Part shown: positions 1 to 64,000 of the stretch, one piece after another
How positions within the stretch are numbered: position 1 is the first letter of the stretch
How the letters are laid out: every line of letters begins with the position of its first letter
NCBI GenBank assembly: GCA_001910725.1
Contig: MJGA01000004.1
Span: 124,001-188,000 of the forward strand
DNA from: Phanerodontia chrysosporium
Lineage: Eukaryota; Basidiomycota; Agaricomycetes; Polyporales; Phanerochaetaceae
Direction: 5' to 3'
DNA: 64,000 nt
Notes under the pieces: generated by a model
The model's database searches: none
Told to the model about the DNA's origin: nothing
What the model saw: only the letters and a program-made list of their open reading frames with translations
Made by a program: the position numbers and the translations under genes

Positions 1-231
1 TCCGACTCTGCCTCTGCCCGCTCCCTCTCTGCTGCCTCTCTAGCGTCCTGGAGCTTGCGGGCCTCTTGTGCCTTTCGCCACGTCTCCAAAAACTCTTGAC
101 TGGAGGTGTCCGGCAGAGACCGCCGAGGACGTTTAGGTGCTGGTGTGAACGGTTGGTCGGGGGGTGTAGATAGCGAACGCGTCAGACGCGTCATACTCCT
201 TCTCGGAAGGAGCCTGATGTTTGCGGGACAT
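1..231 (-). CDS. Hypothetical charged protein, N-terminal part only
   Basis: The 3' part of this gene lies outside the window. An ATG in good context (CACCATG) at 231 opens a frame that stops after about 32 codons. A second frame with an ATG at 194 stays open to the window edge and encodes a basic then acidic, helix-prone stretch (PAPKRPRRSLPD near the start, then a Glu/Ala/Arg-rich segment with EAAERERAEAES). The two frames read like one protein split by a one-nucleotide frame break near 172-175, but a true start at 194 is equally possible. No domain is recognised. KRPRR could be a nuclear localisation signal. The function is unknown. Confidence 0.4.
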
Positions 232-1013
232 GGTGAGTTGCAAATAAATAGATTAAAGGGTGCTACATTAAGCAGAGAAGGATGAACGCGAAGAGGTGGA
301 CGTCGAGGTGAGCGGCAGCCCCGCGCTCGGGCGTCTCGAGTTTCCTATTTCGTCTCCCGCAGAGATTGAATAGTTCGTACGCTTGGGGTGCGTTGAGTTC
401 TACTCGGTACGTATTCCGTGCCTCCCGCACAGGAATCTCAGTGTGACTGAGTAGACTGGAGACGAGGCTACGCGCAAGCCCACACCGCCGGCACGAGCCC
501 ACGGTAAAAGTGGGCGAGGTGCGTCACCGCGGCCGCGTCAGGAAAAACAAGATGCGCACTGCGTGTCAGCGCTGCTTACGTGCCCGGGCTCGGCTGCAGC
601 GGGCGCCTCGGCCGAGCGGGTTGCGTCAGCCGCCCGTGCGTGCCCGGTGCGACGCGCCTTTCTCGGGGCGCGCCTTTTGAGTCGACTGCGTTTTTGCGCT
701 GCGACTGGCGAAATTCTCTCAAAGAGGCACGCAGAGTGGGTTGGGTGGTGGAAACGGGCCCCAGAAAAATGGGTGCAAATGCATTGTGTGTGGGTAGCAG
801 GGTGGTGTGCAGCGCGGTAAAAATACAACAGTATGTGTGTGTGTGCTATGCAACGGAAAGAGAGATGAGCGGAGGAAGAAACTCTAATGTGGGCAACAGA
901 CTATTAGGCGAGTGGCGTAGTGTGAGGTGCGGGTACTGGTACAGACACGGAACAACAACGAGAGGTATTGCGATTAGCTTTTGGTCGTGAACGCCGCCGA
1001 TCCTCTCGCGACC
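232..1013. other. Intergenic, no gene seen
   Basis: This is the 5' flank of the left-edge gene and the 3' flank of the cyclin gene. The open frames here overlap each other on both strands, lack splice-compatible continuation and have no recognisable protein content. A short GT-rich run (gtatgtgtgtgtgtgct) sits at about 831-847. Confidence 0.5.
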
Positions 1014-2217
1014 CTATGCCGCGACGACGGCCGCGGGCGCGACCGCGGCGTGTGCCTTGTAGCGCGGTATCGACGCCGCGCTCGACGCCGCAGAGCCGGT
1101 GCTCGACACGGGCGACACGCTCGCGAGGCTCGCCGCGCTCGACGCGCTCGCCGCGTGGTGGAAGTGGGGTATCGGGAACGAGCGCAGCATGTTGCTCAGC
1201 GCGGAGAAGCGGCGGTGCGGGGCGTGTTCCGCCGCAGTGCGGGCCTTCGCGGGGGCGGCGGCGGCGGCAGGCGCGGGCATGGCGGGCGCGGCCGCCGCGA
1301 GCGGCTCGGGCGACGCGGAGAGCGCTGCGACGACCGCGGGCTCCGGCTCGGCGGGCGGCGGCGGCGTGAGCACCATCGGCGACTGCGGCGCGGAGCTGTG
1401 CTCGGACTCCGAGTCCGTGCTGTCGCTCCAGCGCGAGGGCAGCGACGGCGGCGGGCTCGCGCGGCGGCTGCGGTGGTGGTGGTGCGCGCGCGTGTGGTTG
1501 CGTGGCGACGCGGGCGCGGAGACGGTGCGGAGCGCGAGACGCGGCGGCGCGACGAGCGAGAGGAGCGCGTCGTGGTGCGAGAGCAGGTCGCTCTCGTGCA
1601 GCGTGAGCTCGTAGTCGAGCACGTCGAGGAACTCGCGCTCGATGCGCCCGATGTCGCGCTTCCCAAAGACCCCGGTGCACAGCGCCCAGTGCACGTTCTT
1701 GAGCGTCGAGTCGTTGCAGTACTGCGGGAAACGTCAGTCGTGCTGCTCCGTGGGTGAGTGCGGGGCGTGGGACGAACCTTGTTCGCAAGGATGAGCGCGC
1801 CGAGGAAGACACGTTCGCAGGCCCACTGCTCGAGGGCGATCTGGAGGTGTGGCTTTGCCCGGTCGATGTAGACGAGGGCGACGAGCAGGACCGGGACCTT
1901 GACCTCGGCCTTGGTGAGCACGTTGTTGACAAAGTGGAGGAAGCTCGTGTGGTGTGTCTGCCGCGACGACGAGCGGCCGCGGGAGGACGAGGGGCGGCCC
2001 ATGGCATAGTCGACGGTCTCGACTACACAGTCGACAACGTATTCTAGACCGGGCAGACGATAAGCGGGCGCCACAAAGCGAGAGAGGGGGACTCCGGCGA
2101 CTTACCGATCAGGGTACGCGACATCTTTATATCCAACATCTCGAGGACTGCTGGCGAGTGCAGTGCGGGGTCGACGAGGCTGGCCTCGTGGACGGGCGAG
2201 TGACCACCTTGTACCAT
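1014..2217 (-). CDS. PHO80/PCL-type cyclin
   Basis: Regulatory cyclin of the PCL/Pho80 family, which in fungi activates the Pho85-type cyclin-dependent kinase. Three exons: 2217-2106, 2043-1778 and 1721-1014, with introns of 62 and 56 nt. All phases match and give 361 codons. The N-terminus carries EYVVDCVVETVDYAMG. The cyclin box follows (FLHFVNNVLTKAEVKVPVLL, then WACERVFLGALILANK), joined by the second splice to YCNDSTLKNVHWAL and then DIGRIEREFLDVLDYEL, the classical family signature. The last ~150 residues are low-complexity (His, Pro, Ala, Ser), typical of fungal PCL proteins. The start at 2217 is used because the first exon splices in phase into EYVVDC. A later in-frame ATG at 2074 would need the intron to be read as coding. 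Confidence 0.9.
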
Positions 2218-5206
2218 GGCTTGCGAGGGGCTGCGGGGGGTATGGGGCGCGGAGAGGAGGGACGCGGCGGCGGAGGGGAGGCGAGGAAAAGTGAGGATGG
2301 GACGGCGGCGGAGAGGGGGGTAATATAGGCAGGCATCGCAAGGCGGGAGGGAGATCTGAGATGAGACGATTTGAGGACGGAAAGGCAAGGCTGAGCGAGC
2401 GATGACTGCGACGGGACACGCAGCCAGACAGGCAAGCACGTCGGATCCGATCCCCAACCATAGCCAGTCCCCAGGCGCCCGCCGTGCTGACCCCCGCGCC
2501 GTGAGTCACCCAGATCTCCCCGCCCCGATCTGCCGAGCCTGCCCGCATCGGCCGCGGCATCGCTCGGCCTTCCCGTTCCCACTCGAGGGCCCTCGTCCGT
2601 CACACCCACCGCGAGACCACCGAGGATTATATTTGCCCATCCCTCGGACGGCATCGCAGGTGCGGGCGGCGGCGGACGCTGCGCGGGTGTGCCTCAGCCC
2701 TGTGCGTCCGCAGCCGATGCCCAGCACGCTGCGGCCTGCAATATTCCTCGCAGAACGTCCTCGCAAACAGAGCCTCGAGATCTTGCCGAGTCACATCGCT
2801 GGGAACGAGCCGCGCGAGTCACACAGCCCGGTTTCCAATCGACGGACGCAAAACCATCCCAGCTGCTGCTAACTCATCCCTCCGAACTCTAATCTCCGGC
2901 GCCTCCCACCCACCGCAAACTCCTGCTGAGGTAAGCCGACGGCCTCTGTCATCTTCTCCGCCCTCGCCATCCACTACGAATCCTTGCGATGGTTGCCTTA
3001 CTCAGCAGCAGGGCTTAGGCAGCGTCCTGCGCGCGCGCGCAGATAGGCGTTTCGCGTCGTTCGGAATACGCGCAGAAGAGGACGACGACGCAAACGCACG
3101 CTCAGGGGCTGCGGGCGACATTGCCACGTCGCCTCGCAGGCATTATCGCGCTGCGCCGCCTGCCTTTTCGCACGTTTGCCCACACCCGGGCCCTTGGCAA
3201 ATTGTCTGCGCCCCCACGTGGAATTTGGCCGCGCTTCATCGTCATCTGTCGCGATACACTCTGCACCCTTGGCAGGCCCCTCTCGCTCGCATTGCCCTTT
3301 TCAGGAAAGTATGCCTATGACGACCTCGCACCCGCCAGATAGCCTCCCTGTCGCGCCACGGCCAGTCATATCTCTACACCTGTTTGCAAACGCGTTTCTG
3401 GCCCCGGCTGCCACCATCAGGTTGTCGCAGGTATGCGATATCCCAGTTGATGTGCCTGCCTCTGGCGCTCAGACATTGGGTGGGCCTCACAGGGCCGGCC
3501 TTCGCTGCTGTGTCGCAGCGCAGTGCCTCCGGTGTTCACGCAGGGCCGCGTACGTGACAAGTTCGGGGCTCCATCCTGATTCTGCGTCTTGTGCCAGGCA
3601 GGCCACGGCGACCTCGAAAGCCGGAGCAGCGACACACGTCCCGGGCGGGCCCCAACGCGCAGGTGCAGGAGATAAGAGGGCGCAAAGTCCCCCCGGGGGC
3701 GGCGAAGCGTCGCGGTGCGCACGGACGCGCCGTGCAGGACGCGTTTCATGGGCGTTGCCAGGCCGCTGGGGCGCGTTTCAGGCTCCGCGGGGTTACGCCT
3801 CCGCTACGTCCGCCACCCGCGCAGGGACTGGCCGACTTCGTGGGCGTGCCCGCCGCGCCCGCCGCGGCCAACACCGTGCTCGACAGCCACGCAATCGGCC
3901 GCGGTTTGGCGTGCACGGGGCGAAAAGGGACGGCGGGACACGCGTCCTTTGGGAGGTGCGCGCCCGGCGTGATGGCCGCACGCGCCACCACTGCCTCCCC
4001 GTGCGACAGCTGGCACGCTCCGGCGCTGGCGCGCATGCGCGACGCGATCGACACAGCTCCGTTCGCTTCGTGGTGTACCCACGCGCCACCGTGCTCACCG
4101 GCGGAAGTGCACGACGTGTCTTGCACCGGCGGCTCGCATGATGGAAACATCCACGCTCGCAGCTACGAGGGCCCATCGTAATTGCTCGATTGATGCCGCA
4201 ATTAGAAGGAGCCTTCCCGTCACAGCTGTCAAGTACGGTTCTGGCATTATATGTGTAATTTATCTTTATAAATACACCACCGCCATCACTTCCAGACCCG
4301 TAGACAATACATATGGAACAATCGACAGCAAGCTGACCTGGCGTGTGCATTCCTGCGCGTACCCGGTGTAGGTCAACACAACCTAGGCGCTCTTCACGTT
4401 CCACATAAAATTTGTCCACATGTTCTAGTGCTACCGAACGTAGGCGGATATCGATGTATCATAGTTGCATACCAGGTATAGCGAACAGTTTGGCCAGCTC
4501 ATCATTCCGAGTGGTACTCCAGGTAGGCATCCCCCTTCGACCAATCATCCACCTTTACGGCCGTGATACTATAACAGGCAAATATTGGCCGGGATATCCT
4601 GACACCGCTTGTGAAGAGCGAGGAAGCACCCTGGTAGTAAATGTCAGGTTACTGACCGCGAGCCGAGACGTCCAGCTGGGGAGTGACATTGTATTCCATG
4701 TTCAGTACTCGTCTAGAGCCTAGGATGCAGTCAGAGGTCGTTCTTACGTGTGAGCGTGTCCTATATGCAGGTGAGCATGCTCGCGACGACAGCGATCGCC
4801 AGCTCCAGCCTCCCGAGAACGCAAATAGGCGGTGGCTTCTGACTATTCGCGCTGTTTGCCATCTCGCCTACTGTGTCAGCCACAGGGACATACAGTGGAC
4901 GAGCTCGCGCGTCCTCGAGGCCGAGCGCATCACAGCATCCTCGAGGCCAAACGATCTCACCCCCGACACCAAACACGACACCCTCGAGGCTCGCACTGCA
5001 CATATCCCTGAGATGGATGCATTCTCCGTCGCATCCAGGGCCGCAAGTGTTGCATACAATATGTTGATTAGCACTGATCCAGAGCCATATCGCCACAAGA
5101 CGTCTAGTAATACACGGGAGTATATCAGCGGGCACATACGGCCCTAAAAACGAAATCGCGTCTAAAATTCGCACCGGACGGCCGCCCCAACCGAGCATCC
5201 ATAGGC
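2218..5206. other. Intergenic, no supported gene
   Basis: GC-rich near 3000-4130 and AT-richer from 4190 to 5130. Several long overlapping frames exist on both strands (3176-4141 plus, 3793-4419 minus), but none has family-like sequence or splice-consistent extension. The part next to 2218 is presumably the cyclin promoter. I see nothing else. Confidence 0.45.
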
Positions 5207-7147
5207 TCACGACGCGCCGTCGGTTGACGTAGCAGAAGGAGCGGCCGCTCCCGGGGCAGCCGAGGTCGAGGCAGCGGCAGCGGCAGCCTCTGCCTTGGCC
5301 TTCTTGCTGTTCTTGCTCCCCTTCGGCCGGCCACGCGGCCGCTTCGCGCCCGGCTGCCCGTCGCCCGCGTCGTCCGCGCCGCGCTTGCCCGCCTGCGCGC
5401 TCGCCTCGAGCTGCGTGCGCAGCTCCGCGAGGTACCTGCCGGAGGAGTTTCGATGGCAGGGTCAGTCGCTGGGGGCTGGAGGCTGGAGGGGCACGGAGGG
5501 GGGACTACGCACTGCGCGCTCTTCTCCTCGATCGTCGCCTGCAGGCTCGGCAGCGGCGGCTGCCCGAGCTCCCTGCGCAGCCGGTCGACGTCCTGCTTCG
5601 CCGCCGCGTACTCGCCCTCGCTCAGCGTCCGGATCTTGCTCTGCAGCTCGCCCGCCCTGCTATGCCATGAGCATCGCGCTGCGCACCAACGGAGACGGAG
5701 GGCGTACTCTCGTGCGAGCTTGTCCGCGAGCATGTCGGCCTGCGTGGGGTCAGCGGCGCGCCCGTGCGGGCTGTGCGTGCCCTGCGCACCTTGTCTCTGT
5801 CCTCGTTCACCTGCGGACATGCGCGTCAACGCGGCGCTCAGCGATGCCAAGTCCTCGCGGGCGACGCACCTCTGCCAGGCACTTGAGCAGCCGAGCCCTT
5901 TCGCTGTCGAGTCTGCGGGGTGCCTCTCGCGTCAGTCACCTCTGTCCGGTGAGACCCGCAGGACGCCTGATTGCGAAACAACGGAGAGCAGGCCCGGGCG
6001 GGGCGGGTGGTGGCGCGGTTATCGATGGGAGACGCGGCTAGTACACAGCTGCGTCTCTGGCCTGCACTAGCATGCCTTGCGGCGCCGTACCAGCGCCGAG
6101 CACAGGCAACCATCTGCTACTGCCCGAGAGGCAGTGGACGACCACCCGGGACAGGCTCCGAGCAACTATTGTTGTGTGCCATGGCCCACTGGCAGCACAC
6201 ATCGGTGGCCGACCGCGGAATCGCCGCACGGCGAAGATACACGGCTCGGGGCAGCAAACTCGACGTCCTGGTACTCTAGGGTCTGGTACGGAGATGACCC
6301 AGCGTGGGGTCATGCGCCACGTACGCGCGCCGCCGCACAATCGTCGCCACGCTACAGAGCGGCACCGGGAGGGGGGAGGGAGGGGGGGGCTGTCACTCAC
6401 TTGTTCTTCTGCTCCTTGACGTCCTGTATCGCCTTGTTCTTCTCGTCGAGCGCGGCGTGTGCGGAGAGGATGTTTGCCGTGTGCAGTTGCAGTGTCAGCG
6501 CATGTTTCCTGGTAACGCATGTGCGGTTCGTCAGCTGGGCGTTCAGCGGACGCACGACGCAGACAGGCGAGTAGGAAGCCGGGGCTGCTGCTGTGCACGG
6601 CCGCGGAGCCGGAAAGGCGGCCGAACATCCGCGTCGCGGGGTGCGCGCCGACGCAAGCCGTCCGCGCCGACTGGTATCACTAAGGCATTGTGGCGAGGGG
6701 AATGCCGGGAACTGGCTGCGGCTGTGATTGGCAAGACAGAAACTGTAGGGAGAGGGGGCAGGTGGGTTCCCTGTCCCGTCGCTTCACTTCGAGGATGCAC
6801 ACGACGCTGGGTCATACACCTGTGCAGCCGACAACGATGTCGTTTCCACGGTGTGCAGCATACGCTCATATCGAGTACGCGGACGAGGACCCGCCCACAT
6901 ACGCCACAGCACGTCTGCACCGCAACCGCAGGACCACCCTACCAAGCCGGGACCACAGGAAACTCAAACCAGGGGCAGTGCAAAGACGAGACACGCACTT
7001 GAGTTCAGCGGTCTTCGCGAGCTGGACGAGCTTCTGCGTCCAGTCGCCCTGCGCGACGAGGGGCGGGTGTGCCCCGGACGCGGACACGGACGCAGACGCA
7101 GACGCGCCCGACGGCCCCGCGGACGAGCTCCCAGCGACGGCGGCCAT
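5207..7147 (-). CDS. Coiled-coil protein with C-terminal AT-hook
   Basis: Seven exons joined exactly: 7147-6999, 6508-6401, 5912-5870, 5810-5790, 5739-5708, 5656-5513 and 5435-5207, giving 241 residues. Exon 4 is a 21-nt micro-exon (VNEDRDK) and exon 5 is 32 nt. The N-terminus is an Ala/Ser/Gly tail. Residues of about 35-165 are strongly heptad-like (KKHALTLQLHTANILSAHAA, ALDEKNKAIQDVKEQKNKLD, ELQSKIRTLSEGEYAAAKQD) and predicted to be coiled coil. The C-terminus has the AT-hook-like GAKRPRGRPKGSKNSKK, then an Ala/Ser tail. A role as a nuclear DNA-associated or scaffold protein is inferred from the AT-hook. No named family is recognised. Intron 1 (about 490 nt) is unusually long for this genome, so another small exon inside it cannot be excluded, although phase is intact without one. 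Confidence 0.8.
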
Positions 7148-10100
7148 GGCGTGAAATACGAGGGAGGAGGAAAACAAGGGTGCGTGGGGTCCTGGCGCCT
7201 GTGCGGCCGACTCCGGAAACTGCCAGCGCACCAGCCCCGCAGGCGTCTGCTGATTTTTCTGCGGTTGGGCGTCGCGCACGTGGCGGGCGGTCGCCCGCTC
7301 TGCTGCGGACTCCGTCTTCGTATTTTTGTGCAGGCCCTCGTTCCTCGCCAGCTGCGCTCGACTATTGCCCTGTTTCTCTGGGTTCCTAGCTTTTCCGGTT
7401 GCCAACCCTCCGCTGCTCAGCCGTGCTTCAGCCTCGCTCGTAAGCGTACTCTCCAGGACGCGGTGCCCAGCAGGCACCAGGGCGTCGCGGCGTACCAAGG
7501 ACATGCACTCTTGCCCCGCACGCTTTCCGTGTGCCCTCATACCGCCATTTATTGGTCTTAACGCAGCCCTCTATGCCATCCGCGACCGCACAAGCAGCGG
7601 AACGGGACCCCGGTCCCACGGCGGCGTCCGTGGGCAACCATTCCACAACCCGTCCCGCTATCTCTGTGCGTCGATCCGATTGCAAAGGCCCAGACTCCGT
7701 CGCGCTACTTAGGGGCCCGACGCGCGCCGAAGGGCCATCGCACGCGTATGACGCGCTGCGGACACGCCTCGCGATCTATGCGCGTCGCGCTAGAAGGGTA
7801 CGCGTGATCCTGACCGAACCGTGACGTCGCCAGGGCGATCCCGTTGCGGTTGTTATCTGCACATAGAGGGCAATCCCGCGTGTCGCCGCTCGAGGCTTTC
7901 CGGTGTGCGCTGGGAACGCGTCGGCCGTACGGAGGATGCAATCCCGCGTAGGCTATATTTGCTTCGAGGCAGCCCCATATTGATTTGCGCTCATAGCAGG
8001 ATCAAGCTACAGGGGATTCCGATGCAGTCGGTTGCTCACACGAGCTGCTGTCCTCCGACGAGTTGTCTCGACTTGGTCCGGTTCCGCTCGGAAACGCAAG
8101 TACTCCCAAGGGGTGGATGTCTGCACTCTCGTTTTGTTGTCTCACATGGAATCCGGCGATAGGACGAAAGATTGTAAACTTTCTTTGTACGTATTACTAT
8201 CAAAGTATGGGCTCTTCATCCACGATTACTAAGAATTGACTCAGCTGCCGCCGTAGATAATGTGCTGCCAAACAATGATTCAGGATATACCCGTGTATGC
8301 CCGGCGAGGTGGGAATCTATGGTGGAAGTAGCCCGTTCTGGACCGCCAAGGCCGCATCTTTGCCGCTGCTACCATGACCTGTTATGATATGGTCTTTCTG
8401 GCTCTCCCGGGATGACTGATTTGCAGGTATGTACTACGCTACTTTCTATGACCGCAATGAACTGTTTCTAGAATTCGAATGCGACCGCTAGGCTCTAGTC
8501 CCTCATATCTGATTTCCTCATTCTAGCTGTATATCTATCTCTTCAGCGATGTCGGCGTCCCACAGGCCGAGGCGCGTAGCGTACGGTCCTGCGCAGTCAA
8601 ACCGAGGCTCACTGCAGGATGACGTCACCCCTCTCTCTCCCATGAAAGGCAGCGGCATCAGCTTCGTGGCGCGGCAGCTTCCGACGCACGTGAACTCAGG
8701 CTTCATCCCAACTTCCGTCGTTCATCAGCAAAAAAATAGGTCGCAGATCTAGTATGGTAGGGCTGGCAAGGCGGTGTCAGTCAGACTAGCGCTGGCCTGC
8801 GACGGCAAACGCGCGCCAGTCTGATAATGCCTGATAATGCCTGGTCATGCCTGGTCATGGCTCGCCGTGCTGATGCTGGATGGCATGGTAAGGTCACGAA
8901 TGGTAATGTTAATATCTGTGTGAGATTGTATGAGCAGTAATGACAATTAACTGTTGTTTCACTTCCTGAGTGCGCCATTGAAGCACTGGGCCGGCAAGAT
9001 TTCACTTCGGCGCCGCGTCCGGAGCACGCTCACTCATCCGGGTACAACTTATATTGCCAAACGGGGTTCGGAAAGGAAGTACGAGGATGCTTCTCATTCT
9101 GCGGAAAGCGCAGCGTTGCTACCGCGACTGCACATAGCAGTGGTGCGTGCGGCATGCGGCGGAGGTGTTAGCACGAAGCACGGAAGCCGACGCTTACAAC
9201 AAAACGGCTTACCGGGTCACACTGTGACTTACCCGTGACTCTCTCCGCTTACCAGGACTTCAAACCCGTGACAGACGCGTCATGCCCAAGGACGGTGACG
9301 TCGAAGTGTCCGAGAAGCGAAGTCCATCTCCAACGCATATAAAGCGTCTTTTCCCTCTGCCCTGCTCTCTCCGTCGTACCACCATGTTTCTCGCTCCTGG
9401 TACCCTTCCCCCGTCCGAATGATCCTGCCTCACTCGGCCCCGAGGCGAACACATTGTGCCCGCCGCTCTCATGTACGTCTTCTCAGCGTTCTCTATCATG
9501 ATAGGTCAGTCATGTTAATATGGGCATTCCCCTGGACAGAATGTGAAGCCGTAGGAATGCGGCCATACTTGAAATGTAAGTCCCATTATATGTGCGCATA
9601 TATCCTTGTTAATTACTCGCCATCTGTAGCCCAGGGCTCCTACAGGACACTCAGCCTGCTCTGCGTCAGGTGCGTCTGCAGCCGCCCTCGCGCGTACATC
9701 ATACCATGGATGTGACCGTTTGGCATACAACCTTCTACAGCTTTCATGCAAGCCGCGCGTGCGAGGCCGCCGAGATCTATCACCCGGAGTGTGCGTCACC
9801 ACTCACTCTTTTGTTCTTATCTGACCTGCCGTGTTACACAGCATACACCGTTGGCGCAGGATCTCGCACACGTACGTGATCAGCCTTCCACTCTCTGGCG
9901 CTCTCGTACTAACATCCACTCACTTCCCTTTGCCAGGCTCATTGCTGTGCTCGGTGCCTCGCTCAATTTCAACACACCTCATCGGCAGCACCTGGTGTAA
10001 GCGTTCTTCTAGTGTGATCAGTGTCGTGTGCGGCTGGTGCGCGAGCGACGCAAGTATGTGGTGCCACCTGCTTTCTATCCCGATCCGCATCTGTCACCCA

Positions 10101-12047
10101 ACTACTTGTGTACTATATCCTGTACTTTATCGTCATGAATAAATCGATTATATTATCTAAAATATACGGAACGAGCCCGAATAGCAGCCCGACGCAACCC
10201 AAATATGTGCCTCGCAACTGCTGCTGCTGCCATGCATTGCCAGTCATTACCAGTCCTGGTCATCGCTGACCTAGCTTCCCATACTGGCAAGCCTGATCTG
10301 TGCTATCAGGCTGATAAGCATGATCACGCTTATAGATCGCATGTCAGAGACGTCAATCTCAATCTCAGTCTGGCAACGCTGATCTGCCCTGGTAGCCCTG
10401 GTCAAGCCTGATCTAGCAGTTATTTTTTTGCTGATGTTCATATCCAGGTTAAGGCAGCTCCTGTCTATTCCAGTCCACATTCAGCTTATGTACTACGCTT
10501 TACTTGCCTAGTGCGAAGAATCGCCTTCAAGCTAGATTCTTACACCAATCGTCACAATGTACACGTAGCATGTCTCGGAATTAGACACGACGCCCGTGTG
10601 CAAGCGGCAGCTGCAACACGCCAGCAGGATCGGTTTGTCTGTTTTGCTTGCCCACTCGGGCTACTGATGTCGCATTTTACAGGAAGGGACCCCTTATGCA
10701 TAAAAGCATGTGTCGGCCCACGGTTTGCTTCAGACCGGGGTAGCCAGGGTGTGTTCTCGTCATGATTTGCTCTATCGCTGCTTCTTTCTTATCTGCAGCA
10801 TTTTTTTCCGTAGCTACCTATCAGCAGCGCTGTCGTTTGTGCACTCGAAAATAGCGTTGTGATGGCACGATCGGTCTCTATGACTCCACTAGATGTCGGA
10901 TCGTCTCCACAGAATGGACAAAGTCCTTCGCGTGCGACATGCAACGCCTTTCCGACACCACCGGAGAATCCTCTCGGGCTCGTAAAGTTCATTCCAGTCT
11001 CGAGCGAAGGAGGGCTCCACAGCCGCGCCACAGCCTGCCGGCCAGCGCCCGTGACCCAACTTCGACGTATCTGCGCGGCATCGACCAGCCCTAGACTGGG
11101 CTAGCTAGGCGCACTGAAGGAACGCTAGACGAGCCAGCGGGATCAGCCCGCCGCGCAATCCACGTCGTTATAGACTTGGGCGGAAGCACGTTCGTTCACG
11201 CTCCTGTCTACGGGGTCGCTCCCTGCCGGATGGCGGAGCCGCAAGACGCAGCCCGAGATACACCCCGAGATAAAGCCTCCTGTGGCCTTGATACAGACGT
11301 CTTTTCTCACCCGAAGGGCTGTTCGGCGGGCGAAGCGTCGCAGCGGGTACTGTCTGAGCAGCCGGAAACGCAAGGAGCGCGTCTCTCGACCTCAAACGCG
11401 CGTGGCAACGCCGTGACGTCTGCCTCTGCTCTAGGAGTGCAGGAATCACGGGCTCGCGCGATTCGGGAGCCAGGATGCTTAAATCTGCCGGTGCGACGCA
11501 AGAGACTGTGCGCTGGGGTGTTATGCAGGCGTCGAGCGTCGGAGCGATGTGGCGCGCGCTCCTATTTCCAGCGGTGCCCGCGGCGCCGTCAGTGAGTCAC
11601 CACCGACCCACATTCTCTGTCGTGACGCTTTGCTGACGATGTGGAGGCAGCTAAGGAACGGCGCTGACGCGTCGTCTGCCGGGAGCGCATGGCGCCCCTA
11701 AGCATGTCCGAAGATGAGTGAGGATGAGTCATGGTCAGCCTATCGGAGTTTGAGCGCTGTGTCGAGCTGATTGCGCGTATGCATCGGTAGACTGCCGACC
11801 CCGAGAGTGACTGTTAAGGTGATCTCGCCGTTGTGACTCTCCACCTCGGAAGAGCGCCTCGAAAACGACAAGGCTGTCAATACGTCGCACAGTGAGTGTC
11901 ATCTCTTCGGTAGACGAATTAGTCTATACGCGAAGACTCTGATTGTCAAGAACATGCGCGCGAAGGTCCCTCCTGCTCGCCAATGTGTGATGATTATGGT
12001 GGGTTGACAAGTATCACGAGTGTGGTAACGACGAATTTCCAATTATA
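7148..12047. other. 4.9 kb without a supported gene
   Basis: No frame here shows a recognisable family. A TATA-like box (catataaagcg, about 9338-9348) precedes an ATG in strong context at 9384 that stops after 12 codons. Downstream GT..AG-like segments to about 10000 could not be joined into a convincing protein. Short degenerate direct repeats built on gcctgat/cctggtcatg occur at about 8824-8862, with similar words at 10237-10411. The base composition varies, which suggests old repetitive or decayed DNA. Confidence 0.4.
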
Positions 12048-12133
12048 GGGCACTTGGCACAGTGGTAGCGCGCACGCTTCGCATCCTTGACGTTGTTTGC
12101 GTGAGGTCGGGAGTTCAATCCTCCCAGTGTCCA
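12048..12133 (+). tRNA. tRNA-Ala (anticodon CGC), with intron
   Basis: Acceptor arms GGGCACT and AGTGTCC pair with discriminator A. D-arm is TGGCACAGTGGTAGCGC, anticodon stem CACGC/GCGTG, anticodon CGC at 12080-12082. A 14-nt intron (12084-12097) follows position 37. The T-arm is GGGAG TTCAATC CTCCC. A T-rich run follows directly (12134-12138), consistent with a Pol III terminator. An open frame read antisense across this gene gives the peptide DTGRIELPTSR, a known spurious protein signature of tRNA genes. Confidence 0.93.
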
Positions 12134-12379
12134 TTTTTGATTTTGCATCCACTACACATTCCTCTCTCGCCTTAATCAGTTCTCGGACACCCTCACAACA
12201 CTGCACGAGACTGTCCGTCATATGCCATGTGGAGATGTTTCATTCCGCATTTTGAGAGAGCATTATAGCATAGACTAAGAGTAAACGACTGTGTACAACG
12301 AAATGCAGTGTTCATCGGATTCGTAGCGATTGTCCAAAAGTCTGAGTCGGAGGTGGCAACGTAGGCAAGTTCTGCGCGA

Positions 12380-12951
12380 TTAGTTGAGCGGACCCTTGAT
12401 GGTAAACTCCGGGCCCCAGTTGCCCGAGTCGCCCCAGACTAACCGCACAGTCAGCACTCTGCATGCACTTACGATGCACATAACTCGGTACTCACGAACG
12501 AGGCTGTAGTCATTGGACGAGAGGACCTCGGGGACAGTAACTTTCGCATGACCGTCGCGCAGATGAATGTTCCAAGCCAGGAGGACTAGAGCACGTCCGT
12601 CAATCCCAGCCGTGGCGATAAACACGGTGTTGCTACGCACCTGGGAGCTCGCCGTACACGCCCGAGCGGAGAGTAATGCGGCCGGTGTTGCCGCCGCCAG
12701 TGATATTCACCGGTGCGTCCTTGGTCTCCCTAGAACGAGTCGCGTCAACCTTCACATGGAGAACATGGCGATCATTATTTGACTTACCACTTGACGGTGT
12801 ACGTCTTGCCAGACTCCCAGACCGTGCCCTTCGTTGGGTAGGTCATGCGGGGGTCTCAGACATCGCGAGTCTCGAGCTCTGCGGGTGCAGCGTAGGCGAT
12901 CTGGGAGACGGCGCCGACAGCGACGCTGGCGAGGATGGCGGAAAACTTCAT
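12380..12951 (-). pseudogene. Kre9/GPI-anchor-family small secreted protein, nonsense codon
   Basis: Paralogue of the intact gene at 14714-15282, with the same four-exon structure and splice phases. The first exon encodes a signal peptide (MKFSAILASVAVGAVSQIAY) and then ELETRDV, where the paralogue has Trp (DVWTP). Here codon 32 is TGA (12856-12858). Everything downstream remains open and conserved: TYPTKGTVWESGKTYTVKW, ETKDAPVNITGGGNTGRIT, LLAWNIHLRDGHAKVTVPEV, LWGDSGNWGPEFTIKGPLN, stop at 12380-12382. A TATAAG box lies upstream at about 13068-13073. A single G-to-A change (TGG to TGA) explains the break. Frames and splice sites are otherwise intact, so inactivation looks recent. Confidence 0.85.
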
Positions 12952-13824
12952 GTTGAAAAGTAGAAATTAAAAGGGGTTGGATAGAAGAGATGAATAAAAA
13001 GGCTGGCTCGAGAAGGTGAAAAGGTTGCAAGTGCTGATGAGGAACATCACCATGCAGGCTGTCTGCACTTATAGCCCTTCCTGCCAGAGCCCAGAGCGTG
13101 CATCCTTACGGGGTCGGCAAATCCTATCAGCCAGAGCATGCTATGTGTAGCGGAGAGCAAGCAAGAGCAGTGCGACCCGCGTATACCTGACGCCGCTCAC
13201 CACCGGATATTCGCATGCAGCCGTAGACGAGCGAGGTATGGCCGGTGAGAAGACCCTGGTGGCGGAGGCAATGCCTAGTGCACCCATGTGCGTGAGAGTT
13301 CACTGGCCGTGTCCAGATCGCACGTTGTAAATCGCCGGTGTGTTTCCCGTGCATGCAGAACACCGGCCCGGCGGGATGTCGGTCTCGATAACCGACAGAA
13401 CCCTCTGCGCCGGAGCCGCGAGTGAAACCTGGTTGTCGGAACAGGGGCGGTGCTTGTACGGCGACAGGATCGCAGCATCACGAGGGTCACGGGTAGGCGT
13501 AGAAAACTGGTCCTAAGGTAGGCGAGAGAGAATGTTTCCGCTGCGGCTGGAAATTCAGATTGTAGCACCTGATAGCTAGGAGGTCTGGGCTTGCAGGACG
13601 TCGACAATGACAATCTGTCAATCCTTGACTAGGATAGAAAGACGACAGACAAAATGCATCAGTCATCGCGATTGTTCATTGTTAGCGAGTAGAAGTAAAG
13701 CATACCGCAAGTCAGGATCATGCATGGTGCCCGAGCGTCGCATATACGAGCTTCGCGTGCGCACCTGACCGCGGTCTGATGGTGCACCGGAACGGCTTCG
13801 GTGTCCTGCATGCAACCGCGACCG

Positions 13825-14530
13825 TTAGCGGGCACGACCCACATTGGTATTTAGAGCGACGTACGATAGGAATCCGTCAGTATACTCGACCTCTGTATAG
13901 CGGCCCTCGGCGAGAAGTACATCAAAACCCGCGAGCACGCTCGCCATAGCAAACAAGAGCAATTCGGTTGCCATGTACCTGCCTGGACACGCGTGTTTCC
14001 TAGAGCCAAATGCCGCGACGTCGGGATCGCGCACGTCCAGGTCGAGCTCGAGGTGTGCCGTTTTGGCAAGTTCCTGAAGTTCGAAGTTCAGGTTAGTAGG
14101 TGATTATAAGTAGGGGAGCAAGATGTACTGACCAGTTCCCACGGCGTTTTACTTTATTTGAGGAATATGCATGATTCAGCCTCCCAACCACAACGCAGTC
14201 AAGACAAACGGGAGGTTCGAACTTCGCGATCGAGTCCGCGGGCGACTGGGCGAACGCGCAGAATGCCGAGAGGTAATGATGCGCCATCAAGTGGGCTAGC
14301 CTGACCAACGGCCGCGGAACATCGACGTCTCTACCTCCAAGTGACAGATGCGATTCATAAAACGTGGATGCACATGGCTTGCGCTCCGTTGAAGCGTTTG
14401 GATATCTGTATTCAGGTACCACCGGTATTCTGCACTGGCAGGCGGCTCCGCGCGAAAGTCCGGTTGGGAGCGGCGTTGGGTCTATGCAGGTTCGCACCGC
14501 CCTCGCTATGTGTTCCGCCACGCATCGCAT
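13825..14530 (-). pseudogene. Cytochrome P450 C-terminal remnant
   Basis: The last ~70 codons retain the haem-binding region (AFGSRKHACPGRYMATELLL, i.e. FxxxRxxCxG with Lys at the usual Arg-His position), followed by a family-like tail ending FLSYVALNTNVGRAR and a stop at 13825. Further upstream on the same strand is a degraded P450-like stretch (PLPTGLSRGAACQ ... YRYPNAS), but the frames between do not join and the ExxR and oxygen-binding helices are absent. It lies 1.7 kb beyond the intact P450 at 16195-18173 on the same strand, which suggests a former tandem duplicate. Confidence 0.65.
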
Positions 14531-14713
14531 GCCTCCGCGGATAACGTTTGCGGAGGTAACATGTATGTACGCTCTGAACTCCGGTGGTCGAGCCTATAAG
14601 AGCAGCGAGCCTGTGCGGTGAGATGTTCCACCAGCACTCCTCTTTCATCTTCTCAAGCTAACCGCTTTATTTCACTCTTCTATCCAACCTCTGTTTAGTT
14701 TTTACCTTTCAAC

Positions 14714-15282
14714 ATGAAGTTCTCTGCCATATTTACTGCTGTCGCTCTCGGCGCCATCTCGCAGGTAACTAACGCCGCACCCGTCGAACTCGAGACTCGC
14801 GACGTCTGGACTCCCCACATGACATACCCGACCAAGGGCACGGTCTGGGAGTCTGGAAAGACGTACACTGTCAAGTGGTAAGTTGTATTTATGCCCTTCC
14901 TTTTTGCTGCAATGAGCTCAATGGTGTGTACAGGGAAACCAAGGACGCCCCCGTGAACATCACTGGTGGCGGCAACGATGGCCGCATTACACTCCGTTCG
15001 GGAGACTTCGAGACTCCCAGTGAGTTGCAGCTGTCTCTTAGCTGCGCGATGGCAGGTGGTGAAAGAAATGCTCTAGTTCTCCTCGCTTGGAACGTCCACC
15101 TGCGCGACGGCCACGTCAAGGTCAAGGTCCCTGAGGTCTACACGGCTAGCGACTACAGCCTCGTCCGTGAGTACCAAACTATCCCTTCATATATGCACAC
15201 AGAATGCTGACAATTGCGGTCAGTCTGGGGCGACTCGGGCAACTGGGGCCAGCAGTTCACCATCAAGGGCCCGCTTCACTGA
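14714..15282 (+). CDS. Small secreted Kre9/Knh1-like (GPI-anchored Ser-Thr-rich family) protein
   Basis: Four exons: 14714-14877, 14934-15019, 15077-15166 and 15224-15282. All are in phase and give 132 residues. Residues 1-21 are a signal peptide (MKFSAIFTAVALGAISQVTN, then AAP). The mature part is one immunoglobulin-like domain of the type found at the N-terminus of Kre9/Knh1 and related fungal extracellular proteins: DVWTPHMTYPTKGTVWESGK, TYTVKWETKDAPVNITGGG, WNVHLRDGHVKVKVPEVY, ending LWGDSGNWGQQFTIKGPLH. It lacks the Ser/Thr stalk and GPI tail of longer members, so it is probably a soluble secreted or wall-associated protein. The exact role is unknown. A TATAAG box lies at about 14593, similar to that of the divergent paralogue at 12951. 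Confidence 0.88.
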
Positions 15283-15524
15283 GCACGCGCGATCTCACAC
15301 GACTTGGACATCCGGACATTTGCTTCACGACAGCATGAACACTGCACGCCTACTCCACTCTTTTCATTACACCGTATTATAGACATGCAGCATTGATTTT
15401 GTACTCCAGCATCTGCTGCTCGACGCAAGATCCATTGCCCAGCAGGGCCTTCATCACTATCCTGCTAGCGCTGCGACACTACGCCGCCCACCAGGACTGA
15501 CACTTCTTCCGAGCGCAGCAGAAC

Positions 15525-15695
15525 GCGATCATAGTGACCAGTGCCCGTGATCTTCGCACTGCACAGGCACAACATTCGTCTCCCTGCGCGCATCCCTCAC
15601 TGCAGAACTGTGTGAGAAGACGGACAGCTTACCGCTTGACGGTGTATGTCTTGCCTGAGTCCTATACAGTGCCCTTCGTCCAGCATGTCGTTCGT
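15525..15695 (-). pseudogene. Fragment of a fourth Kre9-like gene
   Basis: On the minus strand, 15690 to about 15633 reads TKGTV-stop-DSGKTYTVK followed by CGGTAAGC, matching the end of exon 1 of the paralogues (TKGTVWESGKTYTVKW plus GTAAGT). The two Trp codons are lost: TAG replaces the first, and the second has become CGG. After an intron-sized gap ending GCAG, the start of exon 2 is still visible (ETNVVPV, compare ETKDAPV). No later exon is recognisable. It is a decayed copy about 350 nt downstream of the intact gene, in opposite orientation. Confidence 0.7.
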
Positions 15696-16194
15696 GGAGT
15701 TCCCTGTGACAACCCCCCACTGTTTGCTCTTGCATGTTCTCCCCTAGCTTCTGGGCGAGACCTTTGCCCGGTGTTGCAACGGAGACCGTAGAGGCTGCAT
15801 TTTGTCCGGAAATCTACTAACGCACGCGGGGAGAAGACTTAGCTACCAAGAGCGATCGTCTGTGTGCCTTACTGAGGAGCACCGCTGGTCATGTCGTCGC
15901 GGATACATTCATTCCGCAGTCCTAATATACATCGTGAACACCCTGTATTTCAGTCTCCTGGACCGCTACTCCCACACGTGGGCAGCGAGGATCTTGACCG
16001 AGGCTCTAATACATATACTTAACATGCACAGCGGCTACATGCAACCCTGGCAGTCTGCACAGGTCGTTCTCAGCTCCATCCCCAAAATGGCTATATGTCT
16101 ACGTGGCATTTATGCGTCTTCGGCTGTCGCTCTAATCAAAGCTTCATGTGCTAGAGAGCGTGGCCGGATTTCGCATGGGAATGGCTTCGGATAA

Positions 16195-18173
16195 CTAGGA
16201 CCAGCAGTACTCATGAGCGCCCGTGAGTAGATCCTCACGAGACGGAGCCACGCACCACGCAAAGCCGACATTGTATTCCCCGCTAGGGGTAATCTCCCGG
16301 CCTTGTGCGTCCTTCGCCTTGTCGATACGGAAGACCGCGAGCATGCACGCGACGGCGATCCAGATCGCGTCGTACGCCATGTACCGCCCGGGGCAGATGC
16401 GACGCCCGAAGCCGAACGCCGCGTCGGGCTCGCGCACACGCCCGTCGAGCGCGTCGCCGGCCATGAAGCGGTCGGGGTGGAAGCGCAGGGGGTCCGGGTA
16501 CGCAGCCTCGTCGTGCAGGATCGCCCACGAGTTCGCGAGCACGAGGGAGCCCTTCGGGATGAAGTACCCGCGGTAAACGTCGTCCGCGATCGAGCAGTGC
16601 GCAACGTCTGCGCAACACTGAGTACGAGCGGCGAAACTTTAGGGAGGGGGCTCACCAATCGGCAGCACTGGATTCCAGCGCAGCGCCTCCTTCACGATGG
16701 CGTCGATGTACGGAAGCTCGGGTTGGTCGTCAAACGTCGGCAGGCGTCCTGGACAAACGCGGTCGAGGTCTGCGTGTGCGCGAGCTTGGATTGCAGGGTC
16801 GAGCACGGTGCCTAGAATGAATGATCCGAGTGCGGAGACGGTCTGCGTATGCGGTCAATTTTGCGAGATTAAGAGCAGAGAACAATGAAAGCGAACCGTG
16901 TCCGAGCCGCCTAGCATCAGCAGCAGGTGTGAGAACAGACGTTGAGACATCACACGGGACACTTACCCGCATACATCGACCCTAGTGCATACTTGATGTC
17001 GTCCTCAGTGTATCCTGCGGTGTCTTCGCCCGATTCGAGACTCTCAAGCAGCGACTTCGCAGCGCAATCCGGCGCATCGCCCCTCAGCTAAGCAGGGAAT
17101 GAAAACGGTTCGTAATATGCGCATTGAACAGGGACGCACTATACGCTCCTTCACAACCGAGAACGGCTTGTCGCGCAGCTCGGTTACATACCTGCGCCAC
17201 ACCTTGGCGTCCTGCTTGAACTTTGCACCAGGAACCCACTCCGGGATGTGCTTCACTGTGTCTCGCGTGAGCAGCGAAACGCCGAAGAAAGAGATGTCCT
17301 CGCGTACAGAACGGCATGATGTTCACCAAGTATGATCCCGGGCTGCACGTCGCGACGACGGCACCGACAGCATGCTCTGCAGTGTCGACGTATGGGTCTT
17401 CGCGGCCGGTGACTTCGATGCCGTACGCGATGCGCAGGATCTCAAATGCTGACATGCTTGCGTCTCGAGGTCAGTGCAGCCCATGTACTAGGGCATGCGA
17501 CATACTGGCGGAGGTGCCCCATGAACTCGGCCGGCTCTCGCAGGAGGTTGCGCAGAAGCTGGTGCGTGGCGTGCTCTTCCAACGCGCGGAAGCGCTTCAC
17601 AACCTGCGGGCCCAGCTCGTGTTGGAAAACGCGCCGTCCGTTGCGCCAGGTGTCGTCGTACCGCCTGAAGGCGACGTTCCAGCCAAATCCACACCTACAG
17701 AGACTTGTTAAGGGATGGGCATGGACATGCTGGAAGGTGCCTCACAGGTCGTTTAACATCGGCATCTCGGGCCTGTGAGCGAGTCAGTTCTGCGCGCATT
17801 GAACAGTCCAACGGGGACTAACCTATCAGAGTATATTGCAGACCGTTTGTCCAATAGGTCATTCGCGGCGTCCAAGGAGTTGACGATGATGATGTTGCTT
17901 CCAAGCACGTTCAGTCGCAGAATATCCGAGTCTGACCAAGAGTCAACCTTGCTATCAAACCCCGATAAGACAACGATACGCACTGTACTTCTCGCTCCAG
18001 CGAATGTATGTCATCCACGACGGATTATCCGGCATATCGAGCAAGTTTCCGAGCAGTGGGAGTCCAGGCGGACCAGGTGGGTGCGGGCTTCTCTCCTGTC
18101 GACGTCGTGCAGCCCACCGCATCAAGAGGATGATAATCAGGCCAGCAAGGCCCTGTAGCACTGCAGAGACCAT
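16195..18173 (-). CDS. Cytochrome P450 monooxygenase
   Basis: Ten exons joined exactly: 18173-17984, 17931-17823, 17772-17746, 17694-17506, 17456-17308, 17255-17140, 17087-16967, 16910-16897, 16842-16656 and 16607-16195. They give 504 residues, normal for the family. Exon 8 is only 14 nt. The N-terminal membrane anchor (VLQGLAGLIIILLMRW) is followed by the Pro-rich hinge PHPPGPPGLPLLGN. Landmarks: SDILRLNVLG, the oxygen-binding motif AGGSDT, the ExxR motif (KEALRW), the PERF-like FHPDRF and the haem-Cys motif FGFGRRICPGRYMA. The sequence resembles the large basidiomycete OrdA-like clan (CYP5144/CYP5359-type), microsomal enzymes oxidising xenobiotic or secondary metabolites. The exact family and substrate cannot be assigned by eye. 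Confidence 0.93.
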
Positions 18174-19405
18174 CCTTGCGTAGCTGAGAAGGTGGGGATG
18201 GTGGTCAATAGGGAACAAGCAGCGAAGTCGATATGCCTCACGGCGCAATGATATGTCTGCTGCAGACGCTCAAGGCTACGTGTTCCTGATCGCTTGCGAC
18301 TTCGTTCTGATGCTAGGTCGCCGAGCCGCGGGAAGGCCTCAGCACGAGGGGCACCACGAGTGCAACAGATTGCGCTAGCTCTAATCCTACGGCAACACCT
18401 GCCACTTAGGCTTTCTTGGATCACTTGGCGTCGGGGTGTGTATGCAGCGTCGTGCTGGGCCGCGTCGACTGTGTGTATGCGTGCGGGGAGTTCTGAGCCA
18501 GTACGCCACCGTCTCCAGTCAAAAAAGTGAGCGTGAGCGCAGGAAGTTCTCGAGAGAGCCCTCTCCATACCTTCGCTTCACCCTCTCACGTAAAGGCCCT
18601 CGGTCTCTCAATTCCGTTCCCCTGCTCATTGGCCCATGAAGCGGAGAGTACTCCCTGAGCTTTGACCGAAACCATAAAATAACGCGCAAGCTTCATATGT
18701 GAGGTCCTCGGAGCTGTTGCTTCGACTGTTCAGACGTGCATCGATTTTCTGCCAGCAGAGACACGGAGACGTTCTCAGATTGCCTCTATAGGGCAGCAAC
18801 GATGTTCGCAGCATAGAAAATACTCACCATAGTTCATGATGAGGTGATTATTCCCAAAACAACCGCGGTGGTCCGACTCCTGGCAAAGTCGTGGTTGGGA
18901 TGAACCTGTGAATTGATTCCATCATTAGTTGTTTCCTGCAAAGGCAGGGCGCATCATCTTCGTGGCGCGGCAAATACCGTGCATCCCGCCCGCTTCACGA
19001 GCTGCTACTTGGGAGCACGAAGCTCGCTACCTTCTAGGTCTTAGGAGGCCGCGCAGATAGCTTTACCCTGCTTAATAGCGAGATATCAGTACTGTAGTTT
19101 ATTGCAGACATGATGACCATGGTTATTACTTAGACGAGGGTACAGGTATTACACATATGGTAACTAAAACAACTTAGAAAATGACAACGAAACTTGCCAC
19201 ATTTCACTGCGAACACTCAGTTAAGATAGGCAGATAGGGTAGGGCAAGTACACGCATGGCAAAGATTCTGTAACGCGAGGTTTGATAAGTATGATGCTAC
19301 CTTACAGTGTGTACATCGGTGCTTGGGAGGCTGAAAACAACCTGATAACGTCTACGAACGGCGACTTGGAGACGCTAAGAAGACATGCAGCCAAATGTTT
19401 TTGCC
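18174..19405. other. Intergenic, no gene seen
   Basis: Presumed P450 promoter plus AT-richer DNA around 18800-19280. No open frame with recognisable content. Confidence 0.45.
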
Positions 19406-19489
19406 GGGCACTTGGCACAGTGGTAGCGCGCACGCTTCGCATCTTGAATTGTCTGCGTGAGGTCGGGAGTTCAATCCTCCCAGTGTCCA
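19406..19489 (+). tRNA. tRNA-Ala (anticodon CGC), second copy, with intron
   Basis: The mature sequence is identical to the gene at 12048-12133. Anticodon CGC is at 19438-19440. The intron (19442-19453) is 12 nt and differs in length and sequence from the 14-nt intron of the first copy. The two genes lie 7.36 kb apart on the same strand. Confidence 0.93.
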
Positions 19490-19938
19490 TTTTGCCACCC
19501 GATCTTGTATTCTCGTCGTCATTCTTTGCTCCAGAGGTGCCCTCTTGTCTCCTCAGGATAGATCTTACACGGTCACTCGGGGTTGCTGCTCATGCCCGTG
19601 GGCATCGCTCTGCTATGTGACTACGTACTGTTCTTCGTTCCTGTCATTGAGATTCGGGTTGTGTGCAGTATGCTTTGGCACAAGGCTGTCCGTGAGCCCG
19701 CAGGATATATGCGTCTGTCAGTGCCTTCTCCTTGCAACGGTCTGCAGCGGCGTCCTGTTATCTGATACCAGACAGTCAGACGTCGAGGTCACAAACAAAG
19801 CGACAGTGAGTGAAATGACGTGATATTATACACCAATAGTACATTACACAGGTGGGTGAAATCCGTGGTGCAATTGTCCGTAGCAAAGAGTCGACAGCTC
19901 GATGAAACAGTTGAACGATGATTTGTGTGTGACACAGC

Positions 19939-21553
19939 CTAGAAGAGCCCCTGACCGAGCGCTGTCGCGACGAGCGCAGTCACGACGCCCGACCAGAGAC
20001 CAAGCTGCACGCGCGCCCCAGCGGAGTTGTTTCCGAGCACGCCGCCCTGCTCGCCAAACGTGACGTTCTGCGGGATCGAGCTGTTCATGCACTGTCCATT
20101 CGCGATGTCGAGGTTGAAGAGGTCTGCGCATACCAAAATTCAGATTCCGCTGACGCGGAGGCGGCGACGAGGAGCGACTCACCCTCGGGAACGCGGTAAA
20201 AGAAGTACGTGCCGTTACGCACGTTCTTGAAGTCGCTCGTGCTGTACGGAATTTTGTCGTCCGAGTCCGTTGCAGACGTGTTCCGGATGAAGATGCATGC
20301 GATTTGGTCCGGGAACTGCTGAGCGATTTGGGGGTACGCGCTTAGCAGTGTTGAGGACGACGTGTCGCCGACCAGCACTACACACACGCCGATCAGAGCC
20401 TTGAAAACCGACGAGAACACAGGAATAACATACCAAACTTCCGCTGCGGGAATGTCTGGAAAAGTCGCAGCAGGCTGTCCTGCGTGCGTCCAAGATCTGG
20501 CTCGGCTCGCTGATATTGATCGGGCGCATCTCGAGGCTGCCAAGGGGAAGTTGTTGAACAGGTAGTCGACGTACGTCCGCGTGAGCTCGACGGGCGTCGT
20601 CGTGTCGTAGTGGAACGAGGCATTCGGCAGGCTGCGCAGCCAGTGCGCGAGCAGCTCCGGCATGCCCGCGACATTCACGTACGGCTCGACGAAGCTGTTG
20701 AAGAGGCCCTGGTTTGGCACGTACACCTTCGTGATCCGCAGCACGTCGTCGATGTCCGACACCACCGAGATGCCCTGCGGCGGCACGAGAATCACGGTGC
20801 CGTTGCCAGGCCCGGTGACGTTCAGAATCCCGGTCTCGACGACCTGCACGCCCGAGCCCTGGACCTGCAGTTCAGGTACGGTGACGAATTGGTCGAACTC
20901 TCCGGCGTCGTCGGTGGTATTCAGCGAGATTGGCGTGGTAGTGACATTGGTGCCGTTCGCCAGCACGATGGCGGAGAGGTTGGCACCAGGAATAGGGATG
21001 GAAGATAGGTCTTGGGTACGGTTTTGCAGGAGGGATTGTTCAGTCTGGTTGAGGTTGTTCGTCTTGAGATCGTCAATCAATGAGTCGAGATCGGAGGTGT
21101 TGACGTTGGGTAGTTTGTAAGCGAGACCATAGAAACGGATATTCCACCTGCTCGATAGTCAGCAATAGTGTCAGAGCCGATATGACTTATATTTACCCTT
21201 GGTCCGTAAGGTTAGCATATGAAGGGATTAATAGGGCGGACAGCGAGATATTTGAGAGTTCGCTGCTGTTTTCATTGAGCCCCAGCTTCTTCTCGATGTC
21301 GGACAGGCTGGGCCAGTCTCCGAGGATTGCTGTGTTCAGGATGTTTAGACTGTGTATGCATGTAATGAGAGAGCCAACACGCACTTGGAAGGGCCGACGC
21401 TACTGCTCCAGTGGCGCTAGAGAATATCGAGGACGCAGCAGATAACGCTTGCGGTGCCGGGGCAGGAGCTGGCGCTGGCGCTGGGCTTGCGTTCGCAAGC
21501 GCGAGCAGCAGACTAGGTACCAGAAGCGAGTACCTGGTGGCTCGCGGAAACAT
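19939..21553 (-). CDS. Secreted App1-domain (DUF2183) phosphatase-like protein, two frame breaks
   Basis: Exons 21553-21385, 21329-21197, 21147-20434, 20377-20183 and 20123-19939. The protein has a signal peptide (YSLLVPSLLLALANAS) and a Pro-Ala spacer, then DQGWNIRFYGLAYKLPN, an N-glycosylation-rich segment and the App1 catalytic region with the DxDxT-like motif ISVVSDIDDVLRITKVY, then FPQRKF joined to VLVGDTSSSTLLSAYPQIA. In yeast App1 this domain is a Mg-dependent phosphatidate phosphatase. Here the signal peptide and a hydrophobic C-terminus (VQLGLWSGVVTALVATALGQ) suggest a cell-surface, perhaps GPI-anchored, protein. Exon 3 is interrupted by two one-base deletions (about 20544-20547 in a C/G run and about 20481) between FNNFPL, GSLEMRPINISEPSQILDAR and DSLLRLFQTF, each segment being in a different frame. 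This may be an assembly error or recent inactivation. Confidence 0.8.
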
Positions 21554-21751
21554 CTCTGCGGGCAAAGTGAGGATACGAGGGAAGGGCGGAGGCGAGGAGC
21601 AGCGACTCACAATTCGCAGGGGCCTGATCTTATAAACTCTAGACTGTATGGCAATAGGACCATCAGTGTAGGGTGGATCCTCGAGAGCCACAAACCACAC
21701 GCACGACGGTGTGCCAAGACTACGCATGACGGAGGCAGTTCGCATTCTGCG

Positions 21752-21795
21752 TCGCGTGACGTCAAATTCGGGGCATGGAATGTGACGTCACGCGA
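21752..21795. promoter_or_regulatory. Inverted repeat with two TGACGTCA (CRE/ATF) sites
   Basis: TCGCGTGACGTCA (21752-21764) and its exact reverse complement TGACGTCACGCGA (21783-21795) are separated by 18 bp. Each arm contains the palindrome TGACGTCA, the consensus for ATF/CREB-type bZIP factors. It lies about 200 bp upstream of the App1-domain gene start (21553, minus strand). Confidence 0.55.
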
Positions 21796-22960
21796 CTCGG
21801 AGGTGAGCGTGTCTTCGAGGTAGAGGTTCAAGTTGTGAGATGAGGTGCAAGGTGATTGGCGGAACGTAGAGGATATGATAGTTACGCTAGCAGATACGAG
21901 GATGTATACAGACATCAGCGCTGAGCCAAGTCCAAACAAGAGCAACCGGGCCCGGGATTCATGGTATGGGCCGTCGTCATTGTCGAAGAGGAGGGCATCG
22001 TGCTCGGGCTTGTGAGGCTGTCCACAGATAATAGAGGGAGAAGAGGGAGGAAGAGGACAGCGTGAGAGTCCTCGCAGGTTATATAGAGCGGAGGGGGACC
22101 GAACAAGGAGGTGACAGATAGCATGGCCGCACTGCCATCTGGCCGGAAATCGGCCGTGCGTGCGTCCGGATACGGTGGGCCGGAGGCTAGCCTTCTATCT
22201 GAGGCAAGTAAACTAAGTAGCACATACGGTGGACGTGTCGGTGACAGGACCAAATCTGGACGATGCCGCCGCCGGAAACGTTAGACAGCGGCCAAGAAGC
22301 GCGGCCGACGCCGGACGTAGATAGGGTCCTCGTATCAGCGGCAGGGCTCGAGTGACTTGGTGTTTTACTTCAACCACGACCATCTCCCACTCGTCGCCGT
22401 CCTCCGCGTCCCTCGACTACGCCTTTCACGACGTTGGACGCGTTCGGCCGTCGTACCGCACCGCGTTGCCATGGATACCGACGCGTCAAGCAAGATAGTC
22501 CCAAAGACGCCTCAGCAAAGCAAGAACCGGTCTTTTCGTCTGGACTGAGGCTCTGTGCGGGCACAAGCAGTACCAGCTGCGAGCATTCAACGACGTCGGG
22601 TGGGCGTGTATGCGGTTGATGTGATGGCAAGCCTGTTTCGAGACCGACCCTTTCGTCGCCACGTGGCAGGCAGCAAAGGATTTTGCCGCCATGTTGCCAT
22701 CGGCCAAAGTGTCCTCGTCGTTCTTTGCTCTTGCCCGACGCTCTGGCTGATGCACCGCGGCGGCGAGTACACCCTCCAAAATCACTACCTATTAATCCCT
22801 AACTTTCGTTATCTTCGCTCCTTTACTCGCGCTCCTTTCGCTTTTTCACATATTCATACTGCCCTCCTCAGGTCCGTCTGCCTTCTCGCTCGCTGAAGGG
22901 AAGTCCTGATCGTCTGATTTTATCCCGTCCAGGTCCATAAGGGTCCCCACAGCGTTCGTC

Positions 22961-24485
22961 ATGGATCACCCTGACGAGAAGACAGCAAACAAGGACGAGG
23001 AACCATCACCTTCGCCAGGTCCGGATGTCGCGCTTCCGACTACCAGACCCGACGACATCCCTCAGTCCCCGGCTGCGACAGCCACTCCACAGGAGACCCC
23101 CGACAGGACATGGAGCAGGAACAGGAGCGTTCAGTACAGGAGCCTTCAAGTATGCAGGCACAGTCAGACAAGTCGCCCCGCTCTTCACTGGACGCACCAG
23201 CACGAGACGAGGACAGTTCCCCCGACGACTCTGGGGAACAAACGCCTACTGCAACGGAAGACGTTGTGACTCTGGAACACCTGGAGGATTTCCCCCACCC
23301 GCCAGCAGACCTCGTCGTCACAGAAGTCGTCCAAGTCGACTCCCAGGATACCTCCAGCTCGGACTCGACTCATTCTGTACCGGACAGCGCAGCCGGCCTC
23401 GACTCTCCGATGCCTCCTAGCAGCACTGCGCCTTCGTCTACGCGGACCTCCCTCACTGACACACCCATGGTCGCCTCCTCGTCTTCATCGTCCTCGAAGC
23501 CCATCGGCATCCTGCGCTCAGCGACACTTCCACGAAGCGCAAGCACCACGAGCATGAGTGCAGTGACGTTCGCCCCGCTGCCGCCTACAGAGCCGCGCCG
23601 GCGCGCGTCCCACATGCAACTCGGCGTCGCCGCGCGCTCGCGCATGCTCCGAGCACGGCGGATGCGGTTTGTCGATCCCGAGACGGGTGAGGCATACGTG
23701 CAGGTTGTCGACGCGGCGATGGCAGACCACCAGCTGCAGCACGGGCACCCACACTACGTGTACCCGGGCGAAGAGGCCGCAGCGGACGGCGACCCGTACC
23801 GGACGACGCGGAGGCAGCCGCGCAGCCCGTACGCACCAGGTGCAGGTGGGGGGCTCTGGGACCCAGAGCCAGGCAGCGGTGCACCCGAGGAGGGCAACCC
23901 AGAGGAGGATGCGCTCATTGCGCTCGGGAAGATGGTCAAGGGCGGCGCAAAGGCCCTCTGGCGCAAGGTGTCGAAGAGCCAGAAGGCGCGCGACGTTGCC
24001 GCAGCGGGTGCGGAGGACGGCGAGGGCGAGAAGGGGCGGCGCCGCCCGAGCGTCCGGCGCAGCGCGAGCGCACCCGCGGGTTTGAACGGCATGCACGAGG
24101 AGCCGAGGCCGAGGAGGACCTAGAGGGCGATTCGGGTGAGGAGGGCACGCTCAGGATCGAGTTCAAGGAGCCGCGGCACTGCTTCGAAGGCGCGTCGCCT
24201 GCGCCGCCGCCGCTCGTGCCGCAGTCGATTCTGCGGCCGTCGACGCCGCTGGCGGAGCCTGCGAAGGCCACACCGGCGCCCGTGCGTGGGGCGGCGGGTG
24301 CGGCGGACGGGGAGGTCGGGCGGGTGTGGGAGGAGGCGGTCGACGCGGACATCACGAAGCGGTTCGAGGCGGTCGCGCGTGCGGAGAAGGAGAAGGAGCG
24401 CACGAAGACGCGGCTCGTCGCGAAGCTCGCCAAGGTCGGGAAGCGCAAGGAGAGCAAGGAGAAGCTCAAGGAGCGCCCGCTGTAG
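22961..24485 (+). CDS. Ser/Pro/Glu-rich protein of unknown function, frame break near 3' end
   Basis: An acidic, Ser/Pro/Thr-rich N-terminal half is followed by a more ordered part (IGILRSATLPRSASTTSMSA, VTFAPLPPTEPRRRASHMQL, GVAARSRMLRARRMRFVDPE) and a Lys-rich helical C-terminus (ITKRFEAVARAEKEKERTKT, then KVGKRKESKEKLKERPL, stop at 24485). From ATG 22961 the frame reaches the main frame either through a 74-nt intron with a weak donor (23019-23092, GTCCGG..CACAG) or through a missing base in the C run at about 23095-23099. A second break at about 24100 shifts into the frame of the last ~130 codons (GMHEE then AEEDLEGDSGEEGTLRIEF) and is best explained by loss of one G. It resembles uncharacterised agaricomycete proteins. 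The function is unknown. Confidence 0.65.
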
Positions 24486-26905
24486 AGCCCGCCGTGCGCG
24501 ACCCATGCGCCCGGCGCGCATCGCCTCTCGCGCCCCTCACACACATATTATTTATTCCTCCGACGCTGCTCACGATCGGCAATAGACCAAGGCTAGGACC
24601 CACGAACGCACACCGTTTATTCCTATATAATCAGACACTATACCTACACCGTACCGTCAATCGGCCGACACGCCCTATGGAAGAACAAGTAGTAATCGAC
24701 CCGGCCCGCATGCCCTTATTGTTATTGACATCCCCCACGACGTACGCCCACGCTCTACGCTGCCGCCCTCGTATTAGTTTCTGCGCTACCCGCCCCCCAA
24801 TCTGTTTCTGCTGTACCATGCTTTGCACCCCCTGCTTCGCCGCTCTGCGCCATTCTCGACTTTGCGCATGCTCGCCTGCTCCACAGGCGCAGACGGCCGA
24901 CCTCTCCCCCCGCGTCTCCTGGAGGATCTCGTTTCTCGTTGGTTTTTCATGCTTATACAAGTTAGTAGTAGTACCACGCCGTCCAATATCAGTGCTGTTA
25001 GGGAAACATCGTGTGGTGCTCCGTTGACTGGTGCACACGCCTCATCCTGTCATAACTTACGTGCATTGAGAGGCATGCTGATCGGTGACATGCCGTCCGA
25101 GAGCGGCGGCACGTTCCGCGCCACAACGGCGAAGCGCACACCGGGCGGGGGCTGTGCCACTCGCGTAGCACTGGCATCTCTCTCCCGAGATGGATGATAT
25201 CCCTGCACCCTTCCCCGCGCGTACGAGCACTACTGTTTTCTTTTCTTCCTGTGCGGGTTCTCGAGCTTTCTGTGCACATGACCTGGCAGATGCGTCGCTG
25301 CCGCTGCGCTATGTCGGAAATCCTGAGCGCGCCCACGGGTAACCAGAAACCTTAATTCACGGGGCAGACCAACCGCCAGTTGTCCGCCTCGTGGTTTCCG
25401 GGGTCTTGCTCCTAAGCAGTTTCTGTTTGCGCACCATACACACGTCTGGGATGCTTGACAATGCCTGGAACCTAATGTGATGGATGTATAGATGTACTTG
25501 AATGCATAAAATTGGCCATATTATCATCGTGGTGGTTTGTAAAGCAGAATGTCCTGAAACTGCAGGGCGCTTGCGTATTATTGCATGACGTTTGCTTACA
25601 TACAACCTTTCGCTGTTTTGTTTGCGTGTTCAAGCTCGCACGTCGAACGCTTATGGCCACCCGTATGTTGGCGAGCACGATCTCCCTCATCTCTCGACAC
25701 ACTTGACCTTCAAGCTTCAAGCCTAGTCAATAGAATGGGTGCGTGTATTCTGAGATTGACCGGAACGAACCTATCCAAGTTGAGTTTCAGATTGCAGCTC
25801 CTGCCGCCTACAGTCTCTGTGGTCAACTTGCGTGCGGCAATGGTTGCATGTGCTCGAGGACGAGGACTCCATCAGCTGGTGCCGCCTTTGAGAGGGTGCG
25901 AGTGGAAGAGCAAGACTGCCGGGCTGGAGCTGGATTGACAGGGTGCGTCATGGTCTCTCGAGTCTAAAGCATGCCGTCTGAGTCTTCTCGCAGGATATTC
26001 AAACGTGTACAGCTGTCCAGAACTACTCTACCATCCGTACGTGCAATCCTCCATTACATGCCCATGCGCCCGCACTCTCGAGAGTCGAGAGCGGGGTTGC
26101 GCTGACCTAGGCAGCGGCAGGTGTCCGAGTTGGTGCTCAGTACTGTGTCACTGCTGGGACACCCGAAAGCATGGAGCAGGCTTTGCGCCGGTTGCACTGA
26201 AGACGAAGATCGCGGGTGCCGGGGGATTCCCAGAGCCAATCGTCTGTGGGGAAGAGGCGACCATCAGCATGCCACCGCCGTCATGCCTGCGAGGAGCTGG
26301 ACTGCTCTGTGAGTCTATGATCAGCATGTGTGAACTGACGGGTTGTGCAGGGCACATTCTTGAGCATGATGTTGAAGCGAACAGGCTTCTGCCTGCCATC
26401 ATGTTCCCGCAGACCACGCTGGCATGCTATCACACTGACAATACAGCCACAACCGCCACCGTTGCTCACCATAAGATGCAACACTTGCGCTCTGCGACTT
26501 CCCCTGCAGGGACTTTTGGATTTGATGTGTATGCTTTAATTCATTTAGATTTCGTAGGTTGCTGATTGCACAGCCTATAAAACACATGTACCTATGACCT
26601 CTCCACTCATGAAATAAAGTCTCATCTACCCCTGGCTCGTCACGTTCGCGCTTTCGCACTTGCCAGTGCTCTTGCATTGTCCCGCAACCCCTCGGGACCT
26701 CGTGCATACCTTCGGAAGGCCCTCACTGGCTGTACTACTCAAAGCACATCTGGCTTCACAGACCTACCGCCGCACAATCGTTGCCCGATGCTTTCTTTGA
26801 GGGATGTCATTGGTGGTCGGGGAGAAGGGTCTTCGGGGTCTTGGACGGGCGTTTCTGTGAGGGTCAGCCCCGCGAATTAAGGTTCCTGGTTACCCGTGAG
26901 CGCGC
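24486..26905. other. No supported gene
   Basis: 3' flank of the preceding gene followed by about 2 kb without a convincing reading frame. A TATAAAA box at about 26576 has no protein-like frame downstream. Small Cys-containing frames at 25743-25967 and 26005-26565 (plus) cannot be extended across good splice sites and have no recognised family. Confidence 0.4.
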
Positions 26906-27077
26906 CTCACGAGGTGCTGACCCCGAGCCGGCATCGGCCGTGCCTCGTGAGATCCTCACGAGGCGCTCATGAGATCCTCACGAGGCGCTCATGAGATATC
27001 GTGACGCTTGGCCTTGTCTCGCGCGTCTATCGTGAGTCGATAAGATTACCCACGAGCCCTCGTGAGATACTCATGAG
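26906..27077. repeat. Left subterminal repeat cluster (CTCRYGAG x8)
   Basis: Exact copies start at 26906, 26944, 26955, 26966, 26977, 26988, 27059 and 27070. Five are spaced exactly 11 bp apart (26944 to 26988), close to one helical turn, so they would face the same side of the DNA. Neighbouring copies form a palindrome CCTCGTGAG-ATC-CTCACGAGG. Confidence 0.8.
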
Positions 27078-27320
27078 AATGCCTGCCCAAGGCGGGGCGA
27101 GTGCGCGGGTTGTTCTTCTCAACCCTGGTTCGTATCTCCTTTGCTCGCTTTCCCCCCAACTGCAAACCCACCTCTTGCCGTGTGCGGCCTCAACGAGCCC
27201 GAGTCTTGTTTCTGTGAGTCAGATATGGCGGGCTTGACCTTTGTCAGATCTCAATCTGGATGCCGTGCACTTACATGGTTCCGCGGCCAGATACGCTACC
27301 ACACATTCCCCCGCTGTCAG

Positions 27321-30300
27321 ATGCCGCGAAGGCGATCGCACCGGAGTCAGCCTAAGCAATGCCCGACATGCAATGGCTGGTTCGCTGAAGGGGGATTCGT
27401 TTCGCATACCACTAGCTGCGCGCGGATCCATGAGGAGGAGGCTCGAGATCGCCGAGCATTAGAAGAGTTGACACAAAGAAGGAGGAATAGTGCGTACCCT
27501 TACAATCTCACAAGGCAAGTCAGCTGATGTATATCCACAGAGCGGCGAAAACAAACACATGCCGTGGACAACGACGACATTGCTATGTCTGAAGCAGCCG
27601 CCGCTGGCTCTTCTATTAGAGGTGAGTCTTTATAACGGTAGACCACAACCTGTGTGCTGATACTGCAGCTCCCCCATAGCTACCGAAGATGACGGTGTCT
27701 TCATTGCACCTGCGCCGTCGACTGCCGCGCCGTCTCCTCCCGCGACACCCTCGGAGCTGCTTACGGAGGACTATACGCTGCCGAGGCAACCTCCCTCTGT
27801 AACGCCGCCTCTGCATGCCTTATCTCCACAAGCGCCTTCCTCTCATGCGCCGTCCCCGTGCTCGCTCCCGCCCAGACCATCTTCACCAAGACCGTCCCCG
27901 CAACCAGCACCTACCACAGAACATCGAGGGGCATCGCCGCCACCACATTGCAGCCCTACACCCCCCGAGCAGCTCACTGCTGGCGCTGACGATGATGAGG
28001 AGGGCGATGTCACAGAGGCGCCACGGCAACTTGACGATATCAAAGTCGAGTACCACCCTTTGAGTGGTCGTGGAACTAAGATCTATCGCTTCACCCACTT
28101 CAAGTGCGAACAACCTTTGCATGTACCCCTGCCCGAGGACTTCGAGGAGTCCCACGCGCCTTTCGAGTCCCTAGATGACTTCAAGTTTGCGGAGATCGCG
28201 CTTCATGCAGGCCTGAAGGAGGCGCAGGTCAATACACTCCTGAATATCATTGCAAAGGTGCGGGCAGGCGAGTCAGCTTTCTCGCTAAGGGATTACAACC
28301 ACATGAACTCGAATTGGGAAAGAGCTGCAGTGTTTCACCCACCGGTATGACAGTTGTATCTATACTGTGACACTGCAGCTTATAATTGATGTATTAGTTT
28401 GAGAAGCATACCTTTACAGAGTCATATCGTGGAACCGATATGTCTTTTGATGTTCATGTGCGAAATCTCTGGCAATGGATTGAGTCGGTCGTCGGAGAGC
28501 CACGCCTTGGCCCATATTTTCAATGGGACGCCATGCGTATGTCCAAGTGGAATGGTGCAGAATGACAGTCGTATTGGGAGGATCCCATCACTGGCACCAG
28601 TATGTGGGATGCTCAGGTACGTGTGAGGTGTGGTTACATATTGTAGCAGTTCTCTAATGTATAAAGCTAGAGTGCCCTCAAGGATGATCCAGAGGCTAAA
28701 CCTTTGGGCATCATATTATTTGCGGACAAGTCGAAGATCTCCAGCTTCGGAACTCAAGAAGGGTACCCAGTCATGGCTCGCATCTCGAATCTGGACAGCT
28801 CAGTTCGTAACGGCCGTGGCTTTGGTGGTGGCTGCGTGGTTGGCTTTTTACCCTTGGTATGTGTGAGGCAATTTTACTCCGATCACATCATAATTGACAT
28901 GAATCCAAACAGATGAAGGATACTTCTGCGCAGCGAAAAATCAAGGAGTGGGTGGACTTCAAGAAGGTGATATGGCACAAGAGTTTTGAGAAGGTCCTGG
29001 AGAGCATTGCTGAGCTGTCCAAAGTGGGCTTCCCTGTCATGTGTGGTGATGGGCTGCGACGGGTACTTTATCCATTCATCAACATTCTATCTGCTGACTA
29101 TGAGGAGCAGTATGTATTTTGCTATCTTATCATCTTTATTCTAGCTTTGACATTGTTTTTGTAGGTGTGTAATGTCCTTGATCCATGGATTTCGGGGGAA
29201 ATGCCCTTGCCCTGTTTGTCTCATTCCACAGGAACAGCTTGGTAACATTCGGGCAACTCCATTTTATGAACAGCGCACAACCAAGCATACCTCTGAGTTG
29301 CTTGGTCGAGTATATGCCACTAAAACCCTGAAGGAGAAGGCCCTGGCTAGTGAGGGACTACGTCCTGTTGTGGTAAGAAACATGTCTTGTCTCTTGCTAA
29401 TGATATCTGGCTTAAGTGTTGTCAGAATGTTTTTTGGCTATTAGGAAATACCTGCATCTACAAGGCGCTATCATTCGATCGCCTTCATGCATACCACATT
29501 GGTCTATTTGGCCACCACCTATGGGATCGGTTTAAAGCCATCTGCAATGGTCCTGGCTTCACGCGAGCAGACCGCACTTTGATCGATCAAGGGTGAGTGA
29601 TTGATGCCAAGTTTAAGATGGTTATATTTACAGATCGGCTCTGTTTCAGAGCTGATATGATGCCTCCATGGCCAAATCTCAATCATTACCATGGTATACT
29701 ATTGGTTGACTTCACCGATGGCACTAAATATCAGGATATATCAAAGGTGAAGCCTCAGAATGCTTTGTTACAAATTTACTAAATATTCTCTTAGACTCTA
29801 GTCTTTGCTGCCTGCAATGTTCTGACAGAGAACAAGTCTGAAGCAGGATACTCGCTCTTACGGGCTATTCGCAAGTACATCGAGTGCGACATGTATATGG
29901 GCTTTGAGGTGCATACTGAAGAAACCCTACAAGCACTAGACAAGTGCATTGAGGAATTTGGTGATTTGATCATGGTACGATACTTATCAGGCTTTATTTC
30001 TACATAGCTAATGCCACATTTGAAGGAGCATGAAGAACTTTATGAGCTTGTTCGTCCAGCGAAAATTGCCAAGAAAAGCTGGAATTTCCCCAAGATGCAC
30101 ACACATACACATGCTACGCAGGACATTCGAGCCAAGGGTGCTATACAACATATGAGTACTAGGCTCTGGGAATGTCTACACGGACCTATACGTGACTGGG
30201 CAAGAAATCGCACTAATAATAAACAAATATTTGACCAGGTATGCAGCCTCTGATATTAATATTATTCAAGCTCACATCGTAACAGATTACAAAAATTGAC

Positions 30301-31079
30301 CACCAGTTTTTATGTTGCAAGGCTATTCGGGCAAGAGTCGATGAACATTTGGCCTCTCAGCAAGAGGAGAAACAATCAGCCTCTAGAAAGCTGTACCAGT
30401 TCGGACCAGTGTACCTTGGTTCACGATCTCCCATGACCACCTTTGCAAAGGTGGAGGCTGATCATGTTGATGATCTTGCATTCAGAAACTTCCGGCAGAA
30501 AGTGGTGACTATTATCTATCAGTTACGCACTCGGAAGAATATCCCTGGTATGACAGGACGCCCAGTGTTGGAGCCATCAGATAAAATGGTAAGTGCTCAA
30601 GTTAACTGGTATGCTTGTGTATTAATATTCCAACTGGTTAGGTCACGGAGTGCAATCTTCTGGAGGTGGATTATGAGTCGCTCATCACATGGCGCCTTAA
30701 CACAGACTTACTACGCTGCAACCCATCGTGGCACGGGTCATCACGCTATGACAGCATTCTCTTTCATGACCACCAAGACACACTCACCTACGCCAAGCTG
30801 ATTTTTACCTTCGTGGTCACTCTCAGCAGCGAGGAGCGATATCCCCTTCTACTGGTGCAACCAATGCATTACGTAGTGCGTCGGCAAAGTGACCTTGACC
30901 TGGGCCTGTACCCAGTCAAGCAAGTCCCTCGCAGCCAGTGCCGACTCATCCCTGCACAATCACTCAAGCGTGGAACTATTCTGTACCCAGATACTGCTCG
31001 TGCAGGTCATCATTTTGTAGTGGATGTAACTGACTCAGACGCTTTTGTACGGACTCGAGAATTATTCCAGGATTTCTAG
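27321..31079 (+). CDS. Plavaka-type transposase with one in-frame stop
   Basis: Thirteen exons: 27321-27489, 27541-27621, 27680-28344, 28398-28616, 28671-28856, 28913-29109, 29165-29372, 29426-29592, 29650-29746, 29795-29974, 30026-30238, 30286-30588 and 30642-31079. Every phase fits, and the total is 1041 codons. The N-terminus has a zinc finger (CPTC at residues 14-17, then H28, C32), then a Pro-rich acidic linker. The family signature follows: VEYHPLSGRGTKIYRF, FAEIALHAGLKEAQVNTLL, WDAMRMSKWNG, PLGIILFADKSKISSFGTQ, RNGRGFGGGCVVGFLPL, LSADYEEQCVMSLIHGFRGK with CPCPVC, ALSFDRLHAYHIGLFGHHLW and KSWNFPKMHTHTH. These match Plavaka proteins of agaricomycete DNA transposons. Codon 361 is TGA (28563-28565) between NGAE and QSYWEDP, where Trp or another aromatic is expected. 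There are no frameshifts anywhere else. Confidence 0.88.
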
Positions 31080-31554
31080 AATGTGTCTATCCTGTAGTCG
31101 AACAGTATTCTAATTTGTTATACAATGATACAACCTACAGTGTGCTCTGAGTGGGAACGGCTCCGTGATGAAGAATGCCTTTGTGGCGCTGATGGAGTGA
31201 TGGGAGTGACAGCAGGCGCACAGAAAGTCCAACTTCTCAACCGTACACGCACCCTTTCCGTAACAACAGAGATGCAAGTGCTCCCAGCTACGGCTACACG
31301 AATCCGTCCGTTCGTGGCTCTGTGCCCCACGGTTTTATGCCTTAACGTAAGCCCTTAATTCATATCAAATTTGAGCGCACCGGCCACCGTCTACTTATCA
31401 GTGTATGTAGAGCCCAACCTCCTTCCCTAGCAATGTACGTGATACACTGACCTGAATAGATGGTATCAATCGTTGTAGGGGCTACATGACAACTGCAAGA
31501 CGAGCCAGATAGAGCGGGAAATGTGCTGCTACCTGGACTGTCAACGGTGAGCTA

Positions 31555-32185
31555 TTCCTGAGCCTGAGCCTGAGCAGGACTACTCATCCTCTCAGCGTAT
31601 GCTTTGATGACGGGGCCTAGCCTACCGCAGAGTAAGGTGTCCTTCATGCCAGACAAAGCCGAGCTCAATGGCGCAGTGCCTCTCCCACAGCCTTGAAATC
31701 CTCTACAGGCCGCCTCCACCAACATTCGCACATCAAGCATGGTGGTTATCACGCAGCGAATAGAGGGCCCTCGCACAGGGTCTACAACATTGCGGGCAGC
31801 CCACGGTTGCTGTCTATTACATATATCAAGGCACGCGGCGCCGGCGCAACGTTCGTCTGAACGACAAGCACGCCTCGGCGAGCACCGCCTGGTTTGCAAT
31901 CCGCACGAATCCGCACGAGCTCTACGGCCTCATACGCGTCACACCGCACGGCGATGCTGCTCGGCGGCGGCCGCTCGTCTGTGCCCAGCACCCACGCCCA
32001 GGACCCGCACCCGCACATCGTCAGCCTGCCTTGCGCCCCGCGGAATGCGCTCCCCTCGCACTCACCGCTGCCGTTGTCCTACACGGCGTAGTGCTGCAGT
32101 TCGCCCGCGCTATGCATCACGCCCTTGTGCGCGATGTACAGGTTCTGCAACCGCGCCTCTCGAGCGCCTTCACCGTCTGCGAGAA
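31555..32185 (-). pseudogene. Possible decayed coding fragment inside the transposon
   Basis: On the minus strand, about 32180-32085 reads ARLQNLYIAHKGVMHSAGEL followed by QHYAV and a stop. About 31745-31555 reads MLDVRMLVEAACRGFQ and then, in the same frame, PLSSALSGMKDTLLCGRLGP with a short tail. Both pieces look protein-like, but they are in different frames and separated by non-coding-looking DNA. No family is recognised. This could be a captured host-gene fragment. It is weakly supported. Confidence 0.2.
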
Positions 32186-32741
32186 CCCTGACAATGCCAC
32201 GCCAGCAGGTCAGCGACAACAAAGCAATGCAAGGGGCCCAAGCTCAAACTCATAAAAGGTATGTTGTGTTTTCGTAGGACGGCGCGGTGCGTACAGCATC
32301 CGGGCATTTGTACAAGAGATCTACACTGTGCTTACTTTCGAATCCTAGAACCCGCCCCTTCCATCCTCTCTGCGTCCTAGCGAGGGATCCATTGCTCAAC
32401 TCGGCCCATCCCCACTTCGAGAGAGACGAGCGTCGACAAGGACGGCACGGTCTTGCAGCGGCGGGGGCCATTGCAGGCTGCGCGTAGCGACTTTGCAGTG
32501 AGAGCCTGGGACTTGTAGGCCTGACAACCCAAGATACGCCCAGCGAAGGAAGGGGAAGGGAGACGAGGCGAGGCAATGGGGTCGGGGCGAGAAGAGATGA
32601 GATGACAGGAGGAGAGCCGAGGCGGGCGAGGCGAGGCGATGTGGGGGCGTGCAGGGGATGGATGATGCTAGGGGATGAGAGGCGAGGAAGGAGGGGAAGG
32701 AAGAAGAGCCGCCACCGGCGAGGCCCTCGCACAGGTATGCC

Positions 32742-32888
32742 CGTAGGGCTGGTTGGCCCAGCGGGTTGCCGTTGCAAGTCCCCCTTGGTTGCTCGACGGC
32801 ACCCTCGTAGGGCTGGTTGGCCCAGCGGGTTGCCTGCAACTCCCCTTGGTTGCTCGACGGCACCCTCGTAGGGCTGGTTGGCCCAGCG
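32742..32888. repeat. Tandem repeat, about 61-64 bp unit, 2.4 copies
   Basis: Units beginning CGTAGGGCTGGTTGGCCCAG start at 32742, 32806 and 32867. The first two units continue as GGGTTGC..TTGGTTGCTCGACGGCACCCT. A purine-rich GA tract lies immediately upstream (about 32540-32710). It sits between the transposase and the dioxygenase genes of the mobile element. Confidence 0.85.
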
Positions 32889-33125
32889 AGGAATGCCACG
32901 CGCGTCGAAGGGCGCTGGGTGAGTGAAGCTGGAGGCTGGCTGGCTGGAGGCAGCGGCGGCTGATAAACTGTGCAGCACCACAGTGTGTGGCTTGTCACGA
33001 AAGCCTTTGTCACGAAACGCGTGACCTCGCGCGACTGCGTCGCGCCCACCGTAAGACTCTGAGCTTAGTTTTCACATTAATAATCAACTAATTGCGCCTT
33101 CGCATAGCAAGCAAAGTATCTGGAA

Positions 33126-34827
33126 ATGGTATTGGGGCACCCGGTAAGTACTTGCAGTAGCTCTCTCAATACTTCACTGTTGGGCTTACAAGTCATTTCG
33201 TATGATTATAGACCTCGATCACCGTCCCACCCCCAGGGCCAGCAGACCCCAACCAAGTTGCGCTTCTTCTCGACGATTGCAGCATTGAAGATGGCGTGAA
33301 ATCAGCGATTGAAGAGCGCGACAGGCGCGACGCTGCCGGGCTCGGCGATGTCGAACCTGGCCAACACCTTCAATACACGCGCTCGTCGACGTGTCATCGG
33401 GCATCCTCCCCCAGTCCATCCTCCCGCTTGCCTTCGCTACCCCTTTCTCTGCTGACTTCGCCATGTCCGTCTCCACCGTCGAGCCCCTCCCTGCGCCACA
33501 GCCGCCTCTTCCTGCCCAAGGCTTCTCGCGAGCCGTGGAACGAGAAATCACAAGAAACGCGGCAAGGCTCTGCGCTCAGCAAAGAAAAGGCAATCAATTC
33601 GACCTAGTACATACAAGATACGCTCATCGTTGTCCAAGACATACAAGAGCCCTCTACAGGTTCATCTAGACACCTTTCGCATGCTCATGATCAAGACCGT
33701 CGCCGCTGGTGCCTACATCACGCGACGTATCGCAGCAGGTGCGGGAATTCCAACGCTGCAGGAGGTTCTCGCTGAAGGACTTCGCCTTGTGAGATGGGAC
33801 GGGCGGTGAGTGCTGTTTTCTGCTGTCAGCTCCATGTTAAACTCACCCCATGCGCCATGAAGCACTACGACCGTGATCCTCGACCGCATGCGGCGGATTA
33901 TCGCTGTGCTTGGCGGCTTTCCCGGTGATCCAGCTCGGTGGGCGCAGTGCAGGAAGGAGGCTGGAGAGGTCATGGCGCAGGTGAAGGAGGAGCTGGATTT
34001 TAGACAGGGAGACCGTCGAGGATCGTTCCGCACTGTCGCGGTGGGAACGTCATATGGCGGTGGGCAGAGGGTGCGTGCTTTTCTGGTGTTACGTCTTCAC
34101 TCCTGATCCAGCCCGTCTCCAGCGCCCCGGCATCCTGCGCCATTCTGCACGTAATGCCGCAGCATGCGCAAAGCTCATTGCTAGCCAGGCCATCAATCGA
34201 ATCGCCGGCTTTGGGAGCAGTAAGTCTCTTGTGTTGTCCTCTGCGCCAACGGGCTAACAACGAAAGCAGGCTTGTTTCGCATTTTATGCCCCCAAGATGT
34301 ATCGCGACTATGCTACCAAGCTAGACAAGCTCTATGACCATTACCCGGACCTCGACTACCTCTGGAACGCTTCCGTTTTCCCCTGTGCGTCTTTCAACTT
34401 CGGCCCCAATGCCCTGTGTGTTGAGCACAACGACCACGGCAATCGGGCGGCCGGCTGGTGCTCGATCTTCTGTGACGGCACATTTGACCCCACTCATGGT
34501 GGGCATCTCATCTTACGGCAGCTCGGCATCGTCGTCGAGTTTCCCCCTGGCTCCACCGTCCTCATTCCTTCAGCATGCATCACCCACGGCAACACTGCCA
34601 TCGGCAAAGGCGAGACCCGCTGGTCATTTACGCAATACGCGTCCGGTGGTCTGTTTCGTTTCGTAGAATACGGCTTCCGCACCTGGCGTGAGGTTGAACT
34701 AGGGGACACCGCGTTCGCAGACGAGCTTCGTGCGCAACGCGAGACGCGATGGGCTTCGGAGCTGGCTCTTCTCTCTCAGGTTGACAAGGTTGCGGCAGAT
34801 CGAGAGGCGGCTGAACTCTTGTCTTAA
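33126..34827 (+). CDS. TET/JBP-like 2-oxoglutarate/Fe(II) dioxygenase of the transposon, frame breaks
   Basis: Exons 33126-33143 (tentative), 33212-33805, 33863-34070, 34123-34219 and 34270-34827. The N-terminal part is low-complexity and basic (KKRGKALRSAKKRQSIRPS). Conserved landmarks follow: MLMIKTVAAGAYITRRIAAG, IPTLQEVLAEGLRLVRWDGR, VILDRMRRIIAVLGGFPGDP, RRGSFRTVAVGTSYGGGQ, RPGILRHSARN, NRIAGFGS, FAFYAPKMYRDYA. The core double-stranded beta-helix contains FNFGPNALCVEHNDHGNRAA, with the Fe-binding HxD (HND), then GWCSIFCDGTFDPTHGGHL, EFPPGSTVLIPSACITHGNT with the distal His, and GETRWSFTQYASGGLFRFVE with the Arg for 2-oxoglutarate. These proteins oxidise 5-methylcytosine or thymine. Two one-base frame breaks are seen, near 33547 and in the T run at 34275-34277. 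The start is uncertain. Confidence 0.75.
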
Positions 34828-35213
34828 ATTGTACTTTGTACCCTCAATACTGTGATTTATTAGATCATGCAATTGACCTCAAAGCAACCGCGTGCATGCT
34901 GCGTGCACTCAGAAACGCGCATTACACCAGCGCCTACGCGGTGATCCTGAACGAGTTGTCCGCATCTGGTAGTGCACGACGTCTACCTCCTGCTTCACGA
35001 CATTCCACCATGTCCCCCTATGCTCTTGGCCAAGTGCACTCACACCGAACCCGACCGCGTTAAGGTTGGTAGCGCTGCGCACATCTGAGGCCAAATAGAG
35101 CTAATCAATTCAGGTATGAGGCTGTGAAGCAGGCAGTTATAAACCGCGCAGGAAAAATTTCCTCAAGCCTCAACTCGCGCCCTCGAGTCCTGCCCACCCT
35201 TATTCAACTTGCT

Positions 35214-37262
35214 ATGCCGCGCCGCGCTCCTCTCCCGCCTGCGAGCGACTCAGACTCTTCCTCTGACTTCACGGAAAATGAGTCCAGCTCGGATGCCGAG
35301 CAAGGGGACGCAGCTCAGCATGTCGCTGACCCGGACATTCGCGCTGCTTTACAGGATTCTGTAGAGGAAGAGCCAAGCTCTCTTGCAAGTGCAGATGATC
35401 TACGGAAGGTAAGTTTCTTTGTTTCACTATACCATGGTGCGTCACTCATTAACCATGCACCCAGGCCCTGCGCGCTTCGCAACTGCGCAATGTGCAGATC
35501 AGGACATTGCTTCAGAGGTTGAACAACGAGAACGAGAAGTTCAAGTTCTCGCAGAGCAAGAAACGATTGCGCGACGGTGGTGAATGCCCGTCGACAGATC
35601 TGACGGAGTACGACCGAGCCATCAAGCGCGCCGGCCAGAAGTCGATCGTCCTCTTCGACTTGTGGCCATCGAAGGACATCTTCACAGCCAAGAGGCGGCC
35701 CGACGTCAATCTGATGTCCCCAGCCAGTTCGCCAGTCCTAAGGCGGAGAAAAAGGCAAAGCAAGCAGAGGTTTTCGACGCGCTGCCTGACCTCACGAGCC
35801 TGAGAACAAGCTGCTGAAGCAGGCAATGGGTAGGGTGTCATGGATAGGTAGCCGTGTGAGTAATTTTCCCTCTCCGCAATGTCGTCCTACTGATTGCCTT
35901 GCAGTACTATGCTTGTGCGAACACTGTTCGGTCTCACTTGATCTCCAACGTGAAGGCAACGCTCTATCTCTGCCTGCCCGAGGATTACCGGCATCTCGCC
36001 TCCATTCCTACTGACAAGCTGAAGGATAACTCGGACGCCATGCGCCTTCGAGGACTCGACGAGGATGCGTATCCACCGTTCTTGTACCCTGTCGGCTGCC
36101 ACCGAGTCAACGACCTGATATTCCGTGGGCCTATGCTCATACGGGTATGTACCATTGCTTTCTCATGCTTTCCTACCCTCATAGATATTTTCTGTAGATC
36201 GTCAAGGCGTGCGTCTGCGGTAAATCGTTCCCTGGCACATCGACTGGAGACACCTTGTCGGGGAACACGACAAACGCTGACCTCTGGTCAATTCGAGGCC
36301 AGATAACTCCCGGAATGATGGCAATGTCCTTCGTAATGGTACGTGTGTACAGCTCTTCTTATGCCTGCCTGCTCTCATGCCCCCAGGCAAGATTCGTGCT
36401 TTCTGGCAACCCGGCATTCAAGGAGGAAATGTACAGTCCGCAGTACTACTTATGGCGGGACAAGCTCATCAGAGCCTGGGGACAGTCTGATATGCAAGCA
36501 ACTCGGGAGTGGTGGAGCGCTGCGCTCTGGGGCCGACACGACCCTACTGTCCCAGAGCTTGATCGTACGGCTGCTTCATCCCATCTTACTGCTATCCAGC
36601 GCGAGCAAGCGGAGCTTGACGCTCTGTTTTTCAGCGGCGGCTCCGCCCCTCAGAGCCGTAGCACGCTCATCTCCTCCCCTGTTACTACCCCCTGCTGTCC
36701 CGCAACATCGCCCTGCTCGTCATCCGCAGGCGGTCTTTCCGGCACTCCCTCGTCGACCGAGCCTCCTCTCGTCCCCGAGAGGCCTGTCTCTTCTCGCAAT
36801 CCCGTTCCAGCACTGGCGAGCGCTCAGCCAGTCCCTGCTCCATCCTCTACCAGCTCTCGCGTGCTCGGCTCAACGACCATGGCGGCGCCGTTCCCAATCC
36901 CTGAACCCCCCGACGAATCGGAGCTCACAGAGCTCAACGCTACCGTGCAGTCCCTGGGGATCGGCCATCCGGGGGCTGTTTCGAACTACACGGAGCCTGT
37001 CGCAAGTGGCAACGGAGCATCTCGTGGGTGCACCCCTGCCTCCGAGTCGCCGACGACGACGACAAGTGCGAATGCTCACGCAGCACGTGCGTCTCGTAAC
37101 GCAACCCCCAGCATGGGTCAGAACGACGCCGGCCAAACCGACGCCGTCCAAACCGACACCGGCCGCGCAACTCGCTCGAAGAAGAAGCATGCTGTCCAGC
37201 CCGAAGAGGGAGTTGAGCAGGCTACAGCTGCTTCTAAGAAGAAGTCTCGAAAGCGCTCTTAG
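35214..37262 (+). CDS. DUF6698-type protein of the transposon, two frame breaks
   Basis: Exons 35214-35408, 35465-35855, 35905-36144, 36198-36338 and 36387-37262. An acidic Ser/Asp-rich N-terminus is followed by a coiled-coil-like stretch (RTLLQRLNNENEKFKFSQSK), then IVLFDLWPSKDIFTAKRRPD, AEKKAKQAEVFDALPDL, YYACANTVRSHLISNVKATL, YPPFLYPVGCHRVNDLIFRG, LIRIVKACVCGKSF and LWSIRGQITPGMMAMSFVMA, the DUF6698 pattern as I recall it. The C-terminal third is Ser/Pro-rich and ends in a basic nuclear-localisation-like tail (ASKKKSRKRS). Exon 2 carries two apparent one-base deletions (about 35711-35714 and about 35801) between RRPDVN, DVPSQFASPK and NKLLKQAMGRVSWIGS. The molecular function is unknown. 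Linkage to the transposase and the dioxygenase suggests an accessory role in mobility. Confidence 0.7.
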
Positions 37263-37367
37263 TATACTGCACGCACACTTTTTTTCTGTCTACGCTTTCC
37301 AATAAATATCACGCTCCCTGCACTGCTGCTGGCCTGCTTGTATGCCTCGCGCGCACATCACGGTGAG

Positions 37368-37968
37368 CTCGTGAGGCCTCACGAGGTTCTGACGATGCTA
37401 CTTGAGGATATGAGCGACAATATAGATATGGACCTTTGCCGTACCTGTTTTGTTACCGCACGTTGAAATAGGAGCTCTTAGTTCGAATCCCAGTAGTAAA
37501 TAAAATTAAATAATCATAGTAGCAATAGTAAACAGTAGTAAGTAGTTAGATTAGTAGGATCAGTAAAAAGTAGTAAGTACAAGTCAATAGTCGAGGTAGT
37601 ACAGTAAGTCGCATTAATAAATATGTACTTGAGAATCGGTAAGTGGAGTAAGCGTGAGTCTGAATGGTAAGTAAAGTGAGTAAGTAACGTAACAAACCAA
37701 TGTAAGTGCTAGTAGTAAGAAAGTCCACAAGCGTCTATTATTTTTTCCTCCGCCCAAAGTCCCATCACGATGCCTCGCGACAGCCCGTGGGACATCACGG
37801 AACCTCGTGAGGCCTCCTGATCTGACTTCCCTCTTGAGTAATCATGAGATAATGCCGCCTACTCAGGAGATAATCATCCAGATCACGAGACCTCCTGATC
37901 AGCTCGCGAGGACTTGGCTTTCCTCATGAGGTCTCTTGATCCAGCGCTTCGCCTCAAGCCCTCGTGAG
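37368..37968. repeat. Right subterminal repeat region
   Basis: Exact CTCRYGAG copies start at 37368, 37378, 37804, 37903, 37923 and 37961, with degenerate copies between (CTCTTGAG about 37831, ATCATGAG about 37841). Between 37490 and 37735 lies an AT-rich stretch built from many irregular copies of AGTAAGT/GTAGTAAG. Confidence 0.7.
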
Positions 37969-38340
37969 GCCACATGGGGCAACGTGACGCAGCGCTAAGA
38001 TTTCCGACATAGAGCGGCGAGGCGGCGAGGCGGCGACAGGGCGTGGGTTGCGTGCGCTTCTGCGCTAGGGTCCTAAGGGGGCCCAGGAGGCCCAGGCCTC
38101 CCGCGCGAGCGCGAGCACAACCGGAGGTGGTGCAGACGCGCAGGTGCTGCCAGACGCACCGGGTGCGCGCAGACAGAGGGCGGCGGGCGCTTCGAGAAGA
38201 GGCTCGAAAGAAACGCTGGGTGGCGCGGATGCGAAGCGCAGATCGGCGAGATGTGCGATTGCGGGGGAAGGGGGAGGAAAGAGAGAGGCCCGCGCGTGTG
38301 GTCTAGGCCCTGTGTACGTACGTGTTCGCCCCGCGGACGT

Positions 38341-38520
38341 GTATATAAGATGGGTCGCACGCCAGGTTGGGGCTCCCCAGCACTTTTTCTCCCTTTCGAC
38401 GACTCTGTTCACGAATCCCCCTCTTCTCCCCCTTCCTCTTCTACCGTCCACCGCCTTCCCCCCCCCCCTTTTTTTTTATCTTCTTCTTCCGCGCACCTCC
38501 CGTTTATCCTTTTTATTTCC
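38341..38520 (+). promoter_or_regulatory. TATA box and pyrimidine tract of the Kre9-like gene
   Basis: TATATAAG at about 38342-38349 lies roughly 200 bp upstream of the ATG at 38543. Between them, about 38380-38525 is almost entirely C and T, including runs of 10 C and 9 T at about 38459-38478. Such CT-rich stretches are typical of the core promoter or transcription start region of highly expressed fungal genes. Confidence 0.6.
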
Positions 38521-38542
38521 TTGTGCCGACGCCAAAAACGCG

Positions 38543-39127
38543 ATGAAGTTCACGACGCTCTTCTCCGCGCTCACCCTCGGCGCCTCTGCCGCGCTCCTCG
38601 CCGCCGCCGCCCCTGCGCCCATCGCGCGCGACGTCTGGGCCCCGAAAATGACATATCCGACCGCGGACACCGTCTGGGAGTCGGGCAAGACGTACGTCGT
38701 GCAGTGGTGAGTACGCCCTGTGATGCGAGAGACGCGCGGCGGACGCTGACGGCGCGGCGCGCAGGGAGACCGAGGACGCCCCGGAGAACATCACGAACGG
38801 CGACGAGGGCTTCATCCTCCTCCGCACGGGGGAATACGAGACGCCAGGTGAGTGCAACGCTGGCGGTGCTGAGCACATGCTTGCGGCACGCCGCTGACAC
38901 GCGCTGCCCCGCCGCAGTCGTCCTTGCGCACGGCATCCATCTCCGCGATGGCCACGCCCCCGTAAAGGTCCCGGACGTCATCACCGGGGACGGATACAGC
39001 CTGGTCTGTGAGTAGCCGTGCTCACTGCTGTCATGTCTGCGCCTGTGCTGACCGCCCGCGCCCAGTGTTCGGCGACTCTGGCAACTGGGGCCCGCAGTTC
39101 AGGATCAACGGCCCAGTCAAGTTCTGA
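38543..39127 (+). CDS. Small secreted Kre9/Knh1-like protein, third copy
   Basis: Four exons: 38543-38706, 38765-38847, 38918-39007 and 39066-39127, giving 132 residues. The exon 1 and exon 3 lengths are identical to the paralogue at 14714. Signal peptide MKFTTLFSALTLGASAALLA, then DVWAPKMTYPTADTVWESGK, TYVVQWETEDAPENITNG, HGIHLRDGHAPVKVPDVI and LFGDSGNWGPQFRINGPVKF. Intact, with all conserved Trp codons present. Its codon usage is more GC-biased than that of the 14.7-kb copy, so the two have diverged for some time. It lies about 0.6 kb beyond the right end of the transposon. Extracellular. The function beyond the family is unknown. Confidence 0.88.
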
Positions 39128-40273
39128 GTGCGCGCCGCGCCACAGAAACATTGGAACGACCCCCGCACGACCGCACACGCCCCTCGGACGCTTTCCACGC
39201 ATTTTGTTTTGTCGGACATTTGCCACGGACCTTTGATCACCGCTTTTGGACGCTTGTTTTCTGCGGACGCTCTCACGCTGCTCATTTTTTGGACGAATAC
39301 GCACGAACGCTTTCGTTAGTACGCTAGGCATCGCGCCCTCGCATGTAATAGCCACCTGTAGCACCACCGACCACGCCGTCTGTGCGCGACCCCCCTCGCA
39401 TGGGCGGACCTTTGCGCTCGTTTGTAGCACCACCACCACGCCCTGTAATGCTCCATTGCGTAGCACTATGCAATCCAGAGCTTGTACTTGATAATAGTCG
39501 CCCCATTCTGAGGCGTTCATGGATACTTGTAATCGTACCGTACCGACGCTAACCCGTGATATAGATCGTGCCCCATCACGGAAAGCCACTTAGCATAACT
39601 ACTCGTAGCTAAAGATAATTAGCTTTCGCGACTGTAGATTACAACACAGTGCTAAACATCACTGTTTACATTGGTGGTCGAGGTAATTGCGTTGCAATTA
39701 CCGCTGGCTATATACGCCGACTCTACCGCCGTGGCACTATTTTCCGCTCACGAGCCTGACACCCGTATGCACATCGGTAGTGGTGACAGTAACACCACAT
39801 GTACACGTTCACGACGCAACACGCAACACGCGACAATGCCACGGTCTACACTACAGTTCTACGCAGTGAACACGTCTACTCACCGTCCAATATGAGCGCG
39901 GTCGCCGGCGCCGCGCGCCGCCACTCCTTGGCTGCGGCCCAAGCCCAGGATACGAGACTCGTCTGTCAAGGATGGCCATACGCTCGCGCCGGAATGCATG
40001 TGAACTCCAGCATGCCTCCCTGCATCCATAGGCTGGCTGCGCGTCTGTACTTGTCGGAATTGACACTCAAGCCCATCCAATACTCGATACAATGCTATGA
40101 AGCACACATAAAGGCTGCTCCTACATCCGGCGTTAACTTCATACGGTAGACAGAAGCCCGCCGGCGACGACGGCGGGCAATAGAATAGTAACGAAAGCAC
40201 TGCGAAGATAGCGAATGTGGTAAAAGCGACGAATACCGGGCGTTGCACATGAGAGTTCGTGAAAGGTCATAAG
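39128..40273. other. Intergenic, no gene seen
   Basis: Convergent 3' flanks of the Kre9-like gene and the DUF6534 gene. No supported frame. Confidence 0.5.
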
Positions 40274-42155
40274 CTATGGCATTTTTGGCAGATCGTTGAA
40301 CGGCGCGTCTTTGCTGCTGCGCGACACCAGCACGGGCTCCAGGTCAGACGAGTCGCGGTCCGCGGCGGACTCGACGTCGGTGACGCAGTGCACCGTTTTC
40401 TCGACCGTGATCTGCAGCTATAGTTCGGGGTGAGCGGACGGCTAGCTTTCGTTGGGAGGGCGCACGACGAACCGTGTTGGTCGGATTCATAGTGTCGGCA
40501 GCACCCTGACGTCGGCCTCAGCTGTGGTCGTGGACTTGGTCGAGTACTTCGATGTACTCACTATTTGACTGCGTTGCGCCCGCTGTCCGGTGCTGAGGAG
40601 CGTCGGGAGGCGGAAGCTGTTGTTGTTGCGTTCAGCCGAGCTACTACCTCGCTCCTTAATGTGCGACCGCGCGTTGAGCGTCGCGAGGAAGGAGTTCGCA
40701 TAGGCTACAATGAACTGTAAGCTTCATCGCACCAAGTCTCAAAGATGACGTACTCTTGCTGATGCAGAAATGCAACGCGAGGAAGATGAAGTTACTCGGC
40801 ATTGTCAACCACTGCAAACAAAAGTCAGGAATATATGCAAGACGCAAAGCACATCTACGCACGCATACGAACGACGCGATCGTTAGAGATGTCGTAAGCA
40901 GACCACTCTCGACGGTATAGCGGATGATGGAGTCTATGATATCATCCATCCTGAAGAAAGGTCAGTGTATGCGCCTAGACAGCACATCAGAACGCGCACC
41001 CTTGAAACCCGGTCCTTCTCTTCTGCAGGAAATAACACAGCGACGTCGCAATCAGCAAGTCCACAGTTGCCGAGATGGCGAGGCCCGTCGTAAACGACCA
41101 CTAGAGAGGAAAATGAGACTAACTACAGGACAATATATCCAATACGTACCGCAGCATGTTGATGAAAGCTTCTCCATGTCTGAAAGCGGCGCATCTGAAT
41201 CACGGTGCCTGTCAAGAAGACCTTTCTCAGCACCGTGCCCGACCCCTTGGCGAATCGCGGTACCCACCGAATGCACTCACTGCGGGAAAAACTGTCAGCT
41301 TTCGGATAATACACATGGACATACGAACGTACACATTCGGAGAAACGCGAGTACGGCCTGAGAGTGTCGAAGTGGCTAATGAGCGTCTCGTGCTTACACT
41401 TTTCGAATGACGCGAACTCACAATCGCAGTGGTGAGCGGCCTATTGCGCTTGCTCACTGATCGGAGGTGAGAAGGGCTCAGGATACAGCGTGTGAACACT
41501 CACGGGTCCAGACACGGTGCGTGAAGAAGCTACCGCGCCGGTGGTCAGCGAATACCGATAGAAGGGGCGAGAGTACGTACAGATGGATAATGAAGGTTAG
41601 GAATCCGGTGATAGATATCGTCACCTGCGCCGCGAGCGCGCGTCAGCGCACCATCTAGGGATGCGGCGGAGATCAACTCACGCTGACTTGCCTAAGAATG
41701 GGACAACCCTGAGTACGGTTGAGTGGAGTAGAGCGAGGTTGCTTACCAGGCGATGCGTCTTATCACATCCTGATTTCCAACACCGTCTACCGAATAGTGA
41801 AAGACCGAAGCTATCACGAACGACGTGTGGACAAGGTCGAGCATCCTGAAAAGCCGTCAGCGATCGTGTGACGACAGTTTACGAGTGTTGCACGCACCAC
41901 ACCACAAATACCTAGGAGGCACAATCAATGGAAGGATTGGAGAAGCAGAGAAAGAATGCATGCATACCATGATCTTGTTCCTCAACCGATCGTCCAGATA
42001 CGCTCTCCGGTAGTAGAACACCTGTGTCGACACTATTCCGGACAGACTGTGACGCGCCGTGAGATAGGGGGCGTGCTGCACTGCATAAAGACTCACAATA
42101 GCGCGATGAACCCACCGACGAGCAGCGCTCCATATGTCAGACGGTCGGGCGCCAT
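40274..42155 (-). CDS. DUF6534 multi-pass membrane protein
   Basis: About 13 short exons joined in phase from ATG 42155 to TAG 40274-40276. The first is 42155-42097. The reconstructed order is MAPDRLTYGALLVGGFIALL, LSGIVSTQVFYYRRAYLDDR, VFVVWMLDLVHTSFVIASVF, SVTISITGFLTFIIHL, FFTHRVWTLSKRNRPLTTAI, AVLAFLR, then the DUF6534 domain proper (WSFTTGLAISATVDLLIATS, LCYFLQKRRTGFQG, IDSIIRYTVESGLLTTSLTI, MPSNFIFLALHFCISK, YANSFLATLNARSHI) and a hydrophilic tail ending in ITVEKTV and PFNDLPKMP. About seven transmembrane helices are predicted. The family is greatly expanded in Agaricomycetes and its role is unknown. Exact boundaries of exons 6-8 are less certain than the rest. Confidence 0.8.
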
Positions 42156-44186
42156 AGCAGCTGGTGTAGCACAGCGGGGAAGAAGGAATGCTCGGGAAAA
42201 GGTTCGCGTGGACGAGCGAGACCGTTTAATAACGCGGGCCCTCGGCGGCTCGCACGAAGTGAGCGGGCCCAGGGGTATGCGGTAATGGGTCCCGGCGGAG
42301 CCAATCACGATCGAGCCCAGGTGACTGCTCCGCCCGCATAGGCCGGCCTGCCTTGAAACAGCAGCGCGATCGGACGGCCGCAGGGCCATTTGGGCCGCCG
42401 TGCTGCTCCATCAGAGGGCGCTGCACTGCCCGCTTGCGACCGACGGCAGCCTCGCGGCGCGCGGCGAGGGCATCCAGAGGGCACGCGTCACTAGCGGTCC
42501 CAGGGCTGTCTGCGGCGTAGAATGTTCTGTTTTAAGCGTAGAATGCCGTGCGCGGAGGCATGCTTCAGAGTTTGCACGTCTCTTTGACGTCCGTCATGGT
42601 TTGGCGGACGTACAGAATCATGAGCAGGCGAGGCGTCTGCCTGGTGGCCGCCCGGGCGAGTCGACGTGAGACACCCTCACGAGGACTAAGCGGACGGTGA
42701 AGGACAGCCTATAGTCTATCCAGCGGGAGCTTCTCAGACATTGTGCATGCGGGCTGTGGTTGGCTAGGGTTGAAACGCCACGCGATGCTCGCTAAATACT
42801 CAGCGGCTGATGAAGGCTGGGCAAAGCCGACGCCATAGTAATGTCCGGAGGCCAAGCACAAGTGAAGTGCAAACGACGTTGAGGTGCTAGGCGTAGGTTC
42901 GGCGGCCGGACATAGACAGGGTGTACGCTTAGACTTGTGCAGTCCTGGCACCTCGAAGTGCAGAGGGGAGAATTCAACTAGGTCGCGGATGTATGCGACG
43001 TTTCCACGTTCTCAGACTGAACTAGCTTTCAGCTATAGTCGACTGAGATGTAGGACTCACTTGTTCAAGGACAGCTGTATCGACTTCGTCCAGTACCTCG
43101 CCAGTTCGAGTGCTAGATAGTCCTTCCCACACTACCGGGGCAAACCGAGCTATCAAAGAAGGCCCGTCAATAGCAGCAAAGTCTGAACGGCTGTCGACGG
43201 AGCACGTACGGCGCTCACGGGTCCGTCAAAGCGGGAGAGAGACCCTTAAAGAACAGACCCTGCAGGGAACATCCGAGCAGCGTTCATCACGATGAGCGGG
43301 CAGATGTAAAGCTTGTGAGAGCTGAGCGTTATCGCGGGTGCGGCGACCAGGCGAGACCTGGGAATCAGATACTTCGGTGTCGGACCATATGAAGCCACAG
43401 CACCTTCGTTCTGTTGGATCGTATTATCGCGACCAACACAGGCACTCTTACTCAGGCTGAACTAGGACAAAGCCATGCGAGAAGGTAGTATCGACGAGTG
43501 TCTGTGAGAGTGCAAGTAATGATTTGGAAAATGGTGCTGCAGAAGTCAATAGGTAATGGGGAATCACAGCCTATAAAGCACCGTGGCGGGAGCAGCGAGA
43601 GATGCACGCCGAGAGGCGCCGGCATCCGCCGATCTTTCCATTTGCGGTAAGCCCGACACGTCGATCCCGACGCTCATTTCGCTCGGTTTCACCGCGTCCT
43701 CACCCCCTGTCTCGTCGTCGCCGTTCGCAGCGTCGCCGCATGCTCTGCTTGTCTCTACTCTCCTCACCACCTGCCTAGTTCCCCTGGCCTTGCTCTCCTG
43801 CCTAGCATTTCTCGTCGCAACGGACAGCATGCACAGCCAGGCACCAGAGTGCTTGGCAGGCCTCCCGCCCTCCTCGTCGACGTCCGGTTGACACTGTACG
43901 TCGCCCCACCTAACGTGACCCACCCGCCCTATACGCAAACTTGCAATGCTCGTAGACTTGGTACAAGCACGCTAGCCCAAGACGTCCTTCTGGGCATCCG
44001 AGTTTGAACCGCCATGTGCAGGATCGGGGCAAAATGGCGATCAGTTCCGTCCTGAGCTCTTTCCGCAGGTCCGGCCTCATTGTCCCGCCAAGCCACACAC
44101 CTTGACTTATTACCGCCAAGGACTCGAGTGGCCCAGGGGTTTCTGCTTGCTTCTCTCTTCTCCAACCTTCCTCACGGCGCGCAACG
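42156..44186. other. Intergenic, no supported gene
   Basis: Promoter of the DUF6534 gene and about 1.7 kb of sequence without recognisable coding content. The frames at 42709-42951 (minus) and 43583-43891 (plus) lack family resemblance and splice continuation. Confidence 0.45.
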
Positions 44187-45692
44187 ATGTCGCAATGCCA
44201 GACGTCGGCAACGGCGACCCAATTTACCACCATCACAACCTCTAGCACCTCTACCTCGACGTCGGAGAGCGTGACTACCATCCCTGCGTCGGTCACTACC
44301 ATCGAACAGTTCGTTTGTCCAACAACAAGCGCGGCCAGTGGGACGGGGCTTCCGGGATGTAGCACAGTGCAGTCAGTGAGCACCATTAGCCCAGGTGAGT
44401 AGCCATCTTCTTCACAGCAAGCACTGCAACCTTATGGCCGGCTAGAACAAGTCCAGACGTCCGACGTTCAGGTGGTCATCACAGTGCCAGTGACGATAAC
44501 TAGTGCCACTGCCACCCTTTTTACCACCACCTGCTCGAGCAACAACAACGGCGGTGGAGACAGCGTCTCATCCTCGAACCCACCCAACTCGTCTTCGTCG
44601 ATAACCGACGGCCGTCCTCTGCGAGCAGTGCAGCGTCCTCGAGCATATCCACCTTGCCTCCGACGACCTCACTTTCTGTTATCGCGTCCTCGTCTACTCT
44701 GCCTGGCGGGTCTGTGATCGTCGTTTCCAGGACACAGACGATCGTTACGACGCCCACGACTGCCGTCCCTGTCACAAACAACAATGCTGATTCGTCGAAC
44801 ACCAACCTTGGCGCTATCATCGGAGGCGTAGTCGGCGGAGTCGGTGGTCTCGCTGCCATCCTGCTCATTGCATGGTTCTGCATGTCAGTTTACCTTCCCA
44901 ATCACACGTTTGAATCGTACGACTAATCAGAAATATAGACGCCGCCGCCGTAAACATCGGGACGACGACTTTGACGACCTCAAGTGGCCGCCGATGCCTG
45001 TCAAGCATGAAAAACACCGCAACGGCAACACGCTGCTTGACGAACCAGCACCAGCGCCGACGCCATTTAACGCATACAGCTACGGTGCGGTCGGCAACAG
45101 TGCCGCACCTGCGACCCCCGGCCCGCAGCACCAGGACCTACCCGCGGCGGCGGCCGGATATCCGAACCCGTGGGGGAGCACACCGCCGACGACCGAGGCA
45201 GCGCGCTCGACGAGCCCGCCTGCGCCGACAAGCGAGGGCAGCATGTACAGCGGCACGGCGCTGAGCGGAGAGCAGAGCGCGGGGGGCGCACACCGCGCTC
45301 TGCGCGTGCAGAACCCGACGCCGGCGGTGCCGATGTCAATGCCGCCTGCAGACGTCAAGGACCGCACCGTGTTCCTCAGCGCCGACCGCGGCCTCCAGGT
45401 CGTCGGGCCCTCCGCGGCGGCTGGTGCGTCGGGCTCGTCGTCGGGCGCCTACCCGCCTGCGCCGTACGGGCAGCCGGGCCCGTCGAGCTCGAGCGCTGCT
45501 GCGGCGCCGTACCAGCACCAAGACGCGGGTCTAGTGCCCGTCCCTGTCGCACAAGTCCCACCGCAGCTCAACCGCAACGCCCGCGCAAGGCGGCGGAGGG
45601 CAGTGCAGATGTCGTCGAACCCGGGATGCCCCTCCCGCGTACGAGGCCTAGGTGTTTTCTCGCGCGAGACTCTGTATGTTAATGTTGTGTAA
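44187..45692 (+). CDS. Ser/Thr-rich single-pass plasma-membrane protein, frame breaks
   Basis: The start MSQCQTSATATQFTTIT leads into about 140 residues of Ser/Thr-rich, presumably O-glycosylated, extracellular sequence. A single transmembrane helix follows (LGAIIGGVVGGVGGLAAILL, IAWFCM), then, after an intron (about 44883-44939), a basic/acidic juxtamembrane RRRRKHRDDDFDDLKWP and a Pro/Ser-rich cytoplasmic tail. The layout is that of fungal wall-sensor-like proteins. There is no cleavable signal peptide, so the TM helix may act as a signal anchor. The introns are 44395-44446 and the one above. One missing base near 44605-44615 separates SSSSIT from SSASSAASSSISTLP. The 3' end also looks shifted (about 45590 and in the C run at about 45627), where PPAYEA-stop would be the expected terminus. 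Confidence 0.7.
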
Positions 45693-46054
45693 TTATTGTT
45701 GTGTATGCTCACACTCGTTGATCTTTGTGATCTCACTCTATTCCTCGGGACTCGTGATGGCTTTGCAGAGACCATTGGACTAATTACATAGTTGTTTGCC
45801 TGTCGTATCTGTGTCATGTAAGGACAATGACAATTCATGAGCCTTTTGTCACAGAACTCTGGCATAACGGCGGGAGACGGGATCATCGGCAGTCGCATTT
45901 ATTAGTCTACATACAGGCGAGACCGATTACACTATAGCACAGGTATGCTAATGGGACTCGCAGAGTCTCTGATTTCACAGCTCAATGTCCGAATTAAGAT
46001 ACATGCAAACATGCTACGTCGTGGGGGAGGTCGTGAACGTCGTGTATGCGTGGC

Positions 46055-46979
46055 CTAGAGGGCGGTGGTGCTCGACTTGAAGCGCGGCTCGGGCGTGCCT
46101 GCACGGTCGTGCCGCGGTTGCGTCGCGTAGCGGGGGAGGGACTCGAGCGGGCGTGAGATGAGGAAGCCTAGCGAGCAAAACAGAAGTCAGAGAACTGTGT
46201 GAAGGATAGACACGCGCATCGCTCACCCCGGAGACCCGCCTTCTTCTCGCCGCAGTGCCAAAGCCGTACCCGGCCTTCTCAGCGTCCGCGCCGAACATGC
46301 CAGCGACGAAACCAGACCGGGGCCGCGCAAAGGTCGGGCGCGTGTCGTACGCGTCAGAGTCGCCGCGCCAGCTCGTGAGGCTGCGGCGGGCCTTGGCACG
46401 CTCGCGGAAGACGAGGCCGAGGACGGCATTGAGGCAGCCGAGGGCAAAGAGGAAGAAGGCGGCGACGAGTGTGAAGTCGTCGCAGTGGTGCGAGAGGATC
46501 GTCGCGCCGATCAGGCACTGGAACACCCCGAGCGGCCCGAGCCCGAAGTTGCTGCCGAGCACGGGGAAGAAGCGGTCGAAGAACGCGAGTGGCCAGCCGA
46601 CCTCGGAGAGGATGAGCACGATGATCTGGAAGATGATGAGCAGCCGGTTCACGACTGCCCAGAAGATGCCTGCAGGTTGGTTTGGAACCGTGCTATTTCT
46701 ATCGCAGAGGTTAGAATCGAGTGAAATGGAGAATGTATGAGGACGCACTCGATGTAGTCGCAGTCCACGAAGTCTTCGTCAGTGGCGTCCTTCATGAAGC
46801 GGTTGACCGCCTCCACGTCGTTTACAAGGACAAATATAGAGCTCGCAAACACGAGGAGCATTGCCACAATGCTGAGGATGCGGACGACATTCAGACCAAT
46901 AAAGATATCTGCGAGCAGTCAGTATCTAGCACAAGCCGCTCCGAAAGCTGGGCTACTCACATGCGCGAGGAGGAAGCAT
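46055..46979 (-). CDS. DUF7598-type four-helix membrane protein
   Basis: Exon 1 encodes MLPPRA and splices into YIFIGLNVVRILSIVAMLLV, FASSIFVLVNDVEAVNRFMK and DFVDCDYIE. A 50-nt intron follows, then NSTVPNQPAGIFWAVVNRLL, IIFQIIVLILSEVGWPLAFF, LGSNFGLGPLGVFQCLIGAT and LVAAFFLFALGCLNAVLGLV, followed by a cytoplasmic tail (GYGFG..GEKKAGLRG) and a last exon FLISRPLESLPRYATQPRHD ending FKSSTTAL. Four transmembrane segments. The pattern matches an uncharacterised basidiomycete membrane family. A missing base at about 46254-46258 separates GYGFG from CGEKKAGLRG: without it the tail reads out of frame and the last splice does not fit. The function is unknown. Confidence 0.8.
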
Positions 46980-47594
46980 TGTCGCCGGTTCACGTGAATA
47001 TCACTTTCGTAAAATCTAAGACGTCCACAGGCGTGAGGTGACCCAGCACCGAGAGAAGTAAACGAGAGTGAGGTGGAAGTGGTAAGAGCACAAGCGGAGA
47101 GACGAGGAAACGCTTTCCAGCCCATATGCCAAAGCCGTGTGGCCTTTATACGTACATGAGGCACATGGGTTGAAGTTTCCATGGTCTTTGGATTATTGTC
47201 CTCGACAATGCGCGGAGTTGTGAGACAATAAGGACTTTGACATCGCCAACAAAGCTTACCAGACATGGTGTTGGCGGCCACTGTTAGGCGCGCGCTACCA
47301 CTACAATGGTGCGTGATGCGCCCGTCGACTGGCCAAATCTGGGCAACCGAACAGCTTCGTGGCATCGCGCTAGCAACAACCAACGACTGTTAGCGCCAGT
47401 GGGCCGAAGCGGACCGGCTAATTGCTTACAGGTTATTCGAACACCTCGTATTTTTGACTATGAATGCTCCTGCGTACCGATACTTCGTACTGGACGTGGC
47501 GAGATACGACTTCGAGCATGCGACTTTGCGAGTAGTGAGGATATCTCTGGATTCATGAATGTCATTGACACTACATGTATCGCGCGTGTAATGT

Positions 47595-48743
47595 TCAATC
47601 GGAGTCAGATAGCTCCATGTCGGATCCAGGGTCGCCAATAGCATTTGTAGGACATGGATGCGGCATAGGAGAGGGACTAGGAAGAAGGAGGGGCGGCGGC
47701 GCAAGCGGCTCATGTGAGCGTGCAGATGCACTCTGCGACTGCAACGGTGGGGAAGAGGGACGAGACTGCGGCAGCGGAGGCGGGGAACAGCGTGGCGGAA
47801 GAGGAGGTGGAGAGCCCGGCGGAGGTGGCGGAGGCGATGAACGAGGCTGCGGTGGTGGCGAAGTTTGAAGGAATGGCATCGCAAATTGGGCAAAGTCAGC
47901 CCATTGTCCGTGTGTAGTCTTGTCATAGGAAGCCATCAGTGCATCCAAAGGGTCAAGGTCAGGCTGAGGAGGCGGGGGAGAATAAACGAAGAGTCGGGAA
48001 TTCGAAAAGTAAGTTTCAGGATAGGCGGCCCATCGGCGCACACCGATAGCGGAAGACGGCTCAGATATCTCGCCCTCTTCAACGGAGGATGAGGTGTCTT
48101 CTGAAGACTCCGAGCACTCGTCAACTTCGCGCGATGCACGGCCAGTCTCGCCAGACAAGGTCAGAGTCTCGTCGGTATCGCCGTGGATTGAGAACTCGCA
48201 CTGCTCTTCAACGCGAGGATCAGGCTCGTCGTCATCTTGCACTATTCTTCTCCAGACACGTATGCGGGGATCTTCCTCAGCAATCCAGCCCTTCGGGTAT
48301 CCAAAGTCTGCTATATTGCGTAGCCATGGGACGTACTCGCCCACGTCGCCATCTGGTATACCTAATGCGTCTCGAAGCTCTCTACCTTGTATTCTACCAG
48401 GCTCGAACATCTCCAGCCATTCAAGACGCTGCTTCTTCCATTGTTCGACTTCGTGGATGCGTTTTGAGGGGCCAGAGGAGGAGCCTTTGTAAAAATCGTA
48501 TAATTGTCGTGTGAGTGCAATCAGCTCTCGGTTGCGGCGCTCCGGGCAGTCGGCAAGAATGTGTTCTGGGGAGCCGCAATTGAAGCAACGCCGCAAGTCA
48601 AAATCATCGACGACCCGGTCGTCATCAAAGCCGAGTGTTGAGTATATGGTGCGCGCGTACACAGGCACCTCGTACTTCAGGAGCTCCGGGTTGGTTCCGT
48701 AGGAGCACCAGAAGAAGCCTGCTGCTCCTGCGTCTGTTGCCAT
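47595..48743 (-). CDS. Zinc-knuckle PSP-domain protein (ZCCHC8-like)
   Basis: Single exon, 382 residues. Residues of about 50-75 contain a CCHC zinc knuckle (RCFNCGSPEHILADCPERRN; C-x2-C-x4-H-x4-C). A basic helical linker leads to a PSP-type Pro-rich segment (EPGRIQGRELRDALGIP, then YVPWLRNIADFGYPKGWIAE). The rest is acidic and then extremely Pro/Ser-rich to the C-terminus. CCHC plus PSP is the layout of ZCCHC8 of the nuclear exosome targeting complex and of related splicing-associated proteins, so a nuclear RNA-processing role is likely. The ATG at 48743 lies inside the last exon of the upstream glutaredoxin-like gene on the same strand, in another frame. Confidence 0.82.
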   Translation of the reverse strand: MATDAGAAGFFWCSYGTNPELLKYEVPVYARTIYSTLGFDDDRVVDDFDLRRCFNCGSPEHILADCPERRNRELIALTRQLYDFYKGSSSGPSKRIHEVEQWKKQRLEWLEMFEPGRIQGRELRDALGIPDGDVGEYVPWLRNIADFGYPKGWIAEEDPRIRVWRRIVQDDDEPDPRVEEQCEFSIHGDTDETLTLSGETGRASREVDECSESSEDTSSSVEEGEISEPSSAIGVRRWAAYPETYFSNSRLFVYSPPPPQPDLDPLDALMASYDKTTHGQWADFAQFAMPFLQTSPPPQPRSSPPPPPPGSPPPLPPRCSPPPLPQSRPSSPPLQSQSASARSHEPLAPPPLLLPSPSPMPHPCPTNAIGDPGSDMELSDSD

Positions 48744-49050
48744 TCGTCAAGTGCCTTGAAGACGGTTTGTGCGTCCCAGCGTCCTTTCGCGACTTCTTTG
48801 CCGTCTATGTGCAGCGCGGGAATCCAATACACATACTTTCGCTTCCACTTCTCCTGGCCCGCGTCCTGGATATTGATTGTCTGCAAGTCAAACTCGCGCT
48901 GCTGGCGGACCTTTGAGAGCTCAGCTTTCGCGATCTGCTAGAGTCAGCGGGGTGCACGCCGAGACCTAGAGGTAGACTCACGTCGCAAAGAGAGCACTGC
49001 GGGCCCGAAAACAGCGTCAGACGAGGGATTCGAGTCAGACGTCCAGCCAT
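48677..49050 (-). CDS. Glutaredoxin-like protein (DUF836 family)
   Basis: Two exons, 49050-48982 and 48934-48677, giving 108 residues. The sequence RLTLFSGPQCSLCDIAKAEL has a thioredoxin-fold CxxC (CSLC) at the N-terminus of helix 1. It is followed by FDLQTINIQDAGQEKWKRKY, YVYWIPALHIDGKEVAKGRW with the cis-Pro equivalent (IPALHIDG), and a helical end. This matches the small glutaredoxin-like family of yeast YDR286C and human C5orf63, whose physiological substrate is not established. The last 67 nt overlap the 5' end of the zinc-knuckle gene. Confidence 0.88.
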
Positions 49051-49301
49051 GCAGCCTCGAAGGCCATGAGCGCAGGAGGCAGTGACAAGGAGAACGAAGA
49101 CGTACAAGTCGTGTTGAGTTTGGAGCAAGAGGACGTGAGGGATATCGACACGTGCGGCGAGATATGGGCTTATCCCGCCATTCTCGGACTTGTCGGCGGA
49201 AAATATTACCCCGCGTAATTGGTTCAGCTCTGAGACTGTGCGCTGCTCGACCCTGCCAACGACGTCGTTGCCCGTTGCAGGCACGCTCTCATGACTGCTC
49301 C

Positions 49302-52300
49302 ATGACTATCCCCGATCCTCCATGGAAGCGAAAGAGTAAGCCCAGGTCTTAATTTCTGCGAAACGCGACTAATTACGCTCCCGTTAACAGCGCGACCATG
49401 TCCGTTCTACTCCCAAGGTCGCTGCTTGTTCTCCGATTCGTGCAACTTCCTGCATGATGTCAAAATCAAGGTCAAGAACCCAGAGATCACCATTATCTCC
49501 AGTCCCACGCCCCAGTCAACTCCAGCTCTCTCTCGCAGCGACTCCATCACCTCCAGCCCCGCGTCGCCTAGCACTGTGCTCAATAAAGTACGCTCGCCAC
49601 CGCGTTCACCGCGACTTTCAAGTCTGCTTCTTGCCCTTGGCGATGTCATTCAACCGGACGAGGAAGAAGGCGGTGTCAGAGGCTCTCCCGAAGCGACCGC
49701 GAGTCGCGCGGAGGAGCTTGTCCCGCCAGACGCGGTGTTTGGACAGGTATCGCCACGTCGGAGTGCTTTCCCCGAGGTGGAGGAGGAACAAGTGGAGGCG
49801 GAACGGAATGTCGTAAGTCTGGACTCTCCAGTGGAAAACAAACGCATAGTGCCATCTCCAGACGAGTCTGTGGTCCCCAACCGCATCTCGCAACCACCCT
49901 CTGAGGGCGCACCCCACGAACACGAAGGGACCGACATCATGTCTCCAGTTGAGCTGACAACCGGACCTCCGTTCTGGAATCCGATCGGCAACCTCCCGCA
50001 GTCGTTCCATCGCGAAGACTCTGTCGACTCTGGCTATGCCGACAACTGGACTGGACCCCAGCAGTTTGCCCTGTCACCACCCCGCAGGAACTCGTCAAAG
50101 CGTTACTCCACTTTGTCGCTCCTCTCCTCGCCGTTTGGCTCTCCAGCTCGTGCGATATCTCCCAAGTTCGCGCCGGCTACACTAGCGTCTTGGCCTCCGG
50201 GTTCCCCGCGCTCCGGTCCCTCGAACTCGGAGGCAGCTTCGGAGCCCTCAGAACTTTCTGAGCGCATCGTGGAGGAGGCCTCCGCGCAGTCTGCAGATGA
50301 ACTGGATAGCCCAACAAAGCATGAGGCGGAACGCAAGCGTCGTTCAGATGCAAGCTATGTCTCGGACATGGACCCCGAGCGTACTGTCAAACAGAGTCGG
50401 CCGTCATCTCTGCACGTCGCCACCGAGGAACATGCAGTCAACGCTGTGGCGTCCCCGCCCGTGCCGATAGCCGAACCTGTAGACACGCAACCCCCAGCGG
50501 AAACACCTGTCCGTCATGTTTCGGCATCTCCAGAACCGCCGCAGACTGTGCACCCGCTCGAACCCTCGCCTTTCCTTCTCAGCTATGACGACGAGCCCTC
50601 GCCACCACATGCGTCTGACTCGCAGCCTGACGATGAACTGTGCTCGGATGACCCTGTTCCCGCGTCGATTCCGCATACAAAGTCGCCACGAGCTGAGCCT
50701 TCGCCTGGATCGGCTCCGTCCTCTGCTGCTATGCGACCCGCTTCGACGCTGTTCGACTATGGATCACCTGTGGCAGGCGCTTCATCTCCTGCCCCTGCTC
50801 TGCGATCCCCAGGCCAGCGAGCCTCCGGGTCGCCACGCTCCGTCCAGATATCCCCTGTCGAGTCATCACCTTCCGCACCTACAACTCCTGCTCCTCATAG
50901 TCAGGTCTCGCCTTCCCACCCAGTTTCACCTTTTGTGGCATCGGTCTCTCCAGCCTTCTCTTTTGTGGAGCCACTCTCAAATCCCTTCTCCCCTGCTACT
51001 TCGGAATCGGCCTTACCTCTTGCTGATAGCGAGGAGCCCATTATTCCGTATGCGGAGTTGTATGCGGCCCACATGAATGCGCCAGCTCTGGAGGATGCGG
51101 TGGACGAGGAAGGCCCAGAAGACGTTGTACAACCAGACGCCTCATACTCGAGTCAGCCCGACGCAGAGATCAGTTCTCCAGGTTCGCTTGCTGTTAGGGA
51201 GCCCGAAATGCAGGATATAACGGAAGAGCAGACGATATCTTTCGCTAGCCTATATGCTGCGCAGTCCACTCCGGCAGCAGCAGTGTTAGCGGAGGACCAG
51301 CTTGAAGGCCTGGGTCAGCGGCCACGTTCATCGGCTTCTCTTCAAGAACTGCACACAGGCTCTCCGTCGCTATCCATCCGTAGCAGGAGCCCCAGTCCGG
51401 CCGTCTCCAAAGACAACTCCATCTTGTACTCGCCAGCGCACAAGGAATCGCCAATCGCAGGCCCCTCGCGACTTGCCAGCCCTCTGGTACAAACAGTCGC
51501 AACGGAGGATGCCAGCGATTCAGAAAAGGCATTCTCGTATGCAAGCTTCTATGACGAGGCGCCGCTAGAAGACCCTTCTCGCCACTCGACTCCTCGCTCT
51601 ACCCTGTCCAGATCCTCCTCCCTCAGAAGCGTATCTACTCCCCGCTCAGAGCGTACCATGCTCTCTCGGTCGGCATCCGTACGAGTGTCGTCGACCCCGC
51701 GCTCCGAGCGTACTCTGTCTAGATCTTCTTCGGTCAGGAGCAGTTTACGGCGTACACCTTTGGCGTCACCCAATGGTTTGCCCTCTCCTACACCAAGCGT
51801 TTCCAGTATTAGGAGCGGCACACGCTTACGCCCGCCAGGACGGGAGTCTACGCTTTTGTCGCCTCATGACAGTCCCTCTGGCTATATGTCCCCTCGGATT
51901 GCTGTAACTAACAACATCGGATCTCCACTTGCGCAAGAAGCGTCCGACGTGGTCAGTTTGCACAGCATGGATGAGCCGGATACAGCACAGTCGCCTTCGC
52001 CATATTCTATGAGCACGTCTCCTGTATCTGCCCCGCGCCGCTTGGGTCTCCCGCTGTCTCCCGCCAGTCATCTGTTTCTGACTTCACGTCGAGTCAAGAA
52101 GGCCAGGATTCACGGCGGTCGAGCAAGGTGCCATTTGGCTTTAGAAACTCTCTTGTTGTGAGTATATTTGTGCAGCGTCAGACACGCATCTCATGTTATG
52201 GACAGGCTCGTAAACGAGACTCGCTGAGCACACCTCGGCCTGGCAGCGCACCGCTGGTTCGCCCCCGCCCACCGGCATTGGTCGGACTGTCGAATCGAAG

Positions 52301-52660
52301 TAACTCTATGACGGACAACCGGCAGGATCCGGTGTCTCCCACAGAATCGGCCTCGTCCGCAGGCAAGCTGAGGCCGCTTCGTCTGGTGAGTAATGCAGTT
52401 TCCGCTTCTCTGAAATATTCTGACAAATATTGTGCAGTCCATCCTCTTGAATTCGTCCAACTCAAGTCTCTCCTTAAACTCTACTGTTTCGCCGTCTCCA
52501 TTGTCTTCTGGCATGTTTCCATCACAGACTGCTGACATTAGCCCTGGTACGTTGCGTCTCTGCACACTTGCTAACGAGTCCCTGACGAATGGCTTAGCTA
52601 CATCTCATCCTCCTCCATCACCATCTGTACAATCGGAACATTCTTTATCTAATCACCCGG
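49302..52660 (+). CDS. CCCH zinc-finger, Ser/Pro-rich protein
   Basis: Exon 1 (49302-49335, MTIPDPPWKRK) splices in phase to a 2.7-kb exon from 49391 with TRPCPFYSQGRCLFSDSCNF and LHD, a CX7CX5CX3H zinc finger of the RNA-binding kind. About 900 residues of Ser/Pro-rich, probably disordered sequence follow, with a diverged internal duplication (SRSSSLRSVSTPRSERTMLS and SRSASVRVSSTPRSERTLSR). One G is missing at 52044-52046. After it the frame gives RQSSVSDFTSSQEGQDSRRS, then further exons (ARKRDSLSTPRPGSAPL, GKLRPLRL, SILLNSSNSSLSLNS). The 3' limit is arbitrary: the exon chain continues in phase into the AAA+ region, so this is either one very long gene or two genes whose border I cannot place. 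Confidence 0.7.
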
Positions 52661-52701
52661 ATGTAAGCTTCCTGAAAGAGCTTTCTGCGGCAATAACTAA
52701 C

Positions 52702-54617
52702 ATGCTGCATCTGCAGTCGTCTTCGCATTGCATACCCAGTAATTCTCCTGCAGTTAAGATACCAACCGACTTTTCATTATCACTCGATGGCCCGGATCGG
52801 ATGCTTTCTCGCTCTCGCTCACCTTCCAATGCTACTTCTACTGCTTCTCGGACACGCGCTTCAAGCCCCAGCACTTCTTATGCTTCTCATAGACTTTCCC
52901 ATATCATTCGTTCTTCCAGTAGACTCTCCGAGCCCATTCGCCCCATCCCCGAAGACGATGAATACGATGGCGACATCAACTTTGGATCGGAGCTCACCGT
53001 GCGCGGTGATCAAGACGCGCCAGTGGTTTCTGCACCTCCGTTCACCCGCCCGTCCTCGGTAGCATCTTTCCACGAGCCCGTGCATGCAATAGCGACACCC
53101 CGACCAACACTCCTCTTTGCCATAGCCAGCGACAACGTCGACGAGGTGCGGCGGGTCTTGGAAAGCGGTGAGGCCGGACCCAACGACGACGTCGGACCTC
53201 AGTCCGCTCTCGCATTCGCCCTAACAGCGGGAATCTCGCTCACCGCAAGGACATCGTCAAGCTCCTCCTTGCGCACGGCGCCAACCCAGCTAGCCTCCGC
53301 GCACAGCCCGGGCACAGCGCTCGCTCGTCGGTCTCGTCCTATGCTCAAGCGGCGGGGGCCGATGGCGGAGTACTTCCTGATGTTCTCGAGAGCCTGGATC
53401 CCGCAACTCGGTGTGTTGTTGCACTTCTTATATCAAAGTTTAACAGCACTCATCGGCGCTTGGCTGCGTAGATATTACATCGCTCGTGCCGATGCGCCTC
53501 AGACTCGTCGAGCATCCTCGCTGATCCATAGGTCCTTCTTCCGCCCCTTGACAAGAGTGCGCTACGACCTCATCGGTCAAGATCGTGCCCTCGAGCAGCT
53601 CTTCCGGGTTCTCAGCATGCCGACTATGGCGCCTATAGTCGTACTTCTTTGTGGGCCTAGTGGTCACGGAAAGAGTCTACTTGCGAGGAGATGTGAGTGT
53701 TCTGTGCGGGATTATCGAAGCTTCGCTAACTGACTGTAGTCGGCTCACTGCTCGACGTTCCAACGCATACCGTGAACATGACCACACTTCGGTCTACACG
53801 GGATATTTGGAAGAGCTACTCGATGAGTCCTTACGAGGTACGAGAATTGGGCGCACCACAGAGACACGCAATGATGACTTGATAGATCCAGGAACCGAGC
53901 GACCTGACGCTTGCTGAGTTCCTCAAGGAGAACGAAGGCCAGCGTTGTGTCGTTGTTCTTGACGTGAGTCGATGCTCATTGTGTATCAGGTAGCTGGTGG
54001 TCGAGGCTGATCACGATCTCGTTATAGGAAATCGAGAAGACCGAGAACGAAGTCATCCTGTCTTCACTTCTCATGCCATGGGAGCTCGGTATGTCCCGTA
54101 TCTCTATCTAACGTATATGCTACTAACGAGGATTTTAGGGCGTGTCTCTTTCGAGGCTGGACAACGTCATGTAGACTGTTCTAAAGTGATATGGCTGGGA
54201 ACGTCGAATATCGGCCATGACTTGGTTTTCGAGCATCAGTCTTCAAGACACAGTCCCGAAGAGCAGATGTCTCGGGAAGAATATGTTGATCTCATGAAAA
54301 TGCTTCGGCCTAAGGTCTCAGAGCGACTGGGGGTAAGTCTCCATCTGTGATATAATCGGTCTTATAAGCTAACACTGTTCTAGCCATCACTTCTGTCACG
54401 AGTAACTACCGTCCTGCCGTTCGTTCCCTTCACTACGGACGAGAAGATGGCGATTGCGGCTGAAGCCCTATTCTCGCTGTCCGAAGATGCCGCGCGGTCG
54501 CTCCCCGCAGCGACGGTGGAAAAGCTTGTGAAGGACTCCTTGCAGAGTTATGTACCCGCGGAGGGTGCACGGTCGCTATACCGTGCTGTTTCAACTCAGC
54601 TTCTCGACACGCTCTAA
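52702..54617 (+). CDS. Ankyrin-repeat ClpB/Skd3-type AAA+ ATPase
   Basis: A Ser-rich N-terminal region (SHIIRSSSRLSEPIRPIPED) is followed by ankyrin repeats (PTLLFAIASDNVDEVRRVLE, KDIVKLLLAHGANP), then FFRPLTRVRYDLIGQDRALE, Walker A LLCGPSGHGKSLLARR, Walker B RCVVVLDEIEK, LLMPWELGRVSFEAGQRHVD, the sensor-like VIWLGTSNIGHD, and a small ATPase domain ending SYVPAEGARSLYRAVSTQLL. The ankyrin plus HSP100 layout recalls the Skd3/CLPB disaggregase. Late exons: 53458-53690 (approx.), then joins at 53740, 53893, 54029, 54140 and 54384, stop at 54617. One base is missing at about 53224, between ALAFALT and SGNLAHRKDIV. The true start may be further upstream in the shared exon chain. Confidence 0.8.
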
Positions 54618-55226
54618 TGGAATATCAGGCTAGTGTACTATTGTAATATGGATTTATTGCTGATAGATCTGTCATTAGAGTGTCTACATGCTTACTATGC
54701 AAAATTGCTCTGCGTTTGCGAGACATCCGAACCCGCAGTACAGGCGTTGGAGCGGCCAAGGCGGTGCACCGGGTTACGCTAGAGGGTGGCAGATCCGGAC
54801 GACGTGATGCGCGTTCCATCGGGACGGCCTACTCGGACGGCGCGACGATCTACCCCTTCAAATGGCTTCTCATGCATAGGCCTGCCAGTGCGTGAAGCAT
54901 GGGTTCCTGATCGTGCGTCCTGGTATCCGGGCTCTACGCTGACCTGATACAGCGGTTCTGGCCTCCCATTAAGGTAAAATTCTAATACGATCTCGACGCT
55001 TTTGGAGGAGCTGATACATCTGGCATGAAACAGACACTCTGGATGCGTATCAATGGGTGATGGCAGCTTGCCCCGTAGAGGCTACTAGCCATGATATATA
55101 CGCAGCCTGTCCCTGACCTGCCTCCCGCCTTTCTGTTCCATCTCATTCCCTCTTTTCGAGGGCTCTTCCCTCGCTTCACTTCGTCCTTCCTTTCGTTCGT
55201 CATCGTGTCTTCTTATTCACTAACTT
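54618..55226. other. Intergenic
   Basis: 3' flank of the AAA+ gene and promoter of the SH3 gene. No coding content seen. The last 100 bp before 55227 are CT-rich, fitting a promoter. Confidence 0.5.
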
Positions 55227-56178
55227 ATGGCCATCGTCGATTTGTCCGACCGCGCTCTAAGCCAGAGGGACACAGAACCTGTGACAAAGCCGTTGCCAAC
55301 GTCTGTTAAGGCTTTGGCCGGCTTTATCGTCGTGTTCGGTCTAATAATTTTGGGTATGCCATATGCCAACCCTGCAGCTCTTGCGCGGCGGCTAATGTAT
55401 CGTCGTAGGCATTGTCGCCTGGAAGGTCGGCAAGTGGCGCAGGAACAAAATACGTGCTGCATCCCGTAAAGTCGAGGTCAAAGCTGTCCCATTCAACGCC
55501 TTCTCTTCCCCTCTCGGTGCTAGCGTCGAGAAGCCCGAGCGTGAGCTCGAGACGTATAAATGGCAACCTGTTGCTCTACCTCCTCCGGTCCACTCGCCCA
55601 ACAAGGACGTCGCGAAGAGTAAGAGTCGCTTCTTCAAACCATTTGGCTCTCGCAAGCCTTCCCCGCTCCCCCTTGAGACCACCCCGCCGCCGGCGTACTC
55701 GGTACAACCGTCCGCGCCGCTCGTCACCGTGCACATCACAGACGAAGACCGAGGCGAAGTGAGGGAGACGCGCCGCGCTACGCCGCACGTCAACCTCGCG
55801 ATGCAGATGCTCACTGGTGGGGTCGCAACGTCGCCGGCGCCGAGTCCCGCACGGAGCGCATCGATGGGGCCGGACTCGCCGCTGTTCAAGAGCGCCGCAA
55901 GCGCAGCGCGGCTCTCGGATACAGACGCGAAGGGTCTCCCGCGGCTGATGGTGGTGTCGTGCACATTTGTGCCGTCGCTGCCCGACGAGCTCCGGATCGC
56001 AGTCGGCGAGCCGCTGCGCTTGCTCGAGGAGTACGAGGACGAGTGGTGCCTCGTCCAGCGCGTCGGGGCAGACGCCGAGCGTGGCGTCGTCCCCCGGTTC
56101 TGCCTCCAAGAAGTGCCCGTCGCCGCGCATCCGCGCGCAAAGCGCAGTTCGCTTGCTCCCAGCACGCTCCGACACTGA
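55227..56178 (+). CDS. Single-pass membrane protein with C-terminal SH3 domain
   Basis: Two exons (55227-55353, 55409-56178), 298 residues, no breaks. A short N-terminal segment is followed by one transmembrane helix that spans the splice (ALAGFIVVFGLIIL then GIVAWKVGKW). A basic juxtamembrane region (KWRRNKIRAASRK) and a Pro-rich linker (PLETTPPPAYSVQPSAP) come next. The C-terminal SH3 domain covers about residues 228-287 (LMVVSCTFVPSLPDELRIAV, GEPLRLLEEYEDEWCLVQRV, then GVVPRFCLQEVP, with the ALYDY-like strand, the acidic RT loop, the conserved Trp and the VP-x-x-x-L end). The arrangement recalls yeast Fus1-type proteins at sites of polarised growth. The role is inferred, not shown. Confidence 0.85.
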
Positions 56179-56748
56179 AGTCCCGCTGCTTGACGATCTA
56201 ACGCGCTCCGGGCCTACGAAACAAGTAACGTTGATGAATGATGCATCCAAACTCTCCTATCCGAACACTCCTGACAGCCGGTTGGACGTTCTCCCCACAC
56301 ACGATTGCAACGTTAACCTTCACCTTACGGACGGTTGCAGCTTTTGCTGACGTCCACGCACTCTTTACACTTCGAGTCCCGTCTTTATTTATTCCGTCGA
56401 CATCCAATCTATGCACTCAGGTACGCAGGCCTAACACATTCCTACTACTCAATGACGTGCTCATACAAAGTGGTAGGATCTTTAAATCTAACACTTCTCA
56501 TAAGTTATTCCTTCTCACTCAGTGATGGCTCAAGGCTAGAGGGCGCTGTAGAGAGGTACCCGATACTTGACCGCACACCTAGCTGGATGCTGGGCGCATT
56601 GCTGGCTATTCCGTAGGAAGATGAAATACTGTGCATACCCAGTATTGTACATAGATGGTCTATGAGCTATGCATACTATCCGTGCCGACAACGTCCGAGC
56701 TCCCGCGCAGAAAGATGTAGATAGATGTGCGAATAGATGCGGAATAGT
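56179..56748. other. Convergent intergenic region
   Basis: 3' ends of the SH3 and F-box/WD40 genes face each other. No supported gene. Confidence 0.5.
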
Positions 56749-58930
56749 TCATTGCAACTTCACGAACGATGTGTTAATTCCATGAGAGAAGTCCCATACA
56801 CAGATTCTCTGGAACAGAAGCCCTGGTTAGCACGATGTCACCTTACAGAATTCAGAGACATACCTGGTCTTCACCACATGAGACAATCTGTTAGCCGTTG
56901 GCAGTTAGACCTGGATCTTGAGGGAAGAGGTGGCTTGATTAGACGCACCTTTGCGTGATCAAACCCGACGCAGAATATACGCCCCGTGTGGCCGCCGGCC
57001 AGGTCCGCGACGAGAGCACCTGTCTGGCGATCCCAGACCTTGACCGTATGGTCATAGCTGCCGCTGACGACAAAATCTGAATTGAGCACGACGCTCCGCA
57101 CAAGGTCTTCATGTGTTTTCTGCGGGCGTCGCGCTGCCGCTGGCTTAGGCATGCCACCGCAGGCCGGGCAAGGGTCGCCAGCGGGGGCTTGCGAAACGGT
57201 TGACTCTTCCATTTCGGGAGATGTCGACCATCCATGACCGGTAGAGATGTCGACGAGACGCAAGTGTTTGTCCGATGAGCCTGAGAGGACGTACGGCGCC
57301 TCGAAGTCGATGGCGGCGAGACTGTAGCAGAGTCAGCAATGCGCGGAGTCAACACGCCGGACAGGCGTACCCTCGTCCATGATGATTGTCAAATGTACGT
57401 ATCAGTTGTCCAGTTTCTGCACTCCAAATCTTCATGGACCGATCGCCAGAGCCAGAGACGATGTAGTCGCCAGATAGGGAGATGGCATTCACTGCAGCGC
57501 GATGGTCTTCCATCCGAAACTGGCGCCTGAAGTCAGGCAGCAAGTAGGTCCTAATGGTGCGGTCTTTTGAACAGGACACGAGCCGACGATCGTTGAAGCG
57601 AACACAGAGGACGCTATCCGTGTGGTCCCGTATGACACGAACAGGATTGCCAGTCAGCAGATCCCAGATGACGACCTTCCTATCGCTGCCACCACTCGCG
57701 AGAAGCCCGTTGTATGCGCATATACTGAGGACGCTGCCTTCGTGGACGCCTTCGATGACCCGCCGGAGGCCTCCTGTGGCAATGTCCCATTCACGGATGC
57801 TCTTGTCTTTCGATCCTGTAAACAGGACCTGAACGCCAGTGTCAGGATAGGTACAGAGCTGGAGGCAGTAGATAGTATTGGAATGGCCATTTGGTGCACC
57901 GCGGGTCTGAAGCGTAGAGAGGCTGTACGATCCTGCGTAGAAACGGTGCTTCAAGCGCGTATGTGTGGCGAACAGGAGCTTATAGTCAGGTTTGGAGGGC
58001 GCAGGTGGTTGGCGATGAGTGGGCACACGCCAGGGTAGCAGGATAGGTCTTCGAGCTGGCACAGTCTGGGACAGCCATTGGATTACACGAGTGTTTGATG
58101 TTGAGGATTGTGAACGGTCCAGCTGCATGGAGGAGATCCCAGAATCATCGAGTAACATGTGTTCAACGACATCGTCTTCGTCTTCATCGCCCATGCCTTC
58201 ATCGTCCGAGTCTCCGAACGGCGGCAGTGTACGATCTTCCATTCTCGGGTTGGTATAGTGTCGCCATTCCCACTTCTTCTCATGGCACAGGCGGCGCCAG
58301 AGACTGCCATCGTTCGCCAGCGTACTCCATCTCTTGCTTACGAGGGTGCATGTCACGAGGGTTTCCCAGGGTAGGTAGGAGAAGATCTGCAACGCCACCT
58401 CGTCGGGGAGTAGCTACGGATCACTTCAGCGCACGCGACCAGAACCAGGACTTCAGGGACGCACCCCGAGAATGTCCAGCCTCAGCAATGGCCCTATCTT
58501 GCTCTGGACATTGGCTATCGACGAACGAGGGAGTGTGGCCAGCAAGCTCATAATCGCGTCTGTTCACCACCGGAATCAGCGGTGTGCACGAACTCGGGGA
58601 AGGCGGCCACCGAGTACGAACCTTCGCGCTCTTGGGCTGTCTGTAGCATCACAAGCTGACTTTTCATCTCAGATACAGCGTAGTCATATGTCAAGTCTAT
58701 CATTCTCAGTGTTGCAGGCGGTATGCTGGAGGATGTGGGGGACGTTGCGGAGAGGTTGCTCGGTGTTGTCTCAAACGTCGAGGTGCCTTGTCTCCAGACG
58801 CCCCACGTGGTTGATGGGATCTCAGATCTACGCGTTAATTATACAGACGCCCAAATACGACCGAGCGGAAGCGCAACCTCCGACTCACTTCGCCATCTTT
58901 CCTCACTCCCGCACCGCCCTCGCCCGCCAT
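56749..58930 (-). CDS. F-box/WD40-repeat protein (SCF substrate adaptor)
   Basis: Six exons: 58930-58889, 58820-58465, 58413-57371, 57321-56949, 56887-56864 and 56808-56749. They sum to 632 codons plus two bases, i.e. one base short. The break is at about 58555-58562 (between DSGGEQT and IMSLLATLPRSSIA). The F-box is LLPDEVALQIFSYLPWETLV, TCTLVSKRW. WD40 repeats follow: GHSNTIYCLQL, VLFTGSKDKSIREWDIATGG, LLASGGSDRKVVIWDLLTGN, RLVSCSKDRTIRTYLL, YIVSGSGDRSMKIWSAETGQ, YVLSGSSDKHLRLVDISTGH and FVVSGSYDHTVKVWDRQTG, closing with IVSCGEDQ and RICVWDFSHG. Such proteins recruit phosphorylated substrates to SCF ubiquitin ligase (Met30/Cdc4/beta-TrCP class). A CPACGG insert between two blades is unusual. 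Confidence 0.88.
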
Positions 58931-58995
58931 AGTCGATGTGGACCTCTTGTTCGTTGCTCATAAAGAGCTCAGAGCCGACCTGAACGTTATACAAT
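58931..58995. promoter_or_regulatory. 65-bp divergent inter-ATG region
   Basis: The F-box/WD40 gene (start 58930, minus) and the SNF2 helicase gene (start 58996, plus) are head to head with 65 bp between the two ATGs, so their promoters and 5' leaders must overlap. No TATA box is visible. Confidence 0.55.
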
Positions 58996-61900
58996 ATGAA
59001 TGGGTCGTGCTTACTGCAGCCTCTACACCTCGAGGATGGCTCCGGTGGGCCTTACGCTTTACACCATTTTCTCCCAGCAGGTGCACTGTCACTCAACCTG
59101 AAGACGCAAGGCGGAAGCTGCTCACACGTGAATGCTTGGCATTGCTATGCTGGGCATGGAGACCTCGCGTGTCTCGTGCGGACGGAGGACGAGCAGTTCA
59201 CACGACTGCTGGACTTCCTCATCCTACACAAGTTCGTCGCAGTGACTTGCTGTATATGCGCACCCGTCGAGGCCACGAAATTGTTTGTCCGCGTTTACCT
59301 TATTCCCCACGACCTTGGTAACGTGGAAGGCAAATTGCGTCGACGAGACGAAGCCACGGTCCTCGCCCCCGCCCGGAAGTACCTGCGCATGTTACTACAG
59401 AGACTGTCGAGGGACCCCGCAATGTGGGAAGGGTCTACAGGGGACGTGACCACTTATCCCATATTTTGTTCTGAAGACTTGGTGCGTACGCGAGTGATCA
59501 TGTCTACCACTTGTATTTGACGTTACGCTTAGGATAACCGCACTCTTGCAGAGCTATACAACACGTTGCCATCGCCTATCGTTTCTGCGCAAGAAGACTC
59601 CATTCACCCCCACGCTCGTACAGTCCTCGAGGGTGGAGAGATCTCTGGCCTCAAGAGCACACTCTACACCTATCAGCGTCGTTCTGTGGCGGCAATGGTA
59701 CAGCGCGAGCTTCAGCCCGGCGTTATACCAGACCCGCTCTACGTCCCTATATACGGTATGGATGGCAGGGTCTACTACTTCCAGCCAGCTACAATGGAAG
59801 TCCTGCATGACCGGCCGACAGTCGTTCAGACACGCGGTGGGATCCTGTGCGAAGAGCTAGGAACCGGCAAGACGGTCATGTCGCTGGCGTTGATTCTGGC
59901 GACCATCGACCAGCTTCCCGCTCCCGAGGAGTCATATCTCGACCCGCGGCCCGTCCTGAGCCCTTTGGCCGCGCGTCACTTCCCGTCGCAGACATACGCA
60001 GACGCCAGAGAGAAGGTCGCACAGCGATCGCCCGTGCGCAGCACTGCGCATGCCGCCGACGTTACGCGTGTTCCGTCGCTCACGGAGTACGTGTTGCATC
60101 TTTGCGCGAAGGATCCCGCGGGCACTGGTGTGCGCGTTGCCGACGACGTGCTTCGGCCTCGTGGGCTCTGGAAAGCATACAAAGACAACATACCCTTCTA
60201 TCATCACTATGCCGATGAGCCTGTGGATACTCTCCGTGTAAAACGCAAGCGACGAGTCGAAAGCGCGCCGAGAACCATGTATCTGTCGAGCGCCACTCTC
60301 GTGATCGTCCCGCCCAACTTGTTGAACCAGTGGTACAACGAGATTAATAAGCACTGCGACTCGACACTCAGGACTTACGTTGTGAAGGACAACAAGATGC
60401 TCCCTTCTGCGAAGAAGCTTGCCCTCTATGACGTAAATCTCTAATTCCCCGAGTGTTCACAGCACCAACACTAACTCATATACACAGGTTATTTTGATGA
60501 CACATCCTCGTAGGTCTCCGATAGCGTTAGCGTGAGCCTTACTCATTCTGTCGCAGGTATGTCGCGCGAAGCGAGTAGAATGGGCAAAGATAAGCTGCAG
60601 AAGCTTCACTCTATGAAGCCTTGCGAGTGTACTCCACGCGAGAACTCACCGGTTCGGGTACCCCGCTGCCGCTGCAAGCCACCGGACGACGTCTCTCCGC
60701 TGCTACAAATTCGCTTCAAACGTCTCATAGTAGATGAAGGGAACAATCTCAGCGACACCACGACGGTCCTTATGGGATGCATAGAACAACTGTCAATAGA
60801 GTGCAAGTGGATAGTTACGGGTACACCAACAAGTACGTAGAATCATCCGTCTTTCGCGCAGCGTGCTGATCTTCGCCCATCATAGCGAATCTTATGGGTC
60901 TACATTTCGGATCTGGTAGTGAACTCTCGTATCCCATGGACGAGAGTGAGGTAGAAGACGAGATCCTCGCCTCTGCGAACTACAGGCAGCGCATCCTCGA
61001 GGCGGAGGATCCACCATCTGATAGCGATTCTGGAGAGTCAATCTCCCCGTCCTCCGCAGGCCCTTCGTCACCGGCCAATTGCAGCTCTCCCCACGGCAGT
61101 CTGTGCGCGCGTGGACCAAGAACGACCGTGGAGACCTGAACAAGCTTGGCGCGATGATGACGTCCTTCCTCAGGATCCCGCGCTTCGCTGCAGACGCCAA
61201 GCTCTTCACGTCGTGCGTTGTCGCGCCGCTCATGGACCCCGCCGGCCCGCGTCTTGGCGCACTGCAGGTGCTCACGCAAGTGATGCAGAGCACGATGATT
61301 CGGCATCGCATTCAGGACATCGAACGCGAGGTGCTGCTGCCGATGCTTCACCAGGAGACCGTCCTCCTCGATCTCGACCCTCTCGCGGTCAAGACCTATA
61401 ACGTGCTGCAGGGTCCATCGCGATTAACTTGGTCACCTCGGAGCGTGAGGGTGCCGTGAGTATTTCACATGTACGGTAGTGATTGTTGTCTAACCTTGCG
61501 CAGGACTGGATCTTCCATCCCAGGAATGCCGCTGCTCTGCAGCAAATCATAGAGAATATATCTCAGTGAGTTTTAATCCTTGCGTCATCGTTGTATTCGC
61601 ATAGTGACTGCGTGTATTCTAAGGGCGATGTTCTGGCACATGGACGAAGATACTTTCAAGGTAGATGAGGGGATTAGAATGGGGCCGACTTTCTTGGAGA
61701 CTGCAAAAAAGCGAGGAGTCGTATCAGAAGAAGATATACGTCTATTGGAGACGTCCCTGCACCATCTGTATGTCCATAGTCTGTTTCGCAACACATTTCT
61801 CAATCAACCCATTCGCAGTGAATGCGCAAGCTCGGATCCCGTGTGGCGAGCGCTCATGCAGCACCCGTACGTGTTCACGAGGGTTTACAACATGCCCACG

Positions 61901-63267
61901 CCGATATACGAAAAGTGGTCCATTCTACCTCCAAACATTGGCCAGCTCACCGACGCGCGCGATTCCTCGACATTCATGTTCATGGCCTCTGATCGATTGC
62001 GTCCGCTCCGTAACTACGTACAGACAAACCCGCTTGCACCCGTGCATCGGCTGCAAAAGCTCGGAGAGCATCTCGCCGAACTCGACCAGCGCCGTGCGCA
62101 GTACAATGCGGAACGCGCGAAGGTGAACAAGGGCATGCGAAAGCTCCGCGACTCGGACAAGAAGCAGAAGTCAACAACGCCCGTCGCGAGCAACGAGTCG
62201 GCCATGCGGCTGTTCGAGGCGCATCAGCGGTTCCAGGATGAATTCCACAATGTGTGGGACGAGAAAGCAGGCACGTCGCTGTTGGGCGAGTCGCCTCTGG
62301 CGGGCGTGCGCGTGGGCAACTCGACTTCCTCGAAGTTGAACTACATTCTGAACGAGGTATGCCTCATGTCCTCTCTCCCCGCCGGTGCTTCTCACGGTTT
62401 CAACTGTAGATTCGGCTTTACGCAGACTCTGCGAAGTTCCTGATTTTTTCCAAGTCTCCGCTCACGCTGTTATACGTTGCCGAGGGCCTCAACCTCATGG
62501 GCGTCAAGTACAAGTTAACCAGCCAGAAGCGGGTTAAGCAGGTCGAGCAGGATGTTATGACCTTCGAGTCCTCTGAAACGTACCGCGTCTTCCTCATGGA
62601 ACTGAAGCATGGCGCGCGTGGTCTGTGAGTATCTGGTGTCCTTCACCTTGAGGTCGTAATTCTCAAGCCTTCCCTCGAACCTAGAAACATCATCACCGCG
62701 TCCCGTGTAATCTTCTGCGAGCCAGTCTGGCAGGCTGACGTGGAGACGCAAGCGATCAAGCGTGTACACCGAATCGGACAGACGAAGCCCGTATTCGTGA
62801 AGACCCTCGCCATTCGCGCCACAGTGGAAGAAGCCATGGTCACTCGCCGCGATGCACTCAAGCACGGGCTTGGGGCTGCAGGCGGGAAGCTTCCTAATCT
62901 CGCGGAGGACAATGTCATGCGGGACTTCATTGCCGTGAGTTGCCATGTTGTCTCACATACCGTGTGCGTAGACTAAATCGGCAATGCGTAGCACCCCAAA
63001 TTCCTGCCAGAGCCCTCAGCGCCTGACCTCATCCTTGACTACCCACTCCTCCCTGAAGTCCCTATTCATGACGATGCGCCGAGCTCGTCGACTATAGAGC
63101 GACCCCGCACGCCTGAGCAAACTATTCCCGACGGAAGCGAGGTATCGCCGCCCAAGCTGGTCATCAAGATCAGACCTAAGCGCGTCCGCGACGAGTACGG
63201 CGGGATGGATGACACAGTTCAGAAGAAGCCGAGGAATCGCCTTGTCCGCTTCGCGGATGAAGTCTAG
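58996..63267 (+). CDS. SNF2-family helicase-like ATPase
   Basis: A stop lies in frame just upstream, so ATG 58996 is the start. Exon 1 ends at 59481 (SEDL) and joins [17 protein letters not shown]. The N-terminal region is followed by [16 protein letters not shown], motif [21 protein letters not shown], motif Ia [19 protein letters not shown], motif [14 protein letters not shown], motif [13 protein letters not shown], a long insert, then [49 protein letters not shown] and motif [18 protein letters not shown]. Most fungal relatives have DEGH at motif II, but here the fourth residue is Asn. The C-terminus is charged ([12 protein letters not shown]). The protein probably acts in chromatin remodelling or DNA repair. 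About 13 exons. Two apparent one-base losses lie at 61073-61076 (SPA to [16 protein letters not shown]) and 61411-61413 (NVLQ to [12 protein letters not shown]). Not all exon borders were fixed. Confidence 0.85.
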
Positions 63268-63556
63268 CTACACCTTTTCCTGCTCGTTGTTATAACTTGT
63301 GCCATGGACCCCTGATAGGAGAGCGCGTTGGTAACTTCCATGAACCAAACGACTCTGAGAAAATCATCATAGCCTTTGCATGTGCGTGTTCTCCGTTCAC
63401 ATCCTCCGAGAGAGCTTGAGTCCGAGTCATGAGTCTGGCAGGACAATGATATTCCCATCCCAGATTGGACAGCAAGACAAATACGACCAAATCAACATTC
63501 GTATGTATGACAGGCGCGCAATAAGCGCGCCCGCACTACCTTGCCCCTTCGCCACA
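63268..63556. other. Short intergenic spacer
   Basis: 3' end of the SNF2 gene and promoter of the next gene. No coding content seen. Confidence 0.5.
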
Positions 63557-64000
63557 ATGTCCACGATACAAACAACCTGGGTTGTTGTTTACCGCGATCC
63601 CGACACAGAAAAATATCAGTATCTCACATCGTATACGACCTTCAACCAGCCGCAAGAATGTCTTCGAAGCATCATACCGCTTATTTTTGAAGAGAAGCAC
63701 GGCCGCGGCCACCCGCTGTGGCGAAAGCAGCCGGATGATTTCGTATACCGCTTCGTTGAAGTACGTACTCTAATGTCAGTGAGCTACAGATTCTCACGAT
63801 ATTGCGCTAATAAAGCTCACGGAACTGCCTTGTTCCTTGGCCTGCCGGACGCCACTATCAAGGCATCATTTGCTTCCGTCGTGAGCGATGATTATTTGAA
63901 CCAGAAAGGAAATACTCGACCGGGTATGCACACATACCAGCTAGTCAAGAAGCCTGACTCGCTTCTTGTCGCTCTAGGTGAGTGTCTGTGATGACATCTC
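63557..64000 (+). CDS. Hypothetical protein, 5' part only
   Basis: ATG 63557 (CACAATG) opens a frame beginning MSTIQTTWVVVYRDPDTEKY, QYLTSYTTFNQPQECLRSII, PLIFEEKHGRGHPLWRKQPD. It stays open through GLPDATIKASFASVVSDDYL, HTYQLVKKPDSLLVAL to a good donor (CTAGGTGAGT) at about 63978. A possible intron begins at the GTACGT at 63760, but the frame is also open without it. The gene continues beyond the window. No family is recognised. Confidence 0.55.

Follow-up and report, generated by a model that had tools for sequence, protein, structure and literature searches.

A PlavakaA-type DNA transposon of Phanerodontia chrysosporium carrying a TET/JBP-type dioxygenase and a DUF6698 protein

TET-carrying transposons of fungi and the limits of the element

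The pairing of a Plavaka transposase with a TET/JBP-type dioxygenase is already known. In the sections of Kojima 2025 (PMC12730594) drawn on here, Plavaka is assigned to the CMCT clade rather than to KDZ, TET-carrying (TET+) Plavaka elements are restricted to PlavakaB of two Agaricales species (Agaricus bisporus and Gymnopus confluens), and Kyakuja is the only TET+ group found in Polyporales. Iyer et al. 2014 are cited there for Plavaka-TET associations in Serpula, Fomitopsis, Trametes and others; among the fungi of that study, Kojima reports a TET+ Plavaka only in A. bisporus. The pairing of Iyer et al., which includes Polyporales, is probably of the same kind as the one that we describe. According to the same sections of Kojima 2025, anti-silencing by TET has been proposed for TET+ transposons in general, and no experiment has validated what TET genes do in fungal transposons.

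The window analyzed here is a stretch of 64,000 nucleotides (C80:124001-188000) from a host genome that was searched at 39.0 Mb in 145 contigs. It contains a DNA transposon of 12,698 bp on the + strand (25312..38009), nested insertion included, with TGT..ACA ends. Its terminal inverted repeats are TGTCGGAAATCCTGAGCGC at the left (25312..25330, + strand) and, at the right (37991..38009), a repeat that reads TGTCGGAAATCTTAGCGCT on the - strand, and both ends are flanked by a 2-bp target-site duplication, TA (25310..25311 and 38010..38011). A repeat search of the window returned an inverted pair of 21 nt at 25302-25322/37999-38019 that encloses these ends; cut back to TGTCGGAAATC..GATTTCCGACA, the pair leaves TA on either side and places the element at 25312-38009. 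The initial annotation had set the limits at 26906..37968, bracketed by CTCRYGAG repeats. The clusters are real, with 8 repeats at the left (26906..27077) and 6 at the right (37368..37968), but they do not delimit the element: 26906 and 37968 are only the outer repeats, as the ends lie further out.

Embedded in the left end is a separate transposon of 1,565 bp (25334..26898; TIR CACGGGTAACC), which we located by eye from the sequence and an inverted 44-nt pair, and which is not part of the three-gene unit described below. It is flanked by an 8-bp duplication, AGCGCGCC, at 25326-25333 and 26899-26906, and its ends match those of a 6.4-kb element (C33:118052-124489) with an 8-bp duplication of its own, GGTGGGAT. 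That relative has a 745-residue stop-to-stop frame without a Pfam hit at E 0.01. Once the nested insert is subtracted, the window element measures ~11.1 kb, and its sister elements measure 10.9-11.7 kb.

By termini and duplication length, the element is assigned to PlavakaA: TGT..ACA ends occur in 6 of 6 three-gene loci of this genome, a perfect 2-bp duplication occurs in 4 of 6, among them the window copy, and the CATCA..TGATG termini of PlavakaB are absent from the three-gene elements. Like the TET+ PlavakaB of Kojima 2025, it joins a Plavaka transposase and a TET/JBP dioxygenase within one DNA transposon; unlike it, as far as those sections describe PlavakaB (CATCA..TGATG ends, a PE-type HxE motif, Agaricales hosts), it has TGT..ACA ends, an HxD motif and a Polyporales host. 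With the TET+ Kyakuja/Zisupton (KDZ) elements, which carry AG-type TETs, and with their relative CcTET, it shares a TET fold within fungal DNA transposons, whereas those elements are described as having a KDZ transposase and 7- or 8-bp duplications. A KDZ/Kyakuja identity, to which the initial annotation had linked the locus, is rejected because the duplication is 2 bp long (7-8 bp in KDZ) and the transposase has a Plavaka domain. DUF6698 is not named for TET+ Plavaka in the sections of Kojima 2025 at hand, and a literature search confined mostly to journals outside subscription returned no other title describing such an element. Within these searches, three aspects appear to be new: PlavakaA ends combined with an HxD enzyme with a TET2-like pocket, a stable DUF6698 partner, and the evidence for transposition of the whole unit.

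The three genes and their state

Judged from its sequence, the window element is a damaged copy of a cut-and-paste Plavaka transposon carrying three genes. As first noted, these are co-oriented within 10 kb, all on the + strand; the transposase is interrupted by a single in-frame stop, the dioxygenase by one frame break and the DUF6698 gene by two. Gene states throughout were called from spliced alignments made with a custom script.

The transposase gene (27321..31079) has 13 exons and yields a 1,040-residue model, its one in-frame stop included. The N-terminus is zinc-knuckle-like, and candidate catalytic or CMCT motifs picked out by eye are FADKSK, CGDG, CPCPVC, an H-rich stretch and WECLHGP. 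Its recognition as Plavaka-like is borne out by the sister transposase of C57, which matches Plavaka (PF18759) with an E-value of 5.3e-45 (154.5 bits; cut-off 26.3) and no other Pfam family at E 0.5. In-frame stops also occur in the C57 (1) and C61 (2) copies, while C91, C56 and C124 have 1, 1 and 2 frame breaks, respectively, all within the N-terminal region, where conservation is low.

The dioxygenase gene (33212..34827) comprises core exons at 33585-33805, 33863-34070, 34123-34219 and about 34267-34827, and an N-terminal exon at about 33212-33570, the likeness of which to the start of the Phanerochaete sordida protein P0001 was judged by eye; its single frame break lies where core exons 3 and 4 meet. 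The TET/JBP signature reported earlier is present in the window copy as HND, a distal THGN and GETR, and the family is TET/JBP-type by fold: P0001, a close relative on which the fold was assessed in place of the window copy, has the TET-type double-stranded beta-helix, with CcTET as its best structural match. The iron ligands of the HxD...H motif and the 2-oxoglutarate Arg are conserved in 75, 74, 74 and 74 of 75 aligned relatives (among the 120 matches listed of 238). The copies of this genome score 11-19.9 bits against Tet_JBP (PF12851), under the curated cut-off of 34.9; among four relatives scanned, P0047 reaches 28.3 bits (E 1.2e-6) and P0088 25.1 bits (E 1.2e-5), and P0001 has no Pfam match at E 0.01. 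A PDB sequence search with the family profile returned no TET and nothing credible. The motif is HxD in 74 of the 75 relatives and HxN in one, and HxD also in the modelled copies of this genome, which sets the family apart from the PE type. Nor is the AG-type pocket found: in place of Gly331 (Gly or Ser) and Asp337, as given in the sections of the literature used here, the family has Asn (75/75) and Cys (73/75) at H+5 and H+11, positions counted along the sequence from the iron His rather than taken from a residue-level structure alignment. The pocket residues instead resemble those of conventional TETs, and those of the active site are nearly invariant. For TET2, an exchange of the pocket Asn for Gly is reported to alter activity on 6mA (CcTet 2024, PMC11040006). 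Among the matches listed, the nearest named relatives are from P. sordida, with 56-60% identity to the C91 query.

The DUF6698 gene (35214..37262) encodes a protein with an acidic N-terminus, a stretch that looks coiled-coil-like by eye, the DUF6698 domain and a long tail whose end is basic; the final 40 residues include 7-13 K/R in the six copies. Three of three sister proteins score 40.1-47.3 bits against PF20414 (cut-off 23.7; E-values of 4.3e-10 to 2.6e-12; profile positions 71-205 of 206), and the naming of a DUF6698-like protein thus holds. This assignment rests on spliced proteins, since an exon-by-exon search of the genome with the Pfam model gives 16 matches, all located outside the six three-gene loci. 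Canonical DUF6698 loci outside the three-gene elements include C2:310604-311392 and C124:1028604-1029392, which have equal scores, and others on C77, C125, C59 and C102. The core of the gene is open in C91, C57 and C61, and C56 and C124 each have one doubtful frame break that may reflect a wrong model. A homologue search with the protein found none at E 0.001; a four-row profile gave one weak match, P0121 (E 2e-3, scoring being limited to the 7,998 candidates with the most words in common), which has no Pfam match at E 0.01 and was set aside since it aligns poorly to the window exons. A PDB sequence search returned no match, a single-sequence structure model was useless (mean pLDDT of 40.4), and a literature search on DUF6698 found no paper. 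From its layout, a nuclear adaptor is a plausible role for the protein.

Copies of the unit and its cohesion

Exon-by-exon searches of the host genome give at least 76 matches for the transposase query, at least 36 for the dioxygenase and at least 18 for DUF6698, and the 18 DUF6698-query matches found all lie within six loci where the three genes share order and orientation: C80 (the window), C91, C57, C61, C56 and C124. The proposed three-gene unit therefore recurs in the same gene order at five other places, and it is one transposon whose genes are kept together. The dioxygenase and DUF6698 genes lie within terminal repeats with a target-site duplication. Neither of the two outcomes that the initial annotation named as refuting it was observed. 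All six loci have TGTCRGAA..TTCYGACA ends, and perfect 2-bp duplications flank C80 (TA), C57 (CA), C61 (TC) and C56 (CG), with no matching one in C91 and C124; the chance of at least four such duplications in six is 2e-4.

The C56 and C124 copies are 99.7% identical over 11,204 columns, from 7 bp outside the left end to the right end, and their flanks beyond are unrelated. This near-identity between unrelated flanks indicates that the whole three-gene unit has moved, although C124 is without a duplication. At C56, the insertion splits a reading frame, both parts of which have relatives; joining the flanks with one copy of the duplication restores the open frame, and the left relative spans the joint gap-free (89 nt, 69%).

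For the trees and motif counts, we left out C124 as a near-copy of C56 and skipped the nested insert in C80. The transposase tree (10 rows) separates the five three-gene families from four TET-less Plavaka plus C63 with support of 99/99, C63 and C13 being long branches. The dioxygenase tree (47 rows: 8 from this genome and 39 among the 120 matches listed of 238; C72 and C2 left out) has the same inner order, ((C80,C91),C57) and (C61,C56), with P. sordida P0001 and P0003 and metagenomic P0002 falling within the (C61,C56) group. The three pairwise DUF6698 identities (53, 34 and 35%) agree with the inner order of both trees. Between C91 and C57, protein identity is 82% for the transposase, 80% for the dioxygenase and 53% for DUF6698, and the dioxygenase protein evolves more slowly than DUF6698. 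We give pN/pS because dS is saturated in most pairs. With codons containing stops or X left out, the nearest pair, C80/C91, gives a value of 0.10 in the transposase core, values of 0.16 and 0.11 in the two dioxygenase parts, and 0.37 and 0.33 in the two comparable parts of DUF6698; the maxima in other pairs, where pS is near saturation, are 0.42, 0.40 and 0.66, respectively. The dioxygenase core is without stops or frame breaks in C91, C57, C61, C56, C124, C63, C69 and at C80:967-968k, a more distant relative. The dioxygenase and DUF6698 genes are stable cargo that stays with the transposase across five families, and the retention of DUF6698 with the pair through family-level divergence offers a possible functional context for this domain. 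The cargo is not needed for movement, as a TET-less Plavaka pair whose 5' end closely resembles that of the three-gene elements (C1/C81, 99.6% identity) occupies two unrelated sites.

Several dioxygenase loci lie outside the six. C63:50001-70000 has a divergent Plavaka transposase and an intact dioxygenase core, with no DUF6698 detected; a search for element ends there found none, and a frame that looks by eye like Prp8 lies beside it. C69:114001-124000 has an intact core of the same family, and no Plavaka transposase was found in the 10 kb fetched. At four loci in C127, C100 and C32, first exons of the dioxygenase stop short; in C127, frames that look by eye like Copia pol follow directly, which suggests interruption by a retrotransposon.

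Host methylation, subterminal repeats and the role of the cargo

The host has seven matches over the cut-off to the DNA_methylase family, at least at five places (family-level matches). The C56/C124 pair differs by 20 substitutions, 18 of them transitions and 14 of these CpG transitions (BLAST counts 22 mismatches over a slightly longer range). With CpG sites and sites one transition from CpG making up a share of 0.28 (P for 14/20 about 1e-4), this excess is what deamination of methylated CpG would yield. The TET-less C1/C81 pair has 10 CpG transitions among 17 substitutions against a share of 0.27, so that TET+ and TET-less Plavaka are both CpG-biased. Protection of CpG by the dioxygenase was looked for and not seen in this comparison (14/20 vs 10/17; Fisher p 0.51). 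The six elements have CpG observed/expected ratios of 0.90-0.93; in the flanks, the ratio is 1.03-1.15 at five loci and 0.92 at the sixth.

Taking as observed parts the ends, the unit structure, the sister-family pair, pN below pS, the TET fold in a relative, the host methyltransferase-family genes and the CpG decay, we consider it probable that this is a PlavakaA-type transposon whose cargo, a TET/JBP-type 5-methylcytosine dioxygenase and a DUF6698 protein, serves anti-silencing. The dioxygenase would oxidize 5mC on element DNA, and transposase expression would thereby be kept or regained despite host CpG methylation; the CTCRYGAG repeats would likely be read by the transposase and not by the dioxygenase, and the DUF6698 protein is, as a guess, a nuclear adaptor tying the dioxygenase to element DNA or to the transposase. 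A putative analogy is Arabidopsis VANDAL/VANC (PMC5735166, PMC10398659, in part), where transposon-borne anti-silencing likewise involves non-coding repeats and an extra protein; VANDAL is an unrelated transposon, and VANC has been shown there to bind target motifs and cause methylation loss, whereas our element is known from sequence. In this one genome, two sites hold TET+ copies that are nearly identical, several older TET+ families retain intact enzyme cores, and there are TET-less Plavaka whose 5' end is similar, so that the genome lends itself to comparing methylation, expression and excision in a natural setting.

The dioxygenase could instead produce a lasting modified base (5hmC or beyond) that shields or marks element DNA in place of erasing methylation. 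The distant TET/JBP relatives CMD1 and JBP make such bases (PMC12730594, sections used here), and CpG decay is no lower in the TET+ pair than in the TET-less one, but no second modifying enzyme is recognized among the three genes and the pocket residues are like those of conventional TETs; we regard this reading as possible though doubtful.

The subterminal repeats bear on where the enzyme might act. The window contains 23 CTCRYGAG; shuffles give 7.95 +/- 2.62 and never reach 23. Across the five families, the terminal 700 bp hold 43 CTCRYGAG and 9 other CTCNNGAG, and the interiors (43.9 kb) hold 3. The 43 comprise CTCATGAG (15), CTCGTGAG (10), CTCACGAG (9) and CTCGCGAG (9), such that TpG is as frequent as CpG at the center and every central pyrimidine is either T or a CpG cytosine. 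As TpG and CpG occur alike, binding independent of unmethylated C is suggested, and the pattern would fit a reader that takes T and 5mC, or a methyl-blind reader, and does not suggest binding that needs demethylation. A wholly CpG-decay origin of the RY degeneracy from a CTCGCGAG palindrome is rejected, since variants at the neighboring positions are rare (two words with C to T at position 3 and three with G to A at position 6, beside A in 24/43 at position 4 and T in 25/43 at position 5; Fisher p about 1e-7, rough since the groups overlap).

A joint reading, which we hold to be unlikely, is a targeted anti-silencing machine in which DUF6698 or the transposase zinc knuckle would read the CTCRYGAG palindromes through 5-methyl-pyrimidine contact (T or 5mC) and recruit the TET enzyme, VANC-like but with its own eraser; the enzyme would then be a fourth transposon-borne TET type, with HxD and a TET2-like Asn in the 5mC pocket. 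Quite unlikely is the proposal of the initial annotation that 5mC at the CTCACGAG/CTCGTGAG repeats is removed or oxidized by the dioxygenase to permit binding and cutting by the transposase. The concentration of repeats in the terminal 700 bp and the presence of CpG in 3 of 4 RY words speak for it; against it, the center holds TpG as commonly as CpG, the left/right counts are unequal (C80 8/6, C91 6/1, C57 2/5, C61 2/6, C56 1/6, C124 1/6), and the TET-less C13 has CTCATGAG and CTCACGAG just inside its left end (TGTCAGAAAAATC), which shows that the motif is not limited to dioxygenase carriers. CTCRYGAG is absent from the 4,565 bp common to the TET-less pair C1/C81, which starts TGTCGGAAAATC and the 3' end of which was not found.

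We think it very improbable that the anti-silencing or regulatory role belongs to DUF6698, with the dioxygenase as a passenger common to mobile elements: TET genes are described as passively transferred among transposons (Kojima 2025, PMC12730594, in part), and the C63 and C69 dioxygenases stand without a detected DUF6698 and a detected transposase, respectively, but the dioxygenase is the slower-changing protein and its active-site residues are nearly invariant. That both are ordinary host genes beside a transposase by chance, as the intact C69 core without a Plavaka transposase detected in the 10 kb fetched might hint, deserves practically no credence and is rejected on the 99.7% C56/C124 pair at unrelated sites, the position of both genes within the terminal repeats and the order kept in five families.

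Two further repeat features are present in the window. A lone CTCATGAG and CTCACGAG within 32 bp at 16210-16241, distant from the element, are perhaps a solo end fragment. The right subterminal region (37440-37700) contains AT-rich AGTAAGTA-type repeats, and AGTAAGTA is enriched in the ends of the five families pooled (9 vs 0 in the interiors).
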